DNA of 64,000 nucleotides. Source: an uncultured Bacteroidales bacterium. Its GTDB lineage: Bacteria; Bacteroidota; Bacteroidia; Bacteroidales; UBA932. The notes beneath the pieces are model-generated. The model saw nothing but the letters and a program-made list of their open reading frames with translations, was not told the DNA's origin and did no database searches. The stretch spans positions 1-64,000 of the forward strand of contig ONEX01000020.1 in assembly GCA_900316955.1 (NCBI GenBank), in the 5' to 3' direction. The position numbers and the translations under genes were made by a program. Positions 1 to 64,000 of this stretch are shown here, piece after piece (the first letter of the stretch is position 1; every line of letters starts with the position of its first letter).

Positions 1-53
1 TCACCATCGCCGATGGTACTGACCTACCAGTTGGGAGAGTAGGTAGCCGCCGT
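1..53 (+). rRNA. 5S ribosomal RNA, 3' end (partial)
   Basis: The first ~53 nt match the 3' third of a bacterial 5S rRNA. The conserved GATGGTACT segment is followed by GGGAGAGTAGGTAGCCGCCG, which closes the outer helix. The 5' part lies before the window, so the window begins at the end of an rRNA operon. The 3' boundary is estimated from where the terminal helix should close, and a terminator hairpin follows directly. Confidence 0.85.
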
Positions 54-60
54 TTTTGGA

Positions 61-95
61 AGCCCGGACGTCAAATGACGCCCGGGCTTCTTCGT
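61..95 (+). terminator. rRNA operon terminator hairpin
   Basis: AGCCCGG (61-67) pairs with CCGGGCT (82-88). An inner CGTCA/TGACG stem continues past one mismatch, and a T-rich stretch (TTCTTCGTTTT) follows. Its position right after the 5S rRNA end fits the terminator of the rRNA operon. Confidence 0.8.
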
Positions 96-603
96 TTTCA
101 CTTCGTTCAAACTCGACCCAAAAACGTCGGCTACCGCCGTCCTACCCCAGCCGCTGTCGCGGCCGCCCCCCAGTGGGCACACCCCCTCGTTCCCCCTGGA
201 AGGGGGATGAGTCGGCCCTCCGGGCCTCCGAATGATGAAGCCCCGGACCCCCTCCCGTTGACCTCTCGATCTCCGAATGACTAGTCATTGCTGACCGACC
301 GCAATTGCGGAAATGAGTCCTCTGGCATTGGTCTGAGTGTAAACGCGTCCAGGAAAAAGCCCGTTTTGTGCGAAAAGCCTGCCGCGTTGTCATACACATT
401 GACATACAAAGCCATTTTCCCGCAATTGCGTCCAGGGTATGTACAAATCACAATGTTTTTTCAGTGCGGACGTCGGTGTACAGGAGTGGAAGGTGGTGTG
501 ACGGTGGAGTTCGCCGTCAAGGCCGTTTCCGACCTCTGGCGAGCCGCTGAAAGACGCATGGAGCCGGCGCACCACCTTCCGCTCACAACGACGTCCTGAT
601 ATC
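96..603. other. intergenic stretch without a convincing gene
   Basis: No reading frame here has a plausible start, protein-like composition or a recognisable family; the short frames present are low in hydrophobic residues and look like translated intergenic DNA. The stretch holds short inverted repeats: a CCCCCT/AGGGGG hairpin near 190-210, two copies of the palindrome CGCAATTGCG (300-309 and 421-430), and an 11-bp inverted repeat GGAAGGTGGTG / CACCACCTTCC (488-498 and 570-580). I see no clear TAnnTTTG promoter. Confidence 0.6.
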
Positions 604-615
604 TTGCACGAAGGA

Positions 616-957
616 ATGATTGTTGCAATGGTTGGGGGCATGGCGAAAATCGGGCGAAATATCGGGCTGGTGTGGATGTATGGGAAGTGGATCATCCTGG
701 CCGGGGGACTGTTCAACCTAGCGTGTACAGCTTTCCTGGCGGGAGCGTTTTCTTATACCGGGCTGGTGGCAGCTTTCATCTTGAAAATGCTTTTCACGGC
801 TGTCGTGCTCTATTTGCACCGTCAGTTCGAAGACCGGGACGCCGTCTTTTTCTATATCAATCTGGGCCTGAGCCGGAAGCGCTTGATGGCGGCGACGCTG
901 TCCATCGACTTCGGGTTTCTGTTGCTCCTGGAAATCCTGATCGCCGTATGCCGATGA
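616..957 (+). CDS. small integral membrane protein, probable ABC-transporter partner
   Basis: About 113 aa, with three or four hydrophobic segments (WIILAGGLFNLACTAFLAG, a central stretch around YTGLVAAFILKMLFTAVVLY, and a C-terminal FGFLLLLEILIAVC) separated by a basic loop (LGLSRKRL). I do not recognise a named family. Its stop codon overlaps the start of the ABC ATPase by an ATGA junction, so the two are probably translationally coupled and act together at the inner membrane. The start is uncertain: the ATG at 616 directly follows AAGGA, while ATGs at 628 and 640 are alternatives (628 has better ribosome-binding-site spacing). Function is unknown. Confidence 0.6.
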   Translation: MIVAMVGGMAKIGRNIGLVWMYGKWIILAGGLFNLACTAFLAGAFSYTGLVAAFILKMLFTAVVLYLHRQFEDRDAVFFYINLGLSRKRLMAATLSIDFGFLLLLEILIAVCR

Positions 958-1610
958 CGCACGAATTGATCGTCGACAGCGTCGCGGTCCGCTTCGGAGA
1001 GAAGACGGTCGTGAGCGGCGGGTACGTAACGGCGAGGACTGGGAGCGTGACCGGCCTTCTGGGCCGCAACGGCGCTGGAAAGTCCTGCATGTTCCGCGCC
1101 CTGATGGGCGGTCTCAAAGTGGACTATGTTCAGGTCCATATTGACGGCGACCCCGTTGACTTGAATAAAATTGGCTTGAAAATCAAGTACTTGCCACAGG
1201 GGCGGATGATTCCGGACGGACTGACCCTGAAGCAGGCCTTCCAACTTTATCAGGTGGATTTCTGGGCCTTTGTCCTGCTCTTCCCGAAGTATTCCGGGAA
1301 GTATCACGCCCGGCTTTGGGAGATGTCCGGGGGAGAGGCGAGGTTGGCGGAACTGTACCTGGTCCTGATGGCCGATGGGCCCTTCTGCATCCTGGACGAA
1401 CCGTTCTCCCAGATCGACCCCGTCCATATCGAAGCGGTCCAGCGGCTCATCCGGGAAAAGAGCCGGGAAAAGGGCATCATCGTCACGGACCATAACTACG
1501 AAGCCATCTCCACCGTCGCCGACCGGCTCTTCGTCCTGTCCGATGGCTACACCCACCCGGTGGAGAGCCGGGACGACCTCGTCCGGCACGGATATCTGCT
1601 GCCGCAGTAG
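954..1610 (+). CDS. ABC transporter ATP-binding protein
   Basis: 218-aa ATP-hydrolysing subunit. In order: Walker A GRNGAGKS (about residues 37-44), Q-loop in KYLPQG, signature MSGGEARLAEL (a variant of LSGGQ), Walker B FCILDEP, a D-loop that reads SQIDP, and an H-loop histidine in IVTDHN. There is no membrane domain, so it must work with another protein; the overlapping upstream small membrane protein is the obvious candidate. The substrate cannot be read from the sequence. The ATG at 954 gives an ATGA overlap; an in-frame ATG at 948 is equally possible. The long region between the Q-loop and the signature, rich in aromatics, resembles a group of Bacteroidetes ATPases of unknown cargo. Confidence 0.85.
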   Translation: MTHELIVDSVAVRFGEKTVVSGGYVTARTGSVTGLLGRNGAGKSCMFRALMGGLKVDYVQVHIDGDPVDLNKIGLKIKYLPQGRMIPDGLTLKQAFQLYQVDFWAFVLLFPKYSGKYHARLWEMSGGEARLAELYLVLMADGPFCILDEPFSQIDPVHIEAVQRLIREKSREKGIIVTDHNYEAISTVADRLFVLSDGYTHPVESRDDLVRHGYLLPQ

Positions 1611-1612
1611 CC

Positions 1613-1643
1613 TTGGGAATTCCCCGGGAAATGCGTATTTTTG
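1613..1643 (+). promoter_or_regulatory. Bacteroidetes-type promoter for the S46 peptidase gene
   Basis: A -33 core TTG (1613-1615), a 20-nt spacer, and a -7 box TATTTTTG (1636-1643) fit the Bacteroidetes consensus TTTG-N19-21-TAnnTTTG. It sits 22 nt before the start codon at 1666. Confidence 0.7.
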
Positions 1644-1665
1644 TGAAAAAGAGAAACTTGTTTTC

Positions 1666-3735
1666 ATGAAAAAGACCGTATTGATCCTGGGAGCCCTGAT
1701 CGCTTTTTCCCTGACGGCGATGGCCGATGAAGGGATGTGGCTCCCGTCCCTGATTTCCCAGCGTATAGGCGACATGCAGGCCAAAGGCTTCCGGCTCACC
1801 GCCGAAGACATCTACAGCGTGAACCAGGCGTCGCTCAAGGACGCCGTCGTCCTGTTCGGAGGCGGCTGCACGGGCGAGCTCGTGTCCGACGAAGGCCTGC
1901 TCCTGACGAACCACCACTGCGGATACAGCTATATCCAGCGCCACAGCAGCGTGGAGCACGACTACCTCAAGGACGGTTTCTGGGCGATGAACCGCAGCCA
2001 GGAACTGCCCAACCGGGGATTGACCGTCAGTTTCCTCGAACGGATGGAAGACGTGACGGACCTCGTGCTGAAAGGCTACCAGGAGGGAATGACCGAGGCG
2101 CAGCGGGATTCCGTGGTCCGGGTCAATACCCGCAAGCTCACCGCCGAGGCCGTCCAGGATGGTAAAGGCCTGACTGCCGATGTGGAAGCCCTCTTCTACG
2201 GCAACCAGTACTTCCTGTTCGTGTTCCGCGTGTTCCGCGACGTCCGACTCGTGGGCGCCCCGCCGTCCTCCATCGGCAAGTTCGGCGGCGACACCGACAA
2301 CTGGATGTGGCCCCGCCACACCGGCGATTTCTCCATCTTCCGCGTCTATGCCGACAAGGACAACAACCCGGCCGACTACTCCCCGGACAACGTCCCGTAC
2401 CACCCGAAGAAGTTCTTCAAGGTATCCCGCGCCGGCGTCAACGAGGGCGATTTCACCTTCGTCTATGGCTGCCCGGGCAGCACCCAGGAGTATGTGATGT
2501 CCGAGCAGGTCAAGTACGTCTCCGAGGTCTCCGACCCGCAGAAGATCGCCCTCCGCACCCAGCGCCTGGACATCCAGAAGAAGTACATGTCCCAGTCCCA
2601 GGCTGTCCGGATCCAGTATTCCTCCAAGAACGCCTCCGTATCCAACGCCTGGAAGAAATGGCAGGGCGAGGAGAAGGGCATCAAGAAGAACCACACCGTG
2701 GCCGAGAAGCAGGCCTATGAGAAGCGCTTCCGCGAATGGGCCAAGGGTACCCGCTACGAAGGGATCGTGGACCAGCTGGGCGGCATCTACGCCCGCCGGA
2801 ATCCCTCCTACCTGGCCTACGAGTACTACAACGAGACCGTCCGGACCATCGAACTCCTCAATTTCGCCTCCGGCATCCACACCCGCCTGCGTTCCGGCAC
2901 CTCCACGAAGGACCTGATCGACAGCTTCTTCAAGGATTACTACCAGCCCATCGACGAGGAATGCTTCGTCGCCATGATGACCTCCTTCGACCAGAACCTC
3001 CCCGAGGATTTCAAGCCGGCCTGGTTCAAGGAGCAGCTCGCCGAATTCGGCAGCGTGGAAGCCTGGAAGGATTACCTGTACACCCACAGCCTCTTCACGG
3101 ACCGCGCGAAAGTGGAAGCCTTGACCCCGGAAGATGCGGACCTCGCGGCCGATGATCCGGCCGTCATCGCCTTCTCCGAGTTCACGATCTGGTACGCCGA
3201 AGAGCTTGCACCCGTCATCCGGGAAACCTCCGAGGCCCTCCGCGTGGCGAACCGCACCTATATGCAGGGCCAGATGGAGTTCGAGAAGGACAAGACCTTC
3301 TATCCGGACGCCAATCTCACCCTCCGGGTCGCCTACGGCCAGGTGGCCGGTTATGCTCCCTACGACGGCGCCTACTATTATCCCGTGTCCACGCTCAAGG
3401 GCATCATCGAGAAGGACAATCCCGACATCTTCGACTACAACATCCCGCAGGTGCTCCGCGACATCTACGCCGAGGGCGGCCACGAGAAGCAGCCCGTCTG
3501 CTTCCTCGCGACGAACCACACCACCGGCGGCAACTCCGGCAGCCCGGTCCTCAATGCCGACGGCAACCTGATCGGCATCAACTTCGACCGCGTCTGGGAA
3601 GGGACGATGTCCGACATCGTCTATGACCCGGAAATCTGCCGGAACATCTCCTTGGACGTCCGCTACCTGCTCTTTGTCGTGGACCAGATCGGGCACGCGT
3701 CCTACCTGTTCGACGAAATGGTTTTTGTCGATTAA
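1666..3735 (+). CDS. S46 family dipeptidyl peptidase, DPP11-like
   Basis: 689 aa with a Sec signal peptide (residues 1-20, ending SLTAMA). It is a trypsin-fold serine peptidase that releases dipeptides from oligopeptide N-termini in the periplasm. The triad regions are visible: His in LLTNHHC (about 83-84), Asp in GGDTDNWMWPRHTGDF, and Ser624 in TTGGNSGSP. Eighteen residues after the Ser lies Arg642 in NFDRVWE. In the family an Arg here marks DPP11 (preference for Asp/Glu at P1), while DPP7 has Gly; the assignment is by analogy with Porphyromonas enzymes. Start chosen at the ATG before MKKTVLIL. The alpha-galactosidase follows after 13 nt and may be cotranscribed. Confidence 0.93.
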   Translation: MKKTVLILGALIAFSLTAMADEGMWLPSLISQRIGDMQAKGFRLTAEDIYSVNQASLKDAVVLFGGGCTGELVSDEGLLLTNHHCGYSYIQRHSSVEHDYLKDGFWAMNRSQELPNRGLTVSFLERMEDVTDLVLKGYQEGMTEAQRDSVVRVNTRKLTAEAVQDGKGLTADVEALFYGNQYFLFVFRVFRDVRLVGAPPSSIGKFGGDTDNWMWPRHTGDFSIFRVYADKDNNPADYSPDNVPYHPKKFFKVSRAGVNEGDFTFVYGCPGSTQEYVMSEQVKYVSEVSDPQKIALRTQRLDIQKKYMSQSQAVRIQYSSKNASVSNAWKKWQGEEKGIKKNHTVAEKQAYEKRFREWAKGTRYEGIVDQLGGIYARRNPSYLAYEYYNETVRTIELLNFASGIHTRLRSGTSTKDLIDSFFKDYYQPIDEECFVAMMTSFDQNLPEDFKPAWFKEQLAEFGSVEAWKDYLYTHSLFTDRAKVEALTPEDADLAADDPAVIAFSEFTIWYAEELAPVIRETSEALRVANRTYMQGQMEFEKDKTFYPDANLTLRVAYGQVAGYAPYDGAYYYPVSTLKGIIEKDNPDIFDYNIPQVLRDIYAEGGHEKQPVCFLATNHTTGGNSGSPVLNADGNLIGINFDRVWEGTMSDIVYDPEICRNISLDVRYLLFVVDQIGHASYLFDEMVFVD

Positions 3736-3748
3736 TAAAGCCTTGACT

Positions 3749-5941
3749 ATGAAATACTTGCATTGGGCGGTTGCGGCCTTTGCGGCCCTCGTCCTCGCCT
3801 GGCCGGCATCAGCCAGGAAGACCGTCATCCCCGTGGAGACGGAACACACGCAGCTCGTCCTCGTCGCCCAGGAGAACGGCGTCCTCCAGACGCTCCATTT
3901 CGGCGCGAGAATCGCCGCCCCTTCGGCGTTCGAGGCCTTCCGCACGGGCCGGGGAACCGACAACGGGGAAGGTCCGATGACCTATCCCACCACCGGCGGC
4001 CGCTATCTGGGCGATCCCGCCCTGCACGTGAAATATGCCGACGGCTATCACAACACGGAACTGGTCTATGAGAACCACCAGGTCCGTGCGAACGGCAACG
4101 TCGTCACGACGGAGATCACCTTGAAGGACCCTGTCACTTCGCTGGAAGTCAAGCTGTGCTATGACGCCTACCAGAAAGAGGACGTCATATGCGCCCATAC
4201 GGAAATCCGGAACGCCGGCAAGAAGCCCGTGCAACTGCTCAACTATGCCTCCGGCGCCCTGAACCTGGATGCGGACCAGTACTATCTCACGCATTTCCAT
4301 GGCGGCTGGGCCGATGAGATGCAAATGGACGGAGAACTCCTGAAGCACGATACGAAAGTCATCGAGTCCCGCCGCGGCACGCAGGTGACCCAGTGCTCGA
4401 ATCCCTCCTTCCTCGTGAGTCTCAATGCGGACCGGCTGCAGGAGAATGTCGGCGAAGTCGTCGCCGGCGCCCTCGCCTGGAGCGGTAATTTCCGCCTTTC
4501 CTTCGAGAAAGACGAGTCCGGCCGGCTCACGGTCCTGGCCGGGATCAGTCCGTTTGCATCGGCCTATGAACTGGCTGCAGGAAAGACATTTACGACACCT
4601 GATTTCATCTATACCTTCTCCTGCAAAGGGGCGGGGCAGGCGTCCCGGAACCTGCATGCCTGGGCCCGCAACTACGGCGTCTACGGAGGCGGTCAGATCA
4701 ATCCCACCCTCCTGAACAGCTGGGAAGGCGCTTACTTCACCTTTACGACCGAAACCCTCCTCCGGATGATCGACGACGCGGCCGCGATGGGCCTCGAGAT
4801 GTTCGTCCTGGACGACGGCTGGTTTGCGAAGGATTATCCCCGCAACGGGGACGACGCTGGCCTCGGCGACTGGGAAGTGAACACCGCCAAGATTCCGGAG
4901 GGCATCGACTATGTGGCCTCCTATGCCCATCAGAAAGGCCTCAAGTTCGGTATCTGGATCGAGCCGGAGATGGTCAATCCCCAGAGCAACCTGGCGCACA
5001 AACATCCCGAATGGGTGGTCCAGAGCCCCGGCCGCGAGATTTACCAGAGCCGGAACCAGTGGGTGCTGGACCTGAGCAATCCGGCGGTCCAGGACTTCGT
5101 ATACGGCATCTTCGACAACACGATGCAGCTGGCCCCGAACATCGACTACATCAAGTGGGACTGCAACCGCACGGTCGCCGACTTCGGCAGCACGTATCTG
5201 GGCAAGGAGCAGGACCGTTTCTTCGTGGAATACGCGCAGGGCATCTATAACGTGATGCGCCGCCTCCGCGCAAAGTATCCCGATACCATCGTCCAGTGCT
5301 GCTCCTCCGGCGGCGGACGGGTGGATTACGGCGCCCTGAAGTATTTCAACGAGATCTGGACCAGCGACAACACGGACGCTTTCACCCGCGCCTACATCCA
5401 GTACGCGACGAACCTGATCTATCCCGCGTGCGTGATGGCCTCCCACGTGTCGGCCGTCCCGAACCACCAGACGGGCAACGTCACCCCGCTCAAGTTCCGG
5501 TTCGACATGGCCTGCTCCGGCCGGCTCGGGATGGAGCTCCAGCCCCGGAACCTGACGGAAGGGGAGCGCGCCCTCGCGGACCGCTGCATCCGTTCCTACA
5601 AGCAGTACCGCGACCTGGTCTTCACCGGCGACGTGTACCGCCTTGCGTCCCCGTATGACGGTGATTATTATGCACTTATGTATGTGTCGAAAGACCGGCG
5701 CCGGGCGGTGGCGTTCACCTACTGCCTCAAGTACCAGAACCGGGCGGTCGGGGGCCATGTCTTCCGGATGAACGGCCTGGACCCGGCCCGCAAGTACAAG
5801 GTGACGGAGCTGAATGTGAACCGCTCATCGTGGTGGGGCTCCGGCCAGGAGCATGCCGGCGACTTCCTGATGAACGGCGGGTTCAACCCCGTGCTCCTCA
5901 AGACCTTCGACAGCGGCGTCTTCTATTTGGAAGCGGATTAG
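3749..5941 (+). CDS. GH36 alpha-galactosidase
   Basis: 730 aa with a signal peptide (about residues 1-22). It hydrolyses terminal alpha-1,6-galactose from raffinose-type oligosaccharides or galactomannan fragments. An N-terminal beta-sandwich domain is followed by the (beta/alpha)8 barrel. The nucleophile is Asp471 in YIKWDCNR and the acid/base Asp540 in WTSDNTD, as in family GH36. VLDDGWF and GIWIEPEMVNP are further family signatures. The predicted location is periplasmic. The 3' end overlaps the convergent ketoreductase gene by 4 nt. It is the only obvious glycoside hydrolase in the window and follows a peptidase rather than sugar-uptake genes. Confidence 0.95.
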   Translation: MKYLHWAVAAFAALVLAWPASARKTVIPVETEHTQLVLVAQENGVLQTLHFGARIAAPSAFEAFRTGRGTDNGEGPMTYPTTGGRYLGDPALHVKYADGYHNTELVYENHQVRANGNVVTTEITLKDPVTSLEVKLCYDAYQKEDVICAHTEIRNAGKKPVQLLNYASGALNLDADQYYLTHFHGGWADEMQMDGELLKHDTKVIESRRGTQVTQCSNPSFLVSLNADRLQENVGEVVAGALAWSGNFRLSFEKDESGRLTVLAGISPFASAYELAAGKTFTTPDFIYTFSCKGAGQASRNLHAWARNYGVYGGGQINPTLLNSWEGAYFTFTTETLLRMIDDAAAMGLEMFVLDDGWFAKDYPRNGDDAGLGDWEVNTAKIPEGIDYVASYAHQKGLKFGIWIEPEMVNPQSNLAHKHPEWVVQSPGREIYQSRNQWVLDLSNPAVQDFVYGIFDNTMQLAPNIDYIKWDCNRTVADFGSTYLGKEQDRFFVEYAQGIYNVMRRLRAKYPDTIVQCCSSGGGRVDYGALKYFNEIWTSDNTDAFTRAYIQYATNLIYPACVMASHVSAVPNHQTGNVTPLKFRFDMACSGRLGMELQPRNLTEGERALADRCIRSYKQYRDLVFTGDVYRLASPYDGDYYALMYVSKDRRRAVAFTYCLKYQNRAVGGHVFRMNGLDPARKYKVTELNVNRSSWWGSGQEHAGDFLMNGGFNPVLLKTFDSGVFYLEAD

Positions 5942-6657
5942 GTGTATAAGCCTCCGTTGACGGAGATGCATTCGCCCGTGACATAGGAAGCTTCGGGCGA
6001 GGCGAGGAAGGCCACTACGGCCGCCACTTCTTCCGGTCGTCCGAAACGGGCGGCCGGAATGTCTTTCTTGAGGGTGGCCTCGTCCAGTCCCTCCGTCATG
6101 TCGGTGAGGATGAAACCGGGGGCGACGGCGTTCACCGTCACCTTCTTCCGCGCGACCTCCTGGGCGAGCGCCTTGGTGGCGGCGATGAGGCCGCCCTTGG
6201 CCGCGGCATAGTTCGCCTGGCCGGGCAGGCCCTTGATGCCGCTGAGCGAGGCGACGTTCACGATCCGGCCGTACTTGTGCAGCAGCATCGGCTGCAGGAC
6301 GGCCCGCGTGACGTGGAAGAAACTGTTCAGGTTGGTGTTCACAACTTGCTGCCACTCATCGGGTTCCATCCAGATCATCAGGTTGTCCTTCCGGATGCCT
6401 GCGTTGTTCACCAGCACCTCGATATACTCCTCCGGATGGGCCGCCTGCCAGCCTTCGAGGGCTGTGCGGACCGACTCCGGATCGCCCACGTCGAAGCGGA
6501 GCAGTTCGCCCTGTCCGCCGATGGCGTCCAGCGTTTCGCGGGCCGCCGCCTCGTTCGAGACATAGTTGATGAGGACATGATAGCCCTTCTGGGCGAGGGC
6601 GAGGGTGACGGCGCGGCCGATGCCGCGGCTGCCGCCGGTGACGAGTGCGGTTTTCAT
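5938..6657 (-). CDS. FabG-like 3-oxoacyl-ACP reductase of the polyene-type locus
   Basis: 239-aa classical short-chain dehydrogenase. TGGSRGIG near the N-terminus binds NADP; NNAG, a Ser in VASLSG and YAAAKGG (Tyr/Lys) form the catalytic site. In the context of ACPs and ketosynthases it should reduce the beta-keto group of the growing acyl-ACP. The start at 6657 (MKTALVTGG) is preferred over an upstream in-frame ATG because the Rossmann fold begins there. It overlaps the oxidoreductase gene upstream by 4 nt and forms one operon with it and the ketosynthase. It is a dedicated KR by location; a housekeeping FabG role cannot be excluded. Confidence 0.9.
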   Translation of the reverse strand: MKTALVTGGSRGIGRAVTLALAQKGYHVLINYVSNEAAARETLDAIGGQGELLRFDVGDPESVRTALEGWQAAHPEEYIEVLVNNAGIRKDNLMIWMEPDEWQQVVNTNLNSFFHVTRAVLQPMLLHKYGRIVNVASLSGIKGLPGQANYAAAKGGLIAATKALAQEVARKKVTVNAVAPGFILTDMTEGLDEATLKKDIPAARFGRPEEVAAVVAFLASPEASYVTGECISVNGGLYT

Positions 6658-7754
6658 CGTGGGAGGATTTGGTTCAAGGTGGATTCGCCGAGGATTTCCC
6701 GGCAAGTGGTAAGCGCGGTTTCCGCTACGCCAAGCACGCCGTGCAGGCCGCAGTTCTGGCCGGTCAGGTACAGCCCCGGGACCGGCGTCCGGGGATGGAC
6801 ATAGCAGGCGGCGTCCTTTTTCCGGATGCCGAAGGCGCTGCCGCCGGGTGTCCCGGTGTAGCGCTCCCAGGTTGCGGGCGTGCTGGTCCAGTATTTTTCG
6901 ACGGCGGGTTCCAGGCCGGGAACCTGCCGGATCAGGCTTTCGGCGAAGGCGGTCCGGTCGGGGACCTCTTCTTCGCAGAAGGCGAGCAGGTCCGCGCTCC
7001 GGGCGAAACCCTGGCTGTCCGGATTTCCGTAATGGAGCATCACGTCGTCGTTATAAGTCGTGCACCAGGGCTTGTAAACCAGCGTTTCCGGGCGTAATTT
7101 GCAGTAAACCGTAAAGATGCCGGGTCCGTCTTCCAGGACTTCCAGCCGGTGCAGGTAAGCCGGTCGGACATGCCCCTTGAAAAGGGCGAAAGTCTGCCGG
7201 GGATGGATGTCGGAGACGATGGTTCCCGCATAGGAACTCCCGTCCTTGCATCTGACAAGACCCGGTTCGATGGCGGTCACTTCGCAGTGGCAGCGGATGG
7301 TCCCGTTGATCTGCGCGGCGAGCGCCTGAACCAGCAAATCCCCCGCAGGAAGCCGCCAGGAGCCGTTTTTGTAGGGTTCCATCACATGGGCATATTCCTC
7401 TTCCGTCACCTCCGGACCGGAGAGCCGGAGGGCGTTTCCCAGCGGATAGGAGAGGTCGGAAAGGCGGTGTGAGACGCCGTCCAGGACGATTTCATCGGTT
7501 TCGGCCACCTGCTCCCAGGGAAGGTCCATCAGCCCGAGCGGACGGAAGATTCGCTCCAGCCGCCCGCCTTCTTCCAGGCCTGCGACGGAATGGAAACCGG
7601 TGTCGAACCGGAGCCCTTCGCGGGTGAAAGTCTGGAGACATCCTCCGGGCTGTGCCGCTTTCTCGAGGACGGTGACATGATACCCCGCCCGGGACAGGAT
7701 CGCGCCCGAGAGAAGGCCGCCGAGGCCGGAACCGATGATGACGGCCTCAGACAT
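6654..7754 (-). CDS. FAD-dependent oxidoreductase, phytoene desaturase/retinol saturase-like
   Basis: 366 aa. The N-terminus has the dinucleotide-binding motif GSGLGGLLSGAILSRAGY followed by VLEKAAQPGG, typical of amine oxidase/phytoene desaturase-like flavoproteins; a C-terminal GLYLTGQNCG-type FAD segment closes the fold. At 366 aa it is shorter than carotenoid desaturases. Such oxidoreductases are frequent in flexirubin/aryl-polyene clusters of Bacteroidetes, where the step they catalyse is not certain. It overlaps the ketosynthase gene by 8 nt and the ketoreductase gene by 4 nt, so the three are coupled. Substrate unknown; oxidation or reduction of the polyene chain is an inference. Confidence 0.85.
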   Translation of the reverse strand: MSEAVIIGSGLGGLLSGAILSRAGYHVTVLEKAAQPGGCLQTFTREGLRFDTGFHSVAGLEEGGRLERIFRPLGLMDLPWEQVAETDEIVLDGVSHRLSDLSYPLGNALRLSGPEVTEEEYAHVMEPYKNGSWRLPAGDLLVQALAAQINGTIRCHCEVTAIEPGLVRCKDGSSYAGTIVSDIHPRQTFALFKGHVRPAYLHRLEVLEDGPGIFTVYCKLRPETLVYKPWCTTYNDDVMLHYGNPDSQGFARSADLLAFCEEEVPDRTAFAESLIRQVPGLEPAVEKYWTSTPATWERYTGTPGGSAFGIRKKDAACYVHPRTPVPGLYLTGQNCGLHGVLGVAETALTTCREILGESTLNQILPR

Positions 7755-8964
7755 TCCGGATCACGAGGGTGGAGTTCGTCCCGCCGAAGCCGAAGGAGTT
7801 GGAAAGGAACGTGTCGAACGGGTGTTCGATGGTCTCCGCCGGAATCCAGAGCCGGGCGGAATCCTCGTCGGGATGTTCGAAATTGATGTTTCCGGCGATG
7901 AAACCGCCTTTCATCATCAGGAGGGAGTAGACGATTTCGCTGGCGCCGGCCATCCACATTTCGTGGCCGGTCTGGCTCTTGGTGGACGTGACCGGGACGG
8001 TGCGTTCGCCGAACACGCGGGCGATGGCCTTGGCTTCGTTCGCGTCTCCGACGTGCGTGGACGTGGCGTGCGCATTAACATAACCGATCTCGCGGAGGTC
8101 GATGCCGGCACGGCGGATGGCCATCTCCAGGGAACGGGCGGGACCGTCCACGTTGGGGGTGGAGATGTGGTCGCCGTTCGCGGAGAAGCCGTAGCCGAGG
8201 ACCTCGGCGAGGATGGGCGCGCCACGGCGGACGGCGGATTCGTAGCTCTCGAGGATGACGGTCGCCGCACCGCCGCCCGGCACGAGGCCGTCGCGGTCGC
8301 GGTCAAACGGCCGGCTGGCCTTCTCCGGCGCGTCCTCCCGGACGGAGAACGCGGAAATGCCGTCGAATGAGCCGGTTGCGGCGGGATTGACCTCCTGCGC
8401 GCCGCCACAGACAACCATATCCTGCAGGCCGTTCTGGATGAGCAGGGCGCCGAGGCCGATGGCGTGGGACCCGCTGGCGCAGGCGCCGGAAACGGTGAGG
8501 TTGATGCCTTTGAGGTGGAAGATTACTCCGAGATTCATCGTCACGGTGGAGTTCATCGACTGGAAGATGGCGCCGGAGCCGCACAGCATCGTATCCTTCT
8601 TCTCCACGATCTTGGAGATGGACTTATAGACGGCGTCGGCCGTGCTGTCGTTGCCGTACAGGAGCCCGACCTCATGGCTGTCCAGATAGTCCTGGTCGAT
8701 GCCCGCGTGCTTGAGGGCATCCCGCGTCGCGCAGTAAGCGTACTGCGCCGGCTCCGGCATATACACCCGGAGCGGACGGGGGAGTTCCTTCTTCAGGTCC
8801 GGCAGTTCCACCCGGCCGGTGAGTCCGGACCGGAACCCCATTTCCTTGCGGACCGGGTCCAGCACGATGCCGGACTTGCCGGTGTACAGGGAGTTCCGCA
8901 CTTCCTCCAGGGACGTGCCCAGGCACGACCAGATTCCCAGTCCCGTAATGACGACTCTTTGCAT
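7747..8964 (-). CDS. beta-ketoacyl-ACP synthase (FabF/FabB-type)
   Basis: 405-aa condensing enzyme with the complete thiolase-fold triad: Cys162 in SGACASGSHA, His in NAHATST, and His in SQTGHEMWMAGASE. It should extend an acyl chain with malonyl-ACP. First gene of the three-gene minus-strand arm of the polyene-type locus, divergent from lysC. A TAAATTTG box (8984-8991, minus strand) lies about 20 nt upstream of the ATG. It is one of three full-length ketosynthases in the locus, suggesting different chain-initiating, elongating or partner roles. Confidence 0.93.
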   Translation of the reverse strand: MQRVVITGLGIWSCLGTSLEEVRNSLYTGKSGIVLDPVRKEMGFRSGLTGRVELPDLKKELPRPLRVYMPEPAQYAYCATRDALKHAGIDQDYLDSHEVGLLYGNDSTADAVYKSISKIVEKKDTMLCGSGAIFQSMNSTVTMNLGVIFHLKGINLTVSGACASGSHAIGLGALLIQNGLQDMVVCGGAQEVNPAATGSFDGISAFSVREDAPEKASRPFDRDRDGLVPGGGAATVILESYESAVRRGAPILAEVLGYGFSANGDHISTPNVDGPARSLEMAIRRAGIDLREIGYVNAHATSTHVGDANEAKAIARVFGERTVPVTSTKSQTGHEMWMAGASEIVYSLLMMKGGFIAGNINFEHPDEDSARLWIPAETIEHPFDTFLSNSFGFGGTNSTLVIRNV

Positions 8965-8983
8965 GGCGATTCTCTAATTCCTA

Positions 8984-8991
8984 CAAATTTA
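8984..8991 (-). promoter_or_regulatory. -7 box TAAATTTG for the ketosynthase operon
   Basis: On the minus strand this reads TAAATTTG, a match to the Bacteroidetes TAnnTTTG element, 19 nt before the ketosynthase ATG. No good TTTG is seen 19-21 nt upstream, so the promoter is supported by the -7 box only. Confidence 0.5.
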
Positions 8992-9004
8992 CGGATTTTT
9001 TATC

Positions 9005-9012
9005 TATATTTG
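9005..9012 (+). promoter_or_regulatory. -7 box TATATTTG for lysC-lysA
   Basis: TATATTTG fits TAnnTTTG and lies 29 nt before the lysC start. It is back to back with the minus-strand box of the divergent ketosynthase operon. No convincing -33 element is visible. Confidence 0.5.
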
Positions 9013-9041
9013 CGAATGGTTAACGAAACGAACTTATCAGA

Positions 9042-10358
9042 ATGAAGGTCATGAAATTCGGCGGAACCTCCGTAGGGTCCGCCTCCAGGATGCAGCATGT
9101 GGCGGAGCTCGTCTCTTCCGCCGGCCGGAATCTCGTCGTCCTGTCCGCGATGTCGGGCACCACGAACACCCTCGTTGAGATTGCCGGGTACTTGTACAAC
9201 CACAATTCCGAAGGCGCGCGGGACACCATCAGCCGCCTGGAAGGGAAGTACCTGAAAGTCATCAAGGAACTCTATTCCACGGAGGAATATGCCGCCAAGG
9301 CGCGGGATTTCGTCCATGAGATCTTCGCGTTCCTGGGCACTTTCTCCAAGCAACTCTTCGGCCCGGTGCAGGAGAAGATGATCCTCGCGCAGGGCGAACT
9401 GCTGTCCACGCACCTGATGCTCTGGTACATGCAGGAGAAGGGCATCAACGCAGTGCTCCTGCCGGCGCTGGATTTCATGCGGACCGACGTCCAGGGCGAA
9501 CCGGACGGCGATTTCATCCGCGAGCATCTGACGAAACTCATCGACGAGAATCCCGAGGCGCAGCTGTTCCTCACCCAGGGTTTCATCTGCCGGAACGCGC
9601 ATGACGAGGTGGATAACCTCCAGCGTGGCGGCTCCGACTACACGGCCTCCCTCGTGGGCGCGGCCCTGCAGGCGGAGGAAATTCAGATCTGGACCGACAT
9701 CGACGGTATGCACAACAACGACCCCCGCGTGGTCAAGGATACGGAGGCCGTGCGGCACCTGCACTTCGAGGAAGCGGCGGAACTCGCGTATTTCGGCGCG
9801 AAGATCCTGCACCCGACCTGCATCCAGCCGGCCCGGTACGCGAACATCCCGGTCCGCCTGCTGAACACGATGGAACCGGAAGCCCCCGGCACCCTCATCA
9901 ACAACATCCCCGAGCCCGGCACCATCAAGGCCGTGGCCGCCAAGGACAACATCGTCGCCATCAAGATCAAGTCCTCCCGGATGCTCCTCGCGCACGGTTT
10001 CCTGCGCAAGGTGTTCGAGATCTTCGAGAGCTACCGCACCCCGATCGACATGATCTGCACCTCCGAGGTGGGCGTGTCCATGTCCATCGACGACACCCGC
10101 TACCTGGGCGAGATCATCCATGACCTCAAGAAATACGGCACCGTCACGGTGGACCTGGACATGTGCATCATCTGCGTGGTGGGCGACATGGACTGGGAGA
10201 ACGTGGGCTTCGAATCCAAGGCCCTCAGCGCCATGAAGGACATCCCCGTGCGGATGGTCTCCTACGGCGGCAGCAACTACAACATTTCCTTCCTGATCAA
10301 GGAAGAGGATAAGGAAGAGGCCCTCAAAGCCCTCAGCGCCAGCCTGTTCGCGAAATGA
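9042..10358 (+). CDS. lysC: aspartate kinase (monofunctional, ACT-regulated)
   Basis: 438 aa; phosphorylates aspartate, the first step to lysine, threonine and methionine. The N-terminal kinase domain begins KFGGTSVG, with RGGSDYTASL and WTDIDGMHNNDPR in the substrate/ATP site. Two ACT regions occupy the C-terminal third (around SEVGVSMSID and VSYGGSNYNISF), implying feedback control. There is no fused homoserine dehydrogenase. It overlaps lysA by 4 nt, so the pair is geared to lysine/diaminopimelate. The two genes sit between the two arms of the polyene-type locus, an odd position for a housekeeping pathway. Confidence 0.95.
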   Translation: MKVMKFGGTSVGSASRMQHVAELVSSAGRNLVVLSAMSGTTNTLVEIAGYLYNHNSEGARDTISRLEGKYLKVIKELYSTEEYAAKARDFVHEIFAFLGTFSKQLFGPVQEKMILAQGELLSTHLMLWYMQEKGINAVLLPALDFMRTDVQGEPDGDFIREHLTKLIDENPEAQLFLTQGFICRNAHDEVDNLQRGGSDYTASLVGAALQAEEIQIWTDIDGMHNNDPRVVKDTEAVRHLHFEEAAELAYFGAKILHPTCIQPARYANIPVRLLNTMEPEAPGTLINNIPEPGTIKAVAAKDNIVAIKIKSSRMLLAHGFLRKVFEIFESYRTPIDMICTSEVGVSMSIDDTRYLGEIIHDLKKYGTVTVDLDMCIICVVGDMDWENVGFESKALSAMKDIPVRMVSYGGSNYNISFLIKEEDKEEALKALSASLFAK

Positions 10359-11509
10359 TGAAGGGCGATTTCCCGGTAGGGGAGTTCGCGGGAAGGAAGA
10401 CACCGTTCTACTTCTACGACCTGCCCCTGCTGGAGCGGACGCTGGATGCGGTCCGCAGTGCCATCGGTAACCGTCCCCTGTGGCAAGTCCACTACGCGGT
10501 CAAGGCCAATGCCAACCCGGAGATCCTGCGCCGGATCGCCGCGGCGGGCTTCGGTGCCGACTGCGTGAGCGGCGGCGAGGTCCGGATGGCGTATGAGGCC
10601 GGCTTCGCCCCCTCCGCCATCGTCTATGCCGGCGTGGGCAAGAGCGACGACGAAATCACGTATGCCCTGGAGCTGGGTATCGGCCGGTTCAACGTGGAAT
10701 CCTCCGCGGAACTGCTGGTGATCGAGGAGATCGCCGCGAAGATGGGAAAGCGCGCGCCCGTCAGTTTCCGGGTGAATCCCGATATCGGCGCCCATACCCA
10801 TGCGAACATCACCACCGGTCTGGCCGAGAACAAGTTCGGCATCTTCCATGAGGTGCTGCCCGAGGTGATCCGCCTGGCGCAAGGCTGCCCGCACATCGCG
10901 TACAAGGGCCTGCATTTCCACATCGGCTCCCAGATCCTGGACATGAGCGATTTCGTGGCCTTGTGCAACCGGATCAACAACCTGACCGACAGCCTGGAAC
11001 GGATGCGGCTGCCGGTCGGCGACGTGAACGTGGGCGGTGGCCTGGGCATCAACTACGAGCACCCCAACCATCTTCCCATCGCGGATTTCAAGGCCTATTT
11101 CGATACGTTCAAGCGCCATCTGCACCTGCGTCCGGGGCAGGCCCTGCACTTCGAGCTGGGCCGCAGCCTCGTGGCGCCATGCGGGACGCTCATCTGCCGC
11201 GTCCTGTATGTCAAGCAAGGCACGACGCGCCAGTTCGCCATCGTGGACGGCAGCATGACGGAGCTTATCCGTCCCGCGTTGTATCATGCCTACCACCGGA
11301 TCGAGAACCTGACTTCCAGCGAGCCGGAGCAGCTGTACGACGTCGTGGGGCCCGTGTGCGAAAGCTCGGACGTGTTCGCCAAGGGCGTGAGCCTGGACGC
11401 CTGCCGGCGGGGCGATTTCATCGCCATCCGCAGCGCCGGCGCCTACGGCGAGTCCATGGCTTCCACCTACAACGGCCGGCCGCTCCCCGGGGCTTACTTC
11501 TTTGAATAA
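10355..11509 (+). CDS. lysA: diaminopimelate decarboxylase
   Basis: 384 aa; PLP-dependent decarboxylation of meso-diaminopimelate to lysine. The fold-type III barrel carries the PLP lysine in HYAVKAN; HIGSQI and GGGLGINYEH follow. The C-terminal domain contains GPVCESSD and SAGAYGESM, which bind substrate. The protein is near the short end for the family but no motif is missing. Start is the ATG in the ATGA overlap with lysC. Its last codon and stop (TTT GAA TAA) also contain the -33 TTTG of the next gene's promoter. Confidence 0.94.
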   Translation: MMKGDFPVGEFAGRKTPFYFYDLPLLERTLDAVRSAIGNRPLWQVHYAVKANANPEILRRIAAAGFGADCVSGGEVRMAYEAGFAPSAIVYAGVGKSDDEITYALELGIGRFNVESSAELLVIEEIAAKMGKRAPVSFRVNPDIGAHTHANITTGLAENKFGIFHEVLPEVIRLAQGCPHIAYKGLHFHIGSQILDMSDFVALCNRINNLTDSLERMRLPVGDVNVGGGLGINYEHPNHLPIADFKAYFDTFKRHLHLRPGQALHFELGRSLVAPCGTLICRVLYVKQGTTRQFAIVDGSMTELIRPALYHAYHRIENLTSSEPEQLYDVVGPVCESSDVFAKGVSLDACRRGDFIAIRSAGAYGESMASTYNGRPLPGAYFFE

Positions 11510-11531
11510 ACCGGATTAATCCGTATCTTTG
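11501..11531 (+). promoter_or_regulatory. promoter for the methyltransferase-led operon, overlapping the lysA stop
   Basis: TTTG (11501-11504), 19-nt spacer, TATCTTTG (11524-11531): a full match to the Bacteroidetes consensus. The -33 element lies within the last codons of lysA. The start codon of the downstream gene is at 11565. The plus-strand arm of the polyene-type locus can thus be transcribed separately from lysC-lysA. Confidence 0.8.
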
Positions 11532-11564
11532 TTCCCTTGTAAACACAAGGGAATAGCTATACGT

Positions 11565-12656
11565 ATGAATCTGTTTCCGGACATCGAAAAAGCCTATACG
11601 AAGGACCACCTGTCGGCCCGAGAGGCGCAACGGCTGGCGCAGTATATCGCGTTCGGCCCCATCGTGTTCCAGGCGAGCCGCCTGATGCTCAAGTTCGGCA
11701 TCCTGGAGCGGCTCCGCGACCGGGACATGACGCTGCCGGAGATCGCGGAGGCGGCCGGATTGTCGGAGTATGCCGCCAAGGTGCTCCTGGAGGCCTCTCT
11801 ATCCATCGGCACCGTCCTCGTGGACACGGCCACCGACAAGTACTCCCTCTCCAAGACGGGCTGGTTCCTGCTGAACGACCCGGCTACGCGGGTGAACGTG
11901 GATTTCAACCACGATGTGAACTATGAGGGTTTCTTCCATCTGGAGGAAGCGCTCCTGGAGGGCCGCCCGGCGGGCTTGAAGCATTTCGGCGACTGGCCTA
12001 CGCTGTACGAAGGTCTTTCCTCGCTGCCCGAGCAGGTGAAGAAGAGCTGGTTCGGCTTCGACCATTTCTATTCCGACCATTCCTTCGACGAGGCCTTGGA
12101 GATCGTGTTCCGGTACCATCCCGGCAAGATCATGGACGTGGGCGGCAATACGGGCCGTTGGGCCCTCCGCTGCGTGGCATACGACCCCGAGGTGCGGGTG
12201 ACGATCGTGGACCTTCCCCAGCAGCTCGCGATGATGCGGGAGCAGACGGCCGGCAAACCCGGCGCGGACCGCATCGACGGCTATGCCATGGACATGCTGG
12301 ATCCGGCGTCCCGGTTCCCGCAGGACCTGCATCCGGACCTCATTTGGATGAGCCAGTTCCTGGACTGCTTCAGCGAGGAGGAGATCCTGGGCATCCTGCA
12401 GCGGGCGGCGGACGTGATGGGACCGGAGGCCCGGCTCGCCATCATGGAAACCTTCTGGGACCGTCAGAAATACGAGCCCGCCTCCTTCTGCCTCACGATG
12501 ACGAGCCTCTATTTCACCGTGATGGCGAACGGAAACTCCAAGATGTACCATTCCGATGACATGGCCCGCCTCGTGGAACGGGCCGGCCTTACGGTGGAGG
12601 AAATCCACGACGGCCTGGGACAGGGCCACAGCATCATGATTTGTAAACGCAAGTAA
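11565..12656 (+). CDS. SAM-dependent O-methyltransferase-like protein
   Basis: 363 aa. An N-terminal winged-helix dimerisation region (residues ~20-110, with LPEIAEAAGLSEYAAKVLLE) precedes a Rossmann methyltransferase domain with SAM motif MDVGGNTGRWA and VTIVDLPQQ. This is the plant-type O-methyltransferase layout. In aryl-polyene clusters a methyltransferase modifies the aryl head group; that role here is inferred. Start is the ATG at 11565 downstream of the promoter, not the earlier TTG/ATG codons inside the promoter. First gene of an operon of nine closely spaced or overlapping genes. Confidence 0.85.
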   Translation: MNLFPDIEKAYTKDHLSAREAQRLAQYIAFGPIVFQASRLMLKFGILERLRDRDMTLPEIAEAAGLSEYAAKVLLEASLSIGTVLVDTATDKYSLSKTGWFLLNDPATRVNVDFNHDVNYEGFFHLEEALLEGRPAGLKHFGDWPTLYEGLSSLPEQVKKSWFGFDHFYSDHSFDEALEIVFRYHPGKIMDVGGNTGRWALRCVAYDPEVRVTIVDLPQQLAMMREQTAGKPGADRIDGYAMDMLDPASRFPQDLHPDLIWMSQFLDCFSEEEILGILQRAADVMGPEARLAIMETFWDRQKYEPASFCLTMTSLYFTVMANGNSKMYHSDDMARLVERAGLTVEEIHDGLGQGHSIMICKRK

Positions 12657-12657
12657 T

Positions 12658-12900
12658 ATGGATATCAACGAGATACAAGAGAAAGTCAATGCCTTCCTCG
12701 TGGACGAGCTGGAGATTGACGAAAGCAAGATCGAGGACGATGCCCGCCTCAAGGAGGACCTCGGGATCGACAGCCTGGAAGTCGTGGACGTGATCGTGCT
12801 GGTGGAGGAGGAGTTCGGCTTCAAGATGCAGCGGGAGGATTTCAAGGAACTCAAGACCTACGGGGAGTTCTGTCAATTCATCGCCGGCAAGGTTGCCTGA
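12658..12900 (+). CDS. acyl carrier protein
   Basis: 80-aa four-helix acidic carrier protein. The phosphopantetheine attachment serine is in LGIDSLEVVDVIVLVEEEF, the classical DSL motif. Starts 2 nt after the methyltransferase stop. Highly acidic surface as expected for docking to ketosynthases. One of two ACPs in this operon; by location it is dedicated to the locus rather than to general fatty-acid synthesis. Confidence 0.93.
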   Translation: MDINEIQEKVNAFLVDELEIDESKIEDDARLKEDLGIDSLEVVDVIVLVEEEFGFKMQREDFKELKTYGEFCQFIAGKVA

Positions 12901-13774
12901 TTACGGGCATACGGGTTGGCAGGGGTCCACAGACGGAACGCCCTGGATGCAGCGGACGCTCATCCGGCTTTTCCGTATCCTTCCCCTGGGAGTGCTGTAC
13001 GGCTGTATGGCACTGGTCATCCCGTTCTATATGCTCTTTGCGAAGGGTTTCAAGGCCTCGTACACCTTCTACCGGAAGCGGATGGGCTACGGCCCCGTGA
13101 AGTCTTTCTTCTACGTGTACAAGAACGAGTTCGCGTTCGGCCAGGTGGTCCTGGACCGCTTCGCCGCGTACGCCGGGAAGAAGTTCGACATGGAGGTCCC
13201 GCGGATGGACCTGTTCCGCGAACTCTGCGCCGGGGAGGACGGATTCGTCCAGCTGAGTTCCCATGTGGGCAACTACGAGATGGTCGGCTACTCCCTGGTT
13301 TCGCCCAAGCCGATCAATGCGCTGGTCTTCGCCGGGGAAACGGCGACGGTCATGCAGAACCGCGCCCTCCTGTTCGGCGCGACCAATGTCCGGATGGTGC
13401 CGGTGTCCGAAGACCTGTCGCACATTTTCAGCCTGAACAACGCCCTGGCCGACGGCGAGATCGCCAGCCTGCCGGGCGACCGGGTCTTCGGCTCGAAGAA
13501 GACCGTGCTTTGCCCGTTCTTCGGCGAGCCCGCCCCGTTCCCGGCCGGCCCTTTCACGCTGGCTGCGCAGCGCGGGGCTCCGGTCCTTCTCGTCTTCGTG
13601 ATGAAGGAAGGCCGGCGGCGCTACAAGGTCCTGCTGGAGCGCCTTCCGGAGCCGGAAGGAGCGACCCGGCAGGAACGCGTGCAATTCCTGGCCGATGCCT
13701 ACGCCGCCGCCCTGGAAGCGGTTGTCCGCCAGTATCCGGAGCAGTGGTACAACTTCTATGATTTCTGGAAATGA
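12893..13774 (+). CDS. LpxL/HtrB-family lysophospholipid-type acyltransferase
   Basis: 293 aa. The family motif appears as SSHVGNYEM (HX4E-like catalytic pair) and GDRVFGSKK (usually GDR followed by a hydrophobic residue), with FPAGPFTLAAQRGAPV downstream. A hydrophobic N-terminal helix (LPLGVLYGCMALVIPFYMLF) anchors it to the inner membrane. In aryl-polyene loci such enzymes are thought to transfer the finished chain to a lipid. The TTG start at 12893 is chosen over the ATG at 12947 because the WQGSTDGTPW stretch it includes resembles the conserved W-x-G-x-S/T-x-G start of the family. Overlaps the ACP gene by 8 nt. Confidence 0.87.
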   Translation: MPDYGHTGWQGSTDGTPWMQRTLIRLFRILPLGVLYGCMALVIPFYMLFAKGFKASYTFYRKRMGYGPVKSFFYVYKNEFAFGQVVLDRFAAYAGKKFDMEVPRMDLFRELCAGEDGFVQLSSHVGNYEMVGYSLVSPKPINALVFAGETATVMQNRALLFGATNVRMVPVSEDLSHIFSLNNALADGEIASLPGDRVFGSKKTVLCPFFGEPAPFPAGPFTLAAQRGAPVLLVFVMKEGRRRYKVLLERLPEPEGATRQERVQFLADAYAAALEAVVRQYPEQWYNFYDFWK

Positions 13775-14208
13775 GCCCGTTCGACGAAATAGCCGCCCGC
13801 GAAATCCTGCCGCAGCGTGAACCCTTCGTGTTCGTGGACCGGCTCGTCCATTATGACGAGCGGGAGACGGTGACCGTTTTCACGGTCCCGGCGGAGCATC
13901 TGCTGGTGGCTGACGGATACCTGACCGCGCCCGGCGTCCTGGAGAACATGGCCCAGTCCAGCGCGGCCCGCATCGGCTACCTGTGCAAGTTCATCCTGCA
14001 CGTCCCCGTCCGGGTCGGCTATATCGGCGCGATCCGGAAATTCCGGGTGCACCGGCTGCCGGCGGTGGGGGAGACCCTGACCACCACGATCATTTTCCGG
14101 GAAGATGTCTTCGGAATCACCCTGACCGACGCCGTGGTGCGTGTCGGATCGGAAATCATTGCCGAGGCGTCGCTGAAGACGGCCCTCGGCGAAAAGGAGG
14201 CGGAATGA
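13771..14208 (+). CDS. hotdog-fold 3-hydroxyacyl-ACP dehydratase-like protein
   Basis: 145 aa, FabZ-like. The motif normally reading LPHR-x-PF is LPQREPFVFVDRL here, so the usual catalytic histidine position is Gln. The second motif, TAPGVLENMAQSSA, keeps the Glu region. It may be a dehydratase with altered chemistry, or the non-catalytic partner in a heterodimer as described for ApeI/ApeP of aryl-polyene synthesis; my recollection is that Bacteroidetes relatives often share the Gln, which I cannot check. No second dehydratase is seen in the locus. ATGA overlaps on both sides. Confidence 0.82.
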   Translation: MSPFDEIAAREILPQREPFVFVDRLVHYDERETVTVFTVPAEHLLVADGYLTAPGVLENMAQSSAARIGYLCKFILHVPVRVGYIGAIRKFRVHRLPAVGETLTTTIIFREDVFGITLTDAVVRVGSEIIAEASLKTALGEKEAE

Positions 14209-15299
14209 GAAAGATTGTCTGCATCGGGGAGAGCATCCTGTCGCCGCTGGGCGCGACGCCGGCGGAGAACTTCGCGGCGGTGTGTCGGGGCGAATCCGCC
14301 CTGCAGCGCTACGAAGGAATGTTCGGGGTCCGCGAGCCTTTCGTGGCTTCGCTGATGGACCGTTCACTCTGGACCGCTCCGGGGCGGACTTTCTTCGATT
14401 CCATCGTCATCGAGGCGGCGCGGCGGGCCGTCGAGGCCGCCGGCATCGACCCGGCCAGTCCGCGCACGGCGTTCGTCCTCTCTACGATTAAAGGGAATAT
14501 CGAACATATTGATTCACAGGATGTAACGCTGGCGTGTTCCGCCCGGCGGCTCGCGGATGCCTTCGGCAACCCGAATCCCGCCGTGGTCGTTTCCAATGCC
14601 TGCATCTCCGGCCTGGCGGCCCTCCTGCAGGGGCGTCGGATGCTCCTTTCGGGCCGTTTCGACCATGTCGTGGTCGTGGGCGCCGAGGTGCAGTCCCGGT
14701 TCATCGTGACCGGCTTCCAGTCGCTGAAAGCCCTGTCCGAAGCGCCCTGCAAGCCCTTCGACGCAACCCGCGACGGGTTGAACCTGGGCGAGGCGGCCGC
14801 GGCCGTCGTGCTCGGTTTCGGAGAGGAAGGCTGGGAACTGGTCGATGGCGCCGTCCGCAACGACGCGAACCACATCTCGGGCCCTTCCCGGACGGGCGAG
14901 GGGAGCTACAAGGCCCTCCGGTATGTGCTCAAGCATACTTCTCCCGAGGAGCTTGCCTTCGTGAATGTCCACGGCACTTCCACCCTGTACAACGACGAGA
15001 TGGAAGCCATCGCCATCGACCGCGCCGGACTCCTGAATGTGCCCGTGAACGCGCTGAAAGGCACATTCGGCCATACGATGGGCGCGGCCGGCATCCTGGA
15101 ATCGATCCTGTCGATGCACGCCGTGGACGCCGGGATTGTCCTGCCCACGCGCGGCTTTTCGCAGCTGGGCGTCAGCCGTCCGGTCCGGGTATCGGCCCAG
15201 GCAGGCACGACGGACAAGCGGGCCTTCGTGAAACTCCTTTCCGGATTCGGCGGGGTGAACGGGGCGCTGCTCTTCAGAAAAGGAGGTGCGGCATGCTGA
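14205..15299 (+). CDS. beta-ketoacyl-ACP synthase
   Basis: 364-aa condensing enzyme with intact residues: Cys133 in SNACISGLAAL, His in NVHGTST, and the second His in KGTFGHTMGAAG. Shorter than a typical FabF (about 410 aa), mainly by a compact N-terminal half. The start at 14205 makes an ATGA overlap with the dehydratase gene. Its stop overlaps the start of the next, half-length ketosynthase-like gene, suggesting the two are made in equal amounts and might pair. Confidence 0.9.
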   Translation: MRKIVCIGESILSPLGATPAENFAAVCRGESALQRYEGMFGVREPFVASLMDRSLWTAPGRTFFDSIVIEAARRAVEAAGIDPASPRTAFVLSTIKGNIEHIDSQDVTLACSARRLADAFGNPNPAVVVSNACISGLAALLQGRRMLLSGRFDHVVVVGAEVQSRFIVTGFQSLKALSEAPCKPFDATRDGLNLGEAAAAVVLGFGEEGWELVDGAVRNDANHISGPSRTGEGSYKALRYVLKHTSPEELAFVNVHGTSTLYNDEMEAIAIDRAGLLNVPVNALKGTFGHTMGAAGILESILSMHAVDAGIVLPTRGFSQLGVSRPVRVSAQAGTTDKRAFVKLLSGFGGVNGALLFRKGGAAC

Positions 15300-15835
15300 C
15301 GATCAAGCGATTCGCCTCCATCCCCGGCGGCGCCGACCTGACGGCCCTGTACCGGGCTCGGGTGGGGGATTACCCCAAGTTCTTCAAGATGGACACGGCC
15401 TGCAAGCTGGGCTTCCTCCTGGCGGAACAGCTTGCGGACGAACCGCGTTTCACGCCCCGCGAGGACCGCGCCGTGCTGATGTTCAGCACCTGCGGCAGCC
15501 TGTGCAACGACCGGCATTACGAGGAGACGGTCCGGGAGTTCCCGTCCCCGTCCCTGTTCGTCTATACCCTTCCCAACATCATCACGGGCGAGATCGCCAT
15601 CCGGAACAAGTACGAGGGAGAGACCTCGGCCTATGTGCTGGAGCGGTTCGACCCCGAAACCTTCGTCACCATCGTGGAACAGGCGTTCCAGGACAGCGTG
15701 ACGGCCTCCGCCCTCTGTGGCTGGGTGGATGCCCGCGCGGACGACGATTTCACCGCCTTCGCCTTCCTGGTGGAGCGGGGCGGAAACGGCAAAGAATTCA
15801 ACGTGGATAACTTATATGGAACAGTTAATCAATGA
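15293..15835 (+). CDS. half-length ketosynthase-like protein without active-site cysteine
   Basis: 180 aa. The segment SPSLFVYTLPNIITGEIAIR resembles the ketosynthase region just before the nucleophilic cysteine, but no Cys elbow follows and the C-terminal half with both histidines is absent. I infer a degenerate ketosynthase N-terminal domain, possibly a chain-length-factor-like partner of the overlapping full-length enzyme. It overlaps the preceding gene by 7 nt and the next ACP gene by 20 nt, so it is embedded in the operon rather than debris. A catalytic role is unlikely. Confidence 0.6.
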   Translation: MLTIKRFASIPGGADLTALYRARVGDYPKFFKMDTACKLGFLLAEQLADEPRFTPREDRAVLMFSTCGSLCNDRHYEETVREFPSPSLFVYTLPNIITGEIAIRNKYEGETSAYVLERFDPETFVTIVEQAFQDSVTASALCGWVDARADDDFTAFAFLVERGGNGKEFNVDNLYGTVNQ

Positions 15836-16076
15836 GATCAAGCTGAAGCTGATCGACGCCCTGAACCTGGACGGGATGACCCCGGCCGACATCGACGACC
15901 ACGCGCCCCTCTTCGGCGACGAAGGGCTGGGCCTCGATTCCATCGACGTCCTGGAGCTGATCGTGCTCCTGGAGCGCAACTACGGCATCCGCCTGGCGAA
16001 CCCGCAGGAAGGCAAGAAGGTCTTCCAGAGCGTGGCCGTGATGGCGGACTACGTGGCCGCCAACCGGAAGAAATAG
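15816..16076 (+). CDS. acyl carrier protein (second)
   Basis: 86 aa. The carrier serine is in LGLDSIDVLELIVLLERNYG. It differs clearly from the first ACP in this operon, so the two probably hold different intermediates or serve different partners, as in aryl-polyene systems with two ACPs. The ATG at 15816 lies within the end of the preceding gene. The ketosynthase gene begins at the base right after the stop codon. Confidence 0.92.
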   Translation: MEQLINEIKLKLIDALNLDGMTPADIDDHAPLFGDEGLGLDSIDVLELIVLLERNYGIRLANPQEGKKVFQSVAVMADYVAANRKK

Positions 16077-17222
16077 ATGGAGACGGTCATCCATGTCACC
16101 GGCGCCGGCGTGGTGAGCGCCGTCGGATGCGGCCAGGGGGAGACCCTGGACGCCCTCCGGCGCGGCCGCTCCGGCATCGCACCGGTCCGCTACCTGCGTA
16201 CGGAGGAGAAGGCTTTCCCGGTCGGGGAAGTCAAGCTTTCCGATGCGGAGATGGCGGCGCGGTGCGGAGCCCGGCAAGGCCTGTCCCGGACCTCCCTGAT
16301 GGGCATCCTGGCCCTGGAGGAGGCCCTCGCGCAGGCGGGGCTCAAAAACCTCACGGGGGTTCCCCTCATCGGTGGGACCACGGTCGGCGGCATGGACCTG
16401 ACGGAACAGATCTTCCCGGCGTATTCGCCGGTGCACGACTGCGGGGCGTCCACGGACGCCATTGCCGCGCATTTCGGCGGGGCGCCCTGGGCGACCACTT
16501 TGTCCACGGCCTGCTCCTCGGCGGCCAATGCTGTGATCTTCGGCGCGAACCTCATCCGGAGCGGCCAGGCGGAGATCGTCGCCGTGGGCGGCAGCGAATC
16601 CCTGTCGGACTTCCACCTGCACGGGTTCGGCTCCCTGATGATCCTGGACACGGCTCCCTGCCGGCCCTTTGACGCCACCCGCGCCGGACTCAACCTGGGG
16701 GAGGGCGCCGCGTTCCTGATCCTGGAATCCGAAGCCTCCCGGAAACGCCGTGGAGCGGCTTCCCTGGCCGTTTTAAGCGGCTTCGGGAACGCCTGCGACG
16801 CCTTTCATCAGACGGCATCGTCCGAGAACGGCGAGGGCGCTTTCCTCGCCATGCAAAAGGCCCTGAAGATGGCGGGCTTACGCCCCGAAGACATTGACTA
16901 TGTCAATGCGCACGGCACCGGAACGCCTAACAACGACGCCTCTGAAAGTGCGGCGCTGCGGCGGGTGTTCGGGGAGAAGATGCCTTCGGTGTCGTCCACC
17001 AAGGCCTTCACGGGCCATACGACGAGCGCCTCCGGCAGCATCGAGGCGGTCTTCTGCCTCCTGGCCCTGCAGGAAGGTTTCATCCCGGCCAACCTGAACT
17101 GGACCACGCCCGATCCGGCCTGCATCACGCCCGCCACCGGCGGGCCTGCACGCCTGAAGCACATCCTTTGCAACGCCTTCGGTTTCGGAGGCAACGATTC
17201 ATCCCTCTTATTCTCCCGATGA
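16077..17222 (+). CDS. beta-ketoacyl-ACP synthase
   Basis: 381 aa, third full-length ketosynthase of the locus. Active-site Cys146 in TLSTACSSAANA, His in NAHGTGTPNND, and the second His in KAFTGHTTSASG. NAFGFGGNDSSLLF is the usual C-terminal glycine-rich strand. Starts directly after the second ACP and ends in an ATGA overlap with the next ketosynthase-like gene, again a full-length/half-length pair. Confidence 0.92.
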   Translation: METVIHVTGAGVVSAVGCGQGETLDALRRGRSGIAPVRYLRTEEKAFPVGEVKLSDAEMAARCGARQGLSRTSLMGILALEEALAQAGLKNLTGVPLIGGTTVGGMDLTEQIFPAYSPVHDCGASTDAIAAHFGGAPWATTLSTACSSAANAVIFGANLIRSGQAEIVAVGGSESLSDFHLHGFGSLMILDTAPCRPFDATRAGLNLGEGAAFLILESEASRKRRGAASLAVLSGFGNACDAFHQTASSENGEGAFLAMQKALKMAGLRPEDIDYVNAHGTGTPNNDASESAALRRVFGEKMPSVSSTKAFTGHTTSASGSIEAVFCLLALQEGFIPANLNWTTPDPACITPATGGPARLKHILCNAFGFGGNDSSLLFSR

Positions 17223-17803
17223 TGCGGAAAGTGTATGTCCATGCCCGGTGCGAGCTGAAGCCCGGCGATCCGGAACCCGACTATCGCAGCCTGTTCTCCG
17301 TGATGGAGGCTCGGCGGATGGGCCGGCTCCTGAAACGGGCGGTATGGATCTCGGCCGAGGCCCTGAAAGAGGCTGGCATCGCCGTTCCGGACGCCGTCGT
17401 CATCGGCACGGACTTCGGCTGCATCGAGAACTCGGAATCCTTCCTGAAGGCCCTCAAGGGCCTGGAAGACGCCCCGCTGCGGCCGACGCATTTCATGCAG
17501 TCCACGCACAACACCATCGCGTCCCTCATCGCCATCCGCCTGGGATGCCACGGCTATAACGCCACTTATTCCCACCGGGGCCGCTCCTTCGAAAGCGCCC
17601 TGCAGGATGCGGCGACGCAGATCGCCCTCGGCGACATCGACACCGCCCTCGTGGGCTGGTTCGACGAAATGACGCCGAACCTCTCCGCGAGCCTCCTTTC
17701 CCAGGGAATCGAACCGAAAGAACACGCCCTCGCGGTGGTCCTTTCGGCCAACCCCGAGGGCGCGGTCTGTGAGATTCCGGGTCAAGCCCGGAATGAGGGC
17801 TAG
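17219..17803 (+). CDS. half-length ketosynthase-like protein (Ketoacyl-synt_2 type)
   Basis: 194 aa. It aligns by eye with the N-terminal half of ketosynthases: HNTIASLIAIRLGCHGYNAT corresponds to the segment before the nucleophile, but the next residues are YSHRGRSFESAL, without Cys. Such short proteins (Pfam Ketoacyl-synt_2, from memory) occur in aryl-polyene clusters as chain-length-factor-like subunits. The last twelve residues, ending EIPGQARNEG, are encoded by a palindromic repeat found elsewhere in the window, so the natural C-terminus may have been replaced. It overlaps the convergent M16 gene by 4 nt. Confidence 0.75.
   Translation: MMRKVYVHARCELKPGDPEPDYRSLFSVMEARRMGRLLKRAVWISAEALKEAGIAVPDAVVIGTDFGCIENSESFLKALKGLEDAPLRPTHFMQSTHNTIASLIAIRLGCHGYNATYSHRGRSFESALQDAATQIALGDIDTALVGWFDEMTPNLSASLLSQGIEPKEHALAVVLSANPEGAVCEIPGQARNEG
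17774..17794. repeat. palindromic repeat unit inside the ketosynthase-like gene end
   Basis: ATTCCGGG (17774-17781), loop TCAAG, CCCGGAAT (17787-17794): 8-bp perfect arms. The same motif occurs at 49257-49277 and, in frame within the AlkD-like gene, at 48781-48801. Here it encodes the C-terminal residues of the ketosynthase-like protein and might also act as a hairpin terminator between convergent genes. Confidence 0.75.
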
Positions 17804-20685
17804 TATCCGAAGATTTCCTCCAGCGTCACTTGCTGCACAGGACCCAGGGTCTTGAGGAAATCCATGTCCAGGTCCGTGGGATCGCCCAGGATGGCGTACA
17901 CGTAGGGTCGTCCCTTGATCCACTTGGCGTGCGTGGCGAGGAGGTCGTCCATCGTCAGGGCGTTCACTTTCTCGTACACCTGCTTCTCGCGCGGCTCGGT
18001 GAGACCGAGTTCCTGCGCGGTCAGGTAGCTGTACAGGACGCGGTCGCCGATGGTGCGCTGGGTGCGGAGCCGGCCGAGAATGGAAGCCTTCGCAATCTCC
18101 AGATTCTCAGGCGCTTCCGGCAGAGTCTCGATGATCTCGTCGAAACCGTCCACCGCCTTCTTCAGCTTGTCGTTCTGGGAGGCGATGGTGGCGCGGAAGG
18201 CGTATGTGTCGTTCTTGAAGGCAGGGCCGCTGAGCATCGCGCCGGCGCTGTAGGCCAGGGCGCGGGACTCACGCATCTCCTGGAACACGATGGCGTTCAT
18301 GCCGCCGCCGTAGTACTCGTTGAACAGGTCGATGTACGGATCCTGCGCGAGGTCCAGCGTCTCGCCGCGGTCGGAGTACTGGATGTAGTTGAACTGGCGG
18401 GACTGGTAGGGGGCCAGGATGACCTTGGCGGCCGGCGTGAGCTGCTTGGCGGCGTACGTCTTCTGGAGCGGCTCGAGGCCTTCGGTCGGATGGGCGGCCT
18501 TCACCATCTCCACGACTTCCTCCACGGAGGCGGGACCGTAGTAGAGAATGGTTGGCTTCTTGGTGAGGAGGTCCTTGACGGAGCCGAGCAACTGGTCGGA
18601 GGTGAGTCCGGCGACGGCGGCGTTCGTCAAGGTCTTGGCCTTCACGTAGTCGGCGCCGTAGATCAGGTAGTTCTGGAGGGCGCTGTTGCAGGCGCGCTGG
18701 TTCTTCTTGTTGTCCAGACGGGCGCGGATGAGGTCCATCTTGAGTTCGGTGAGGACGTCGTCGTCACCCACGGCCGTGCGGAACAGGCTTTCGACGATGC
18801 CGAGCGCCTGGGGAAGGTTCTCGCTCAGACCGTCCACGCGGACGTTCGTCGTGTTGCCGCCCACGGAGAGGCCGTAGCTGCAGGCCAGGCCGTACATCTC
18901 GGAAGCGATCTCGGCCGCGGTCTTTTCCGGGGTGCCCAGGTAGTCGAAGTAGCTGGCGGCCAGGGCCAGGACCGGGTCGTTGTCGCTACCGCGGTCATAG
19001 CGGAAGGTGAGGGTGGCGATGTCGTTCTTCTCGTTCTTCTTGTACAGGAGCTGCAGGCCGTTGCAGTCGGCGACGGTCATGTCCTTGGAGAAGTCCACGA
19101 ACACGGGTTCGATGGGCGCGACCTCGGCGGCGGCGATTCCGGCGAGGAAGTCGCTCTGCTTGTCACGGTTCGTGACGATCGGGGTGATGCGCGGGGCTTC
19201 GATCTTCTTGATGGAAGTGTCCTCCCCGATGTGCTTGTACGCGATGGCATACGCCTGCTCACCGAGGAACTGGTTCGCGAAGGCGACGACATCGGCCTTG
19301 GTCACCCGGGCGACGCGGTCCATCCGGCCGACGGCGGTCTTCCAGGGCATCCGGTTGATGAAGGCGGTCACGAACTGGCTGGCGCGGGCGCGGTTGGAAA
19401 TGAGGCCCTGCATCTCCTGGAGCTTGTAATTGGCTTTGGCGGCCTCGACGAGCTCTTCGGAGAAGTCGCCGGCGCGGAGCTTGGCGACCTCGGCGAGGAG
19501 GATGTCACGGACTTCTTCCAGGGTCTGGCCCTCCTTGGGCATGCCCTCGAGGATGAACAGACCGTGATCCACGCGGCCGTACGGCATCACGCCGGCGTCC
19601 AGGACGGTCTGGTTCTGGACGACGTCCAGGTCGATGAGGCCCGCCTGTCCGTTCGAGAGGACGGATGCGACGATGTCCGTGATGTCACTGTCGGTGGAAG
19701 AAGTTCCCGGCGTGCGCCAGCCCATGATCACGAATTCGGCCTCGTTGCCGAGGATCTGCTTCTCCTTCGGGGCGGTGACGGGCGCTTCCGGCTTCACGGT
19801 GAAGGTCGGGAGGTTCTTGTTGGGCTTCCAGTCGCCGAAGTATTTCTCGATGATCTTGACGGCCTGGTCCGGGTCGAAGTCGCCAGAGAGGCAGATGGCC
19901 ACATTGTTCGGGACATAGTAGGTGTCCTTCTGCTTGCGGATGGCCTTCAGGGACGGGTTCTTCAGGTGGTCCTGCGTGCCGATGACGGTCTGGGTGCCGT
20001 ACGGGTGGTTCGGGAAGAGCATCGCGTTGAGGGCGTCGAACGTCTTCTCGGAGTCGTCGGTCAGGCCCATGTTCTTCTCCTCGTACACGGCCTCGAGCTC
20101 GGTGTGGAAGCCGCGGAAGACGCAGTTCTTGAAGCGGTCGGCCTCGATCTTCGCCCAGTTCTCGAGTTGGTTGGAGGGGATTTCCTCCACGTAGCAGGTC
20201 ACGTCGTCGGAGGTGTAGGCGTTGGAACCGCGGGAGCCGATGATGGACATGAGCTTGTCATACTCGTTCGGGATCGCGATCTTGGACGCCTCGTAGCTGA
20301 TGGAGTCGATCTGGTGGTAAAGGTCCAGGCGGGCCTGCGGGTCCGTCAGGGTGCGGTACACCTCGAACAGGCTGTCGATGGACGCGAGCAGGGGCTTCTC
20401 GGCCTCGTAGTCCTGCGTGCCGAACTGCTCGGTGCCCTTGAACATCATGTGCTCCAGGTAGTGGGCGAGACCGGTGTTGTCAGCCGGGTCGTCCTTGCCG
20501 CCTGCGCGGACGGGCATCAGGGTCTGGATGCGGGGCTCGTCCTTGTTGACGCTCATGTACACGGTAAGTCCGTTCTTCAGGGTGTAGATCTTCGCATTGA
20601 GCGGGTCGCCCGGAACGGTCTCGTACTTGGGGCCGCAGGAGGCGGCCACGGCGGCCAGGGCCGCCAGGAGAAGGATTCTCTTCAT
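17800..20685 (-). CDS. M16 family zinc metallopeptidase (pitrilysin-like lipoprotein)
   Basis: 961 aa, the full two-domain length for this family. The N-terminus is a lipoprotein signal (hydrophobic stretch ending VAASC, Cys16), so it is tethered to a membrane. The inverted zinc motif HxxEH appears as HYLEHMMFKGTEQFG, with the third ligand Glu in ELEAVYEEKN about 75-100 residues later. The C-terminal half repeats the fold without the zinc site, as usual. It probably degrades peptides in the periplasm or at the surface. A TAAATTTG box lies upstream (20705-20712). Confidence 0.93.
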   Translation of the reverse strand: MKRILLLAALAAVAASCGPKYETVPGDPLNAKIYTLKNGLTVYMSVNKDEPRIQTLMPVRAGGKDDPADNTGLAHYLEHMMFKGTEQFGTQDYEAEKPLLASIDSLFEVYRTLTDPQARLDLYHQIDSISYEASKIAIPNEYDKLMSIIGSRGSNAYTSDDVTCYVEEIPSNQLENWAKIEADRFKNCVFRGFHTELEAVYEEKNMGLTDDSEKTFDALNAMLFPNHPYGTQTVIGTQDHLKNPSLKAIRKQKDTYYVPNNVAICLSGDFDPDQAVKIIEKYFGDWKPNKNLPTFTVKPEAPVTAPKEKQILGNEAEFVIMGWRTPGTSSTDSDITDIVASVLSNGQAGLIDLDVVQNQTVLDAGVMPYGRVDHGLFILEGMPKEGQTLEEVRDILLAEVAKLRAGDFSEELVEAAKANYKLQEMQGLISNRARASQFVTAFINRMPWKTAVGRMDRVARVTKADVVAFANQFLGEQAYAIAYKHIGEDTSIKKIEAPRITPIVTNRDKQSDFLAGIAAAEVAPIEPVFVDFSKDMTVADCNGLQLLYKKNEKNDIATLTFRYDRGSDNDPVLALAASYFDYLGTPEKTAAEIASEMYGLACSYGLSVGGNTTNVRVDGLSENLPQALGIVESLFRTAVGDDDVLTELKMDLIRARLDNKKNQRACNSALQNYLIYGADYVKAKTLTNAAVAGLTSDQLLGSVKDLLTKKPTILYYGPASVEEVVEMVKAAHPTEGLEPLQKTYAAKQLTPAAKVILAPYQSRQFNYIQYSDRGETLDLAQDPYIDLFNEYYGGGMNAIVFQEMRESRALAYSAGAMLSGPAFKNDTYAFRATIASQNDKLKKAVDGFDEIIETLPEAPENLEIAKASILGRLRTQRTIGDRVLYSYLTAQELGLTEPREKQVYEKVNALTMDDLLATHAKWIKGRPYVYAILGDPTDLDMDFLKTLGPVQQVTLEEIFGY

Positions 20686-20704
20686 ATCTATTTGTTTGAA
20701 TGGG

Positions 20705-20712
20705 CAAATTTA
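20705..20712 (-). promoter_or_regulatory. -7 box TAAATTTG for the M16 peptidase gene
   Basis: Minus-strand TAAATTTG, 19 nt before the ATG at 20685. No TTTG is found at the expected -33 distance; that position is occupied by the terminator of the upstream operon. Confidence 0.5.
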
Positions 20713-20725
20713 CACATTTTCAGGC

Positions 20726-20759
20726 AAAAAGAAAGGCCCCGCAGCGTTTCTGCGGAGCC
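20726..20759 (-). terminator. Rho-independent terminator of the NfeD-flotillin-HTH operon
   Basis: On the minus strand GGCTCCGCAG, loop AAACG, CTGCGGGGCC (10-bp stem with one G-T wobble; plus positions 20735-20744 and 20750-20759) is followed by TTTCTTTTT. It lies about 20 nt past the HTH gene stop and just before the M16 promoter. Confidence 0.85.
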
Positions 20760-20778
20760 TTCACGGGATTCGGACGGC

Positions 20779-21000
20779 TTATCCGGACGAGGTCTCTTCC
20801 GGCCTGTACTCCAGAATGTCGCCCGGCTGGCAGTCGAGGGCGCGGCAGATGGCTTCCATCGTGGTGATCCGGATGGCCTTCGCCTTGCCGCACTTGAGGA
20901 TGGACAGGTTCGCGGGGGTGATGCCCACTTTTTCCGCCAGCTCGCCGGAGGACATCTTCCTCCGTGCGAGCATGACGTCGATATTGATGATGATAGGCAT
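20779..21000 (-). CDS. small Cro/C1-type HTH transcriptional regulator
   Basis: 73 aa. A single helix-turn-helix domain: ARRKMSSGELAEKVGITPAN (helices 1-3) then LSILKCGKAKAIRITTMEAI, resembling the YozG-like Xre family. There is no sensory domain. Its ATG overlaps the flotillin stop (TAATG), so it is translated with flotillin and may regulate that operon or respond to membrane state; no operator can be identified. Confidence 0.85.
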   Translation of the reverse strand: MPIIINIDVMLARRKMSSGELAEKVGITPANLSILKCGKAKAIRITTMEAICRALDCQPGDILEYRPEETSSG

Positions 21001-22415
21001 TATTTCACCTCCTCTTGGACCTCGGGCTTCTTGTCAGCGCCCTTGAGGTAGGACGGCAGCTCCATGCCGGCCATGTTGAAGAGATCGTTCAGCGGGGGAA
21101 CGGATTTCATCAGGCCGGAGATGAAGTTGGACGTGGCGGTCTTGCCGTCGGTGCCGGTGCCGGTGTCCCAGACGGTGACCTTGTCGATGTTGATGCCCTT
21201 CACGGCCTCGACCTGCGTCTTCACCAGATCCGGGAGCTTGTCGGCGATCATCATCAGGACGGCCTTCTGGGCATCACCCTGGGCGGCGCCTACGAGCTGC
21301 TGGAAACCGGTCGCCTGCTTGGTGAGGATCTCGAGGACACCGCGCGCCTGCGCGTCCATCTTGGCGTAGATGGCGTCGGCCTCACCCTTCGCCTTGCGGC
21401 GGATCTGCTCGGCTTCGGCCTCGGCGTCGATGATGGCCTTCTCCTTCTCGATCTGGGCGGGAACCACGACGTTGGCCTTCTGGGTGGCCTGCTCACGTTC
21501 GGCACGGGCGAGTTCCGCGTCGCGCTCGGACTTGTAGGCTTCCTCGAGGGCCTTCGCAGCCTGGACCTTCTCGGCGGCGACGGCCACGCGGTCGGCCTCG
21601 GCCTCCTTCTCGCGGCGGGTCGCGTTGGAGTTCGCAATGGCGATCTTGGAGTTGTTCTCACCTTCGACGGCGAGGGCGTTCGCCTCGGCGGTCTTGATAC
21701 GGGTGTCACGGGTGGTCTCGGCGATCCGGATGTCCTTGTCCCGGTCGGCCTCGGCCTTACCGATCTCACCGAAGCGGTTCTGCTCGGCGACGGACTTCTT
21801 CGCGTCGTTGATGGCCTTCGCGGCGGCTTCCTTACCGAGGGCCTCGATATAGCCGGACTCGTCGCGGATATCGGTGACGTTCACGTTGATGAGCTTCAGG
21901 CCGATCTTGCGGAGTTCCGCTTCCACGTTGGTGGAGACGTTGGCGAGGAACTTGTCGCGGTCCGCGTTGATTTCCTCGATGTCCATGGTCGCGATCACGA
22001 GACGGAGCTGACCGAAGAGGATATCCGTCGCGATGTTCTGGATGCTGTCCACGGAGAGGCCCAGCAGACGCTCGGCCGCGTTGGTCATGTTGTCCGGTTC
22101 GGTGGAGATACCCACGGTGAAGCGGCAGGGAACGTCCACGCGGATGTTCTGCTTGGACAGGGCGTTGGTGAGGTTGCACTCGATGGAGATGGGCTTGAGG
22201 TCCAGGAAGGCATAGTCCTGGAAAACGGGCCAGATGAAGGCCGCGCCGCCGTGGATGCAGCGGGCGGAGGAAATGGAACCGGTCGAATTCTTGCCGGTCT
22301 TACCGTAGATGACCAGGATCTTGTCGGAAGGGCAGCGACGATAGCGCTTCAGGATGGCGGCGAGCGTCACGAAGGCGACCGCCACGACAATGAGAATGAT
22401 GTATAACTGTTCCAT
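21000..22415 (-). CDS. flotillin-like SPFH-domain membrane protein
   Basis: 471 aa. One N-terminal membrane segment (LYIILIVVAVAFVTLAAIL), an SPFH/PHB domain (about residues 30-200), then a long charged helix rich in Ala, Glu and Lys (about 205-370), the coiled coil typical of flotillins, and a short C-terminal region ending with a charged tail. Flotillins scaffold membrane microdomains at the inner membrane. It is preceded by an NfeD-like gene, the standard partner, with a 1-nt gap, and followed by a small HTH gene with a 1-nt overlap. Confidence 0.92.
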   Translation of the reverse strand: MEQLYIILIVVAVAFVTLAAILKRYRRCPSDKILVIYGKTGKNSTGSISSARCIHGGAAFIWPVFQDYAFLDLKPISIECNLTNALSKQNIRVDVPCRFTVGISTEPDNMTNAAERLLGLSVDSIQNIATDILFGQLRLVIATMDIEEINADRDKFLANVSTNVEAELRKIGLKLINVNVTDIRDESGYIEALGKEAAAKAINDAKKSVAEQNRFGEIGKAEADRDKDIRIAETTRDTRIKTAEANALAVEGENNSKIAIANSNATRREKEAEADRVAVAAEKVQAAKALEEAYKSERDAELARAEREQATQKANVVVPAQIEKEKAIIDAEAEAEQIRRKAKGEADAIYAKMDAQARGVLEILTKQATGFQQLVGAAQGDAQKAVLMMIADKLPDLVKTQVEAVKGINIDKVTVWDTGTGTDGKTATSNFISGLMKSVPPLNDLFNMAGMELPSYLKGADKKPEVQEEVK

Positions 22416-22416
22416 A

Positions 22417-23025
22417 TTAGATGATGTAAGAGTTCAGTTCTTCGACCAGGAGGGTGTTGCCGTCGACCGCCTCGAGGACCTTGACGGAGGCGCCGGTCTT
22501 GATTTCGTCGCCGTCGGTGACGGCGTTGTACTCGCGGACGGCGCCCTGGATGGTGATCTGGACCTTCCCTTCGCCGGCGCGTTCGGCCGGGATGCGGAGA
22601 TAGCACTTGCCCTGGCATCCGACCGCGGACTTGTAAACGTTGATGTTGCCGCTCTGCTGCATGGAGTACAGCCACTTGAACATGTACATCACCAGGGCGA
22701 CGAGGGCGATGCCCACCAGCACGGAGATGATGACCAGGACGGCGGTGGACTTGACCGACGGCTGCAGGATGATGGCCGTCCAGCCGAAGCCCAGGAAGAA
22801 ATTGACGAAGTTGCGGAAGGTGTACAGGTTGGCGCCGCTGTCGATGTTCGACAGGTCGGAACCGTCCATGGAGGCGTCCACGTCCACATCGAAGTCCGTG
22901 CTGTCCGCATCGGCGCCGAGGAAAGTCATCACGGTCTGGATGACGAAGATGAGGGTCGCCGTGAGGGTGACGCTCCACAGGAGTTTCATGACCGGGCTCA
23001 GATCGGCCCACCAAGTTGCAATCAT
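22417..23025 (-). CDS. NfeD-like membrane protein, flotillin partner
   Basis: 202 aa. Membrane segments near residues 12-38, 75-95 and 103-120, then a C-terminal OB-fold-like region from about residue 130 with GKCYLRIPAE, DGDEIKTGASVKVLEAVDGNTLLVEEL. This is the YuaF/NfeD1b layout. A very acidic loop (DADSTDFDVDVDASMDGSD) lies between the first membrane segments. In Bacillus the YuaF-FloT pair is the best studied example; by analogy it should co-localise with the downstream flotillin. Confidence 0.85.
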   Translation of the reverse strand: MIATWWADLSPVMKLLWSVTLTATLIFVIQTVMTFLGADADSTDFDVDVDASMDGSDLSNIDSGANLYTFRNFVNFFLGFGWTAIILQPSVKSTAVLVIISVLVGIALVALVMYMFKWLYSMQQSGNINVYKSAVGCQGKCYLRIPAERAGEGKVQITIQGAVREYNAVTDGDEIKTGASVKVLEAVDGNTLLVEELNSYII

Positions 23026-23051
23026 AACGGATACAAATTAGGTTTCTTTTG

Positions 23052-23059
23052 CAAAGATA
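23052..23059 (-). promoter_or_regulatory. -7 box TATCTTTG for the NfeD-flotillin operon
   Basis: Minus-strand TATCTTTG, 26 nt before the NfeD-like ATG. A weak -33 (ATTG, plus 23079-23082) stands 19 nt upstream. Confidence 0.55.
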
Positions 23060-23161
23060 GAAAGAATTTATTGAAAAACAATAATTATTCGCAAAAAATC
23101 AACAAAAATATTTTAAAAACTCGGAAGTATGGCGGACGGTATACTTTTGTCTGAAAATTCC

Positions 23162-23169
23162 TATCTTTG
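23162..23169 (+). promoter_or_regulatory. -7 box TATCTTTG for the AI-2E-family gene
   Basis: TATCTTTG only 6 nt before the ATG at 23176; a second match, TACTTTTG, lies at 23142-23149. If 23162 is used the mRNA would have almost no leader. Confidence 0.5.
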
Positions 23170-23175
23170 TATTCT

Positions 23176-24321
23176 ATGGAACAGGAAAGAAGCATCGACC
23201 GGCTGGCTCGGTATATCATCGTGGCGGCGACCCTCGCCGTCCTGGCATGTCTGTGCTGGTATTTCAAGAGCGTGCTCGTGTACGTCATCGTCGCGTTCGT
23301 GGTCTCGCTCATCGGACAGCCTGTGATGCGGCTGCTCCGGAAAATCCGCATCCGGGGCAAGTCCGCCCCCGACGGGCTTCTCGCCATCCTCACCATCGTC
23401 CTCATCCTCGGGACCCTCATCCTGGTGGTGACGCAGGTCATCCCTGTGGTGACGGGCATCGTCCGCGACGCCGCCGTGCTGAACAGCGTGACGGCCGACG
23501 GAAATCCCCTGGACCGGGTCAACGACTGGATCGTGAGCCTGTTCCCGGGCCTCGGGCCGGATTTCAACATCATCACCATCCTGATGGACAAGCTGCGGGA
23601 GGTGACGAACCTGTCCAACGTCACGTCGGTCATCAGTTCCGTGACTTCCTTCGTGACCAGCCTCGTCGTGGGCCTGTTCTCCATCGTCTTCATCTCCTTC
23701 TTCTTCGTGCGCGACGAAACCCTGTTCCGGAAGATTGTCAGCACCCTGGTCCCGGACCGGATGGAAGGGAAGCTGGCGAAGTCCCTGGGGGACATCGAAG
23801 GCCTCCTTTCCCGCTATTTCGTGGGCCTGCTGGTGGAGATGACCGGCGTCGCCCTGCTGGATTTCCTGGGCCTGTGGCTCATCGCCCGGCTAGGCTTCTC
23901 AAACGCCCTGGGTATCGCCTTCATCGCCGGCATCCTGAATGTCATCCCGTACGTGGGACCGCTCATCGGCGAGGCGGTCGGCGTGGTCCTGGCCGTCATC
24001 CTCAAGTACGGGACCGGCGTCGGCCTGGGCGTGAACATCTGGGTGTTCGCCCTCATCGTCCTCGCGATCATGCTCGCCACCCAGCTGGTGGACAACTTCG
24101 TGTACCAGCCGCTCATCTATTCCACCAGCATCAAGGCGAGCCCGCTGGAGATCTTCATCGTCATCCTCCTGGCCGGGCACATGGGCGGCGTGGTCGGCAT
24201 GCTGGTCGCCATCCCGGCCTACACGGTCGTGCGCGTCATCGCCAGCCGGTTCTTCCCGGACCTCAAGCTCGTAAAACGACTGATTCCGGACCCTGCGGGG
24301 ATCCGGAACCAGCAAAAGTAG
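23176..24321 (+). CDS. AI-2E/PerM-family membrane transporter
   Basis: 381 aa. About eight membrane segments: two at the N-terminus, one at residues ~70-95, a pair around the cytoplasmic FFFVRDETLFRK loop, and a C-terminal block with GILNVIPYVGPLIGEAVG, the family hallmark. Members have been linked to AI-2 export, Na+/H+ exchange or unspecified small-molecule efflux, so the substrate cannot be named. The ATG at 23176 is chosen over an upstream in-frame TTG that lies inside the -7 box. Confidence 0.88.
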   Translation: MEQERSIDRLARYIIVAATLAVLACLCWYFKSVLVYVIVAFVVSLIGQPVMRLLRKIRIRGKSAPDGLLAILTIVLILGTLILVVTQVIPVVTGIVRDAAVLNSVTADGNPLDRVNDWIVSLFPGLGPDFNIITILMDKLREVTNLSNVTSVISSVTSFVTSLVVGLFSIVFISFFFVRDETLFRKIVSTLVPDRMEGKLAKSLGDIEGLLSRYFVGLLVEMTGVALLDFLGLWLIARLGFSNALGIAFIAGILNVIPYVGPLIGEAVGVVLAVILKYGTGVGLGVNIWVFALIVLAIMLATQLVDNFVYQPLIYSTSIKASPLEIFIVILLAGHMGGVVGMLVAIPAYTVVRVIASRFFPDLKLVKRLIPDPAGIRNQQK

Positions 24322-24347
24322 ATTTCTCGACTGCGCTCGAAATGACA
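24322..24347. repeat. intergenic imperfect palindrome between convergent genes
   Basis: Between the convergent AI-2E-family and adk genes lies a GATTTCTCGA / TCGAAATGAC imperfect inverted repeat around a CTGCGC centre. It ends in AATGAC like the other palindromic units in this window and may be a member of a dispersed intergenic repeat family; this is based on one copy here. Confidence 0.45.
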
Positions 24348-24352
24348 AGCGC

Positions 24353-24925
24353 TTAGAAGCGGTCCATCAGGTCGAAGATGCGGCCCTGGACTTCCGCGAT
24401 GGTGCCCACGCCGTCAATTTCGTTGTACCTTCCGGCTTCCTTGTAGAATCCCACGAGGGGTTCCGTCTTGTCGTGATAGGTACGGATGCGGTTCTCCACG
24501 ACCTCGGGGCGGGCGTCGTCCGCGCGGCCTTCGATGGTGGCGCGGTGCGCGATGCGCTCGTGGATCATGGCGTCCGGGATCATGATGGAGACCACGGCCG
24601 TGACGGCCTCGCCGGTCTTGGCGAGCATGGCGTCGAGGGCCTCGGCCTGGGCGATGGTGCGGGGGAATCCGTCCAGCAGGAAGCCGTCCACGCCTTCCGT
24701 GCCCTGGAACTTGGCCTCGATCATGCCTTCGACGACTTCGTCGGGGACGAGCGAGCCGGCCTCGATGAGGGCCTTGGCCTGGAGGCCGAGCGGTGTGCCC
24801 GCGGCGATCTCGCTGCGGAGGAGCTCACCCGTGGAGAGGTGGCAGAGATTGTACTTTTGCACCATGGCGCTGGCCTGGGTGCCCTTGCCGGCGCCCGGAG
24901 GGCCGAAGAGAATGTAGTATTTCAT
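24353..24925 (-). CDS. adk: adenylate kinase
   Basis: 190 aa; interconverts ATP + AMP and 2 ADP in the cytoplasm. P-loop GPPGAGKGTQ at residues 8-17, AMP-binding LSTGELLRSEI, FLLDGFPRT with the catalytic Arg, and the short lid form without a zinc-binding insertion (HRATIEGRADD), so this is the short variant. The start at 24925 (MKYYILFGPPG) is preferred because the P-loop strand begins there. It follows hpt by 2 nt and is probably cotranscribed. Confidence 0.96.
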   Translation of the reverse strand: MKYYILFGPPGAGKGTQASAMVQKYNLCHLSTGELLRSEIAAGTPLGLQAKALIEAGSLVPDEVVEGMIEAKFQGTEGVDGFLLDGFPRTIAQAEALDAMLAKTGEAVTAVVSIMIPDAMIHERIAHRATIEGRADDARPEVVENRIRTYHDKTEPLVGFYKEAGRYNEIDGVGTIAEVQGRIFDLMDRF

Positions 24926-24927
24926 AT

Positions 24928-25485
24928 TCAGAGCTTTGTATCCGTATCCAGGATGTAGATGTCCTTGTAGTTGCGGCCGAGGCCGTCGTAGTCCAGGCCG
25001 AAGCCGACGATGAAATCGTTCGGGATCTCCATGGCCACGTAATCCAGGCCGATGGTCTTCTTGTACATCTCGGGCTTCAGCAGCAGGGTGCACACCTTGA
25101 CCTTGGAGGCCTTGCGGGCGTACAGGATCTTGACGAGGGCCTCGATGGTGCGGCCCGTGTCCACGATGTCTTCCACGATGATCACTTCCTTGCCGGTGAT
25201 GTCGCCGGTGAGGCCCATGTCCATATGCACGGCGCCGGTGGAGGAGGTGCCCCGGTAGGAGGAGAGCTTGATGGACATCAGGTCTACGTCGAAGTCCAGG
25301 CGCTTCATCAGTTCGGCGGTGAAGAGGATGGAACCGTTCAGGACGCAAAGGAGGACGGGGACCGTGTCGGTGTCCTTGTAGTCGGCGTTCATCTTGGCGG
25401 CGACGGCGTCGATGGACTTCTCGATTTCGTCTCCCGGAATGAGGGGTTTGAAAACCTTGTCGTGAAGTTTGATTCTGTCTTTCAT
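24928..25485 (-). CDS. hpt: hypoxanthine (guanine) phosphoribosyltransferase
   Basis: 185 aa; salvages hypoxanthine/guanine to IMP/GMP using PRPP. The PRPP-binding motif is VIIVEDIVDTGRT; LNGSILFTAEL forms the pyrophosphate loop; DFIVGFGLDYDGLGRN is the C-terminal purine-site segment. Typical family length. Start at 25485, with a TATTTTTG box 22 nt upstream. Forms a purine-nucleotide operon with adk. Confidence 0.94.
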   Translation of the reverse strand: MKDRIKLHDKVFKPLIPGDEIEKSIDAVAAKMNADYKDTDTVPVLLCVLNGSILFTAELMKRLDFDVDLMSIKLSSYRGTSSTGAVHMDMGLTGDITGKEVIIVEDIVDTGRTIEALVKILYARKASKVKVCTLLLKPEMYKKTIGLDYVAMEIPNDFIVGFGLDYDGLGRNYKDIYILDTDTKL

Positions 25486-25506
25486 GGGCTCCTGGTTTTA
25501 GCTACA

Positions 25507-25514
25507 CAAAAATA
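25507..25514 (-). promoter_or_regulatory. -7 box TATTTTTG for hpt-adk
   Basis: Minus-strand TATTTTTG matches TAnnTTTG, 21 nt before the hpt ATG, in an AT-rich patch. No consensus -33 at the right distance. Confidence 0.5.
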
Positions 25515-25611
25515 ATAAGAAAAACACAAAAAATAATCGAAAACATTTATTTTGAACTGAAACAACGCGCGAGTCGCACCGGGGCCCGGAAGAAAACCGT
25601 ATTTTGGGCGC

Positions 25612-27207
25612 ATGAAGAGAAGATTCGTGCTGCTGCTGCTGATGCTGCTGGCCGCCGCGCCGGCCGCCGCCCAGACCGACGAGGTCGTCCGGGCGGCCTT
25701 GTATCTGACCGGGGCGGACAGCCCCGAAGAACTGGACGACCGCCTCGTCGATGAACTGGAATCCTTCCGGAACCGTCCCTTGCCGCTCAACCGCGCCTCC
25801 CGGGCGCGCCTGCTGGACAGCGGGCTGCTGACGCCGTACCAGGTTGCGGCGCTCGCCGAGTACCGCAGCTTGTCCGGCGACGTGCTGTCCTTCGCCGAGT
25901 TGGAGCGGGTGGACGGATTCGGGAAGGAAGCGGTAGCGGCGCTCCGTCCCTTCCTTTCCCTGGAATCCGCCCGCCATCCCGGCGAGGCGGTCCGGGACAC
26001 GCTCAAGTTCCGCCATTCGGTTCTGGTCCGGGCGACGCTGAAGGACTTGGGCGCGAAATACCGTCTGATGGCCGGGAACGTGGAAGCGGCCGGGGCCTGG
26101 AAAGGCCGGGACGGGACATTCTACGGCCTTTACCGGCTCCCGAAAGGGAAGATTCTCGTCGGCGATTACAATGTCCGCTACGGGCAGGGACTGGCCTTCT
26201 GGAGCGCCTTCCAGCTGGCGGGGCTCTCCACCCTGGAAGCCTTCTCCAAGCGCGCGAACGGCATCGCGCCCGCCTGGTCCTTCAACGGAGCGGGGACATA
26301 CCGCGGCCTGGCGTGGGACTATACGGGCCGGCACGTCCAATGGGCGCTGTTCGGCGCGCTGGACGGCACCGTCGGCGCGCATGCCGGCTGGTTGGGCCGG
26401 CAGGGGCAGGCCGGACTCACGGTCACCCGGGAGCGGGTCTCCCTGGATGGGAAGTACGGCTTCCGCGGGGTGGATTTCTTCGGTGAAGCGGCCTGGAGCG
26501 GGAAGGCGCCCGCCGGCCTGGCCGGCAGCCTGTTCCCGCTGGGCGAGCATGGGAAAGGAGCCCTGCAGCTGCGGGCGGTTCCCAGCGCCTATTCAGGCAA
26601 GAAGAACGGCGAATACGGGGCGGCGGGCGGCGTGGCTTACCTGTCGGACAGCCGGGCCTTCAAGGTCTCCTGGACCGTCGATGTGTCCCTCCTTCCGAAG
26701 CCCGAGACCGACACGGGCCGGAAACAGGCCAAATCCACCGGCCTGCTCTCCTGGACGGTCTCGGAGAACTGGCTTTTCGAGTCCCGGCTGGTGTACCGGT
26801 GGCGTAACTACGACAGCAACCGGGCGGACGTCCGGGCGGATGCCACCTGGAGCCGGAACGCCTGGACCGTGAAGGGGAGACTGAATGGGGTCCATGACGG
26901 GGGATTCGGGCTCCTGGGCTATCTGGAAGGGGGATGGAAGCCGCCGGACTGGGCGGTCTGGGCCCGCCTGACAGCCTTCTCCACCGCCGGCTGGCAGTCC
27001 CGCATCTATGTCTATGAACGGGATGCGCCGGGCAATTTCTCCGCGCCGGCGTATTATGGGACAGGCTTTTCGGCGATGGCCTTCGCCGGTTGGAAGAAGC
27101 GGTTCCGGAAGACGACGGTCAAGCTGTATCTCCGCGGCTCGTACCGGTGGCAAAAGGAAAAGCCCGGCCAGGCCGGGCTCAAACTCCAGTTGCAGGCGGA
27201 CCGCTAG
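25612..27207 (+). CDS. helix-hairpin-helix outer-membrane beta-barrel protein
   Basis: 531 aa with a signal peptide (cleavage after AAAPAAAQ). Residues ~45-115 contain two helix-hairpin-helix-like segments (LPLNRASRARLLDSGLLTP and LERVDGFGKEAVAALRPFL), unusual in an exported protein. The rest is a succession of alternating amphipathic strands (for example LFGALDGTVGAHAGW, YRWRNYDSNRADVRADATW) as in an outer-membrane barrel, ending with strand-like LKLQLQADR. Similar HhH-plus-barrel proteins exist in Bacteroidetes; the role is unknown. Convergent with the lytic transglycosylase gene, with a 4-nt overlap. Confidence 0.75.
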   Translation: MKRRFVLLLLMLLAAAPAAAQTDEVVRAALYLTGADSPEELDDRLVDELESFRNRPLPLNRASRARLLDSGLLTPYQVAALAEYRSLSGDVLSFAELERVDGFGKEAVAALRPFLSLESARHPGEAVRDTLKFRHSVLVRATLKDLGAKYRLMAGNVEAAGAWKGRDGTFYGLYRLPKGKILVGDYNVRYGQGLAFWSAFQLAGLSTLEAFSKRANGIAPAWSFNGAGTYRGLAWDYTGRHVQWALFGALDGTVGAHAGWLGRQGQAGLTVTRERVSLDGKYGFRGVDFFGEAAWSGKAPAGLAGSLFPLGEHGKGALQLRAVPSAYSGKKNGEYGAAGGVAYLSDSRAFKVSWTVDVSLLPKPETDTGRKQAKSTGLLSWTVSENWLFESRLVYRWRNYDSNRADVRADATWSRNAWTVKGRLNGVHDGGFGLLGYLEGGWKPPDWAVWARLTAFSTAGWQSRIYVYERDAPGNFSAPAYYGTGFSAMAFAGWKKRFRKTTVKLYLRGSYRWQKEKPGQAGLKLQLQADR

Positions 27208-28688
27208 CGCTTGCCCACCTTCAGCCGCTGTCCTTCGCGGATCCGGTCGCTCTTCAGGCCGTTCCAGGACTTGATGTTCTTGACGGTCGTGTGGTTCCGC
27301 GCGGCGATCTTTCCGAGGTTGTCGCCCCTCTTGACCTTGTAGTAGACCCACTGGCCGCCGCCGGAGGCCTGCTGGCGGGAGGCCGTGGACGTGGGCCTGG
27401 AATTCCGTCCCACATCGACGGAGCCGGAGAACATCTCGGCCGCCTTGTAGTTGTAGATGGTGTCCTGGCTGTCCAGGAAGGCGTTGCTGTAATTGAACGG
27501 AAGCCGGAGGATCTGTTCGCCCTGGTTGCCCGGGACGATGTCCTTGTAGTACTGCGGGTTCAGGTCGCGGAGGTCGTCGATCGGCACGCCGATCACCTCG
27601 CTGATCTGGCGGAAGTGGAGGTTCCGGTTGATCATGAACGTGTCGATGTGCGCGGGCATCTGGACCGGAGCGGGCTCCAGGCCGTATTCCTTTGCATAGT
27701 TTATCGCATACATCGCACCCACCATCGCCGGCACGTAGCCGCGGGTTTCGCGGGGCAGGTGCGGGTAGATGGACCAGAAATCCCGCCGTCCGGCGCGCTT
27801 GATGGCCTTGTTCACGTTGCCGGAGCCGCAGTTGTAGGAGGAGATGGCGAGGCTCCAGTCGCCGAAGATGCGGTAGGCGTCCCGGAGGTACCGGGCGGCC
27901 GCATCGACGGAAGCGACCGGGTCCATCCGGTCGTCGATGTAGGAGTCGATCCGGAGGCCGTAGTTCCGGGCCGTGGAATGCATGAACTGCCACATGCCGG
28001 TCGCGCCCACGCGGGAGACCGCCACCGGGTTCAGGGCCGACTCGATGATGGCCATGTACTTCAGCTCCAGGGGAAGGCCGTACTTGCGGAAGGCTTCCTC
28101 GAAGATGGGCATGTAATACTGCGCGAGGCCGAGGATCTGGCCCATGCGGGTGGGCATCTTCTCGGAGTAGAGGACCATGTAGTTCTTGACGGTCTCGTTG
28201 TAGGGCAGCTGGATGAAGGAATTCATCTTCTGCAGCCGCTCGATGAGGACCTGGTCCGGCACCCCGGAGGAGAAATGGACGCTGTCCATGTTGTATTCGC
28301 TCTGCGGGTTCTCGCGGATCTGGCGGTGCAGGTACCAGATGCTCAGGAGGCTGTCGGTGACGTCGTCCGTGTAGTCGAGGCCGCCCTGCTGGTCATCCAC
28401 GTAGTCGCCGCCGCCGTAGGTCGGGCTGTCGAAATAGTCGACGGCCGCGCCCATCCCGGCCGCTTCCTGGAAACGCCCTCCGTCCAGCTGTTTCTGGAGG
28501 CTGTCGCGTTCCTGGGCGTCCGACTTGATCGTTTCCAGCTCCTGCTGGATCTCCTCCAGGCGCTGCCGCAGCTGGACGTTCTCCCGTTCCAGCTGTTTCC
28601 GTGTTTTTCGGTCCAGTTGCATGTCCGCTGCGGCCGGAAGCGGGGAGAGGAGGAGAAGGGCCGCGCATATGATCGTTAACTTTTTCAT
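27204..28688 (-). CDS. LysM-containing lytic murein transglycosylase (MltD-like)
   Basis: 494 aa. Signal peptide (1-21), coiled-coil region (about 25-65), then a SLT domain at about 170-310 with the catalytic Glu in IIESALNPVAVSRVGATGMW and AISSYNCGSGNV. One LysM-like segment around residues 360-400 and a clear C-terminal LysM (YYKVKRGDNLGKIAARNHTT) bind peptidoglycan. It cleaves the MurNAc-GlcNAc bond to 1,6-anhydroMurNAc. Last gene of the parA-parB-DUF5683-mltD operon, tying wall remodelling to chromosome segregation genes. Confidence 0.92.
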   Translation of the reverse strand: MKKLTIICAALLLLSPLPAAADMQLDRKTRKQLERENVQLRQRLEEIQQELETIKSDAQERDSLQKQLDGGRFQEAAGMGAAVDYFDSPTYGGGDYVDDQQGGLDYTDDVTDSLLSIWYLHRQIRENPQSEYNMDSVHFSSGVPDQVLIERLQKMNSFIQLPYNETVKNYMVLYSEKMPTRMGQILGLAQYYMPIFEEAFRKYGLPLELKYMAIIESALNPVAVSRVGATGMWQFMHSTARNYGLRIDSYIDDRMDPVASVDAAARYLRDAYRIFGDWSLAISSYNCGSGNVNKAIKRAGRRDFWSIYPHLPRETRGYVPAMVGAMYAINYAKEYGLEPAPVQMPAHIDTFMINRNLHFRQISEVIGVPIDDLRDLNPQYYKDIVPGNQGEQILRLPFNYSNAFLDSQDTIYNYKAAEMFSGSVDVGRNSRPTSTASRQQASGGGQWVYYKVKRGDNLGKIAARNHTTVKNIKSWNGLKSDRIREGQRLKVGKR

Positions 28689-28694
28689 CCGGGA

Positions 28695-29603
28695 TCAGAA
28701 TCTGAGGGTGAGGCCGACCCCCATGCCGGGGGCGGCGGCGAATTCCGGCGAGATGACCGTGGGCTCCAGCCGGAGGGTGATGTCGTCGTCCACCTCGAAG
28801 TCCTGCATGTAGGCGAAGACGTTCGCGTCGACGACCTGGATCACATAGAACAGAGCCGTGGCCAGGATGGAGTAGTCCCGGTACCGGCGGAAGACGTCGC
28901 GGTAATAGAGCGCGTTCTCCGCGGAAATCGGGGGCTTCTCAACGCCGGGATCCGTGCTCGTGGCCTGGTCATAGATCCATTTGTATCGCTCGTAGTTGCG
29001 CTTGTTGGTCGTGTAGTAGTAGACACCGCCTGCGATGGCGCCCCAGTAGATGGGAATCTTCCAATACTCGCCGTTGTACACCTGCCCGAGGCAGGGGAAC
29101 AGGATGGAGTACAGGGTGGCCTTCCCGGGATCGGGCTTCCGTTCCGCGGGGAAGGTGACGGTCATGTCCAGGAGGGAACCCCACCACACGAGCCCGGCCC
29201 CGAGGTAGGACCAGGTGCTGTATTTCTTGAACTTGTCGTCGCCGGTGGCCTTGAACTGGTTGTTGAAATGGATGCCCAGGCCCACGCCGGCGCCGATGCC
29301 GCCGTAGATGACGGGCAGTTTCCAGTACTGGCGGTTGTAGATCTGGCCGCCGCCCACGAAGACGGTGGAGCCCATGAACAGGTTCTGGACCTGTCCCGGC
29401 CGCTTGTGCGCCAGGGAGCCGAAATACTGCTTGAAGCTGAAGAGCTGGGAACTGTCCGTCTTCGCCTGCTTGGACGTGTCCGCATAGTTCTGCGAGAAGG
29501 CGTCCCGCTTGAACTGGTCATCCCGCGCCTGGCCGTGGAGGACGGCGGGCGCGAGCAAGGCGAGCAGCGCTGCGGCGAGGACGGATATGATGCGTGATTT
29601 CAT
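28695..29603 (-). CDS. DUF5683-family membrane protein
   Basis: 302 aa. Signal peptide (about 1-25), then repeated GQIYNRQYWKLPVIYGGIGA and GQVYNGEYWKIPIYWGAIAG motifs, each followed by hydrophobic stretches, which are typical of DUF5683. A further hydrophobic segment (ATALFYVIQVVDANVFAYM) lies near the C-terminus. The function is unknown; the gene is regularly next to parB and the LysM transglycosylase in Bacteroidetes. It starts 6 nt after the parB stop and ends 6 nt before the transglycosylase start. Confidence 0.85.
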   Translation of the reverse strand: MKSRIISVLAAALLALLAPAVLHGQARDDQFKRDAFSQNYADTSKQAKTDSSQLFSFKQYFGSLAHKRPGQVQNLFMGSTVFVGGGQIYNRQYWKLPVIYGGIGAGVGLGIHFNNQFKATGDDKFKKYSTWSYLGAGLVWWGSLLDMTVTFPAERKPDPGKATLYSILFPCLGQVYNGEYWKIPIYWGAIAGGVYYYTTNKRNYERYKWIYDQATSTDPGVEKPPISAENALYYRDVFRRYRDYSILATALFYVIQVVDANVFAYMQDFEVDDDITLRLEPTVISPEFAAAPGMGVGLTLRF

Positions 29604-29609
29604 GAAGGA

Positions 29610-30542
29610 CTATCCGCGGTTAGGGTCCAACGCCTGCAAGAAGCGTTCCATCTGCTCGTCCGAATCGAACCGGATGGTGATGGTGCCTTTCCCGGCCGGG
29701 GAGCGCTTCAGGGAGATGTTTTCGCCGAAATAGCGGCCCACGTTCTCCAGGAGACGGTAGTACATTTCAGGGAGCTCCTGCGGCTCTTTCTCTTCCGGTT
29801 GCGGGAGGCCTTTCTCCAGCGCGCGCACCTTCTCTTCCAACTGGCGCACGGAAAGGCCGCGGCGGACGATGAGGTCGCAGAGCATCTCCTGCGCCTTGGG
29901 GTCGTCCACGCCCAGCAGGACCTTCGCGTGGCCGACACTCACGAGGCCCACCTTGAGGTCGTGCTGGACCTTGGCGGGGAGTTTCAGAAGCCGGAGCTGG
30001 TTCGCCACGGAGGCGCGCTTCTTGCCCACGCGGTCCGCCATCTGCTCCTGCGTCAGGCGGCATTCCTCCATCAGGCGCTGGTAGCTCATCGCCACCTCGA
30101 TCGGATCCAGGTTCTCGCGCTGGATGTTCTCGACGATGGCCATCTCCAGCATGCCCTGGTCGTTCGCGTCGCGGATGTAGGCGGGAATCATGTCCATCCC
30201 GGCCTTCGTGCAGGCGCGGAAACGGCGCTCGCCGCTGATGATCTGGTACTTGGAGCCCTTCTTGCGGACGGTGATGGGCTGGATGAGCCCGAAGGTGCGG
30301 ATGGAGTCCGCCAGTTCCTGGAGGGCTTCCTCCCCGAAACTCATGCGGGGCTGGAAGGGGTTTGGCTCGATGAGGTCCACCGGGATGCGGAGGACGTCGG
30401 CCGTGACTTCGTTCTCCGGCGTGGTTCCGACCACGTCCTTGTTGATATAGCCGACCGGCTTGCGGATTTCGCGGAGGTCCGCGGCGTCGTCGCCGAGGAG
30501 GGCGCTGAGGCCCTTGCCCAGGCCATGCTGTACTTTCGCCAT
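29610..30542 (-). CDS. parB: chromosome partitioning protein ParB
   Basis: 310 aa. The N-terminal ParB/sulfiredoxin-like CTPase domain carries GERRFRA and the flanking IEPNPFQPR; the central helix-turn-helix is LTQEQMADRVGKKRASVANQ; the C-terminal dimerisation domain is short. It binds parS near the origin and spreads using CTP, stimulating ParA. It overlaps parA by one nucleotide (TAATG-type junction). No palindromic parS of the usual sequence was found in this window. Confidence 0.95.
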   Translation of the reverse strand: MAKVQHGLGKGLSALLGDDAADLREIRKPVGYINKDVVGTTPENEVTADVLRIPVDLIEPNPFQPRMSFGEEALQELADSIRTFGLIQPITVRKKGSKYQIISGERRFRACTKAGMDMIPAYIRDANDQGMLEMAIVENIQRENLDPIEVAMSYQRLMEECRLTQEQMADRVGKKRASVANQLRLLKLPAKVQHDLKVGLVSVGHAKVLLGVDDPKAQEMLCDLIVRRGLSVRQLEEKVRALEKGLPQPEEKEPQELPEMYYRLLENVGRYFGENISLKRSPAGKGTITIRFDSDEQMERFLQALDPNRG

Positions 30543-31315
30543 CAGATGTCTTCGTTCTTGGTGAGCACTTCCTCCGCCAGGTGGAGGTAGTTGGAAGTGC
30601 CGTTGTTGGTCACGTCGTAAAGGACAATGGGCTTGCCGTGCGAGGGAGCCTCGCTCAGGCGGATGGAGCGCTGGATGATCGTGTTGAACACCAGGTCCTT
30701 GAAATGCTCCCGGAGCTGCATCACCACCTGGCTGTGCACCTTCGTGCGGCCGTCGAACATCGTCACGACGAAGCCCTCGATGGTGAGGCCGGGGTTGATG
30801 TTGTTCTGCACCAGGCGGATGGTCTGGAGCAGCTTCGCGAGGCCTTCCAGGGCGAAGAACTCCGGCTGGACCGGAATCATCACGGAATCGGCCGCCGTGA
30901 GGCAGTTGACGGTGATGAAGCCCAGGGAAGGGGAGCAGTCGATGATGATGTAGTCATAGCGGTCCCGGATGGGCGCCAGGGCCTTCTTGAGGTAGGATTC
31001 GCGGTCCGGCCACTTGATCATCTCGATTTCCGAGCCCACGAGGTTGATGTGGGAGGGGATCATGTGGAGGTTCTGCAGTTCCGTCTGGATGAGGGCGTCC
31101 TCCGCGGGGATGTCCCCCCGGATGACTTCATATAAGGTGCGTTTCTCGTCGTTGTCCGGGGAGAAGTTGAGACCGGAGGTCGTGTTGGCCTGCGGGTCCG
31201 CGTCGATGATGAGCACTTTCTTCTCCAGGACCGCGAGGGACGCGGCCAGATTGATGGCCGTCGTGGTCTTGCCCACGCCGCCCTTCTGGTTCGCTATGGC
31301 GATGATTTTTCCCAT
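30542..31315 (-). CDS. parA: chromosome partitioning ATPase ParA/Soj
   Basis: 257 aa. Deviant Walker A KGGVGKTT after MGKIIAIANQ, Walker A' IIDADPQANTT, and Walker B-like YDYIIIDCSPSLG. It forms the DNA-bound gradient that moves ParB-parS complexes. The start at 31315 is the Met directly before the P-loop strand; the longer in-frame version would add an unrelated N-terminus containing the promoter region. First gene of the parA-parB-DUF5683-transglycosylase operon. Confidence 0.95.
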   Translation of the reverse strand: MGKIIAIANQKGGVGKTTTAINLAASLAVLEKKVLIIDADPQANTTSGLNFSPDNDEKRTLYEVIRGDIPAEDALIQTELQNLHMIPSHINLVGSEIEMIKWPDRESYLKKALAPIRDRYDYIIIDCSPSLGFITVNCLTAADSVMIPVQPEFFALEGLAKLLQTIRLVQNNINPGLTIEGFVVTMFDGRTKVHSQVVMQLREHFKDLVFNTIIQRSIRLSEAPSHGKPIVLYDVTNNGTSNYLHLAEEVLTKNEDI

Positions 31316-31354
31316 ATTCGTTGCTGGTCCGCCCTCGGATGGGCAAACATTCCA

Positions 31355-31386
31355 CAAATATAGGAAAATATCCCCGCCCCTGCAAG
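31355..31386 (-). promoter_or_regulatory. promoter of the parAB operon
   Basis: Minus strand: CTTG (plus 31383-31386), 20-nt spacer, TATATTTG (plus 31355-31362). Three direct repeats of TTCCAC (31350-31355, 31393-31398, 31405-31410, plus strand) flank it and might be operator sequences. Confidence 0.65.
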
Positions 31387-31550
31387 GAAATGTTCCACAA
31401 AAAGTTCCACGCTCGCGGATTGCAAGATAGATTTGGAAGTATAATAAAAAAATTGCATATTTGCGTAAGGTAGGGTGAGTAGTGGGGCTACAGGCATCTA
31501 GGATGTTGTTGTGGTCCGGTTACAAACTGAAATTTAATCTATGTTTAACT

Positions 31551-34500
31551 ATGAGAGGAATTAAGATTTTATTCTCGATTCTGGCCCTTTCCGTCAGCGT
31601 GGCGCTCGCTGCGCAGAACATCACGGTCAAGGGCACAGTGACGGACGCCTCGAACGGCGATCCGGTTCCCGCTACCTCCGTCATCGTCAGCGGCACCACG
31701 CAGGGTGTCGTTTCCGATGTGGATGGTGTCTATTCGATCAGCGTCCCTTCGGACGGCGTCCTGATCTTCTCCTCCATCGGCTATGAGACCATGCAGGTTC
31801 CCGTCCGGGGCAACCGCCTCCTGAACGTGGAGCTCACGCCCAGCGCCGAATTCCTGGACGAGACCATCGTCGTCGCCTACGGCACGGCGAAGAAGTCCTC
31901 CTATTCCGGTTCCGCTACGATGGTCCGCTCCGAGGAGCTGGCCCAAAAGCCCGTCTCCTCCGTGGAGCAGGCTCTCCAGGGCAAGATTCCCGGCCTGCAG
32001 GTGAGCACCGCCTCCGGCCAGCCGGGCGCCGCGACCACCTTCCGCATCCGCGGTACCGGTACGCTCAACGCCTCCTCCTCGCCGCTGTACGTGATCGACG
32101 GCGTGGCCACCACGAGTTCCAACTACTCCAAGAACGCTTCTGACGCGAACACCACCACCAGCATCCTGTCCAGCATCAACCCGCAGGACATCGAGTCCAT
32201 CACGGTGCTGAAGGATGCCGCGGCCGCCTCCCTGTACGGCTCCCGCGCGGCGAACGGCGTCGTGATCATCACCACCAAGACCGGCAAGGCCGGCCAGGGC
32301 CACATGAATTTCAACGCCGCCTACGGCGTCTCCGCCGTCCCGCGCCAGTACGAGATGGCGCATTCCGCGGACTACTATAAGCTCATCTTCAACAGCTACC
32401 TGGAGTCCGGCAAGGGCGCCGAGTGGGCCAACGAGCAGGCTCAGGGAACGCTCTCCTGGAACCCGTTCAACGTCGCCAACCCGTTTGACGCCAGCGGCAA
32501 CCTCGCCAGCGGCGCGAAGGTCATCATCGACACGGACTGGCAGCGCGAGGTGATGAAGAAGGGTTATTCCCAGGACTACAACCTGAGCTACTCCGGCGGC
32601 ACCGACAAGCTCAACTACTTCTTCTCCGGCGGCTACTTCGACCAGACCGGCACCACGCCCACGGCCCGCTACACCCGTTATTCCGGCAAGGCGAACATCG
32701 AGGCGCAGGTGAAGCCCTGGCTCAAGGGCGGGTTGAACGTCGTGTTCTCCTACGCCACGCAGAACTCCGAAGTCTCCCAGAGCGCCGGCGCCTCCCCGCT
32801 GTACAACGCCCTCGCCTTCCCGAACGCCGTCCCGGTGTACAAGGTCGATTCCAACGGCAACTACGTCCTGGACGAGGCCGGCGAGAAGCAGTACAACTGG
32901 ACGAACCCGGCCGCCAAGGACTTCAACCCGGTGGCCATTCCGCTGATGAACACCAACAAGGCCAATACGGCCCGCCTGCTGGCCTCCTTCTTCACCGAGG
33001 TGAAGTTCATGGACGGCCTCACCGCCCGCACGACCTTCTCGCCCGACTACGTGTCCGTGTACGATATCTTCTATTGGAACAAGTACCACGGTGACGGTCC
33101 GGCTTACAGCGGCCGCGGCGGCCGTACCCAGACCAGCGATCTGATGTTCACCAGCACCACCACGCTGAACTTCAACCGTTCCTTCGGTCTCCACACGGTG
33201 TCCGCCATGGCCGGTTACGAGTACTGGCAGAGCCGGATCACCCGCTTCGACGGCGCCGCCACCGGCTTCGCCTTCGACTTCCTCCAGGAACTGGCCGGCG
33301 CCAGCAAGCCGCAGTCCCTCACGTCCTGGTACACCGACGCCGCCCTGATCTCCTACCTGGGCCACGCCGAGTACAACTACGCCGAGAAGTACTTCGCTTC
33401 CGCTTCGTTCCGTCGGGACGGTTCCTCCGTGTTCGGCGCGGACAACAAGTGGGGCAACTTCTTCAGCGTGGGCGCCTCCTGGCGGATGAAGCAGGAGGAC
33501 TTCCTGAAAGACGTCGACTGGCTGAGCGACCTCAAGTTACGCGTCAGCTACGGTACTTCCGGTAACAACGCCGGCTTGAGCCGCTACGAGTCCCTGGGCC
33601 TCTGGACGGCCAGTGACAGCTATCAGTACGGTTACAACTCCGGTCTCGGCCACACGAGCCTCTCCAACCCGGAACTGGGCTGGGAGAAGCAGAAGATGCT
33701 GAACATCGGCCTGGACTTCGGCTTCGCCGGCAACCGCATCAACGGTTCCGTCGAGTACTTCCGGAAGACTTCCGACGACCTGCTCTACGAGTTCCCGCTG
33801 CCCGCTTCCCACGGTCTCACCAGCGTGATGATGAACCTCGCCAAGGTGCAGAACCAGGGCGTGGAGTTCAGCCTGAACGCCGTTCCCGTGCAGACGGCGG
33901 ACTTCAACTGGGACGTGAACTTCAACTTCTCCTACAACGCCGACAAGATTCTGGACCTCGCGGGTGACGACGACATCATCATGGGCGACACCAAGAAGAT
34001 CTGGAAGGTGGGCGAGAGCCAGTACATGTTCTACATGCCCACCTGGGTGGGTGTGGATCCCGCCAATGGCGACCCGCTCTGGAAAGGTGCCGACGGAAAC
34101 ACGAACAACTATTCCTTGGCCGAGTATGAGCAGCAGGGCCGCTCGACGCCTTGGGGCTTCGGTTCCCTGACGAACAACCTCTCCTGGAAGGGCCTGAGCC
34201 TCTCCTTCATGTTCTACTACAACTTGGGCGGCAAGTTCTATGACAGCCTGTACGCCAACATGATGCACGAGGGCAACAACTCCGGCAAGAACATCTGCGT
34301 GGACGAACTCAACGCCTGGACGCCGGCCAACACCAACACCGACGTGCCGAAGTTCATCAACACGAACGACAACCAGAGCAACTCCCCGAGCACGCGTTTC
34401 CTGTACAGCGCCACCTACCTGAAGCTCAAGAACGTGAACCTCTCCTACAGCCTGCCCAAGAACCTGCTCAAGAAGACGGGCATCCTCTCCGGAGCCCGCG

Positions 34501-34658
34501 TGTACGTGAACGCCGACAACCTGTTCACGGTGTTCAAGGACAAGCGCTACAAGGGCTATGACGACATCGACATCTTCGGTGTCGGCGGCTATGACGCCTA
34601 TGCGAACTACATTCCGCTCAGCCGGACCTTCACCTTCGGCGTAAATCTCACTTTCTAA
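31551..34658 (+). CDS. SusC/RagA-family TonB-dependent outer-membrane transporter
   Basis: 1035 aa. Signal peptide (ILFSILALSVSVALAA), a CarboxypepD_reg-like domain (about 25-100), a TonB-box region (ETIVVAYGTAKK), a plug domain with IRGTGTLNASSSPLYVIDGV, and a 22-strand barrel ending in FTFGVNLTF, the terminal aromatic expected for outer-membrane barrels. There is no N-terminal STN domain, so no direct link to an anti-sigma factor. It works with the SusD-like lipoprotein 12 nt downstream. Because the third gene is a peptidase and no glycosidase is present, the cargo is more likely oligopeptides, as for RagAB. Start at the ATG of MRGIKILF. Confidence 0.95.
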   Translation: MRGIKILFSILALSVSVALAAQNITVKGTVTDASNGDPVPATSVIVSGTTQGVVSDVDGVYSISVPSDGVLIFSSIGYETMQVPVRGNRLLNVELTPSAEFLDETIVVAYGTAKKSSYSGSATMVRSEELAQKPVSSVEQALQGKIPGLQVSTASGQPGAATTFRIRGTGTLNASSSPLYVIDGVATTSSNYSKNASDANTTTSILSSINPQDIESITVLKDAAAASLYGSRAANGVVIITTKTGKAGQGHMNFNAAYGVSAVPRQYEMAHSADYYKLIFNSYLESGKGAEWANEQAQGTLSWNPFNVANPFDASGNLASGAKVIIDTDWQREVMKKGYSQDYNLSYSGGTDKLNYFFSGGYFDQTGTTPTARYTRYSGKANIEAQVKPWLKGGLNVVFSYATQNSEVSQSAGASPLYNALAFPNAVPVYKVDSNGNYVLDEAGEKQYNWTNPAAKDFNPVAIPLMNTNKANTARLLASFFTEVKFMDGLTARTTFSPDYVSVYDIFYWNKYHGDGPAYSGRGGRTQTSDLMFTSTTTLNFNRSFGLHTVSAMAGYEYWQSRITRFDGAATGFAFDFLQELAGASKPQSLTSWYTDAALISYLGHAEYNYAEKYFASASFRRDGSSVFGADNKWGNFFSVGASWRMKQEDFLKDVDWLSDLKLRVSYGTSGNNAGLSRYESLGLWTASDSYQYGYNSGLGHTSLSNPELGWEKQKMLNIGLDFGFAGNRINGSVEYFRKTSDDLLYEFPLPASHGLTSVMMNLAKVQNQGVEFSLNAVPVQTADFNWDVNFNFSYNADKILDLAGDDDIIMGDTKKIWKVGESQYMFYMPTWVGVDPANGDPLWKGADGNTNNYSLAEYEQQGRSTPWGFGSLTNNLSWKGLSLSFMFYYNLGGKFYDSLYANMMHEGNNSGKNICVDELNAWTPANTNTDVPKFINTNDNQSNSPSTRFLYSATYLKLKNVNLSYSLPKNLLKKTGILSGARVYVNADNLFTVFKDKRYKGYDDIDIFGVGGYDAYANYIPLSRTFTFGVNLTF

Positions 34659-34670
34659 AACGGACGCGCT

Positions 34671-36182
34671 ATGAAAAAGATATTCTACATCGCTACGATC
34701 GCTCTCTTCGGACTGGCCTCCTGCAGCAAGGAAGTGCTGAACCCGGTCCCGTCCAATGCCGTTTCCGACACGCAGATCTTCTCGTCTGTGGCCTCGGCGG
34801 AGACCGCCCTCAACGGCGGCATCATGTACATCGGCTACTATCTGACCAACACCCTGGGCACCATCATGTCCGAGGTGATGGGCGAGGACGCCCTGATGAC
34901 CAGCGGCAACTACGGCATCGACACGTACAACTGGAACTTGTATTCCTACACCTATTCCCAGGTTGCCGAGGACGAGCCCTGGTGGTTCGGTTATTCCAAC
35001 TACATCTGGGAATATGACTACAAGGGCATCGACGCGGCGAACAACATCATCGCCTACGTGACCGACCTGCCCGACGAGGCCGGCAAGGAGAACCTGCTGG
35101 GCCAGGCCTATGGCCTGCGCGCCTTCATGTTCCTGCGCCTGGCCCGCCTGTTCGCGCCGACTTACTCCATCAACTCCGAGGCCCCCTGCATCATCCTGCG
35201 CACCGAGCCCGCCGACGGCGCTTCCGAGCATATGCCGCGCGCGACGCTGAAGGCCACTTACGAGCAGATCCTCAAGGACTTCGAGTACGCCCGCCAGCAC
35301 TGCAACGCCAACAATGGCGCCTACTTCACCCCGAAGGCTTGCGCCCTCTTCATGGCGCGCGCCTATCTGGACATGGGCGACTGGGCCAATGCCAAGAAGT
35401 TCGCCGAGGAAGCCGCTTCCAACAACTTCTCCGGCAGCAACCTGATGAGCCAGGCCGAGTACCAGGCCGGCTTCATGGACCCGAACGTGGAATGGCTGAT
35501 GTACTACAACTTCAACCAGACCACCTCCAACTACTATGCGTCCATCCCGTCGTTCTACTACCTCGCAAAGGCCGCCTACAATGTGGACGAGACCGGCAAG
35601 GCCGATCCGGCCGACATCGAGTACCTGGACACGGCGCTTGAGGGCGACTACTTCGAGGAGCCGCTCTACGGCTACAGCACCGTGCGCTGGACCAAGCGCT
35701 TCCGCGATTCGTTCGAGGACAGCGACTGCCGCAAGCTCTTTCCGTTCTACTTCTATGCGGATGACGGCTGGTTCACCAGTAAGTTCAGCCACCGCGAACT
35801 CTCCATCGGCGACGCCGACTTCCCGCTGGCCCGCATCGCGGAGGCCTACCTGATCAAGGCCGAATGCGAGGCCCGCACGGGCGGCAACGCGAAGGCCGTG
35901 CTGAACGCGCTGCAGGCCGCCCGCGGCGCCACCCCGACGGACGGCTCCCTGGAGAACGTCCTGTATGAACGCCGCAAGGAACTCTATGGCGAAGGTTTCC
36001 GCCTGCAGGACATCAAGCGCACGCACCAGGCCCTCGACCGCACGAAGGATCCGGAGCACTGGGCTTCCGTGAAGACCCTCCCGGCCGACAGCCCCCGCTA
36101 CATGCTGCCGATCCCGCAGAACGAGATGCTCTACAACAAGGCGCTCTCCGCTGCCGACCAGAACGAATTCTGGAGGAAATAA
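34671..36182 (+). CDS. SusD/RagB-family surface lipoprotein
   Basis: 503 aa. Lipoprotein signal with Cys17 in FGLASCSKE; RagB/SusD helical (TPR-like) core with GQAYGLRAFMFLRLARLFAP and a C-terminal SusD segment ending YNKALSAADQNEFWRK. It forms the lid over the SusC barrel and captures ligand at the cell surface. The acidic residues after the lipidated Cys (here KEVLNP) are not a strong surface-export signal, but surface location is the family norm. The stop overlaps the peptidase start by one nucleotide. Confidence 0.94.
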   Translation: MKKIFYIATIALFGLASCSKEVLNPVPSNAVSDTQIFSSVASAETALNGGIMYIGYYLTNTLGTIMSEVMGEDALMTSGNYGIDTYNWNLYSYTYSQVAEDEPWWFGYSNYIWEYDYKGIDAANNIIAYVTDLPDEAGKENLLGQAYGLRAFMFLRLARLFAPTYSINSEAPCIILRTEPADGASEHMPRATLKATYEQILKDFEYARQHCNANNGAYFTPKACALFMARAYLDMGDWANAKKFAEEAASNNFSGSNLMSQAEYQAGFMDPNVEWLMYYNFNQTTSNYYASIPSFYYLAKAAYNVDETGKADPADIEYLDTALEGDYFEEPLYGYSTVRWTKRFRDSFEDSDCRKLFPFYFYADDGWFTSKFSHRELSIGDADFPLARIAEAYLIKAECEARTGGNAKAVLNALQAARGATPTDGSLENVLYERRKELYGEGFRLQDIKRTHQALDRTKDPEHWASVKTLPADSPRYMLPIPQNEMLYNKALSAADQNEFWRK

Positions 36183-38143
36183 TGAGAAAGTATCAATTAT
36201 GGGGAATGCTGCTTCTATCGGCAGCATTCCTTTTCAGTTCCTGCGCGAAGAAGCAGGATGACGGAAAGGTCGCTTTCATCGACCGGGAAGTGGACGTGAA
36301 ATCCTTCCTGACCGGTTTCCCGTACTCCACCTGGGGATTCTATCTCTCCGACGACGCGACGAAGCTGTATTATCTGCGCAACGACGAGCCGAGCCCGCTG
36401 GTGATGCTCGACCTCACGAAGAGCACCGACATCAGCCAGGGGGACGTCATCTCGTCCGACGACTGGTCCAAGAAGAATTTCTGGAGCCCTTCCTGGAACG
36501 AGAAGGACGGCTTCCTGTACTGGATGGGCGACCAGCGGAACGACGAGAAGATCGACCTGTACCGGATGGACCCGAAGACGGGGGAGACCACCTGCTTCAC
36601 CGACGTCCCGTACATCTACGGCTGGAGTTTCAACGACGCCAAGGACAAGGCCTTCTACGTGGCCCGCATCGACCAGGTGGGGGACGACCACGTGGACGAG
36701 TTCCACATCCTGGACCTCAAGACCCTGGAGGACAAGACCGTCTGCACGGACCGTCCGGACTATCGGATGACGTGGACGGAAATCGCCTCCAGCCCGGATG
36801 ACAGCGGCTGCCTGCTGACCGTCCTGAAGAACGTCAACCGGACCTTCACGAACATCGCCTATCTGGACTACGCCACCGGCGAGTACAAGGTGATCACCGA
36901 TCCTTCCGTGGAGGCTTCCCTGGACGGCTGTGCGGTCATTTCGCCCTGGTACTCCCAGGACGTCGCCTACTTCCTGTCCGACCATACCGGCTATGCCAAT
37001 GTCTACTCCTTCAACCGCGCCACCGGCGAAGTCCGTCCCGTGACGGCCTATCGGCAGGACCTCCGCGCGAAATGGCTGGAGGCCGACGGCAAGAAGTACC
37101 TGGCGACGGTGCGCACGAGCCCGGAAGGCTCGGACGTCGCCGTCCTGGATCCGGACGGGAACGAAATCGTTTGCGAGCGGTATCCCGCGACGCTCACGCT
37201 CAAGACGACGGTCGGGAACAAGATGTATTTCACGGCCGGCGCGACGGACATCCTCTTCCAGATGTGGGTGGTCGAGTTCGTCGACGGCCAGCTGAAGCAG
37301 TCCGTGCTGGTGGACCTCCCCGAGAACATCAAGTCCTCGATGGTGACCTCGCACGCGCAGAAGCTGAGCATCCCGACCTTCGACATCGATCCTGCCACCG
37401 GGGAAACCCGGATGCTGCACGCGTACCTGATGGTTCCCGAGAAACCGCTCCCGGCCGACCAGGCCCGCCTGATGGTGATGTCCTTCTACGGCGGAGACAA
37501 CGCCTATGACATGGAGCATCAGATCTTTACGGCGGCGGGCATGTACGTGCTGAGCGCCTCGCCCCGCGGTTCCAGCGGGTTCGGGCGCGACTTCGCGGCG
37601 CTGAACGACCACGACCTGGGCGGCAACGAGACCATCGACATGATCTACTGCGCCCGCTATGTCTCCGAGATGCTGGGCATTCCGCCGGAGCGCGTCGGCT
37701 GCTTCGGCATGAGCCACGGCGGTTACGAGACGATGCGGCTGATGACCTTCCCGGGCGAGGTGAACGGCTTCAAGACCTCCTTCCCGTTCGGGTTCGGCGT
37801 GGCCGTGGCCGGCTTCTGCGACATCATCTGGGAGCACTACCACTCCAACATCCCGGACTGGGACTACCTGGAGGCCGGCGACCCGGTGACCGAGAAGGAC
37901 AAGCTGATGGACCGTTCGCCCATCAGCCACGTGGACAAGATCTCCGGTCCGCTCCTGCTCATCCACGGCGACCACGACGACCGCGTGGACATCGGCGGTT
38001 CGCAGATGCTGTACGACGCGTTGAAGAAGGAAGGGAAGCCGGTCGAGTTCCTGATCATGAAGGGCCAGGGACACGGCTACAAGGGCATCGACAACCAGAT
38101 GCTCTATTACCGGACCATCCTGGATTTCATCGCCCGGAACTGA
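36182..38143 (+). CDS. S9 family prolyl-oligopeptidase-like lipoprotein
   Basis: 653 aa. Lipoprotein signal (LFSSCAKK, Cys21), a beta-propeller-like region (about 40-400) with repeated strands, and a C-terminal alpha/beta hydrolase domain. The catalytic Ser is in GCFGMSHGGYE, Asp in HGDHDDRV, and His in GQGHGYKG. Such enzymes cleave short peptides, often after proline or as acylaminoacyl/dipeptidyl peptidases; the exact preference cannot be read. It is translationally coupled to susD, so it likely trims peptides bound or imported by this SusCD system. A strong terminator lies 44 nt beyond the stop. Confidence 0.9.
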   Translation: MRKYQLWGMLLLSAAFLFSSCAKKQDDGKVAFIDREVDVKSFLTGFPYSTWGFYLSDDATKLYYLRNDEPSPLVMLDLTKSTDISQGDVISSDDWSKKNFWSPSWNEKDGFLYWMGDQRNDEKIDLYRMDPKTGETTCFTDVPYIYGWSFNDAKDKAFYVARIDQVGDDHVDEFHILDLKTLEDKTVCTDRPDYRMTWTEIASSPDDSGCLLTVLKNVNRTFTNIAYLDYATGEYKVITDPSVEASLDGCAVISPWYSQDVAYFLSDHTGYANVYSFNRATGEVRPVTAYRQDLRAKWLEADGKKYLATVRTSPEGSDVAVLDPDGNEIVCERYPATLTLKTTVGNKMYFTAGATDILFQMWVVEFVDGQLKQSVLVDLPENIKSSMVTSHAQKLSIPTFDIDPATGETRMLHAYLMVPEKPLPADQARLMVMSFYGGDNAYDMEHQIFTAAGMYVLSASPRGSSGFGRDFAALNDHDLGGNETIDMIYCARYVSEMLGIPPERVGCFGMSHGGYETMRLMTFPGEVNGFKTSFPFGFGVAVAGFCDIIWEHYHSNIPDWDYLEAGDPVTEKDKLMDRSPISHVDKISGPLLLIHGDHDDRVDIGGSQMLYDALKKEGKPVEFLIMKGQGHGYKGIDNQMLYYRTILDFIARN

Positions 38144-38144
38144 C

Positions 38145-40244
38145 CTAGACCGGATCCACGTCAACCGCCAGATGGGCGGTGTACTTACGCTCCTTTCCAA
38201 ACGAAAGGAGCGTTTTTTCGAGTGTTTTCTTCAGGGAGGTGAGCGCCCTGTTGCGGGCGAATGTCACCCGGATCTGCCGGATGGATTCCCCGGCGATGCG
38301 GTCCACGGCGGGCGCGTAAGGGCCGATGACGGCGGGCGGGGTGTCCGCCTCGCAGAAAGCGGCGAGCAGGGCGTTCCGAAGCTCCTTGGACAGGAACTCC
38401 AGCCGCTTTTCGTTGCTGTCTTTCAAGGTGATATGGACAAGGCGGGTGTAGGGCGGATACCCGAAGAGCCGGCGTTCGGCGAGGAGGTCCGCGTCGTCGC
38501 TGCCTTGCAGCCGGGTATAGACGGGATGCTCCGGTTCGCGGGTCTGGATGACGATCCGGCCGGGCTTGCCCCGCCGGCCGCTCCGGCCGCGGAACTGCTC
38601 CAGCAGCTGGAAGGCGCGCTCGTCCGCGCGGAAGTCCTGCTGGCCCACGAGGCTGTCAGCCTGGAGGACGGCCACAAGGCTGAGGCCGTCGAAGTCGAAG
38701 CCCTTCGTGATGATCTGGGTGCCCACGAGGATGTCGATGTTTCCCTCGGCGAAGCCGCGGATGATGGCGGCCTCCTCCGTATCGGGCGTGTCACCGTCCA
38801 GCCGTGCGATGCGGCGGTCAGGGAATAGGGCGGTCAACTCTTCTTCCACCTTCTGCGTGCCGGCGCCGAGCGGCTGCAATTCACCCTTGCAGGACGGGCA
38901 GATGCCCGTGTAGGGCTCCGTATGCCCGCAATAGTGGCAAACCAGGCGGTCGGGCCCGCGGTGCAGGCTCATCGGCACGTGGCAGTGCGGGCACTTGGGA
39001 ATCTTGCCGCACTCGGTGCACTGGACCGACGGGGCGTAAGAACGTCGTGCGCGGAGCACGAGCACCTGTCCGCCGTCGTCCAGGGTATCGGTAATCTCGT
39101 GGATGAGTTTCCGGGAGAAACTACCTGTCATGCCCCGTTTCCGCCGTTCGGCGACCGTGTCGATGAGGCGGATTTCCGCATCCTCCCCGGCATGGAACCT
39201 TTCCTTCAGGTCAACCTTGACAAACCTCCCTGTTTCAGCATTATAGAGAGATTCCAGGGACGGAGTGGCGCTGCCCAGCACGACATTCGCTTTTTGGATG
39301 ACGCCCAGCATGATGGCGCTTTCCCGCGCATTGTAGCGCGGGGCCGGCGCATCCTGCTTGTACGACGTGTCGTGCTCCTCGTCCACGATGATCAAACCCA
39401 GGTTGTGGTGGGGGAGGAACAGGGCGGAGCGGGTGCCGAGGACCAGGTAAGGACCGGATTTTCGGATCCGGGATGCGACCTGTGCCCGGCGCGCCGCGGA
39501 AACGCCCGAATGGAACACCTGCACGTCCGGGAAGACCGCGGCGATGCGGTCCTCCAACTGGCGGGAAAGGGCGATTTCCGGGACGAGGAACAGGACGTTC
39601 CGGCCCCTTTCCAGGGTTTCCTGCGCCAGTTTCAGATAGATTTCCGTCTTGCCAGAGCCGGTGACCCCGTGCAGAAGGACGGTCTTGCCGTCTTCAAACG
39701 CCTTGCAGGCTGTTGCTGCAGCGGTTTCCTGGGCGGGGGACAGGGTGACGGGCGTCGGAACGGCCGCAGGTTTCTCGCCCCGCAGCAGCGCTTCGACCGC
39801 TTCGATTTCGGCCTTGTACCGCTCCCGGGTATCGTCCCGGCGGGCCTTGTCGGCCTTGTCCTTCAGCCGCTCCAGACGCGCTTCCAACCGCTCCATGACC
39901 CGCGCTTCCACCTCCTCCTGGTCGATTTTCAGGGCGGGGTAGGCGGCCTTGTACACTTCGCCGATGGAACACAGGTAATAGTCGCTGACGGCCCGCCAGA
40001 ACTTGATCTCCTCGGGAAGGACCTTGGGCAGGCCTTCTTCCGCGGCGAGGATGGGCAGGATCCGGTTCTCGTCCGTCTGGGGCTGGACATCCACAGCGCT
40101 GACGGCCCCGACATATTCCTTCCGGGCGAAGAGCACCCTTACGCGGTCGCCGACCCGGACCGTGGTTCCTTCCGGGAGCCGATAGCACGGCTCCCACTCC
40201 AGCCGGAGTGGCAGGATGACCTGTATGTAGGCCGGGACGGGCAT
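38145..40244 (-). CDS. priA: primosomal protein N' (replication restart helicase)
   Basis: 699 aa. N-terminal DNA-binding region, then a superfamily 2 helicase: Walker A GVTGSGKTEIY, motif II DEEHDTSYKQ, SATPSLES, and LVGTQIITKGFDF. Paired cysteines (CTECGKIPKCPHC, CHYCG, CPSC) form the zinc sites. RARRSYAP replaces the more common RRGYAP. It reloads the replisome at stalled forks. The C-terminal coding region carries, on the opposite strand, the terminator of the SusCD operon. Its start overlaps the symporter stop by one nucleotide. Confidence 0.95.
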   Translation of the reverse strand: MPVPAYIQVILPLRLEWEPCYRLPEGTTVRVGDRVRVLFARKEYVGAVSAVDVQPQTDENRILPILAAEEGLPKVLPEEIKFWRAVSDYYLCSIGEVYKAAYPALKIDQEEVEARVMERLEARLERLKDKADKARRDDTRERYKAEIEAVEALLRGEKPAAVPTPVTLSPAQETAAATACKAFEDGKTVLLHGVTGSGKTEIYLKLAQETLERGRNVLFLVPEIALSRQLEDRIAAVFPDVQVFHSGVSAARRAQVASRIRKSGPYLVLGTRSALFLPHHNLGLIIVDEEHDTSYKQDAPAPRYNARESAIMLGVIQKANVVLGSATPSLESLYNAETGRFVKVDLKERFHAGEDAEIRLIDTVAERRKRGMTGSFSRKLIHEITDTLDDGGQVLVLRARRSYAPSVQCTECGKIPKCPHCHVPMSLHRGPDRLVCHYCGHTEPYTGICPSCKGELQPLGAGTQKVEEELTALFPDRRIARLDGDTPDTEEAAIIRGFAEGNIDILVGTQIITKGFDFDGLSLVAVLQADSLVGQQDFRADERAFQLLEQFRGRSGRRGKPGRIVIQTREPEHPVYTRLQGSDDADLLAERRLFGYPPYTRLVHITLKDSNEKRLEFLSKELRNALLAAFCEADTPPAVIGPYAPAVDRIAGESIRQIRVTFARNRALTSLKKTLEKTLLSFGKERKYTAHLAVDVDPV
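38187..38218 (+). terminator. Rho-independent terminator of the SusCD-peptidase operon, inside priA
   Basis: ACGCTCCTTTC (38187-38197), loop CAAAC, GAAAGGAGCGT (38203-38213), then T6: an 11-bp perfect stem. It lies in the C-terminal coding sequence of the convergent priA gene, so this DNA is both protein-coding and a terminator. Confidence 0.92.
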
Positions 40245-41614
40245 CAGGCGACTTTCTCGTATTCCTTCAGGGCCTTGATGGCCTTCGGGCAGAGGATGAG
40301 GATCGAGACCACGGTGAACCAGGCCATGAGACCCACGCCGATGTCGCCGAGCTGCCAGACGACGTCCGCTTCACGCACGGCGCCGAACACGACGGCCCCC
40401 AGCATCAGCACCTGGAAGATGCGGATGGCGATTCTCTCGCCCTTGCCTTCCTGCCCGCGGAACAGGTAGATGATGCTGGTTTCCGCGTAGAAGTAGTAGG
40501 CCATGATGGTGCTGAAGGCGAAGAAGACCATCGCGATGGACACGAACTGGCTGCCGAAGCCCTTGAACACCGTATCCACGGCGCTCTGGGTGTAGTTGAC
40601 GTAATTGTTGGCGAGTTCCGGTGCGCCGGCGTACAGCAGTTCGCCGTCGCTGCCCAGGATGTTGTAGGTGCCGGAGCAGAGGATCATGAGGGCGGTGGCG
40701 GTGCACACGAGCAGGGTGTCGACATACACGGAGAAGGCCTGGGCGAGGCCTTGTTGCGCCGGATGCGGGACGTCGGTAGCCGCCGATACGATGGCGCCCG
40801 TGCCCTGGCCGGCCTCGTTGGAGAAGATGCCGCGCTTGACGCCCATGGCGATCGTGGAGCCGATGATGCCGCCGCAGATGGGGTTGATGCCGAAGGCGTT
40901 CGTGACGATGGACGCGAACACCGCAGGGACGTCCTGGATATGGAAGCCGATGACCACCAGCGACATCAGGATGTAGCCGAGGGCCATGAACGGAGTCACG
41001 ATGGAGGCCACCCGCGCGATGCGCTTGACCCCGCCGAAGATGACGAGGCCCAGGATGACCGCGAGGGCGATGCCGGAGGTGAGGGGAGCGACCGGGAAGG
41101 CGTTCTTGATGGCCGAAGAGACGCCGTTCGACTGGACCGTCGTGAGGAAGAAGCCGCAGGCGAGGACGGTGATGGCCGCGAACGTGATGCCCAGCCATTT
41201 CTTGCCCAGCCCGTGTTCGATGAAGCTGAAAGGACCGCCCCGGTAGCCGGAGTGGTGCGGGAACTTGTAGATCTGCGCCAGGGTGGACTCCACGAAGGCC
41301 GTCGATGCGCCGAAGAAGGCGACGACCCACATCCAGAACACCGCGCCCGGTCCGCCGAAGGCGATGGCCGTCGCCACGCCCACGATGTTGCCGGTGCCCA
41401 CGCGTCCGGACAGAGCGATGCAGAACGCCTCGAACGACGAAATGCCCTGCGCGCCCTCCTTCTTGGAGAACAGCGACTTGAGCATCAGTTTGAACCGGCG
41501 TACCTGCACGAACCGCGTCCGGAACGAGAAATACAGTCCGGCGACGATCAGCAGGACGACCAGCCCGGGATTCCAGACGATATCATTGACCTGGGAGACA
41601 ATCTTTTCTAGCAT
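40244..41614 (-). CDS. alanine/glycine:cation symporter family protein
   Basis: 456 aa, about ten or eleven membrane helices. Family signatures are seen: GGPGAVFWMWVVAFFGAST, HSGYRGGPFSFIEHGLGKKW and GVKRGIFSNEAGQGTGAI, with conserved Asn/Glu in the sodium-coupled core. It imports alanine or glycine with Na+ or H+ at the inner membrane. It ends with a cytoplasmic charged tail. A TATCTTTG box on the minus strand lies only 5 nt upstream of the ATG. Forms an operon-like pair with priA through a one-nucleotide overlap, although the functions are unrelated. Confidence 0.93.
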   Translation of the reverse strand: MLEKIVSQVNDIVWNPGLVVLLIVAGLYFSFRTRFVQVRRFKLMLKSLFSKKEGAQGISSFEAFCIALSGRVGTGNIVGVATAIAFGGPGAVFWMWVVAFFGASTAFVESTLAQIYKFPHHSGYRGGPFSFIEHGLGKKWLGITFAAITVLACGFFLTTVQSNGVSSAIKNAFPVAPLTSGIALAVILGLVIFGGVKRIARVASIVTPFMALGYILMSLVVIGFHIQDVPAVFASIVTNAFGINPICGGIIGSTIAMGVKRGIFSNEAGQGTGAIVSAATDVPHPAQQGLAQAFSVYVDTLLVCTATALMILCSGTYNILGSDGELLYAGAPELANNYVNYTQSAVDTVFKGFGSQFVSIAMVFFAFSTIMAYYFYAETSIIYLFRGQEGKGERIAIRIFQVLMLGAVVFGAVREADVVWQLGDIGVGLMAWFTVVSILILCPKAIKALKEYEKVA

Positions 41615-41619
41615 GGTTC

Positions 41620-41627
41620 CAAAGATA
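41620..41627 (-). promoter_or_regulatory. -7 box TATCTTTG for the AGCS symporter gene
   Basis: Minus-strand TATCTTTG separated from the ATG by 5 nt, implying a leaderless or near-leaderless message. No clear -33. Confidence 0.5.
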
Positions 41628-41651
41628 CGGAAAAAGTTTCGTATGGACCCC

Positions 41652-42569
41652 TTACTCCGACATATTCTTCACGTGCTTCGGGATGGGGAGGTCGCCGAAG
41701 CCGAAGAGGCGGCGGGCGTTTTCGCCGAGGAACTTCGCCTTCTCCTCGTCGGTCAGGAGCGGGCTCTTGACGATGAAGTCGTAGGACATCTTGTAGGTGA
41801 TGGCGGTGATGGTGCGGGGGTAGTCGGAGCCCCACATCAGCTTGTCGAAGCCCACTTCGTCCGCCGCTTCCCGGATGGCCTGCACGGCTGAAGGGAAGGG
41901 GTAGAATTCGTCGTTGAAGAGCCAGGTGATGCCGCCGCATTCCACATAGACGTTTGGGTGGCGGGCCAGGCGGATCTGCTCCATCCAGCCGGGCCGGGTG
42001 ACCATCCCGAAGTGGCCGATCAGGATGCGGAGCCGGGGAAATGCCGCGATAACCGATTCCATTTCAGCGACTTGCAGGTCGCCGTCGGCCAGTTCCACGT
42101 GCAGGATCATGTCCCGGTCCTCCATCAGGCGGAACATCTCCATCATCTCCGGACTGTCCAGCCGGACACGGCCTTCCGGCAGCAGGAGCCGGGCGGCGGG
42201 GATCTTGATGCCGCGGAAGCCGCGGCCGACGAGTTCCTCTGCCTCGGCCAGGAAACCGGGCTTGCGGAACTCGCACATCCCGAACACGAAGAACCGCTCC
42301 GGATACCGCAGCTCCACTTGCTCCAGGTAATCGTTCTGGAGGCCGTCGATGAACTCCTGGGTGACGACGGCGGCCGAGACCTGCGCGTAGTCCATGTTCG
42401 ACAGGAGCACCTCGGCGGTGTTCCGGCCGTCGATCAGGAAGGGCGGAAGCATCTGGACTTCCGTGCCCATGAACAGGCACCGGCCGTTCGGGAGCGGCCG
42501 GATCTCCTTTCCGTTCACGACGGCTTCCTGCCGGAGCCACAGGTGGCAATGGGCGTCGATAATCAGCAT
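41652..42569 (-). CDS. amidohydrolase-family lactonase-like protein (COG3618-type)
   Basis: 305 aa, (beta/alpha)8 amidohydrolase-2 fold. Metal-site candidates are DAHCHLW near the N-terminus, His in LIGHFGM, and Asp in MWGSDYPRTI near the C-terminus. The family includes L-fucono- and L-galactono-lactonases. With an L-galactose-dehydrogenase-like reductase and a Zn-dehydrogenase directly upstream, opening of a sugar lactone is the likeliest role; a decarboxylase activity cannot be excluded. Start at 42569 (MLIIDAHCH) chosen because the first strand begins there. Confidence 0.8.
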   Translation of the reverse strand: MLIIDAHCHLWLRQEAVVNGKEIRPLPNGRCLFMGTEVQMLPPFLIDGRNTAEVLLSNMDYAQVSAAVVTQEFIDGLQNDYLEQVELRYPERFFVFGMCEFRKPGFLAEAEELVGRGFRGIKIPAARLLLPEGRVRLDSPEMMEMFRLMEDRDMILHVELADGDLQVAEMESVIAAFPRLRILIGHFGMVTRPGWMEQIRLARHPNVYVECGGITWLFNDEFYPFPSAVQAIREAADEVGFDKLMWGSDYPRTITAITYKMSYDFIVKSPLLTDEEKAKFLGENARRLFGFGDLPIPKHVKNMSE

Positions 42570-42573
42570 GGTA

Positions 42574-43506
42574 TCAGGTGTTTGACCAGGAAACGCGGAA
42601 CTGGTCGCCGATGATTTCCCGCACTTCCTGCACGAGCTGCAGGTCGATGGGCTCGTCCATATAGGCGACGTTCTTCCGGAGGTTTTCCGGTTTGGTGGTA
42701 CTGAACAGGGTGGAGGCGATGCGCGGGTTCTGCAGGGAGAACTGCATCGCGAGCTTCTCGATGGGGTAGTCCTTGGCGGCGCAGTGCGAGGCGGCGCGCT
42801 TGCAGGCATCCACCAGCGCCTTTGGCGCGGGATGCCAGGCCGGCACGCCCCGCTGCGTCAGCAGCCCCATCGAGAACGGCGACGCGTTGATGACGCCGAT
42901 TCCCCGCTCCTCGAAGAAATCCAGAAAATCCACCAGCTTGTCGTCGTTCAGGCAGTAATGGCAGAAATTGAGCACGCTTTCCACCGTTCCGGCGGGCACA
43001 TGTTCCACCATCCACTTCAGGTTCTCGAGCTGCAAGTCCGTGATACCCACGTGCTTGACGACGCCTTCCTCGCGAAGCTTGACAAGCGCCGGAAGCGTCT
43101 CGCCGGCGACCTGTTCGAGGTCCGAGAACTCGATGTCATGGACATTGATCAGGTCCACATAGTCGATGTGCAGGCGCTCCATGCTCTCATATACGCTGCG
43201 GGTGACGCGTTCGGCGGAATAGTCCCAGGTGTTGTGCCCGTCCTCGCCGTAGCGGCCCACTTTCGTGGACAGGAAGAACTTGTCCCGCGGGATGTCCTTC
43301 AGGGCTTTCCCGAGGACGGTCTCGGCCTTGTAATAGCCGTAGTACGGGGATACGTCGATGAAGTTGATGCCGGCGTCGATGGCGGCGAAAACGGCCTCGA
43401 CGCCCCTGGCCTCCTCGAAATCATGGAAGACGCCGCCCAGGGAGGACGCGCCGAAACCGATGGCGGACAGCCGCATGCCGGTCTTGCCCAATTCGCGATA
43501 GATCAT
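42574..43506 (-). CDS. aldo/keto reductase, L-galactose/L-fucose dehydrogenase-like
   Basis: 310 aa TIM-barrel oxidoreductase. YRELGKTGMRLSAIGFGASS opens the barrel; FIDVSPYYGYYKAETVLGKAL contains the catalytic Asp and Tyr; STKVGRYG supplies Lys. This sequence group includes plant and bacterial L-galactose dehydrogenases, which oxidise the C1 hydroxyl to a lactone. Context supports that: it is flanked by a lactonase-like and a Zn-dehydrogenase gene in one operon with short gaps (4 and 12 nt). The substrate is inferred, not shown. Confidence 0.82.
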   Translation of the reverse strand: MIYRELGKTGMRLSAIGFGASSLGGVFHDFEEARGVEAVFAAIDAGINFIDVSPYYGYYKAETVLGKALKDIPRDKFFLSTKVGRYGEDGHNTWDYSAERVTRSVYESMERLHIDYVDLINVHDIEFSDLEQVAGETLPALVKLREEGVVKHVGITDLQLENLKWMVEHVPAGTVESVLNFCHYCLNDDKLVDFLDFFEERGIGVINASPFSMGLLTQRGVPAWHPAPKALVDACKRAASHCAAKDYPIEKLAMQFSLQNPRIASTLFSTTKPENLRKNVAYMDEPIDLQLVQEVREIIGDQFRVSWSNT

Positions 43507-43518
43507 GGCGGGATGGTG

Positions 43519-44535
43519 TTAGAATTCAACGAGGATGCGGAAAACCTTGCCGGGGTTTTCATGCCAATGCCGCATGGCGTCCGCCGCTTCCTCCGGCTTG
43601 ACGACGGAAGAAATCAACTTGTCATACGGGCAGGTTCCGCGCTGCAGATACTCGATGACGGCCCGGAAATCCTCCGGACACGCGTTGCGGGAACCATAGA
43701 TGTTCAGTTCCTTCTTGACGAAATCGGGGGTGCGGAAGGTGGTCTGGTCCTTGGCGTAGCCGATGAAGACGACGCGGCCCGTGAAGCCGACGTTGGCGAT
43801 GGCCTGCCGCTGCGTCGCGGGCAGTCCCACTGCCTCGATGACGACGTCCGCCAGCAGCCCGTCCGTCAGTTCCGAGATGCCTTCCTGCACGTCCTCGTAG
43901 GCGGTATTGACCGTATATTTCGCACCGACCGCCTTCGCGACTTCCAGTTTCTCGTCGTCGATGTCCATCGCCACGACCGTCGCCCCGCGGAGCGCGGCCC
44001 CGATGATGGCGCCCATGCCGATCATCCCGCAGCCGAAGACGGCCACGACGTCTTTCTCCGTGACCTGGGCCCGGCTTACCGCATGGAAACCGACGCTCAG
44101 GGGCTCGACCAGGGCGCAGTCGCGGACTTCGATCCCCTCGGTCACGATGACTTTCTGCCAGGGAACCACGAAGAACTCCCGCATCGCGCCGTCCCGCTGG
44201 ACGCCCAGCGTCTCGTTGAACTCGCAGGCGTTGAAACGGCCGTTCCGGCAGGAGGCGCAGTGCCCGCAGGCGGTATAGGGATCGACGGTGACGGTCATGC
44301 CGGGGCGGAGCGTTTCGGGGACGCCGGGGCCCACGGCGGCAATCTCCGCGCCCACTTCGTGGCCGGGGACCACGCCCGCCTTCGCCATCGCGTTCCCGCC
44401 GCGCCAGGTGTTCAAATCGCTTCCGCAGAACCCGACGTAGCGGATCCGCAGCAGTACTTCTCCCGCTCCGCAAGCGGGTTTTTCCATTTCGATGACGTTC
44501 AGTTCGAACGGCTGGGTAATCTGGATTGCTTTCAT
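43519..44535 (-). CDS. zinc-dependent medium-chain dehydrogenase (L-galactonate dehydrogenase-like)
   Basis: 338 aa. Catalytic zinc site: Cys in GFCGSDLNTWRG and His-Glu in GHEVGAEI; structural zinc cysteines in CGHCASCRNGRFNAC. NAD binding: VFGCGMIGMGAI. It resembles sorbitol/L-galactonate/threonine dehydrogenase relatives. In the proposed order aldose, lactone, aldonate, keto-acid it would oxidise the aldonate. First gene of the three-gene operon, with a TATATTTG box (44543-44550) just upstream. Confidence 0.85.
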   Translation of the reverse strand: MKAIQITQPFELNVIEMEKPACGAGEVLLRIRYVGFCGSDLNTWRGGNAMAKAGVVPGHEVGAEIAAVGPGVPETLRPGMTVTVDPYTACGHCASCRNGRFNACEFNETLGVQRDGAMREFFVVPWQKVIVTEGIEVRDCALVEPLSVGFHAVSRAQVTEKDVVAVFGCGMIGMGAIIGAALRGATVVAMDIDDEKLEVAKAVGAKYTVNTAYEDVQEGISELTDGLLADVVIEAVGLPATQRQAIANVGFTGRVVFIGYAKDQTTFRTPDFVKKELNIYGSRNACPEDFRAVIEYLQRGTCPYDKLISSVVKPEEAADAMRHWHENPGKVFRILVEF

Positions 44536-44542
44536 AGTGACA

Positions 44543-44550
44543 CAAATATA
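44543..44550 (-). promoter_or_regulatory. -7 box TATATTTG for the sugar-oxidation operon
   Basis: Minus-strand TATATTTG, 7 nt before the dehydrogenase ATG. No consensus -33. Confidence 0.5.
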
Positions 44551-44604
44551 CGATTTCTTCCCGATTTGCCGTCATCTTGCAGATAGAGATTGGCGGAGAA
44601 TTGT

Positions 44605-44612
44605 TATATTTG
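44605..44612 (+). promoter_or_regulatory. -7 box TATATTTG for the M28 peptidase / Na-Pi operon
   Basis: TATATTTG, 7 nt before the ATG at 44620. No TTTG at 19-21 nt upstream. It would drive the peptidase and, 15 nt after it, the transporter-wHTH gene. Confidence 0.5.
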
Positions 44613-44619
44613 CATAATC

Positions 44620-45879
44620 ATGAAGAGAGTCTTGATACTGATTCTGCTGGCTGTCGCCGCCGTGCAACTGGACGCCCAGGATCTGACGCAGTACAAGAAG
44701 GTCGTCAAGGATCTGAGTTCCGCGCGGTTCCAGGGCCGCGGCTACGCCCGCGGCGGAGCCAACAAGGCCGGCAAATATCTGGAGAAAGCCTATCGCAAGG
44801 CCGGGGTCGATGCGGTCACCCGCCAGCATTTCACCCTGGACATCAATACGTTCGCCGGAGACATGAGACTTTCCGTCGATGGGCGGAAGATGGTTCCCGG
44901 GACGGACTTCACCGTCCGGGAGTACTGCCCGGGCGTGGAAGGGACCTATCCGCTGTATCACATCGACACCCTCCATTACGATGCCGCGAAGATTTTCAGC
45001 GACCTGGAGAAACCCGAGTACAAGGATGCGTTCGTCGTGTGCGATTTCTGGTTCACCTACAAGCATCGGGAAGACTTCCAGAAGCTCCAGAGCGCGGACG
45101 GTGCTCCGAATGCGGGCCTCATCCTCACCTGGGACGAGCCTTTGAAGTTCTACAAGGCCTATGGCGAGAAAGTGAACCCCAAGCCCGTCGTCTGGGTCCT
45201 GTCGAAGCAGATCCCCCGCGGTTCCCGGGAGATTACCGTGGACATCGACAACAAGTTCTTCAAGAACTACCAGTGCTTCAATGTGATCGCCTCCGTGGAG
45301 GGCGCCAGCCACGACAGCTGCTACGTGTTCACGGCCCATTATGACCACCTGGGCAACCTCGGGCGCCGGGTGTTCTATGCCGGGGCCAATGACAACGCCT
45401 CGGGCACGGCCGCCCTCGTTACCCTGGCCGCCTATTTCGCCGAGCATCGGCCCAAATACGACATGCTGTTCATCGCCTTCTCCGGCGAGGATGCGAACCT
45501 CCGCGGCTCGGAGTACTATGCCCAGCATCCGGTCTTCCCGCTGGAGATGATCCGGTATCTCATCAACGTGGACATGATCGGGGACAACAACCCGGTCCTG
45601 TACTGCGAGACCAGCGACCAGGGGCAGCGGGGCTTCGAACTGTTCGAGCGCATCAATGCGGAGAAGGGCTATTTCAAGTCCCTGAACCACGGCAAGCTGG
45701 CGGCGAACAGCGACCACTACCCGTTCGCCCAGCACGGGGTTCCCTGCATCTTCCTTGAAGATGAGGACGGCTCCGCCTTCCCGTTCTACCACACCCCGCA
45801 GGATAACTGGAAAAACGCCGTCTTCGACAGCTATGAACCCGTTTTCAAGTTGATCACGGACTTCATCGAACAATATTAA
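44620..45879 (+). CDS. M28 family zinc aminopeptidase
   Basis: 419 aa with a signal peptide (LILILLAVAAVQLDAQ). Co-catalytic zinc ligands are visible: His/Asp in FTAHYDHLGNL, bridging Asp in GANDNASGTAAL, Glu pair in FSGEDANLRGSEYY, Asp in NVDMIGDNN, and the last His in FYHTPQDNW. It removes N-terminal amino acids from peptides in the periplasm. The ATG at 44620 is preferred over the upstream in-frame ATG, which lies before the promoter box. It is followed after 15 nt by the Na/Pi transporter fusion, probably on the same transcript. Confidence 0.92.
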   Translation: MKRVLILILLAVAAVQLDAQDLTQYKKVVKDLSSARFQGRGYARGGANKAGKYLEKAYRKAGVDAVTRQHFTLDINTFAGDMRLSVDGRKMVPGTDFTVREYCPGVEGTYPLYHIDTLHYDAAKIFSDLEKPEYKDAFVVCDFWFTYKHREDFQKLQSADGAPNAGLILTWDEPLKFYKAYGEKVNPKPVVWVLSKQIPRGSREITVDIDNKFFKNYQCFNVIASVEGASHDSCYVFTAHYDHLGNLGRRVFYAGANDNASGTAALVTLAAYFAEHRPKYDMLFIAFSGEDANLRGSEYYAQHPVFPLEMIRYLINVDMIGDNNPVLYCETSDQGQRGFELFERINAEKGYFKSLNHGKLAANSDHYPFAQHGVPCIFLEDEDGSAFPFYHTPQDNWKNAVFDSYEPVFKLITDFIEQY

Positions 45880-45894
45880 TACAACCATATCCCT

Positions 45895-47853
45895 ATGCTT
45901 ATCGTCTTGAAACTTCTCGGCTCGATCGCCCTCCTGATCTACGGCATGAAAGTGATGAGCGAAGCCCTCCAGAAGATGGCGGGCCCGCAGCTGCGTCACT
46001 TGCTGGGCGCCATGACCACGAACCGCTTCTCCGGTGTCGCCACCGGTGCGCTCGTGACCGTCGCGGTCCAGTCCTCCGCCGCTACCACCGTGATGACGGT
46101 GTCCTTCGTGAACGCGGCGCTGCTCACGCTCACGCAGGCCATTTCCATCATCATGGGCGCGAACATCGGTACGACGATGAGCGCGTGGATCATGTCGGCG
46201 GGCTTTTCCTTCAACATGGCGGACGTGGTGTGGCCGGCCTTCCTCGCGGGCATCATCCTGATCCAGCTGGGCAAGCACCGCTACATCGGCGATTTCCTCT
46301 TCGGCCTCAGCTTCCTGCTGTTCGCCCTGGGCATGCTCAAGCAGACGGGTGTGGAGATGGACCTCGCCAGCAAGCCGGCTGTCGTCGCCTTCTTCTCGAG
46401 CTTCAAGACCAATTACGGGACCATCCTGCTGTTCCTGCTGATCGGCACGGTCCTGACGGCGATCGTGCAGAGTTCCGCTGCGCTCATGGCCATTACGATG
46501 GTCCTGTGCGCGACAGGAGCCATTTCCATCTACCAAGGTATCGCGCTGGTGATGGGTGAGAACATCGGCACCACGGTCACGGCGAACCTGGCCGCGATGA
46601 GCGCGAATACGCAGGCGCGGCGCACGGCTATGGCGCACCTGGTGTTCAACGTGTTCGGCGTCATCTGGGTGCTCATCTTCTTCTTCCCGTTCGTGCGGAT
46701 GGTCTGTGGCATCGTGGGCCTGGATCCCAACGCCGCCGAGCAGAATCCCACCCAGCTCTCTTTTGCGCTGGCGACTTTCCACACTTGCTTCAACGTGATC
46801 AATACAGCCGTCCTGATCTGGTTCATCCCGCAGATCGAGAAGCTCGTGTGCTTCCTGATTAAGCCCAAGAAGACCGAGGAGGAGGACGAGTTCCGCCTGC
46901 AGTACATCCGCGGCGGTATCATGAAGACCCCGGAAATCTCCGTCCTGCAGGCGCAGAAGGAGATCGTGGTCTTCGGCGAGCGGATGGAACGCATGTTCGG
47001 CATGGTGAAGGAACTCTACGGCACCCAGGACGAGCAGGCCTTCGACAAGCTCTTCGAGCGCATCAAGAAGGTCGAGGATATGAGCGACAAGATGGAGAAC
47101 GAGATCGGCCGCTATCTCGGCGAAGTGGGATCGGCCCACCTGTCCGACGACACGAAGCAGAAAATCCGCGCGATGCTCCGCCAGATCGGGGAGCTCGAGT
47201 CCGTGGGCGACAGCTGCTTCAACCTGGCCCGCATCCTGCGCCGCAAGCGGGAGAACAAGGTCGTGTTCGGCGAGGAACAGGAGGCCGGCGTGGCTGAGAT
47301 GTTCACCCTGATCGACGAAGCCCTGGCCCGGATGAACGAGTCCCTGGCCAACCGGCGGGAGAAGGTCTCCATCGTGGACTCCGAGGATGTCGAACGCCGC
47401 ATCAACCTCTGCCGGAACACGCTCAAGCAGAAGAACATCGAGAATCTGGACGCCCAGGTGTACGGGTACGACCTCGGCACCGTGTTCTCCGACCTCATCG
47501 GCGAGTGCGAGAAGACGGGCGACTACATCATCAACGTCGTCGAGGCCCGTCTGGGCGCTGTCCGCAACGGCATCCGTTTCCGCGGTCTGCAGATCGACCC
47601 GGACGCCAAGGAGGTTACCGTGGACGGGGAACTCGTGGAACTGTCCATCCACGAGTACAACCTGCTGAAGCTGTTCCTGGAGAACGTGGGCGAGACTTTC
47701 TCGGTGCAGGAACTGCACAAGAAGTGCTGGTCCGAGAATACGGCGACGAATGACCGGGTCGTGGAAACCTATATCAGCCGCCTCCGCCGCAAGATCGGCC
47801 CTTATGCCGAGAATGTGATCACCAAGGAAGGGGAGGGGTACTGCTTCCAGTAG
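45895..47853 (+). CDS. Na/Pi cotransporter - PhoU-like - OmpR-type winged-helix fusion protein
   Basis: 652 aa in one uninterrupted frame. Residues 1-322 are a NptA/SLC34-type transporter with the two inverted QSS repeats (VAVQSSAATTV, AIVQSSAALMA), each followed by a G-x-NIGTT motif. Residues ~345-555 are a charged helical PhoU-like domain (ERIKKVEDMSDKMENEIGRY, ECEKTGDYIINVVEARLG). Residues 562-652 read as a complete OmpR/PhoB effector domain: FRGLQIDPDAKEVTVDGELV, LSIHEYNLLKLFLENVG, the recognition-helix segment NDRVVETYISRLRRKIG, and the final ITKEGEGYCFQ wing. The transporter-PhoU pair is normal for the family, which usually ends near residue 560. The DNA-binding domain is not known to me in this family. 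PhoU is cytoplasmic, so the wHTH should face DNA. Confidence 0.9.
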   Translation: MLIVLKLLGSIALLIYGMKVMSEALQKMAGPQLRHLLGAMTTNRFSGVATGALVTVAVQSSAATTVMTVSFVNAALLTLTQAISIIMGANIGTTMSAWIMSAGFSFNMADVVWPAFLAGIILIQLGKHRYIGDFLFGLSFLLFALGMLKQTGVEMDLASKPAVVAFFSSFKTNYGTILLFLLIGTVLTAIVQSSAALMAITMVLCATGAISIYQGIALVMGENIGTTVTANLAAMSANTQARRTAMAHLVFNVFGVIWVLIFFFPFVRMVCGIVGLDPNAAEQNPTQLSFALATFHTCFNVINTAVLIWFIPQIEKLVCFLIKPKKTEEEDEFRLQYIRGGIMKTPEISVLQAQKEIVVFGERMERMFGMVKELYGTQDEQAFDKLFERIKKVEDMSDKMENEIGRYLGEVGSAHLSDDTKQKIRAMLRQIGELESVGDSCFNLARILRRKRENKVVFGEEQEAGVAEMFTLIDEALARMNESLANRREKVSIVDSEDVERRINLCRNTLKQKNIENLDAQVYGYDLGTVFSDLIGECEKTGDYIINVVEARLGAVRNGIRFRGLQIDPDAKEVTVDGELVELSIHEYNLLKLFLENVGETFSVQELHKKCWSENTATNDRVVETYISRLRRKIGPYAENVITKEGEGYCFQ

Positions 47854-47862
47854 CCTTTTCCC

Positions 47863-48303
47863 TTACATAAGCATCGCTTCACAACCTTCCAGGATATCTT
47901 GGAAGGTTGTTTCGAAATCCCCCGTATACCACGGGTCCGCGACGTCCCGGCCGACGCCCGTGTAGGACATCATGAGGTGGATTTTCCCGTCCGGGTCGTC
48001 CGGGATGATCCGCTTGATGAGCCGGAGGTTCCAGGCGTCCATGCAGATGATGCGGTCGAAGCGGTCGTAATCGGCCCTGGTCACCTGCCGGGCGCGCTTT
48101 TCCTTGTCGAAAGGAACGCCGTGTTGCGACAGGCAGCGTTTTGCCGGCGGATAGATGGGGTTGCCGATTTCTTCCGTGGAGACGGCGGCGGATTCGATAT
48201 GCCAGGCCCCCTCCAGGCCGCGGCTGCGCACCAGGGCTTTCAGGATGAACTCGGCCATCGGGCTGCGGCAGATGTTGCCGTGGCAGACAAAAAGGACTCT
48301 CAT
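47863..48303 (-). CDS. low-molecular-weight protein-tyrosine phosphatase
   Basis: 146 aa. The P-loop CX5R is CHGNICRS at residues 7-14, and the acid Asp is in DPWYTGDF near the C-terminus. Typical family length. It dephosphorylates tyrosine in kinases of polysaccharide export or other proteins; no cognate kinase lies nearby. The ATG overlaps the stop of the AlkD-like gene by 4 nt. Its 3' coding end carries an 11-bp perfect inverted repeat. Confidence 0.92.
   Translation of the reverse strand: MRVLFVCHGNICRSPMAEFILKALVRSRGLEGAWHIESAAVSTEEIGNPIYPPAKRCLSQHGVPFDKEKRARQVTRADYDRFDRIICMDAWNLRLIKRIIPDDPDGKIHLMMSYTGVGRDVADPWYTGDFETTFQDILEGCEAMLM
47881..47910 (+). terminator. inverted repeat, probable terminator of the Na/Pi-wHTH operon
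   Basis: ACAACCTTCCA (47881-47891), loop GGATATCT, TGGAAGGTTGT (47900-47910): 11-bp perfect arms followed by TTCG. It is 27 nt past the stop of the plus-strand gene and within the coding end of the convergent phosphatase gene. The T-tract is poor, so termination efficiency is uncertain. Confidence 0.6.
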
Positions 48304-49067
48304 GCTTTCTTCAGGTATGGTTGGCGTTCCGGTTCGGGGAACTTCTCGATGGCATAACGGAGCATCGTCCGGGGCATTTCCCGGTAACGGGGCTCCAGGT
48401 AGTGGACAAGGGCTTCCTTGTCGCGTTTCCCGGCCTCCCGCAGCAGCCAGCCTACGGCTTTGTGGATGAGGTCGTGCGGGTGATGGAGGAGAATGTCGGC
48501 GATGTCGAAAGTATCCTGCAACTGTCCATGGCGGATGAAGGTCATCGTACTGACGATGCCGATGCGCTGCTCCCAGATCGTCTTTCCGTTCTTCGCGAGG
48601 TCATAGAGCAACTGCCGGTCCTTGTCCAGGAGCCACACCCCCAGCAGGGGATAGCACGACAGGTCCACCAAATCCCAGTTGTTGATCCGGTCGGTATGGG
48701 TGAGGTAAAAGTCGACGCAATCTTGTTGCGAGATGCCCGGTCGGGCCGGGCATGACGTCCTTCCTGGCTTGACCTCCGTCATTCCCGGCTTGACCGGGAA
48801 TCTCTTTGCATGCGCAAAGATCTCCACCAGCGCCAGCAGCGCGGCGAGCCGCACCTCGTGATACGCGCTGGCGATGCATTCTTCCAGGTCCTGCAGGCTG
48901 GTTTCCCGCCAGCAGGCCTTCACGACCTCCCGCGTCACGGGCACCTTGATCCCGAGGAACTTGTCACCCTCGCCATACTGGCCCGGCCCGGTCTTGAAGA
49001 ACCGGGACAGCCCTTCCACCTGGCTCGCATCGGCCCGCGCGGTGATTTCTTTTAGGAGCTTATTCAT
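48300..49067 (-). CDS. AlkD-like DNA alkylation repair protein with an in-frame repeat insertion
   Basis: 255 aa HEAT-like repeat protein of the DNA alkylation repair (AlkD) family. YGEGDKFLGIKVP, HEVRLAALLALV, DRINNWDLVDLS and IVSTMTFIRHGQ are family segments; AlkD-type enzymes excise bulky alkylated bases. Residues 89-113 (from RFPVKPGMTE to RPGIS) do not belong to the family and are encoded by a triple palindromic DNA repeat inserted in frame between two helices. The start at 49067 (MNKLLKEI) is preferred over an upstream extension that runs into the tRNA terminator. Whether the insertion is tolerated is unknown; it falls where related proteins have a loop. Confidence 0.85.
   Translation of the reverse strand: MNKLLKEITARADASQVEGLSRFFKTGPGQYGEGDKFLGIKVPVTREVVKACWRETSLQDLEECIASAYHEVRLAALLALVEIFAHAKRFPVKPGMTEVKPGRTSCPARPGISQQDCVDFYLTHTDRINNWDLVDLSCYPLLGVWLLDKDRQLLYDLAKNGKTIWEQRIGIVSTMTFIRHGQLQDTFDIADILLHHPHDLIHKAVGWLLREAGKRDKEALVHYLEPRYREMPRTMLRYAIEKFPEPERQPYLKKA
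48733..48803. repeat. triple palindromic element inserted in the AlkD-like coding sequence
   Basis: Three related units start at 48733, 48760 and 48781 (offsets 27 and 21, both multiples of three). The outer ones are hairpins with 8-bp arms: ATGCCCGG / CCGGGCAT (48733-48753) and ATTCCCGG / CCGGGAAT (48781-48801); the middle one is degenerate. The last unit resembles the elements at 17774 and 49257. Confidence 0.8.
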
Positions 49068-49095
49068 TTGATTTTCCGTGTTTTGCCCCAGGAAA

Positions 49096-49121
49096 CGAAA
49101 AAACCCGCTGTTGTCAGCGGG
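49096..49121 (-). terminator. terminator after tRNA-Phe
   Basis: Minus strand: CCCGCTG (49121-49115), loop ACAA, CAGCGGG (49110-49104), then T6: a strong intrinsic terminator 7 nt after the tRNA end. Confidence 0.9.
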
Positions 49122-49127
49122 CTTTCG

Positions 49128-49200
49128 TGGTGCTGGGAAGAATCGAACTGCCGACACATGGATTTTCAGTCCATTGCTCTACCATCTGAGCTACAGCACC
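49128..49200 (-). tRNA. tRNA-Phe (anticodon GAA)
   Basis: 73 nt cloverleaf. Acceptor stem GGTGCTG / CAGCACC, D-arm with AGCTCAGATGGTAGAGC, anticodon arm TGGACTGAAAATCCA with GAA, T-arm with GTTCGATTC, discriminator A. The CCA end is not encoded (CGA follows). It has its own consensus promoter and terminator. Confidence 0.97.
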
Positions 49201-49214
49201 ATCGTTTGGGATTG

Positions 49215-49245
49215 CAAATATAGGTATTTTTTCTGAGTTTGCAAA
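49215..49245 (-). promoter_or_regulatory. promoter of tRNA-Phe
   Basis: Minus strand TTTG (49245-49242), 19-nt spacer, TATATTTG (49222-49215): a perfect Bacteroidetes consensus, 14 nt before the mature tRNA 5' end. Confidence 0.85.
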
Positions 49246-49256
49246 TTTTTTTTAAG

Positions 49257-49277
49257 ATTCCGGGTCAAACCCGGAAT
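49257..49277. repeat. palindromic repeat unit after the threonine aldolase gene
   Basis: ATTCCGGG (49257-49264), TCAAA, CCCGGAAT (49270-49277). Nearly identical to the element at 17774-17794. It lies 8 nt past the last gene of the his operon and may form its terminal hairpin, although no T-tract follows on the minus strand. Confidence 0.75.
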
Positions 49278-49284
49278 GACAGGG

Positions 49285-50307
49285 TCAGAGCAGTTCTCGG
49301 AGCTGCTGGATCTTTTGCGGGGTCGTGGCCCAGGAGGTGGCGAAACGGACGACGGTGTGGGTGGCGTCGTAGGGTTCCCAGATGTCGAAGCCGACTTTCG
49401 AGGAGAGGGCTTCCATATAGTTGTTTTCCAGGATCACAAACTGCTGGTTGGTCGGCGTTTCGAGGAAGAAGGGGATGCCCTTTTCCTTGAGGACGGCGAT
49501 CATTTCTTGTGCGCGGTCGATGGCATTGGCGGCGATGCGGCCGTAAAGATTGTCCGTGAAAAGGGTGTCGAACTGGACGCCGAGGAGGCGGCCCTTCGCC
49601 AGGAGGGCGCCGTGCTGCTTGATGGTGGTGAAGAAGTGCTTCGGGGCTTTCTTCGTGAAGACGACGGCCTCGCCGCAGAGGGCGCCGACCTTGGTTCCGC
49701 CGATGTAGAAGACGTCGCAGAGGCCGGCCAGGTCCGCCAGGGTGAAGTCGCAGGCGGGGCTGGCGAGGGCGTAGCCCAGGCGGGCGCCGTCAATGAACAG
49801 CGGCAGGTCGTACTTATGGGCAATCGCCTGGAGTTCAGCGAGTTCAGCGCGGGTGTAGATGGTGCCGTATTCTGTGGACAGGGAGATGTACACGAGGCCC
49901 GGCCATACCATATGGTCCTTGTTCGGGTCCGCGGCGGAGGCGGCGAGGAAGGCTTCCAGTTCGCCCGCGTCCATCTTTCCGTGATGCTGGGGGAGGGTCA
50001 ATACCTTGTGCCCGGTGTACTCGACCGCGCCCGCCTCATGGACATTGATATGGGCGGTCTGGACGGAGACCGCGCCTTCGTAGTCCGCCAGCATCGCGGC
50101 GATGATGGTGGAGTTGGTCTGGGTGCCGCCCACGAGGAGATGGACCTCTCCCTCCGGACAGTTGCAAGCCTCGAGAATCTTCCGTTTCGCGCTTCGGGTA
50201 TACGGATCGTTGCCGTAGCCGTCCAGCTGTTCGAAGTTGGTCTCGGTGAGCCGCTTGAGAATTTCCGGATGGGCCCCTTCCGCGTAATCGCATCTGAATG
50301 AAAGCAT
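49285..50307 (-). CDS. low-specificity L-threonine aldolase-like PLP enzyme
   Basis: 340 aa, fold-type I PLP enzyme of the beta-eliminating lyase/threonine aldolase family. LSFRCDYAEGAHPEIL opens the protein, HINVHEAGAVE and FIDGARLGYAL line the cofactor site, and the PLP lysine is in YIGGTKVGALCGEAV. It cleaves threonine (or allo-threonine) to glycine and acetaldehyde. Last gene of the his operon, 19 nt after hisIE, although it has no role in histidine synthesis. Start at the ATG 50307. Glycine made here could feed the cleavage system at the end of the window. Confidence 0.88.
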   Translation of the reverse strand: MLSFRCDYAEGAHPEILKRLTETNFEQLDGYGNDPYTRSAKRKILEACNCPEGEVHLLVGGTQTNSTIIAAMLADYEGAVSVQTAHINVHEAGAVEYTGHKVLTLPQHHGKMDAGELEAFLAASAADPNKDHMVWPGLVYISLSTEYGTIYTRAELAELQAIAHKYDLPLFIDGARLGYALASPACDFTLADLAGLCDVFYIGGTKVGALCGEAVVFTKKAPKHFFTTIKQHGALLAKGRLLGVQFDTLFTDNLYGRIAANAIDRAQEMIAVLKEKGIPFFLETPTNQQFVILENNYMEALSSKVGFDIWEPYDATHTVVRFATSWATTPQKIQQLRELL

Positions 50308-50326
50308 ATCGTACGGTATCAATGAA

Positions 50327-50926
50327 TTATCTGTGTCTGAGCGCCAGCTCCCGTTCGATGTCCTCGACGGTGCAGCCCATCGATTCCAGCAGGACCAGCA
50401 GGTGGTAGGCGAGGTCGGAGGTCTCGTAGATGAAGCGGTCGCGGTTGCCGTCCACGGCCTCGATGACCATTTCCGTGGCTTCTTCGCCCACTTTCTTGGC
50501 GATGGCCTTGGGGCCCTTGATGAAGAGTTTCGTCGTATAGGAGCCGTCCGGCATCTGCGCGTGGCGGCCATGGATGAGCTTCGAAAGGGAGCGGATGAAG
50601 CCTTCGTCCTCCGGCGTGTCGAAGCAGGCCGTCGTGCCCCGGTGGCAGGTCGGGCCGGCCGGATCGGCCTGGATGAGGAGAGTGTCGCCGTCGCAGTCGA
50701 TGAACATCTTCTTGACGGTCAGGTAGTTGCCACTGGTCTCGCCCTTGGTCCACAGCCGCTGCTTGGAACGGGAGAAGAACGTGACGCGCCCTTCCTCGAC
50801 GGTCTTGTCGAAGGCGGCGCGGTCCATATAGCCGAGCATCAGGACCTTGAGGGTCGTGGCGTCCTGGATGATGACGGGGAGAAGTCCGTCCCCGGTCTTG
50901 CTGAGGTTGAAATCGTCGAATGTCAT
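50327..50926 (-). CDS. hisI: bifunctional phosphoribosyl-AMP cyclohydrolase / phosphoribosyl-ATP pyrophosphatase
   Basis: 199 aa. N-terminal HisI (about 1-105): MLGYMDRAAFDKT, FFSRSKQRLWTKGETSGN, metal site DCDGDTLLIQ and CHRGTTACF. C-terminal HisE (about 110-199): PDGSYTTKLF and KKVGEEATEMVIEA with the Mg-binding Glu/Asp. Together they perform steps 2 and 3 of histidine synthesis. The start at 50926 (MTFDDFNL) is chosen because the cyclohydrolase fold begins there; the longer frame overlaps hisF. Fused HisIE is common in Bacteroidetes. Confidence 0.95.
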   Translation of the reverse strand: MTFDDFNLSKTGDGLLPVIIQDATTLKVLMLGYMDRAAFDKTVEEGRVTFFSRSKQRLWTKGETSGNYLTVKKMFIDCDGDTLLIQADPAGPTCHRGTTACFDTPEDEGFIRSLSKLIHGRHAQMPDGSYTTKLFIKGPKAIAKKVGEEATEMVIEAVDGNRDRFIYETSDLAYHLLVLLESMGCTVEDIERELALRHR

Positions 50927-50939
50927 GACTGTCAATCTT

Positions 50940-51698
50940 TTATAAGCGAACGGGAATGCCGGCTTCGGCGAGCTGGCGCTTGACTTCCGCCACGGTGTAC
51001 TGCCCATAGTGGAAGATGCTGGCGGCGAGGGCCGCATCGGCCTTGCCCTCGGTGAGGACGGCGGCGATGTCCGCCACGCTGCCGGCGCCGCCCGACGCGA
51101 TGACGGGTATGGCCAGGGTGTCGGACAGGGCTGCGTAAGAGTCGCAGGGATAGCCGTTCCGGGTGCCGTCGTGGTCCATGGACGTGAACAGAATCTCGCC
51201 GGCGCCGCGCTCCTCGGCCTCCTTGGCCCAGGAGAAGAGCTCCTTGTCGGAAGGGCGGCTTCCCCCGTGCGTCGTCGCGTGCCAGAGGCCGTCCGGGCAC
51301 GTTTTCGCGTCGATGGCCACGACGACGAACTGTCGGCCGTACTTGGCCGCGATCTCGCCGATGAGCTCCGGCCGGGCGATGGCGGCACTGTTCAGGGTGA
51401 TCTTGTCGGCCCCGGCGTCCAGCAGGCGCGACGCGTCGTCCAGGCTCCGGATGCCGCCGCCCACGGTGAAGGGGATGTTGACGGCCTCTCCGACCCGGGC
51501 GACCAGTTCCGCGAAGGTCTTCCGGCCTTCGAGCGTGGCGCTGATGTCCAGGTACACGAGTTCGTCGGCCCCTTCCAGGGCATAGCGGCGGCCGAGTTCC
51601 ACGGCGTCGCCCACGTCCTGCAGGCCGAGGAAGTTGATGCCTTTCACCACGCGGCCGTCCTTGACGTCCAGACAGGGGATTATCCGTTTTGCAAGCAT
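50940..51698 (-). CDS. hisF: imidazole glycerol phosphate synthase, cyclase subunit
   Basis: 252 aa (beta/alpha)8 barrel. MLAKRIIPCLDVKDGRVVKG carries catalytic Asp11; the second catalytic Asp is in IPVIASGGAG-proximal SMDHDGTRNGY. It condenses PRFAR with ammonia from HisH to IGP and AICAR. Overlaps hisA by 19 nt; one operon. Confidence 0.97.
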   Translation of the reverse strand: MLAKRIIPCLDVKDGRVVKGINFLGLQDVGDAVELGRRYALEGADELVYLDISATLEGRKTFAELVARVGEAVNIPFTVGGGIRSLDDASRLLDAGADKITLNSAAIARPELIGEIAAKYGRQFVVVAIDAKTCPDGLWHATTHGGSRPSDKELFSWAKEAEERGAGEILFTSMDHDGTRNGYPCDSYAALSDTLAIPVIASGGAGSVADIAAVLTEGKADAALAASIFHYGQYTVAEVKRQLAEAGIPVRL

Positions 51699-52405
51699 GT
51701 CGCTAAGTCTTTGAGCGTGATACGGTTCTCATAGATGGCCTTGCCCACGATGATGCCGGGCAGGCCCATTTCGTCCGCGCGGCGCACGTCGTCCAGCGAC
51801 GACACGCCGCCGCTGACGATCGTCGTCAGGTCCGGGAACCGTTCCAGCAACCCCTTGTAAAGGTCGAAGGACGGCCCCTGCAGCATTCCGTCGCGGGAAA
51901 TGTCCGTGACGATGGCGCGCTTCAGGCCGGCCGGCAGGAACGTGTTGATGAGTTCGTCCAGGCCGATGCCGCTGTCCTCGAGCCAGCCGCTCACGGCGGC
52001 CTTCCCGTCGCGGACGTCGGCCCCGAGGATGACCCGGGCGCCCCAGCGCGCCAGCCAGGCCGTCATCCGCGCCGGCTCCTTCGCCGCGATGCTGCCGATG
52101 ATGGCCTCGTCGGCGCCCGCGTTCCATACGGAAGCGAGCGCGTCGTCGTCCTTGATGCCGCCGCCCCATTCGAGCGTCAGGAGGCCCAGGGAGGCGATTT
52201 CCTCCAGGGTGCGGAGGTTCTTGGGCTTGGACGCCTTGGCGCCTTCCAGGTCCACGAGATGGAGCCTCCGGACGCCGCAATCGGCATAGGCCCGGGCCCA
52301 TTCGGCCGGGTCGCCGCCGTAATCTTTTTGCGTCGCATAGTCTCCCTGGGAGAGCCGCGTGCATTTGCCGCCGATGATGTCGATGGCCGGAATGATCTCG
52401 ATCAT
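51680..52405 (-). CDS. hisA: phosphoribosylformimino-5-aminoimidazole carboxamide ribotide isomerase
   Basis: 241 aa barrel paralogous to HisF. MIEIIPAIDIIGGKCTRLSQG contains catalytic Asp; TDISRDGMLQGPSFD holds the second Asp. The start at 52405 gives a 4-nt overlap with hisH. Carries out the Amadori rearrangement of ProFAR to PRFAR. Confidence 0.97.
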   Translation of the reverse strand: MIEIIPAIDIIGGKCTRLSQGDYATQKDYGGDPAEWARAYADCGVRRLHLVDLEGAKASKPKNLRTLEEIASLGLLTLEWGGGIKDDDALASVWNAGADEAIIGSIAAKEPARMTAWLARWGARVILGADVRDGKAAVSGWLEDSGIGLDELINTFLPAGLKRAIVTDISRDGMLQGPSFDLYKGLLERFPDLTTIVSGGVSSLDDVRRADEMGLPGIIVGKAIYENRITLKDLATCLQNG

Positions 52406-52992
52406 ATCGCCAGGAAGTTTTGGAGGATCTGTTCGCCCACGGAGCCGCTCTTTTCCGGATGGAATTGCGTCCCGTAGAAGTTCTCGTAGCGCAGCGCGGC
52501 GCTGAACATCACGCCCGCATACTTGCAGGTCGCGACCGTATCCGGGCACAGGCCGGCGTAGTAGGAATGGACAAAGTACACGTACGCGCCCGATTTCATA
52601 TCCTTGAACAGCTTGCCTTCCAGGTTCCCGAGGTCATTCCAGCCCATGTGCGGCACCTTGCAGCCGGGGGCGGGGGAGAAACGGCGCACGTGGGCGTCGA
52701 AAACGCCCAGGCAGGGCTTTCCGGGGGCTTCTTCGCTGTCCCGGCACAGCACCTGCATGCCCACGCAGATGCCCAGCACAGGCTGGCGCAGGGAGCGGAT
52801 GACGGCCGGCAGCCCGCGCTCCATGAGGTTGTCCATCGCGAGTGCGGCGTGGCCCACGCCCGGCAGGATGACCTTGTCCGCCTGGCGGATGGTGTCCGGG
52901 TCGGCCGTCACGCAGTAAGTCGCGCCCAGCCGGTCCAGGGCGTTCTCCAGCGACCGGAGATTGCCCATGTCATAGTCGATGATGGCGATCAT
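52402..52992 (-). CDS. hisH: imidazole glycerol phosphate synthase, glutaminase subunit
   Basis: 196 aa class I glutamine amidotransferase. IIDYDMGNLRS at the N-terminus, nucleophile Cys in LGICVGMQVL, and the His-x-Glu pair in FYGTQFHPEKSG. Supplies ammonia to HisF through the barrel. The start at 52992 is chosen for the conserved first strand; overlaps hisB by 4 nt. Confidence 0.97.
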   Translation of the reverse strand: MIAIIDYDMGNLRSLENALDRLGATYCVTADPDTIRQADKVILPGVGHAALAMDNLMERGLPAVIRSLRQPVLGICVGMQVLCRDSEEAPGKPCLGVFDAHVRRFSPAPGCKVPHMGWNDLGNLEGKLFKDMKSGAYVYFVHSYYAGLCPDTVATCKYAGVMFSAALRYENFYGTQFHPEKSGSVGEQILQNFLAI

Positions 52993-54056
52993 AGCGTTCC
53001 TTTGGATGAGGGGAGGGCGCCGTCGAACACATTGCGCCGGACGGCTTGGCGCAGGGCCCTGGCGAAGGCCTTGAAGACGGACTCGGCCAGGTGGTGGTTG
53101 TTCTCGCCTTCGGCTTCCACGCGGAGGTTGCAGCGGGCCGCCGAGCACAGCGACTTGAAGAAGTGAGGGAACATTTCCGTGGGGGTGTCGCCCACGTATT
53201 CGCGGGTGAAATCCACCTTCCACACGAAATCGGCCCTTCCTCCGAAATCAATGAGTACCATAGCCTTGCACTCGTCCATCGGAAGTACGAATCCATATCG
53301 TTCGATGCCCCGCTTGTCGCCCAGGGCCTGGCCGATGGCCTCGCCCAGGACGATGCCCACGTCTTCCATCGTGTGGTGCTCGTCCACCTCCAGGTCGCCC
53401 TGGCAGGAGACCGCGAGGCTCACGCCGCCGTGGTGCGGAATCTGCTCCAGCATGTGGTCGAAAAAGTGCAGCCCGGTGCTGATGCCGGACGGGCCTTTCC
53501 CATCCAGGTCCAGCGTCAGGGTGATGTTCGTCTCGCGGGTTTTCCGGGCGATGGTCACCTGCCGGGAACTGCTCCGGACGGCCTCGGCGATTTCCGCCCA
53601 GGTCATCGGCCCCACTTGCAGCGCCTTGGCGCCCAGGTTCCCGGCCAGCTTGACATCCGTCTCCCGGTCGCCGATGACAAAGCTCGCGGCGAGGTCGTAG
53701 GAACCATCCATATAGGCCCCGAGCATCCCCGTCCCGGGCTTCCGGGTGGGGGCGTTCTCGTGCGGGAAGGTCTTGTCGATCAGGATGTTGTCGAAGACGA
53801 TGCCTTCGCCTTTCAAGGTGTTCAGCATCAGGTTCTGGCAGGGCCAGAAAGTCTCTTCCGGGAAGGAAGGGGTGCCCAGCCCGTCCTGGTTGGAGACGAG
53901 GACGAGCTCGAATCCCAGGCCGGTCAGGGCCTTCAGGCCGGAGATCGCGCCGGGGACGAAGGCGAACTTGTCGAGGGCGTCGATCTGCTCGTCGGCGGGC
54001 TCCACGAGGATGGTGCCGTCCCGGTCGATGAAGAGGGCTTTTTTCAGGTCGCTCAT
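52989..54056 (-). CDS. hisB: bifunctional histidinol-phosphatase / imidazoleglycerol-phosphate dehydratase
   Basis: 355 aa. The N-terminal HAD phosphatase (about 1-165) has LFIDRDGTIL with the nucleophile Asp, and SNQDGLG. The C-terminal dehydratase (about 166-355) has FFDHMLEQIPHHGG, DEHHTMEDVGIVLG and related Mn-binding His/Glu. It catalyses steps 6 and 8 of the pathway. The fused form is usual in enterobacteria and Bacteroidetes. Overlaps hisC and hisH by 4 nt each. Confidence 0.96.
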   Translation of the reverse strand: MSDLKKALFIDRDGTILVEPADEQIDALDKFAFVPGAISGLKALTGLGFELVLVSNQDGLGTPSFPEETFWPCQNLMLNTLKGEGIVFDNILIDKTFPHENAPTRKPGTGMLGAYMDGSYDLAASFVIGDRETDVKLAGNLGAKALQVGPMTWAEIAEAVRSSSRQVTIARKTRETNITLTLDLDGKGPSGISTGLHFFDHMLEQIPHHGGVSLAVSCQGDLEVDEHHTMEDVGIVLGEAIGQALGDKRGIERYGFVLPMDECKAMVLIDFGGRADFVWKVDFTREYVGDTPTEMFPHFFKSLCSAARCNLRVEAEGENNHHLAESVFKAFARALRQAVRRNVFDGALPSSKGTL

Positions 54057-55084
54057 ACGGTGTAGCTGGCTAAAGCGTTCAACAGGGATTCGTTCTCTTC
54101 GGGCAGGCCCACGGTCAGGCGGAGGCAGCCCGCGCAGCCGGGCACCCGCGTCCGGTTCCGGACGATGATGCCCTTGCCCAGCAGATAATCATAGAGAGCG
54201 TTGGCGTCGTCCACCCTGACCAGGATGAAGTTCGCGTCGCTCAGGAACACCTGCTTCACGAAGGGGAAGCAGGGGAGGACGGAAGCTAATCTTTTTCTTT
54301 CATTGACAATCGTATTCACTTCATCGTCAATAGGTTTTTCAAGGAACTGAAAAGCCTTCTCCATCGCCGCCCGGCTCAGGTTGTAAGGGTACTTGACCAT
54401 GGACATCAGGCGGATGACCTCCTCGCTGGAGATGGCGAGGCCGATTCGGAGGCCGGCCATCGCCCGGGCCTTGGACAGGGTCTGGAGGACGATGAGATTG
54501 TCCCGGACCGTGGCCTCTTTCGCGAGGCTTCCTTTCTCCGAGAAATCCGCGTAGGCTTCGTCCACCACGACGACGCCGGGGAACCGGTCGCAGATGCCCA
54601 GCAGCTGCTTCAGCTCGAAGGCGTTGCCGGAAGGGTTGTTCGGCGAGCACAGGAAGATCACCTTGGTGCGCCTGTCGCAGGCGCCGAGGAGCGCCTCGCT
54701 GTCCAGGTTGAAATCCACGTCCAGGCGGATGCTGCGGACCTCGACGTCATTGATGGCCGCCGCCACGCCGTACATGCCGTAGCTGGGCGCCATGATGACG
54801 GCGTTGTCCTTTCCGGGCTCGCAGAAGATCCTGAATACCAGGTCGATGGCTTCATCGCTTCCGTTCCCGAGGAAGAGGTTCTTCACAGGGATGCCCTTGA
54901 TGCCGCCGATGCGGGCCTTGAGCTCCGCCTGGTGCGGGTCCGGATAGCGGTTGTAGCCGTTTTCATAGGGGCTCTCGTTGGCGTCCAGGAAGATGCCGAT
55001 GGGCCCGTCGTATTCGTCCCGTGCCGTCGAGTACGGGGTCAGGGCCGCGATGTTGGGCCTGACAAGGGGAGTGATCCGGCTCAT
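54053..55084 (-). CDS. hisC: histidinol-phosphate aminotransferase
   Basis: 343 aa fold-type I PLP aminotransferase. LDANESPYENGYNRYPDP near the N-terminus, GNGSDEAIDLVFR, SPNNPSGNAF, VVDEAYADFS, and the PLP lysine in LQTLSKARAMAGLRIG. It converts imidazole acetol phosphate to histidinol phosphate. ATGA overlaps on both sides. Confidence 0.96.
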   Translation of the reverse strand: MSRITPLVRPNIAALTPYSTARDEYDGPIGIFLDANESPYENGYNRYPDPHQAELKARIGGIKGIPVKNLFLGNGSDEAIDLVFRIFCEPGKDNAVIMAPSYGMYGVAAAINDVEVRSIRLDVDFNLDSEALLGACDRRTKVIFLCSPNNPSGNAFELKQLLGICDRFPGVVVVDEAYADFSEKGSLAKEATVRDNLIVLQTLSKARAMAGLRIGLAISSEEVIRLMSMVKYPYNLSRAAMEKAFQFLEKPIDDEVNTIVNERKRLASVLPCFPFVKQVFLSDANFILVRVDDANALYDYLLGKGIIVRNRTRVPGCAGCLRLTVGLPEENESLLNALASYTV

Positions 55085-56358
55085 TTTCCTTCGATTCTGA
55101 GGGTGACGGCGCGCGCGTGGGCGTCCAGCCCTTCGGCTTGCGCCATGTTGACGATGGTAGGGGCGAGGGATTCCAGTCCTTCGCGGGTGAGTTCCTGGAG
55201 GGTCATCTTCCGCATGAAGCTGTCCATGTTGACCCCGCTGCAGGAGAGGGCCCAGCCGCTGGTGGGCAGGGTGTGGTTCGTGCCGGAGGCATAGTCGCCG
55301 GCGCTCTCGGGGCTCCAGGGACCGACGAAGACGCTGCCCGCGGCCGTGATCTTATCGGCCACTTCCGCCGCGTTCTTCCAGGCGATGATCAGGTGCTCCG
55401 GGGCATAGGCCTCGGCGAAGTCGATGACGTCTTGAAGGCTCGGGAAAACGATGGCGTAGCTGTGAGCCAGGGAGCCTTCGACCTGCTCGTTACGGTGGAG
55501 CTGTTTCTTTTGATTCTCAACTTCTTGCAGGACCTTATCGGCATAATCCCTTTCGGTGGTGACGAGCACCGCCGTGCTGTCTTTTCCGTGCTCCGCCTGG
55601 GAGAGGAGATCGGCCGCCGCGAAGGCGGCGGGGGCGCTTCCGTCGGCCAGGACCATCACTTCCGACGGGCCGGCCGGCATGTCGATGGCGGTGTTCCGGC
55701 CGCTGACGATCTGCTTCGCGAGGGTGACCCACGGATTGCCCGGGCCGAAGATCTTGTCCACCTTCGGGACCGTCTCCGTGCCGAAGGCCATCGCGGCCAC
55801 GGCCTGGGCGCCGCCGACGCGGAAGATCCGCGTCACGCCGCACTCCCGCGCCGCGAACAGCACCTCCGGGGCGACGGAACCGTCTTTCCTACAGGGCGTG
55901 CACAGGATGCGGTCGCGGCAGCCGGCCAGGGCGGCCGGGACGGCGAGCATCAGCACGGTGGAGAACAGCGGCGCGCTGCCGCCGGGGATGTACAGGCCCA
56001 CGCGGCGGATTGGGACCGGCCGCTGGACGCATACGACACCGGGCGCCGTCTCCACGCGGATCTCGCGGGGGAGCTGCGCGCTGTGGAACGCCTCGACGTT
56101 CCGCTTCGCGGCGCGGATGGCTTCCTGCACCGCTTCCGAAACCTTCGCGCAAGCCGCATCAATCTCGGATTCAGTCACTTCCAGGGGCGCATCGACCTTG
56201 TCGATCTCCCGCATCAGCCGCTGCAGGGCGGCGTCGCCTTCGGTTTCCACGGCGCGGAGGATGGCTTCCACCCGCGGGCGGATGCCTTCGTAATCGACGC
56301 CTTGCCGCCGGGTCAGGGTGTCCCACGCCGACCGGGCCGGATTCTCGATGATTCTCAT
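55081..56358 (-). CDS. hisD: histidinol dehydrogenase
   Basis: 425 aa. Two successive NAD-dependent oxidations from histidinol to histidine. GLYIPGGSAPLFSTVLM, the zinc/catalytic region LLSQAEHGKDSTAVL, and the later segment APEHLIIAWKNA with a catalytic His are present; the C-terminus ends DAHARAVTLRIEG with another zinc His. The start at 56358 (MRIIENPAR) gives a 4-nt overlap with hisG and fits the family N-terminus; the longer frame is out-of-family. Confidence 0.96.
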   Translation of the reverse strand: MRIIENPARSAWDTLTRRQGVDYEGIRPRVEAILRAVETEGDAALQRLMREIDKVDAPLEVTESEIDAACAKVSEAVQEAIRAAKRNVEAFHSAQLPREIRVETAPGVVCVQRPVPIRRVGLYIPGGSAPLFSTVLMLAVPAALAGCRDRILCTPCRKDGSVAPEVLFAARECGVTRIFRVGGAQAVAAMAFGTETVPKVDKIFGPGNPWVTLAKQIVSGRNTAIDMPAGPSEVMVLADGSAPAAFAAADLLSQAEHGKDSTAVLVTTERDYADKVLQEVENQKKQLHRNEQVEGSLAHSYAIVFPSLQDVIDFAEAYAPEHLIIAWKNAAEVADKITAAGSVFVGPWSPESAGDYASGTNHTLPTSGWALSCSGVNMDSFMRKMTLQELTREGLESLAPTIVNMAQAEGLDAHARAVTLRIEGK

Positions 56359-57206
56359 AGGATGATCTTGTCTACGTCCATCACCAGGATGCCCTCGGCG
56401 CCGATGGCCTTGAGCTGGCGGACCTTCGTCCACAGGTCGGCGGCGTCGATGACCGAGTGCAGGGAACACCAGTCGGGGGATGCCAGCGGCATCACGGTCG
56501 GGCTCCGCATCGCCGGCAGGATCTGGATGGCCTCGTCCAGGGAAGCCCGGGGGATGTTCATCAGCATGTATTTCTTGCCGCGGCTGACGGTTTCCGAGTC
56601 GATGCGGAACAGGAGGTCGTCGATGATCGCCTGATCGTCCGCCGTCAGCGACTTGTTCGCGATGAGGACGGCCTCGGACTCGAAGACCGTCTCCACCTCG
56701 CGGAGACCGTTCGCGATGAGGGTGCTGCCGGAGGAGACGATGTCGAAGATGGCATCGGCGATGCCCACGGCGGGGCCGATTTCCACCGAACCGGTGATGA
56801 CCTCGATCCTGGCATCTATTCCTCTGTCAACCAGATATTTGCGGAGGATGTTCGGGTAGGAGGTGGCGATGCGGCGGCCGGAAAACCACTCGATGCCTTC
56901 GTAGTCCTCGCCCTTGGGGATGGCGAGGCTCAGGCGGCAGGCGCCGAAGCCGAGCCGCGCGATGACGGAGACGTCGGCCCCGCGTTCTTCCACCTCGTTC
57001 AGGCCCACGATGCCGAGGGTGGCGGTACCGCTTTCCACCACGTGCGGGATGTCGTCATCCCGGAGGTAGAGGGCTTCGATGGGGAAGGTCTGCGACTTGG
57101 AGAGCAGCTTCCGCTTGGGGGCGTCGACTTCGATGCCGATGCTTTGCAGGAGGGAGAGGCTCTCTTCGTTGAGCCGGCCCTTGGATTGGATCGCGATTCT
57201 GAGCAT
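56355..57206 (-). CDS. hisG: ATP phosphoribosyltransferase, long form
   Basis: 283 aa. MLRIAIQSKGRLNEESLSLL is the N-terminal domain; the PRPP loop is within EVITGSVEIGPAVGIADAIF. The length and a C-terminal ferredoxin-like domain (about 205-283) mark the long HisG that is feedback inhibited by histidine and needs no HisZ. First structural gene of the operon, reached only after the leader peptide and attenuator 30-160 nt upstream. Confidence 0.96.
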   Translation of the reverse strand: MLRIAIQSKGRLNEESLSLLQSIGIEVDAPKRKLLSKSQTFPIEALYLRDDDIPHVVESGTATLGIVGLNEVEERGADVSVIARLGFGACRLSLAIPKGEDYEGIEWFSGRRIATSYPNILRKYLVDRGIDARIEVITGSVEIGPAVGIADAIFDIVSSGSTLIANGLREVETVFESEAVLIANKSLTADDQAIIDDLLFRIDSETVSRGKKYMLMNIPRASLDEAIQILPAMRSPTVMPLASPDWCSLHSVIDAADLWTKVRQLKAIGAEGILVMDVDKIIL

Positions 57207-57234
57207 GTCTATTTGTTATTCGTTCTCTTCTCTA

Positions 57235-57265
57235 AAATAAAAAAGCCCGCCGTGGGGAGGGCAGG
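57235..57265 (-). terminator. his operon attenuator hairpin
   Basis: Minus strand: CCTGCC (57265-57260), loop CTCCCCAC, GGCGGG (57251-57246), then C and a run of T (TTTTTTATTTT). It ends 28 nt before hisG. An alternative pairing of CTGCCC (57264-57259) with GGGCGG (57313-57308, overlapping the leader stop codon) would preclude it. Confidence 0.85.
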
Positions 57266-57312
57266 TCTTCATCGGTTTTACCGCTTGTACGTATGTACAA
57301 CAAAGTTCCGCC

Positions 57313-57366
57313 CTAATCCATGGAGACCGGGTGATGATGGAGCTTGCTGATGTCGTTGCGGTTCAT
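57313..57366 (-). CDS. his operon leader peptide
   Basis: A 17-codon frame encoding MNRNDISKLHHHPVSMD, with three consecutive His codons (CAT CAT CAC), followed by TAG. It lies between a consensus promoter and an intrinsic terminator upstream of hisG, exactly the layout of a translation-coupled attenuator. When charged tRNA-His is scarce the ribosome should stall at the His codons and leave GGGCGG at the stop codon free to form the antiterminator. It is too short for ordinary gene callers. Confidence 0.88.
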   Translation of the reverse strand: MNRNDISKLHHHPVSMD

Positions 57367-57373
57367 ACTGTTG

Positions 57374-57404
57374 CAAAGTTAGTCATTTCTCCCGGCAATG
57401 CAAA
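57374..57404 (-). promoter_or_regulatory. his operon promoter
   Basis: Minus strand: TTTG (57404-57401), 19-nt spacer, TAACTTTG (57381-57374). The leader ATG is only 7 nt further, so the transcript starts almost at the leader peptide. Confidence 0.85.
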
Positions 57405-57647
57405 TGTTTCCGTAAAAAATTTTAATAATAGATCCCGGGCCGAGCCGTTGAAGGGAGCGCCCATTCCAGTCTGTCTATATCGTAATACGATATTAACATT
57501 TATGTTATTGATATAAACAATTATGTTATATTTATTAATAATAAGTAAGTTAAATGCAAAAAGGACAAGCGGAGTGCAAAAACAACAATTTCTCGTATTT
57601 CCGGGGTAATTTGATGTAAATCGAAAGGAAAATCAAGATAAATGTCT
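57405..57647. other. AT-rich divergent intergenic region with palindromes
   Basis: Between the his promoter and the arginase-like gene. A 17-bp palindrome, ATATCGTA-A-TACGATAT (57477-57493), is directly followed by TAACAT-TT-ATGTTA (57494-57507) and more AT-rich repeats to about 57550. It stands out in this GC-rich sequence. Possible operator or upstream element; no gene is seen. Confidence 0.6.
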
Positions 57648-57655
57648 TATCTTTG
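57648..57655 (+). promoter_or_regulatory. -7 box TATCTTTG abutting the arginase-like start
   Basis: TATCTTTG ends one base before ATGATG (57657-57662). If this is the -7 element, transcription starts at or inside the second ATG, giving a leaderless mRNA. No -33 TTTG at 19-21 nt. Confidence 0.5.
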
Positions 57656-57656
57656 A

Positions 57657-58391
57657 ATGATGAAACTGAGCCTTTTGATCGCCGATTTTACGGGCGTGTA
57701 TGCGGAGGAAGGTTTCCTGCAAAAGTTGCAGGAGCGAGGGGTTTCGTACCGGCTGGTCGGGCTGGGTGACATCGAAGGGACGACGTGTTACTGCGACCCG
57801 GACGCGGAGGCGGAAATCAGCCGCCGCCTTGTCCCGCAACCAGGGGAGCGGATGCGATGGATCGACAGCGGCGACTACCATTACGTCACTAGGATCCTCG
57901 CCGCCCGGGAGCAGGCTCCGTTCACCCTGGTGCTCGTGGACAACCACCCCGACGACCAGGCCCCGGCCTTCGGCGGCGTGCTCAGTTGCGGGAGCTGGGT
58001 GCGGGACCTCCGGGAAGCGAGCCCGATGCTGGAGGAGGTCTGGACCCTGGGTCCCGACCATCGGATCCGGAACGCCTCCGGGACGGTGGACCGGGAGCTG
58101 GAAGCGGGGATCGACGACCTGCTTGAAGCGGTGGAAGGAAAGCGCGTATACCTGTCCATTGACAAGGATGTCCTGGGCCGGGAATGGTCCCGGACGGACT
58201 GGAGCCAGGGAACGTACTCTCCGGCGCAGTTGAAGGGCTGGCTGGACGGCCTGCTGAAGCAGGAGCTCGTGGCGGTGGACCTTTGCGGCGAACTCTCTCC
58301 CGAGAAAGGGGCGACGCCGGAGGACCTTCGCGTCAATTTTGAATTGAATGTTGAACTACAGGAATTTATCCTGAGTTATTTGAAGAGATGA
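57657..58391 (+). CDS. arginase/agmatinase-fold (ureohydrolase-like) protein
   Basis: 244 aa. Three segments mirror the ureohydrolase metal site: DSGDYHY (in place of GGDHS), LVDNHPDDQ (DxHxD), and LSIDKDVLGREWSRTDW (SxDxDxxDP). About 60 residues shorter than arginases. Members of this offshoot, seen in several gut bacteria, have no established substrate as far as I know. Two adjacent ATGs (57657, 57660); the second is likelier if the mRNA is leaderless. It overlaps the next lipoprotein gene by an ATGA junction. The neighbouring his and gcv operons suggest nitrogen metabolism but prove nothing. Confidence 0.75.
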   Translation: MMKLSLLIADFTGVYAEEGFLQKLQERGVSYRLVGLGDIEGTTCYCDPDAEAEISRRLVPQPGERMRWIDSGDYHYVTRILAAREQAPFTLVLVDNHPDDQAPAFGGVLSCGSWVRDLREASPMLEEVWTLGPDHRIRNASGTVDRELEAGIDDLLEAVEGKRVYLSIDKDVLGREWSRTDWSQGTYSPAQLKGWLDGLLKQELVAVDLCGELSPEKGATPEDLRVNFELNVELQEFILSYLKR

Positions 58392-59845
58392 AGAAGATAG
58401 TGATGTGGGCGGCCGCCCTGGTATTGGCGGTCTCTTGTGGCGGTGGCGGAGCGGTTTCCGGCCCCGTGGACCTCTCTCCCTGGATGGGGGCGGATTCCTT
58501 GTATTCGTTTACGGTGAAGGATGTAACCTTCACTTTGGCACCGGTGAAGGCCGGCACGTTCTCGATGGGCGAGACCCTCGACATGGGACGCTTCCGGACG
58601 CCGTCGCTGCACCAGGTGCTCCTGGACGGCTTCGCCATCGGCACGACGGAAGTCACCCAGGCCCTCTGGAAGGCCGTGATGGGCTCGAACCCCAGCCCGA
58701 AGGACGTCCCGACGGCGCCGGTCACCATGGTCAGTTACGGCGACGCGCAGAAATTCCTCCAGAAGCTCTCCAAGGCGACGGGCGTTCCGTTCCGGCTTCC
58801 GACGGAGGCCGAATGGGAATATGCGGCCCGCCAGCGGGAAGGGATGGCCGGCAGCGCCTGGGAATGGTGTTCCGACCGGTGGACCGATGAACTGGGCGCT
58901 CTCCTGACGGTCAATCCGCAGGGGCCCGAGGCCGGCCAGGAATATGCCCTCCGCGGCGGCAGCGCCCTGGAAAAGAACAACAAGCCCATCACCCGCAAGC
59001 CGATGGCGCCGACCACCAAGGCCGGCGACGTGGGCCTGCGCCTGGCCGTTTCCACGGGCGAAGCGTTCCCGCAGGCACTTTATGAGGTGCTCGTGGAGAA
59101 CAAGGTCCCGCGTGAGCGCTATAAGATTACGGAACTCAAGCCCGAGACCTTCACGGTGAACGGCGTCAAGTTCGAGATGCTGCCCGTGGAAGGCGGCACC
59201 TTCCTGATGGGCGGCACCGAGCAGAAGGGCCAGGTCATCCGCGAGGACGAACTCCCGCAGCACGAGGTGACGCTGGACCATTTCAAGATTGGCAAGCTGG
59301 AAGTCACCCAGGCGCTCTGGGAAGCCGTGATGGGGGAGGTCCCCTACGGCAACCAGGGGCCCGACTATCCCATCGGCAATGTATCCTGGTATGACGCGCA
59401 GGCGTTCATCCGTCAGCTCAACGCCTTGACCGGACGGAAGTTCCGTCTTCCGACCGAGGCCGAGTGGGAATACGCCGCCCGCGGGGGCCAGAAGTCGCAC
59501 GGCTACAACTATGCGGGTTCTCCATATCCGCAGATCGTCGCCCAGTTCGGTTTCGAGGACATGCGCACGCGTCCCGTCGCCCGGTTCTCCCCGAACGAAC
59601 TGGGAACGTACGATATGAGCGGCAATGCCTGGGAATGGTGCCAGGACCGCGTAGGACCGTATTCTTCCGTCGAGCAGCGCGATCCCACGGGCCCTGCGTC
59701 CGTCCGGGAGAAAGACGAGCTGGACCCGCGCATCATGCGCGGCGGCAGCGTGGCCACGACGCAGGACAAGTGCCGCGTCAGCAACCGCGGCGAGTTCGAC
59801 CCCAACCGCTTCCGCACCACCATCGGCTTCCGCCTGGCTTTGTAA
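58388..59845 (+). CDS. lipoprotein with two SUMF1/formylglycine-generating-enzyme-like domains
   Basis: 485 aa. Lipoprotein signal with Cys18 (LVLAVSCGGG). Two tandem copies of the FGE-sulfatase (SUMF1/EgtB/PvdO) fold: about residues 40-225 and 255-485. Both contain TTEVTQALWKAVM-like and RLPTEAEWEYAAR motifs and an AWEWC segment. In the first copy roughly 50 residues between EYAAR and AWEWC are missing. The paired active-site cysteines of true formylglycine-generating enzymes are not seen, so a structural or carbohydrate/peptide-binding role, as in GldJ/GldK-like lipoproteins, is more likely. Coupled to the arginase-like gene; gcvT follows after 28 nt. Confidence 0.85.
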   Translation: MKKIVMWAAALVLAVSCGGGGAVSGPVDLSPWMGADSLYSFTVKDVTFTLAPVKAGTFSMGETLDMGRFRTPSLHQVLLDGFAIGTTEVTQALWKAVMGSNPSPKDVPTAPVTMVSYGDAQKFLQKLSKATGVPFRLPTEAEWEYAARQREGMAGSAWEWCSDRWTDELGALLTVNPQGPEAGQEYALRGGSALEKNNKPITRKPMAPTTKAGDVGLRLAVSTGEAFPQALYEVLVENKVPRERYKITELKPETFTVNGVKFEMLPVEGGTFLMGGTEQKGQVIREDELPQHEVTLDHFKIGKLEVTQALWEAVMGEVPYGNQGPDYPIGNVSWYDAQAFIRQLNALTGRKFRLPTEAEWEYAARGGQKSHGYNYAGSPYPQIVAQFGFEDMRTRPVARFSPNELGTYDMSGNAWEWCQDRVGPYSSVEQRDPTGPASVREKDELDPRIMRGGSVATTQDKCRVSNRGEFDPNRFRTTIGFRLAL

Positions 59846-59873
59846 GATAATACTAACACTCCAAAATAACACT

Positions 59874-60989
59874 ATGTCAGAAAACGTCAATCCGGCCGAG
59901 CTCCAGAAAACCTGCCTGTACGACAGGCACGTGGCGCTGCAGGCCAAGATGAGCCCCTTCGCGGGCTTCATGATGCCCATCCAGTACGACTCCATCACCG
60001 TGGAGCACAACGCCGTCCGGCAGAAGGTCGGCATGTTCGACGTCTCCCACATGGGCGAGGTCTTCGTCGAAGGCCCTGAGGCCGAGAAGTTCGTCAACTG
60101 GATCTTTACCAACGAGATCCGGGGCTTCGAGCCCGGCAAGGTCCTGTACGGGATGATGTGCTATCCCGACGGCGGCGTGGTGGACGACCTGCTCGTCTAT
60201 CGCGAGTTCGCCCCCGAGCACTTCCTCCTGGTGGTGAACGCCGCCAACATCGACAAAGACTTCGCCTGGATCGAGGAACACGCAAAGGGCTTCGACTGCG
60301 TGGTCCGCAACGAGTCCCCGGTGTGGGGCCAGATCGCCGTCCAGGGTCCCGAGGCCGAGAAGGTGGTGGTGGAGGTGCTGGGCCTGGCGAAGGCGGCCGA
60401 GCTGGGCTTCTATACCTTCTATGACACGGAATATCAGGGCAAGCGCATGATTGTCAGCCGCACGGGCTACACCGGCGAGGACGGCTTCGAGCTGTACACC
60501 TCCCCGGAAGGCACCGTGGACCTGTGGGACCGTCTCATCGCGGCCGGCGTCCAGCCCTGCGGCCTGGGCTGCCGCGACACCCTCCGCTTCGAGGCCGGCC
60601 TGCCGCTGTACGGCGACGAGCTCAGCGCCGACATCAGCCCGGTGATGGCCGGACTGGGGATGTTCTGCAAGTACGACAAGGATTTCATCGGCAAGGAGGC
60701 GCTCCTGGCCCAGAAGGGCGGCGAGATTGTCCGCAAGCTCGTGGGCATCGAGATCGAGGACAAGGCCATCCCGCGCGCCGGCTATCCGGTGGAGCTCGAG
60801 GACGGCACGGAAGTCGGCGTCGTCACGACCGGCTACCATTCCATCTCCCTGGACAAGAGCATCTGCTTCGCCCTCGTGGACAAGGCCTATGCCGCCCTGG
60901 ACACCCCGCTGTGGATCCGCATCCGCAAGAAGGTCTTCCCGGGCAAGGTCGTGAAAAAACGCTTCTATCAAACGAATTACAAGAAATAA
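59874..60989 (+). CDS. gcvT: glycine cleavage system T protein (aminomethyltransferase)
   Basis: 371 aa. Transfers the methylene group from the aminomethyl-lipoyl H protein to tetrahydrofolate, releasing ammonia. FDVSHMGEVFVEGPEAEKFV, NAANIDKDFAWI and SRTGYTGEDGFELY are family signatures; the C-terminal beta-barrel contains RAGYPVELEDGTEVGVVTTG. First of the gcvT-H-PA-PB run, separated by 21 nt from gcvH. No glycine riboswitch fits in the 28-nt gap upstream. Confidence 0.96.
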   Translation: MSENVNPAELQKTCLYDRHVALQAKMSPFAGFMMPIQYDSITVEHNAVRQKVGMFDVSHMGEVFVEGPEAEKFVNWIFTNEIRGFEPGKVLYGMMCYPDGGVVDDLLVYREFAPEHFLLVVNAANIDKDFAWIEEHAKGFDCVVRNESPVWGQIAVQGPEAEKVVVEVLGLAKAAELGFYTFYDTEYQGKRMIVSRTGYTGEDGFELYTSPEGTVDLWDRLIAAGVQPCGLGCRDTLRFEAGLPLYGDELSADISPVMAGLGMFCKYDKDFIGKEALLAQKGGEIVRKLVGIEIEDKAIPRAGYPVELEDGTEVGVVTTGYHSISLDKSICFALVDKAYAALDTPLWIRIRKKVFPGKVVKKRFYQTNYKK

Positions 60990-61010
60990 ACACTTAAAAC
61001 ACAAAACATT

Positions 61011-61391
61011 ATGAGCAAGATTGTCGAAGGACTCAAGTATTCCGAATCCCACGAGTGGGTCAAGGTCGAGGACGGTGTGGCCGTTGTCGGCGTATCCGAT
61101 TTCGCCCAGAAAGAGATGGGTGACATCACCTATGTGGACATGCCCGACGTGGATGACGAAGTCGCCGCCGGCGAAGAGTTCGGCGCCCTGGAGAGCGTGA
61201 AGGCCGCGAGCGACCTCATCAGCCCGGTTTCCGGCAAGGTGGTCGCCGTGAACGAAGAGCTCGACGAAGCCCCGGAGAAGGTCAATGAGGACGCCTACGC
61301 GAACTGGATCATCAAGGTGGAGATGTCCGATCCGTCCGAGTTGGACGACCTGATGGACGCGGAAGCCTACAAGGCCCATATCGGAGAGTAG
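61011..61391 (+). CDS. gcvH: glycine cleavage system H protein
   Basis: 126 aa lipoyl carrier. The lipoylated Lys64 is in GALESVKAASDLISPVSG, with the flanking ESHEWVKVEDG and GDITYVDMPDVDDEV. It shuttles the aminomethyl group between P, T and L proteins. It sits between gcvT and gcvPA with a 1-nt gap before gcvPA. Confidence 0.97.
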   Translation: MSKIVEGLKYSESHEWVKVEDGVAVVGVSDFAQKEMGDITYVDMPDVDDEVAAGEEFGALESVKAASDLISPVSGKVVAVNEELDEAPEKVNEDAYANWIIKVEMSDPSELDDLMDAEAYKAHIGE

Positions 61392-61392
61392 G

Positions 61393-62721
61393 ATGACCGG
61401 ATTCCCCTATATCCCGCATACCGACGCCGATGTCCGGTCGATGTTGGACCGGATCGGCGTCCAGAAGGTGGAGGACCTCTATTCGGACGTTCCGAAGGAG
61501 TTCATCAAGAAGGGCGCCTACGCCCTTCCCGATGCGATGTCCGAGCCGGAAGTCCGCGCGTGGCTGAACGGTCTGGCCGGGATGAACGCCAAACTGAAGG
61601 TGTTCGCCGGCGCCGGCGCGTATGACCACTACACCCCTTCGGTGATTCCCTACATCACCTCCCGTTCCGAATTCCTGACGGCCTACACGCCGTATCAGTG
61701 CGAGATCTCGCAGGGCACGCTCCGGTACATCTTCGAGTACCAGAGCATGGTGTGCGAACTCACCGGGATGGATATTTCCAACGCGTCCCTGTACGACGGC
61801 CCGACGGCCGCCGCGGAGGCGATGAAGATGACCGTGGCCTGCACCAAGAAGAAGACGCGCGTGCTCCTGTCCAAGGGCCTGCTGCCGCACGTGGTGAAGG
61901 TCGTGGAGACCTATGCGAAGTTCCACGGCGTGCAGATCGGCTACATCCCGGTGGAAGACGGCCAGACCTCCCTGGAGGCCCTGAAGGCCGAGCTCGAGGC
62001 CGGCGACGTCGCCGGTGTCATCGTCCCGGAAATCAACCGGTTCGGCATCGTCGAGAACCACGCCGGTTTTGCCGATGCCATCCATGCGGTCAAGGCGCTC
62101 CTCGTCGAGTACTGCGATCCGTCCACCCTCGCCGTCATCAAGTCTCCGGCGGAGTGGGGGGCCGACATCGCCGTGGGCGACGGCCAGTCGCTGGGCATTC
62201 CGCTCTGCTTTGGCGGCCCGTACGTGGGCTTCATGGGCGTGAAGAAGGACTACATGCGCAAGATGCCGGGTCGTATCGTGGGCCAGACCACGGACAAGGA
62301 CGGCAAGCGCGCCTTCGTGCTCACCCTCCAGGCCCGCGAGCAGCACATCAAGCGCGAGAAGGCCACGTCCAACATCTGCTCCAACGAGTCCCTGATGGCC
62401 CTCTGGGTAACGGTGTACCTGTCCCTGATGGGCCCGGAAGGACTCCGCGAGGTGAACAAGCTCAGCTGTGACGGCGCTAACTACCTGAAGAGCGAGCTGC
62501 TTGCGACCGGCAAGTTCGAGGACCCGTTCCCGGGCAAGCCGTTCCTGAAGGAATTCGTGCTGAAGCCCAGCAAGCATCCGGGTCTCGTGCAGAATGACCT
62601 GGAGAAGGCGGGCTTTTTCGCCGCGCTCGAGACGGAGGAAGGATACGTTTCCTTCTGCGTGACCGAGCAGCGTACCAAGGAAGAGATCGACCAGCTGGTC
62701 AAAATCGTGAAGGAGGGCTAG
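61393..62721 (+). CDS. gcvPA: glycine dehydrogenase (decarboxylating) subunit 1
   Basis: 442 aa, alpha-type subunit of the split P protein. FPYIPHTDADVRSMLDRIGV opens the protein; GAYDHYTPSVIPYITSRSEF, TGMDISNASLYDGPTAAAEA and GIPLCFGGPYVGFMG are conserved. This subunit lacks the PLP lysine, which is in gcvPB. Split P protein is common in Bacteroidetes, Firmicutes and archaea. Confidence 0.95.
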   Translation: MTGFPYIPHTDADVRSMLDRIGVQKVEDLYSDVPKEFIKKGAYALPDAMSEPEVRAWLNGLAGMNAKLKVFAGAGAYDHYTPSVIPYITSRSEFLTAYTPYQCEISQGTLRYIFEYQSMVCELTGMDISNASLYDGPTAAAEAMKMTVACTKKKTRVLLSKGLLPHVVKVVETYAKFHGVQIGYIPVEDGQTSLEALKAELEAGDVAGVIVPEINRFGIVENHAGFADAIHAVKALLVEYCDPSTLAVIKSPAEWGADIAVGDGQSLGIPLCFGGPYVGFMGVKKDYMRKMPGRIVGQTTDKDGKRAFVLTLQAREQHIKREKATSNICSNESLMALWVTVYLSLMGPEGLREVNKLSCDGANYLKSELLATGKFEDPFPGKPFLKEFVLKPSKHPGLVQNDLEKAGFFAALETEEGYVSFCVTEQRTKEEIDQLVKIVKEG

Positions 62722-62724
62722 GCC

Positions 62725-64000
62725 ATGAAGTACTACGACAAACTCGTTTTCGAACTTTCGCAGAAGGGCCGTGTCGGTTACTCCCTGCCTGCCAATCGTT
62801 TCCCGGCTGCACCGGAACTTCCGGTCGAACTCCGCCGCGAGGCTTCCCTGGACCTCCCCGAGGTCAGCGAGGCCGATGTGGTGCGCCACTACACGAACCT
62901 CTCCCAGATGAACTTCGGCGTGGACACCGGCTTCTATCCGCTGGGTTCCTGCACGATGAAGTACAACCCGAAGATCAACGAGGAGGTGGCCGCCCTGCCG
63001 GGCTTCACAGGCCTCCATCCGCTGATGCACGCGGGGCTCACCAAGGGCGCCCTCAAGGTGTACCAGGACATGAACAACTTCCTGGCCGCCATCACGGGCC
63101 TCTATGCCTTCACCTTCGATCCTTGCGCCGGCGCGCACGGAGAATTGACCGGCCTGATGGTCATGCGCCAGTATCATATGATGCGGGGCGACCTGAAGCG
63201 CACGAAGGTCATCGTCCCGGACAGCGCCCACGGCACGAATCCCGCTTCCGCGGCCGTCTGCGGCCTGGAAATCGTGGAAGTGAAGTCGCTGGAGAACGGC
63301 CGCGTGGACGTGGAGGCGCTGAAGCCGCTGCTGGACGACACGGTCGCCGGCATGATGATGACGAACCCGAACACCCTGGGCCTCTTCGAGACGCAGATCA
63401 AGGAAATCACGGAGCTGGTCCACGGGATCGGCGGCCTGATGTACTACGACGGCGCCAACATGAACCCGCTGATGGGCGTGGTCCGTCCGGGCGACATGGG
63501 CTTCGACATCATGCACCTGAACCTGCACAAGACCTTCTCTACGCCGCATGGCGGCGGCGGTCCGGGCTCCGGCCCTGTGGGCGTCGCCGAGCACCTGGTG
63601 GACTGCCTGCCCGACCTGCGGGTTTCCGGCTTCCACGGCAACTTCGGCGTGATCCTGCGGGCCTACGCATACATCCTGATGCTGGGCAAGCAGAACCTCA
63701 AGAAGGTGGGCCAGTACTCGGTGCTGAGCGCCAACTACATCAAGGAATGCCTCAAGGACGCGTACAAGCTCCCGATCGAGGGCGTGTGCAAGCACGAGTT
63801 CGTCTTCGACGGCCTCATCAATGACGGGGCCCACGACGATGTCCACGGCGCCACCACGCTCGACGTGGCGAAGCGTCTGCTGGACTTCGGCTTCCACGCG
63901 CCGACCATCTACTTCCCGCTCCTGTTCCACCAGGCGCTGATGATCGAGCCCACGGAAACCGAATCCAAGGAGACCATCGACGCGTTCATCGACGTGATGC
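62725..64000 (+). CDS. gcvPB: glycine dehydrogenase (decarboxylating) subunit 2 (partial, runs off the window)
   Basis: The first 425 codons are present and the frame is open at the window end. The PLP lysine is Lys269 in NLHKTFSTPHGGGGPG; YPLGSCTMKYNPK, FDPCAGAHGELTGL and DSAHGTNPASAA are family motifs. It decarboxylates glycine and loads the aminomethyl group onto GcvH. It starts 3 nt after gcvPA at ATG 62725. The usual length is about 480 aa, so roughly 50 residues are missing beyond 64000. Confidence 0.96.
   Translation, partial: MKYYDKLVFELSQKGRVGYSLPANRFPAAPELPVELRREASLDLPEVSEADVVRHYTNLSQMNFGVDTGFYPLGSCTMKYNPKINEEVAALPGFTGLHPLMHAGLTKGALKVYQDMNNFLAAITGLYAFTFDPCAGAHGELTGLMVMRQYHMMRGDLKRTKVIVPDSAHGTNPASAAVCGLEIVEVKSLENGRVDVEALKPLLDDTVAGMMMTNPNTLGLFETQIKEITELVHGIGGLMYYDGANMNPLMGVVRPGDMGFDIMHLNLHKTFSTPHGGGGPGSGPVGVAEHLVDCLPDLRVSGFHGNFGVILRAYAYILMLGKQNLKKVGQYSVLSANYIKECLKDAYKLPIEGVCKHEFVFDGLINDGAHDDVHGATTLDVAKRLLDFGFHAPTIYFPLLFHQALMIEPTETESKETIDAFIDVM

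Follow-up and report, generated by a model that had tools for sequence, protein, structure and literature searches.

In the window analyzed here, a stretch of 64,000 nucleotides from an uncultured Bacteroidales bacterium, one gene on the forward strand (45895..47853) encodes a protein of 652 residues in which a sodium/phosphate cotransporter of the NptA type, a PhoU domain and a PhoB-type winged helix are joined in a single chain. This nptA-phoU-winged-helix fusion is real, conserved and under selection. The best reading, in our view, is a kinase-free, membrane-integrated, autoregulating phosphate transporter; we consider it probable, if well short of certain, that transporter, sensor and transcription factor act in one chain, which binds a repeat approximately 36 nt upstream of the -7 promoter element and sets its own transcription. 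Sequence evidence supports the fusion, the degree to which it is conserved and constrained, the origin that we consider likely, and the repeats together with their fixed place, and it points to the fusion's own gene as the likely target. No description of such a fusion was found in the titles and abstracts listed by searches of the open PubMed Central library, which omits most subscription journals.

The Na/Pi cotransporter part comprises residues 1-322 (45895..46860, forward strand; Pfam PF02690), and the NCBIfam profile TIGR00704 matches residues 1-325 with 221.8 bits, above its cut-off of 210.1. The Na_Pi_cotrans repeats are followed by the PhoU domain (residues 345-555; 46927..47559, forward strand), as is the order in NptA-PhoU cotransporters, and the QSSAA motifs are kept across a 13-row alignment; sodium-driven phosphate transport is predicted. 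The last PhoU helix ends at residue 553, and the winged helix (residues 556-652; 47560..47850, forward strand) starts a few residues later, with no receiver in between. The initial annotation had described one frame containing the cotransporter, PhoU and a complete winged helix, and had proposed a profile search of the C-terminal part; domain and fold evidence confirmed the description, and the search identified a winged helix of the PhoB output type, with residues 557-652 aligned to positions 130-225 of the profile NF053854 (E 1.1e-23). The protein as a whole scores 83.7 bits against this profile, under the 270-bit cut-off, and profile positions 1-129, which represent the receiver, are unmatched. 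The predicted recognition helix (residues 620-640; 47752..47814, forward strand) is changed in the window copy, where it reads RVVETYISRLRRKI; the paralogue and most clade B relatives have RTVDVNITRIRKKI. An AlphaFold model (pTM 0.47) does not fix the position of the winged helix relative to PhoU or the membrane.

The source genome (G000; 3.13 Mb, 38 contigs, 98.5% complete) contains a second full-length copy of the fusion (G000:C9:20465-22420), which is 80% identical to the window copy. A GTDB genome scan, from which the best 80 of 447 relatives were taken, gave 80 loci that all match the query across the junction, and in 80 of 80 the frame stays open there; five of these have a transporter part that is cut or broken, by contig edges in L066, L082 and L092, by Ns in L100 and by a frame change in L114. 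Among these best 80 of 447, the relatives with a title are Bacteroidales genomes assembled from metagenomes, chiefly those of ruminants, and the closest among the matches listed, RUG193, is 98% identical over the query. Within the genus, 40 of 250 sampled genomes carry the fusion, 39 over the whole query and one (G175) in part; in G216 and G051, it sits in short open frames. Beyond the genus, it occurs in one of 390 genomes of the order (G635), and in a phylum-wide sample of 395 genomes it was found in none except its own genome. The median omega over 93 fused-gene pairs (overall dS under 1, identity under 0.985; pairs non-independent) is 0.046 for the transporter, 0.096 for PhoU and 0.095 for the winged helix, with values of up to 0.79 in deep pairs; the winged helix of the window copy gives 0.117 against L055 and 0.134 against L056. 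By the medians, constraint on the winged helix equals that on PhoU. All title-bearing genomes being metagenome assemblies, an assembly join or a gene in decay had to be considered, and the initial annotation had advised looking for the same three-domain order in other genomes. That order is present there; given the 80 open junctions, the paralogue in the same genome and purifying selection, we reject both an assembly join and decay, and the chance of either is negligible. The neighboring genes vary among fused loci and provide no functional clue.

Many fused genes are preceded by tandem 11-bp direct repeats. A repeat with a spacing of 11 was detected in 27 of 68 non-redundant fused upstream regions, compared with a mean of 1.8 and a maximum of 6 in shuffles, and other spacings (8-10 and 12-15) were found in 1 to 7 of the 68; 98 of 126 upstream regions were kept for this count. 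Five of the 30 unfused upstream regions have the repeat (shuffle maximum 4), namely L026 and L027, which precede the nptA genes of G016 and G060 with phoB behind, and L028, L030 and L160. The half-sites are specific to clades: TTAAAAT/TTACAAT is present in 15 of 21 fused upstream regions of clade B (shuffle maximum 2), TGATAAA in 5 of 6 of clade C1 (maximum 3) and TTGTAAC in 6 of 8 of clade D (maximum 2), with near-identical upstream regions removed except in C1 and D. A point against the autoregulation reading is that many fused upstream regions lack a clear repeat: among the 15 other non-redundant ones, the best half-site occurs in 2, equal to the shuffle maximum of 2; half-sites in the 30 unfused upstream regions do not rise above shuffles.

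The place of the repeats is also kept: in 38 of 44 genes, the clade B box ends 36 nt ahead of the -7 element. The window and the loci retrieved contain 803 -7-like sites, of which 14 carry an exact 6-bp repeat of spacing 11 that ends 35-38 nt upstream, and spacings of 8-10 and 12-14 give 0 or 1. Such a repeat is found at 11 of 81 nptA or operon promoters, as labeled by a regular expression for the gene behind, versus 3 of 722 other sites; the underlying loci are centered on nptA, and several of the 11 are close relatives. The initial annotation had suggested that PhoB-like boxes be sought near homologues, and what emerged is this set of clade-specific 11-bp direct repeats. The E. coli Pho box has an 11-bp period. 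A PhoB-type repeat, with this period near the promoter, is found in clades B, C1 and D, and the window operon has a 6-bp repeat. In the available part of a report on the OmpR-family regulator PhoP, 7-bp repeats with a 4-bp spacer are described, that is, the same 11-bp period (PMC4832192); the available part of the B. fragilis PhoB paper contains neither 'TTGTAAC' nor 'direct repeat' (PMC3547664).

The window copy lies 15 nt downstream of a gene for a protease-like secreted protein (44620..45879, forward strand), which we take, by sequence recognition, to be an M28-type protease; the order of the two genes is kept in L054-L056, and they likely form one operon. The window fusion gene lacks both a promoter and a clade B box of its own, and the clade B box is also absent at the operon. 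The Bacteroidales -7 consensus is TAnnTTTG, and an element of this type, TATATTTG, is located at 44605..44612 on the forward strand. A candidate operator with an 11-bp direct repeat, CGATTT-CTTCC-CGATTT (44551..44567, forward strand), ends 37 nt before this element. Both CGATTT half-sites are kept in L054, L055 and L056, and the spacer and flanks vary; the repeat was noticed post hoc, and all four copies belong to closely related genomes. Its block overlaps the -7 region of a divergent gene, and this overlap may explain part of the conservation. The gene run divergent from the protease-transporter operon (41652-44586, minus strand) presumably encodes, by recognition, proteins resembling an amidohydrolase, an aldo/keto reductase and a zinc alcohol dehydrogenase.

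Whose operator these repeats represent can be judged from the distribution of the box across genomes. The clade B box, with at most 1 mismatch, gives 35 matches in 30 of the 250 genus genomes, compared with 7 for a reversed control pattern. Nine of the 35 are at fused genes, 11 lie next to phoB, nptA or PHO4-family transporter genes in relatives whose PhoB or nptA is separate, one is at a truncated nptA of 158 aa (G123:C3), and 14, of which 9 were examined, are without a phosphate gene seen, which is a further point against autoregulation. The boxes at phosphate genes of relatives would fit a winged helix that binds DNA and serves a wider Pho regulon, in which the repeat at its own gene is just one site, and the recognition helix is changed in clade A, as if targets had shifted. 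We nevertheless regard this explanation as unlikely: in G000, the exact clade B box occurs only once, at the promoter of the fused paralogue, and because a relaxed pattern gives 13 matches versus 9 in the control, we claim no further site in that genome. The clade B box also precedes canonical phoB genes in relatives, as expected if a separate PhoB-like regulator binds the repeats, with the fused domain as passenger or competitor, an explanation that the census of regulators makes very unlikely. In 30 of 40 fusion genomes, most of which are incomplete drafts, there are exactly as many Trans_reg_C matches as fusions, and the same holds for 14 of the 23 with a completeness of 90% or more; no other OmpR-type winged helix was therefore found in those 30. 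PhoB above the cut-off accompanies the fusion in 1 of 40 genomes and is present in 60 of 210 others (p 1e-4, relatedness not removed), and either the fusion or a full-length PhoB match (at least 236 bits) is present in 26 of the 30 box genomes versus 88 of 220 others (p 1e-6, relatedness again not removed). The only other Trans_reg_C match of G000 (G000:C1:1934-2149; L003 1025-1725) lies at one end of contig 1, in an OmpR-type response regulator that neighbors a histidine kinase; the receiver and winged helix of this regulator are in different frames, and it fits RprY as well as PhoB.

Another explanation is that the winged helix has lost DNA binding and serves the transporter as a module for protein-protein contacts or allostery, as may be the case for the winged-helix fold of FeoC beside FeoB. 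The membrane-near tail of a transporter is an awkward site for DNA binding, and the recognition helices differ among clades; nonetheless, clade-specific repeats at a fixed distance from the -7 element and the PhoB-like recognition helix retained in clade B make such a module quite improbable. The clade B box is found with 41 of 49 canonical recognition helices versus 5 of 44 others. In pairs independent by descent, helix and box varied in the same way in 2.2 and in the other way in 0.2 of 5, and the fused state and the box in 1.7 versus 0.5 of 7; both trends are weak, and neither comparison is significant with so few pairs (11 rows excluded, 90 with upstream regions used).

In the autoregulatory mechanism that we favor, the Na/Pi cotransporter part would import phosphate and the cytoplasmic PhoU domain would read transport or cytoplasmic phosphate. 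PhoU might then free or clamp the attached winged helix, which would bind the tandem 11-bp repeat, some 36 nt ahead of the -7 element, and thereby set transcription of its own gene or operon; two winged helices may be paired through transporter or PhoU dimers. From the position of the repeat, ahead of the core promoter, our guess is that transcription is activated at low phosphate. To judge from S. aureus and the gene order of relatives, PhoU in the older chain presumably acted through the kinase PhoR and the receiver PhoB, and deletion of the receiver would have coupled PhoU to the DNA-binding domain and replaced the nptA-phoB-phoR chain. We give even chances to the fuller proposal that a flux-driven change in PhoU frees or clamps the winged helix at its own repeat, that this single-protein loop took the place of a two-component system once the receiver had been lost, perhaps repeatedly, and that operator and recognition helix drift together between paralogues. 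The membrane-anchored regulator bypassing kinase and receiver, as proposed in the initial annotation, gains from the 11-bp repeats and from the 30 of 40 fusion genomes with no other OmpR-type winged helix, and its DNA binding is a step that we only infer. The available parts of three reports describe components of such a chain: the PhoU domain of S. aureus NptA modulates the PhoPR two-component system (PMC13170248), full pstC expression of B. fragilis at low phosphate needs PhoB (PMC3547664), and CadC, a membrane-integrated winged helix, binds its promoter without release and with a permease as co-sensor (PMC5936718).

The presumed ancestral arrangement is found in three related genomes (G016, G060 and G205), in which genes for a response regulator and a histidine kinase directly follow an unfused nptA-phoU gene; in G205, the start of the contig truncates nptA. 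At 334 and 332 bits, the regulators of G016 and G205 exceed the PhoB cut-off of 270 (response regulators over this cut-off stand in L049 and L194), and the kinases best fit Bacteroides PhoR at 344 and 334 bits, under the cut-off of 500 and with the front part of the profile unmatched. In a fourth genome, G105, nptA and PhoB matches are adjacent by profile search. In a winged-helix tree (88 of 127 rows kept, 97 columns, L003 excluded beforehand), the fused winged helices group, with modest support, with the PhoBs of G016, G060 and G205. These separate nptA-phoB-phoR genes and the grouping of the fused domain with their PhoBs make loss of the receiver domain of an adjacent response regulator the likely origin of the fusion, as had been conjectured from the window alone. 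Clade C stands beside G016/G060 (support 85) and the other fused clades beside G205 (support 81); since no support value reaches 95, two or more separate receiver losses are no more than a lead. In a tree of the NptA-PhoU part (107 of 130 rows kept after a 97% redundancy filter and removal of rows with fewer than about 450 profile positions; 77 fused, 30 unfused), unfused genes are scattered within the fused clade, with at least 9 state changes, 7 of them forced by starred branches, a pattern as after several losses of the fusion. A winged-helix profile run against the sequence 3' of 16 unfused nptA genes matched only L026 and L027, both with phoB behind; since remnants are thus not seen behind unfused genes, it is from the tree that these losses are read.

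Compared with known systems, the fusion shares the order of transporter and PhoU with S. aureus NptA (TIGR00704), which has no DNA-binding domain and, in the available part of the source, works through PhoPR (PMC13170248), whereas the fusion carries its own winged helix. The same source surveys 926 genomes and distinguishes NptA types that have PhoU from those that lack it; its available text uses none of the words 'fused', 'fusion' and 'DNA-binding'. Bacteroides-type PhoB (NF053854) represents the source family of the fused winged helix, with a tandem direct-repeat operator in common, but unlike PhoB/PhoR, the fusion has no receiver, phosphorylation site or in-chain kinase partner and is tied to a transporter. 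In ToxR and CadC, an OmpR-type winged helix acts from the membrane, as we propose for the fusion, and the available text reports that full-length CadC binds its promoter and that lysine is sensed via the permease LysP (PMC5936718). In these proteins, the DNA-binding domain is N-terminal, the membrane part is a single helix and the sensor is periplasmic, a layout that the fusion does not have; its winged helix is C-terminal behind PhoU, with a polytopic transporter in the same chain. By architecture, the fusion would combine a kinase-free sensor and a DNA-binding domain in one membrane protein, and our verdict is a new form of membrane one-component regulator with the transporter as sensor. In the FeoB/FeoC system, a winged-helix fold is likewise found beside a transporter, but operator evidence is absent for FeoC, which is not known to be a sequence-specific regulator. 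With PhoU wired straight to a DNA-binding domain, its own action could be tested in one purified or transplanted protein, for which the clade-specific repeats are ready DNA targets. The fusion would show a two-component system collapsing into one protein, with the presumed ancestral gene run, the fusion and its later losses all present in living relatives.

Several other repeats came to light in the same comparisons. A Pho-box-like repeat lies between divergent phoB and PHO4-family transporter genes in L246, L247 and L250, and the same repeat is present at phoB in L248 and L249; TTAARATWHTGTTACAAT is a candidate Pho operator of this group of relatives. In L253 and L259, the clade B box is located between a gene that we take, by recognition, to be UvrB-like and a gene for a 233-aa protein without a Pfam match. 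The box-linked protein of L258 was considered as a PhoU-like phosphate regulator and rejected, with no Pfam match at 1e-5. The upstream regions of L117-L119, L062 and L121, which belong to fused clades with changed recognition helices, contain other repeated or palindromic stretches.
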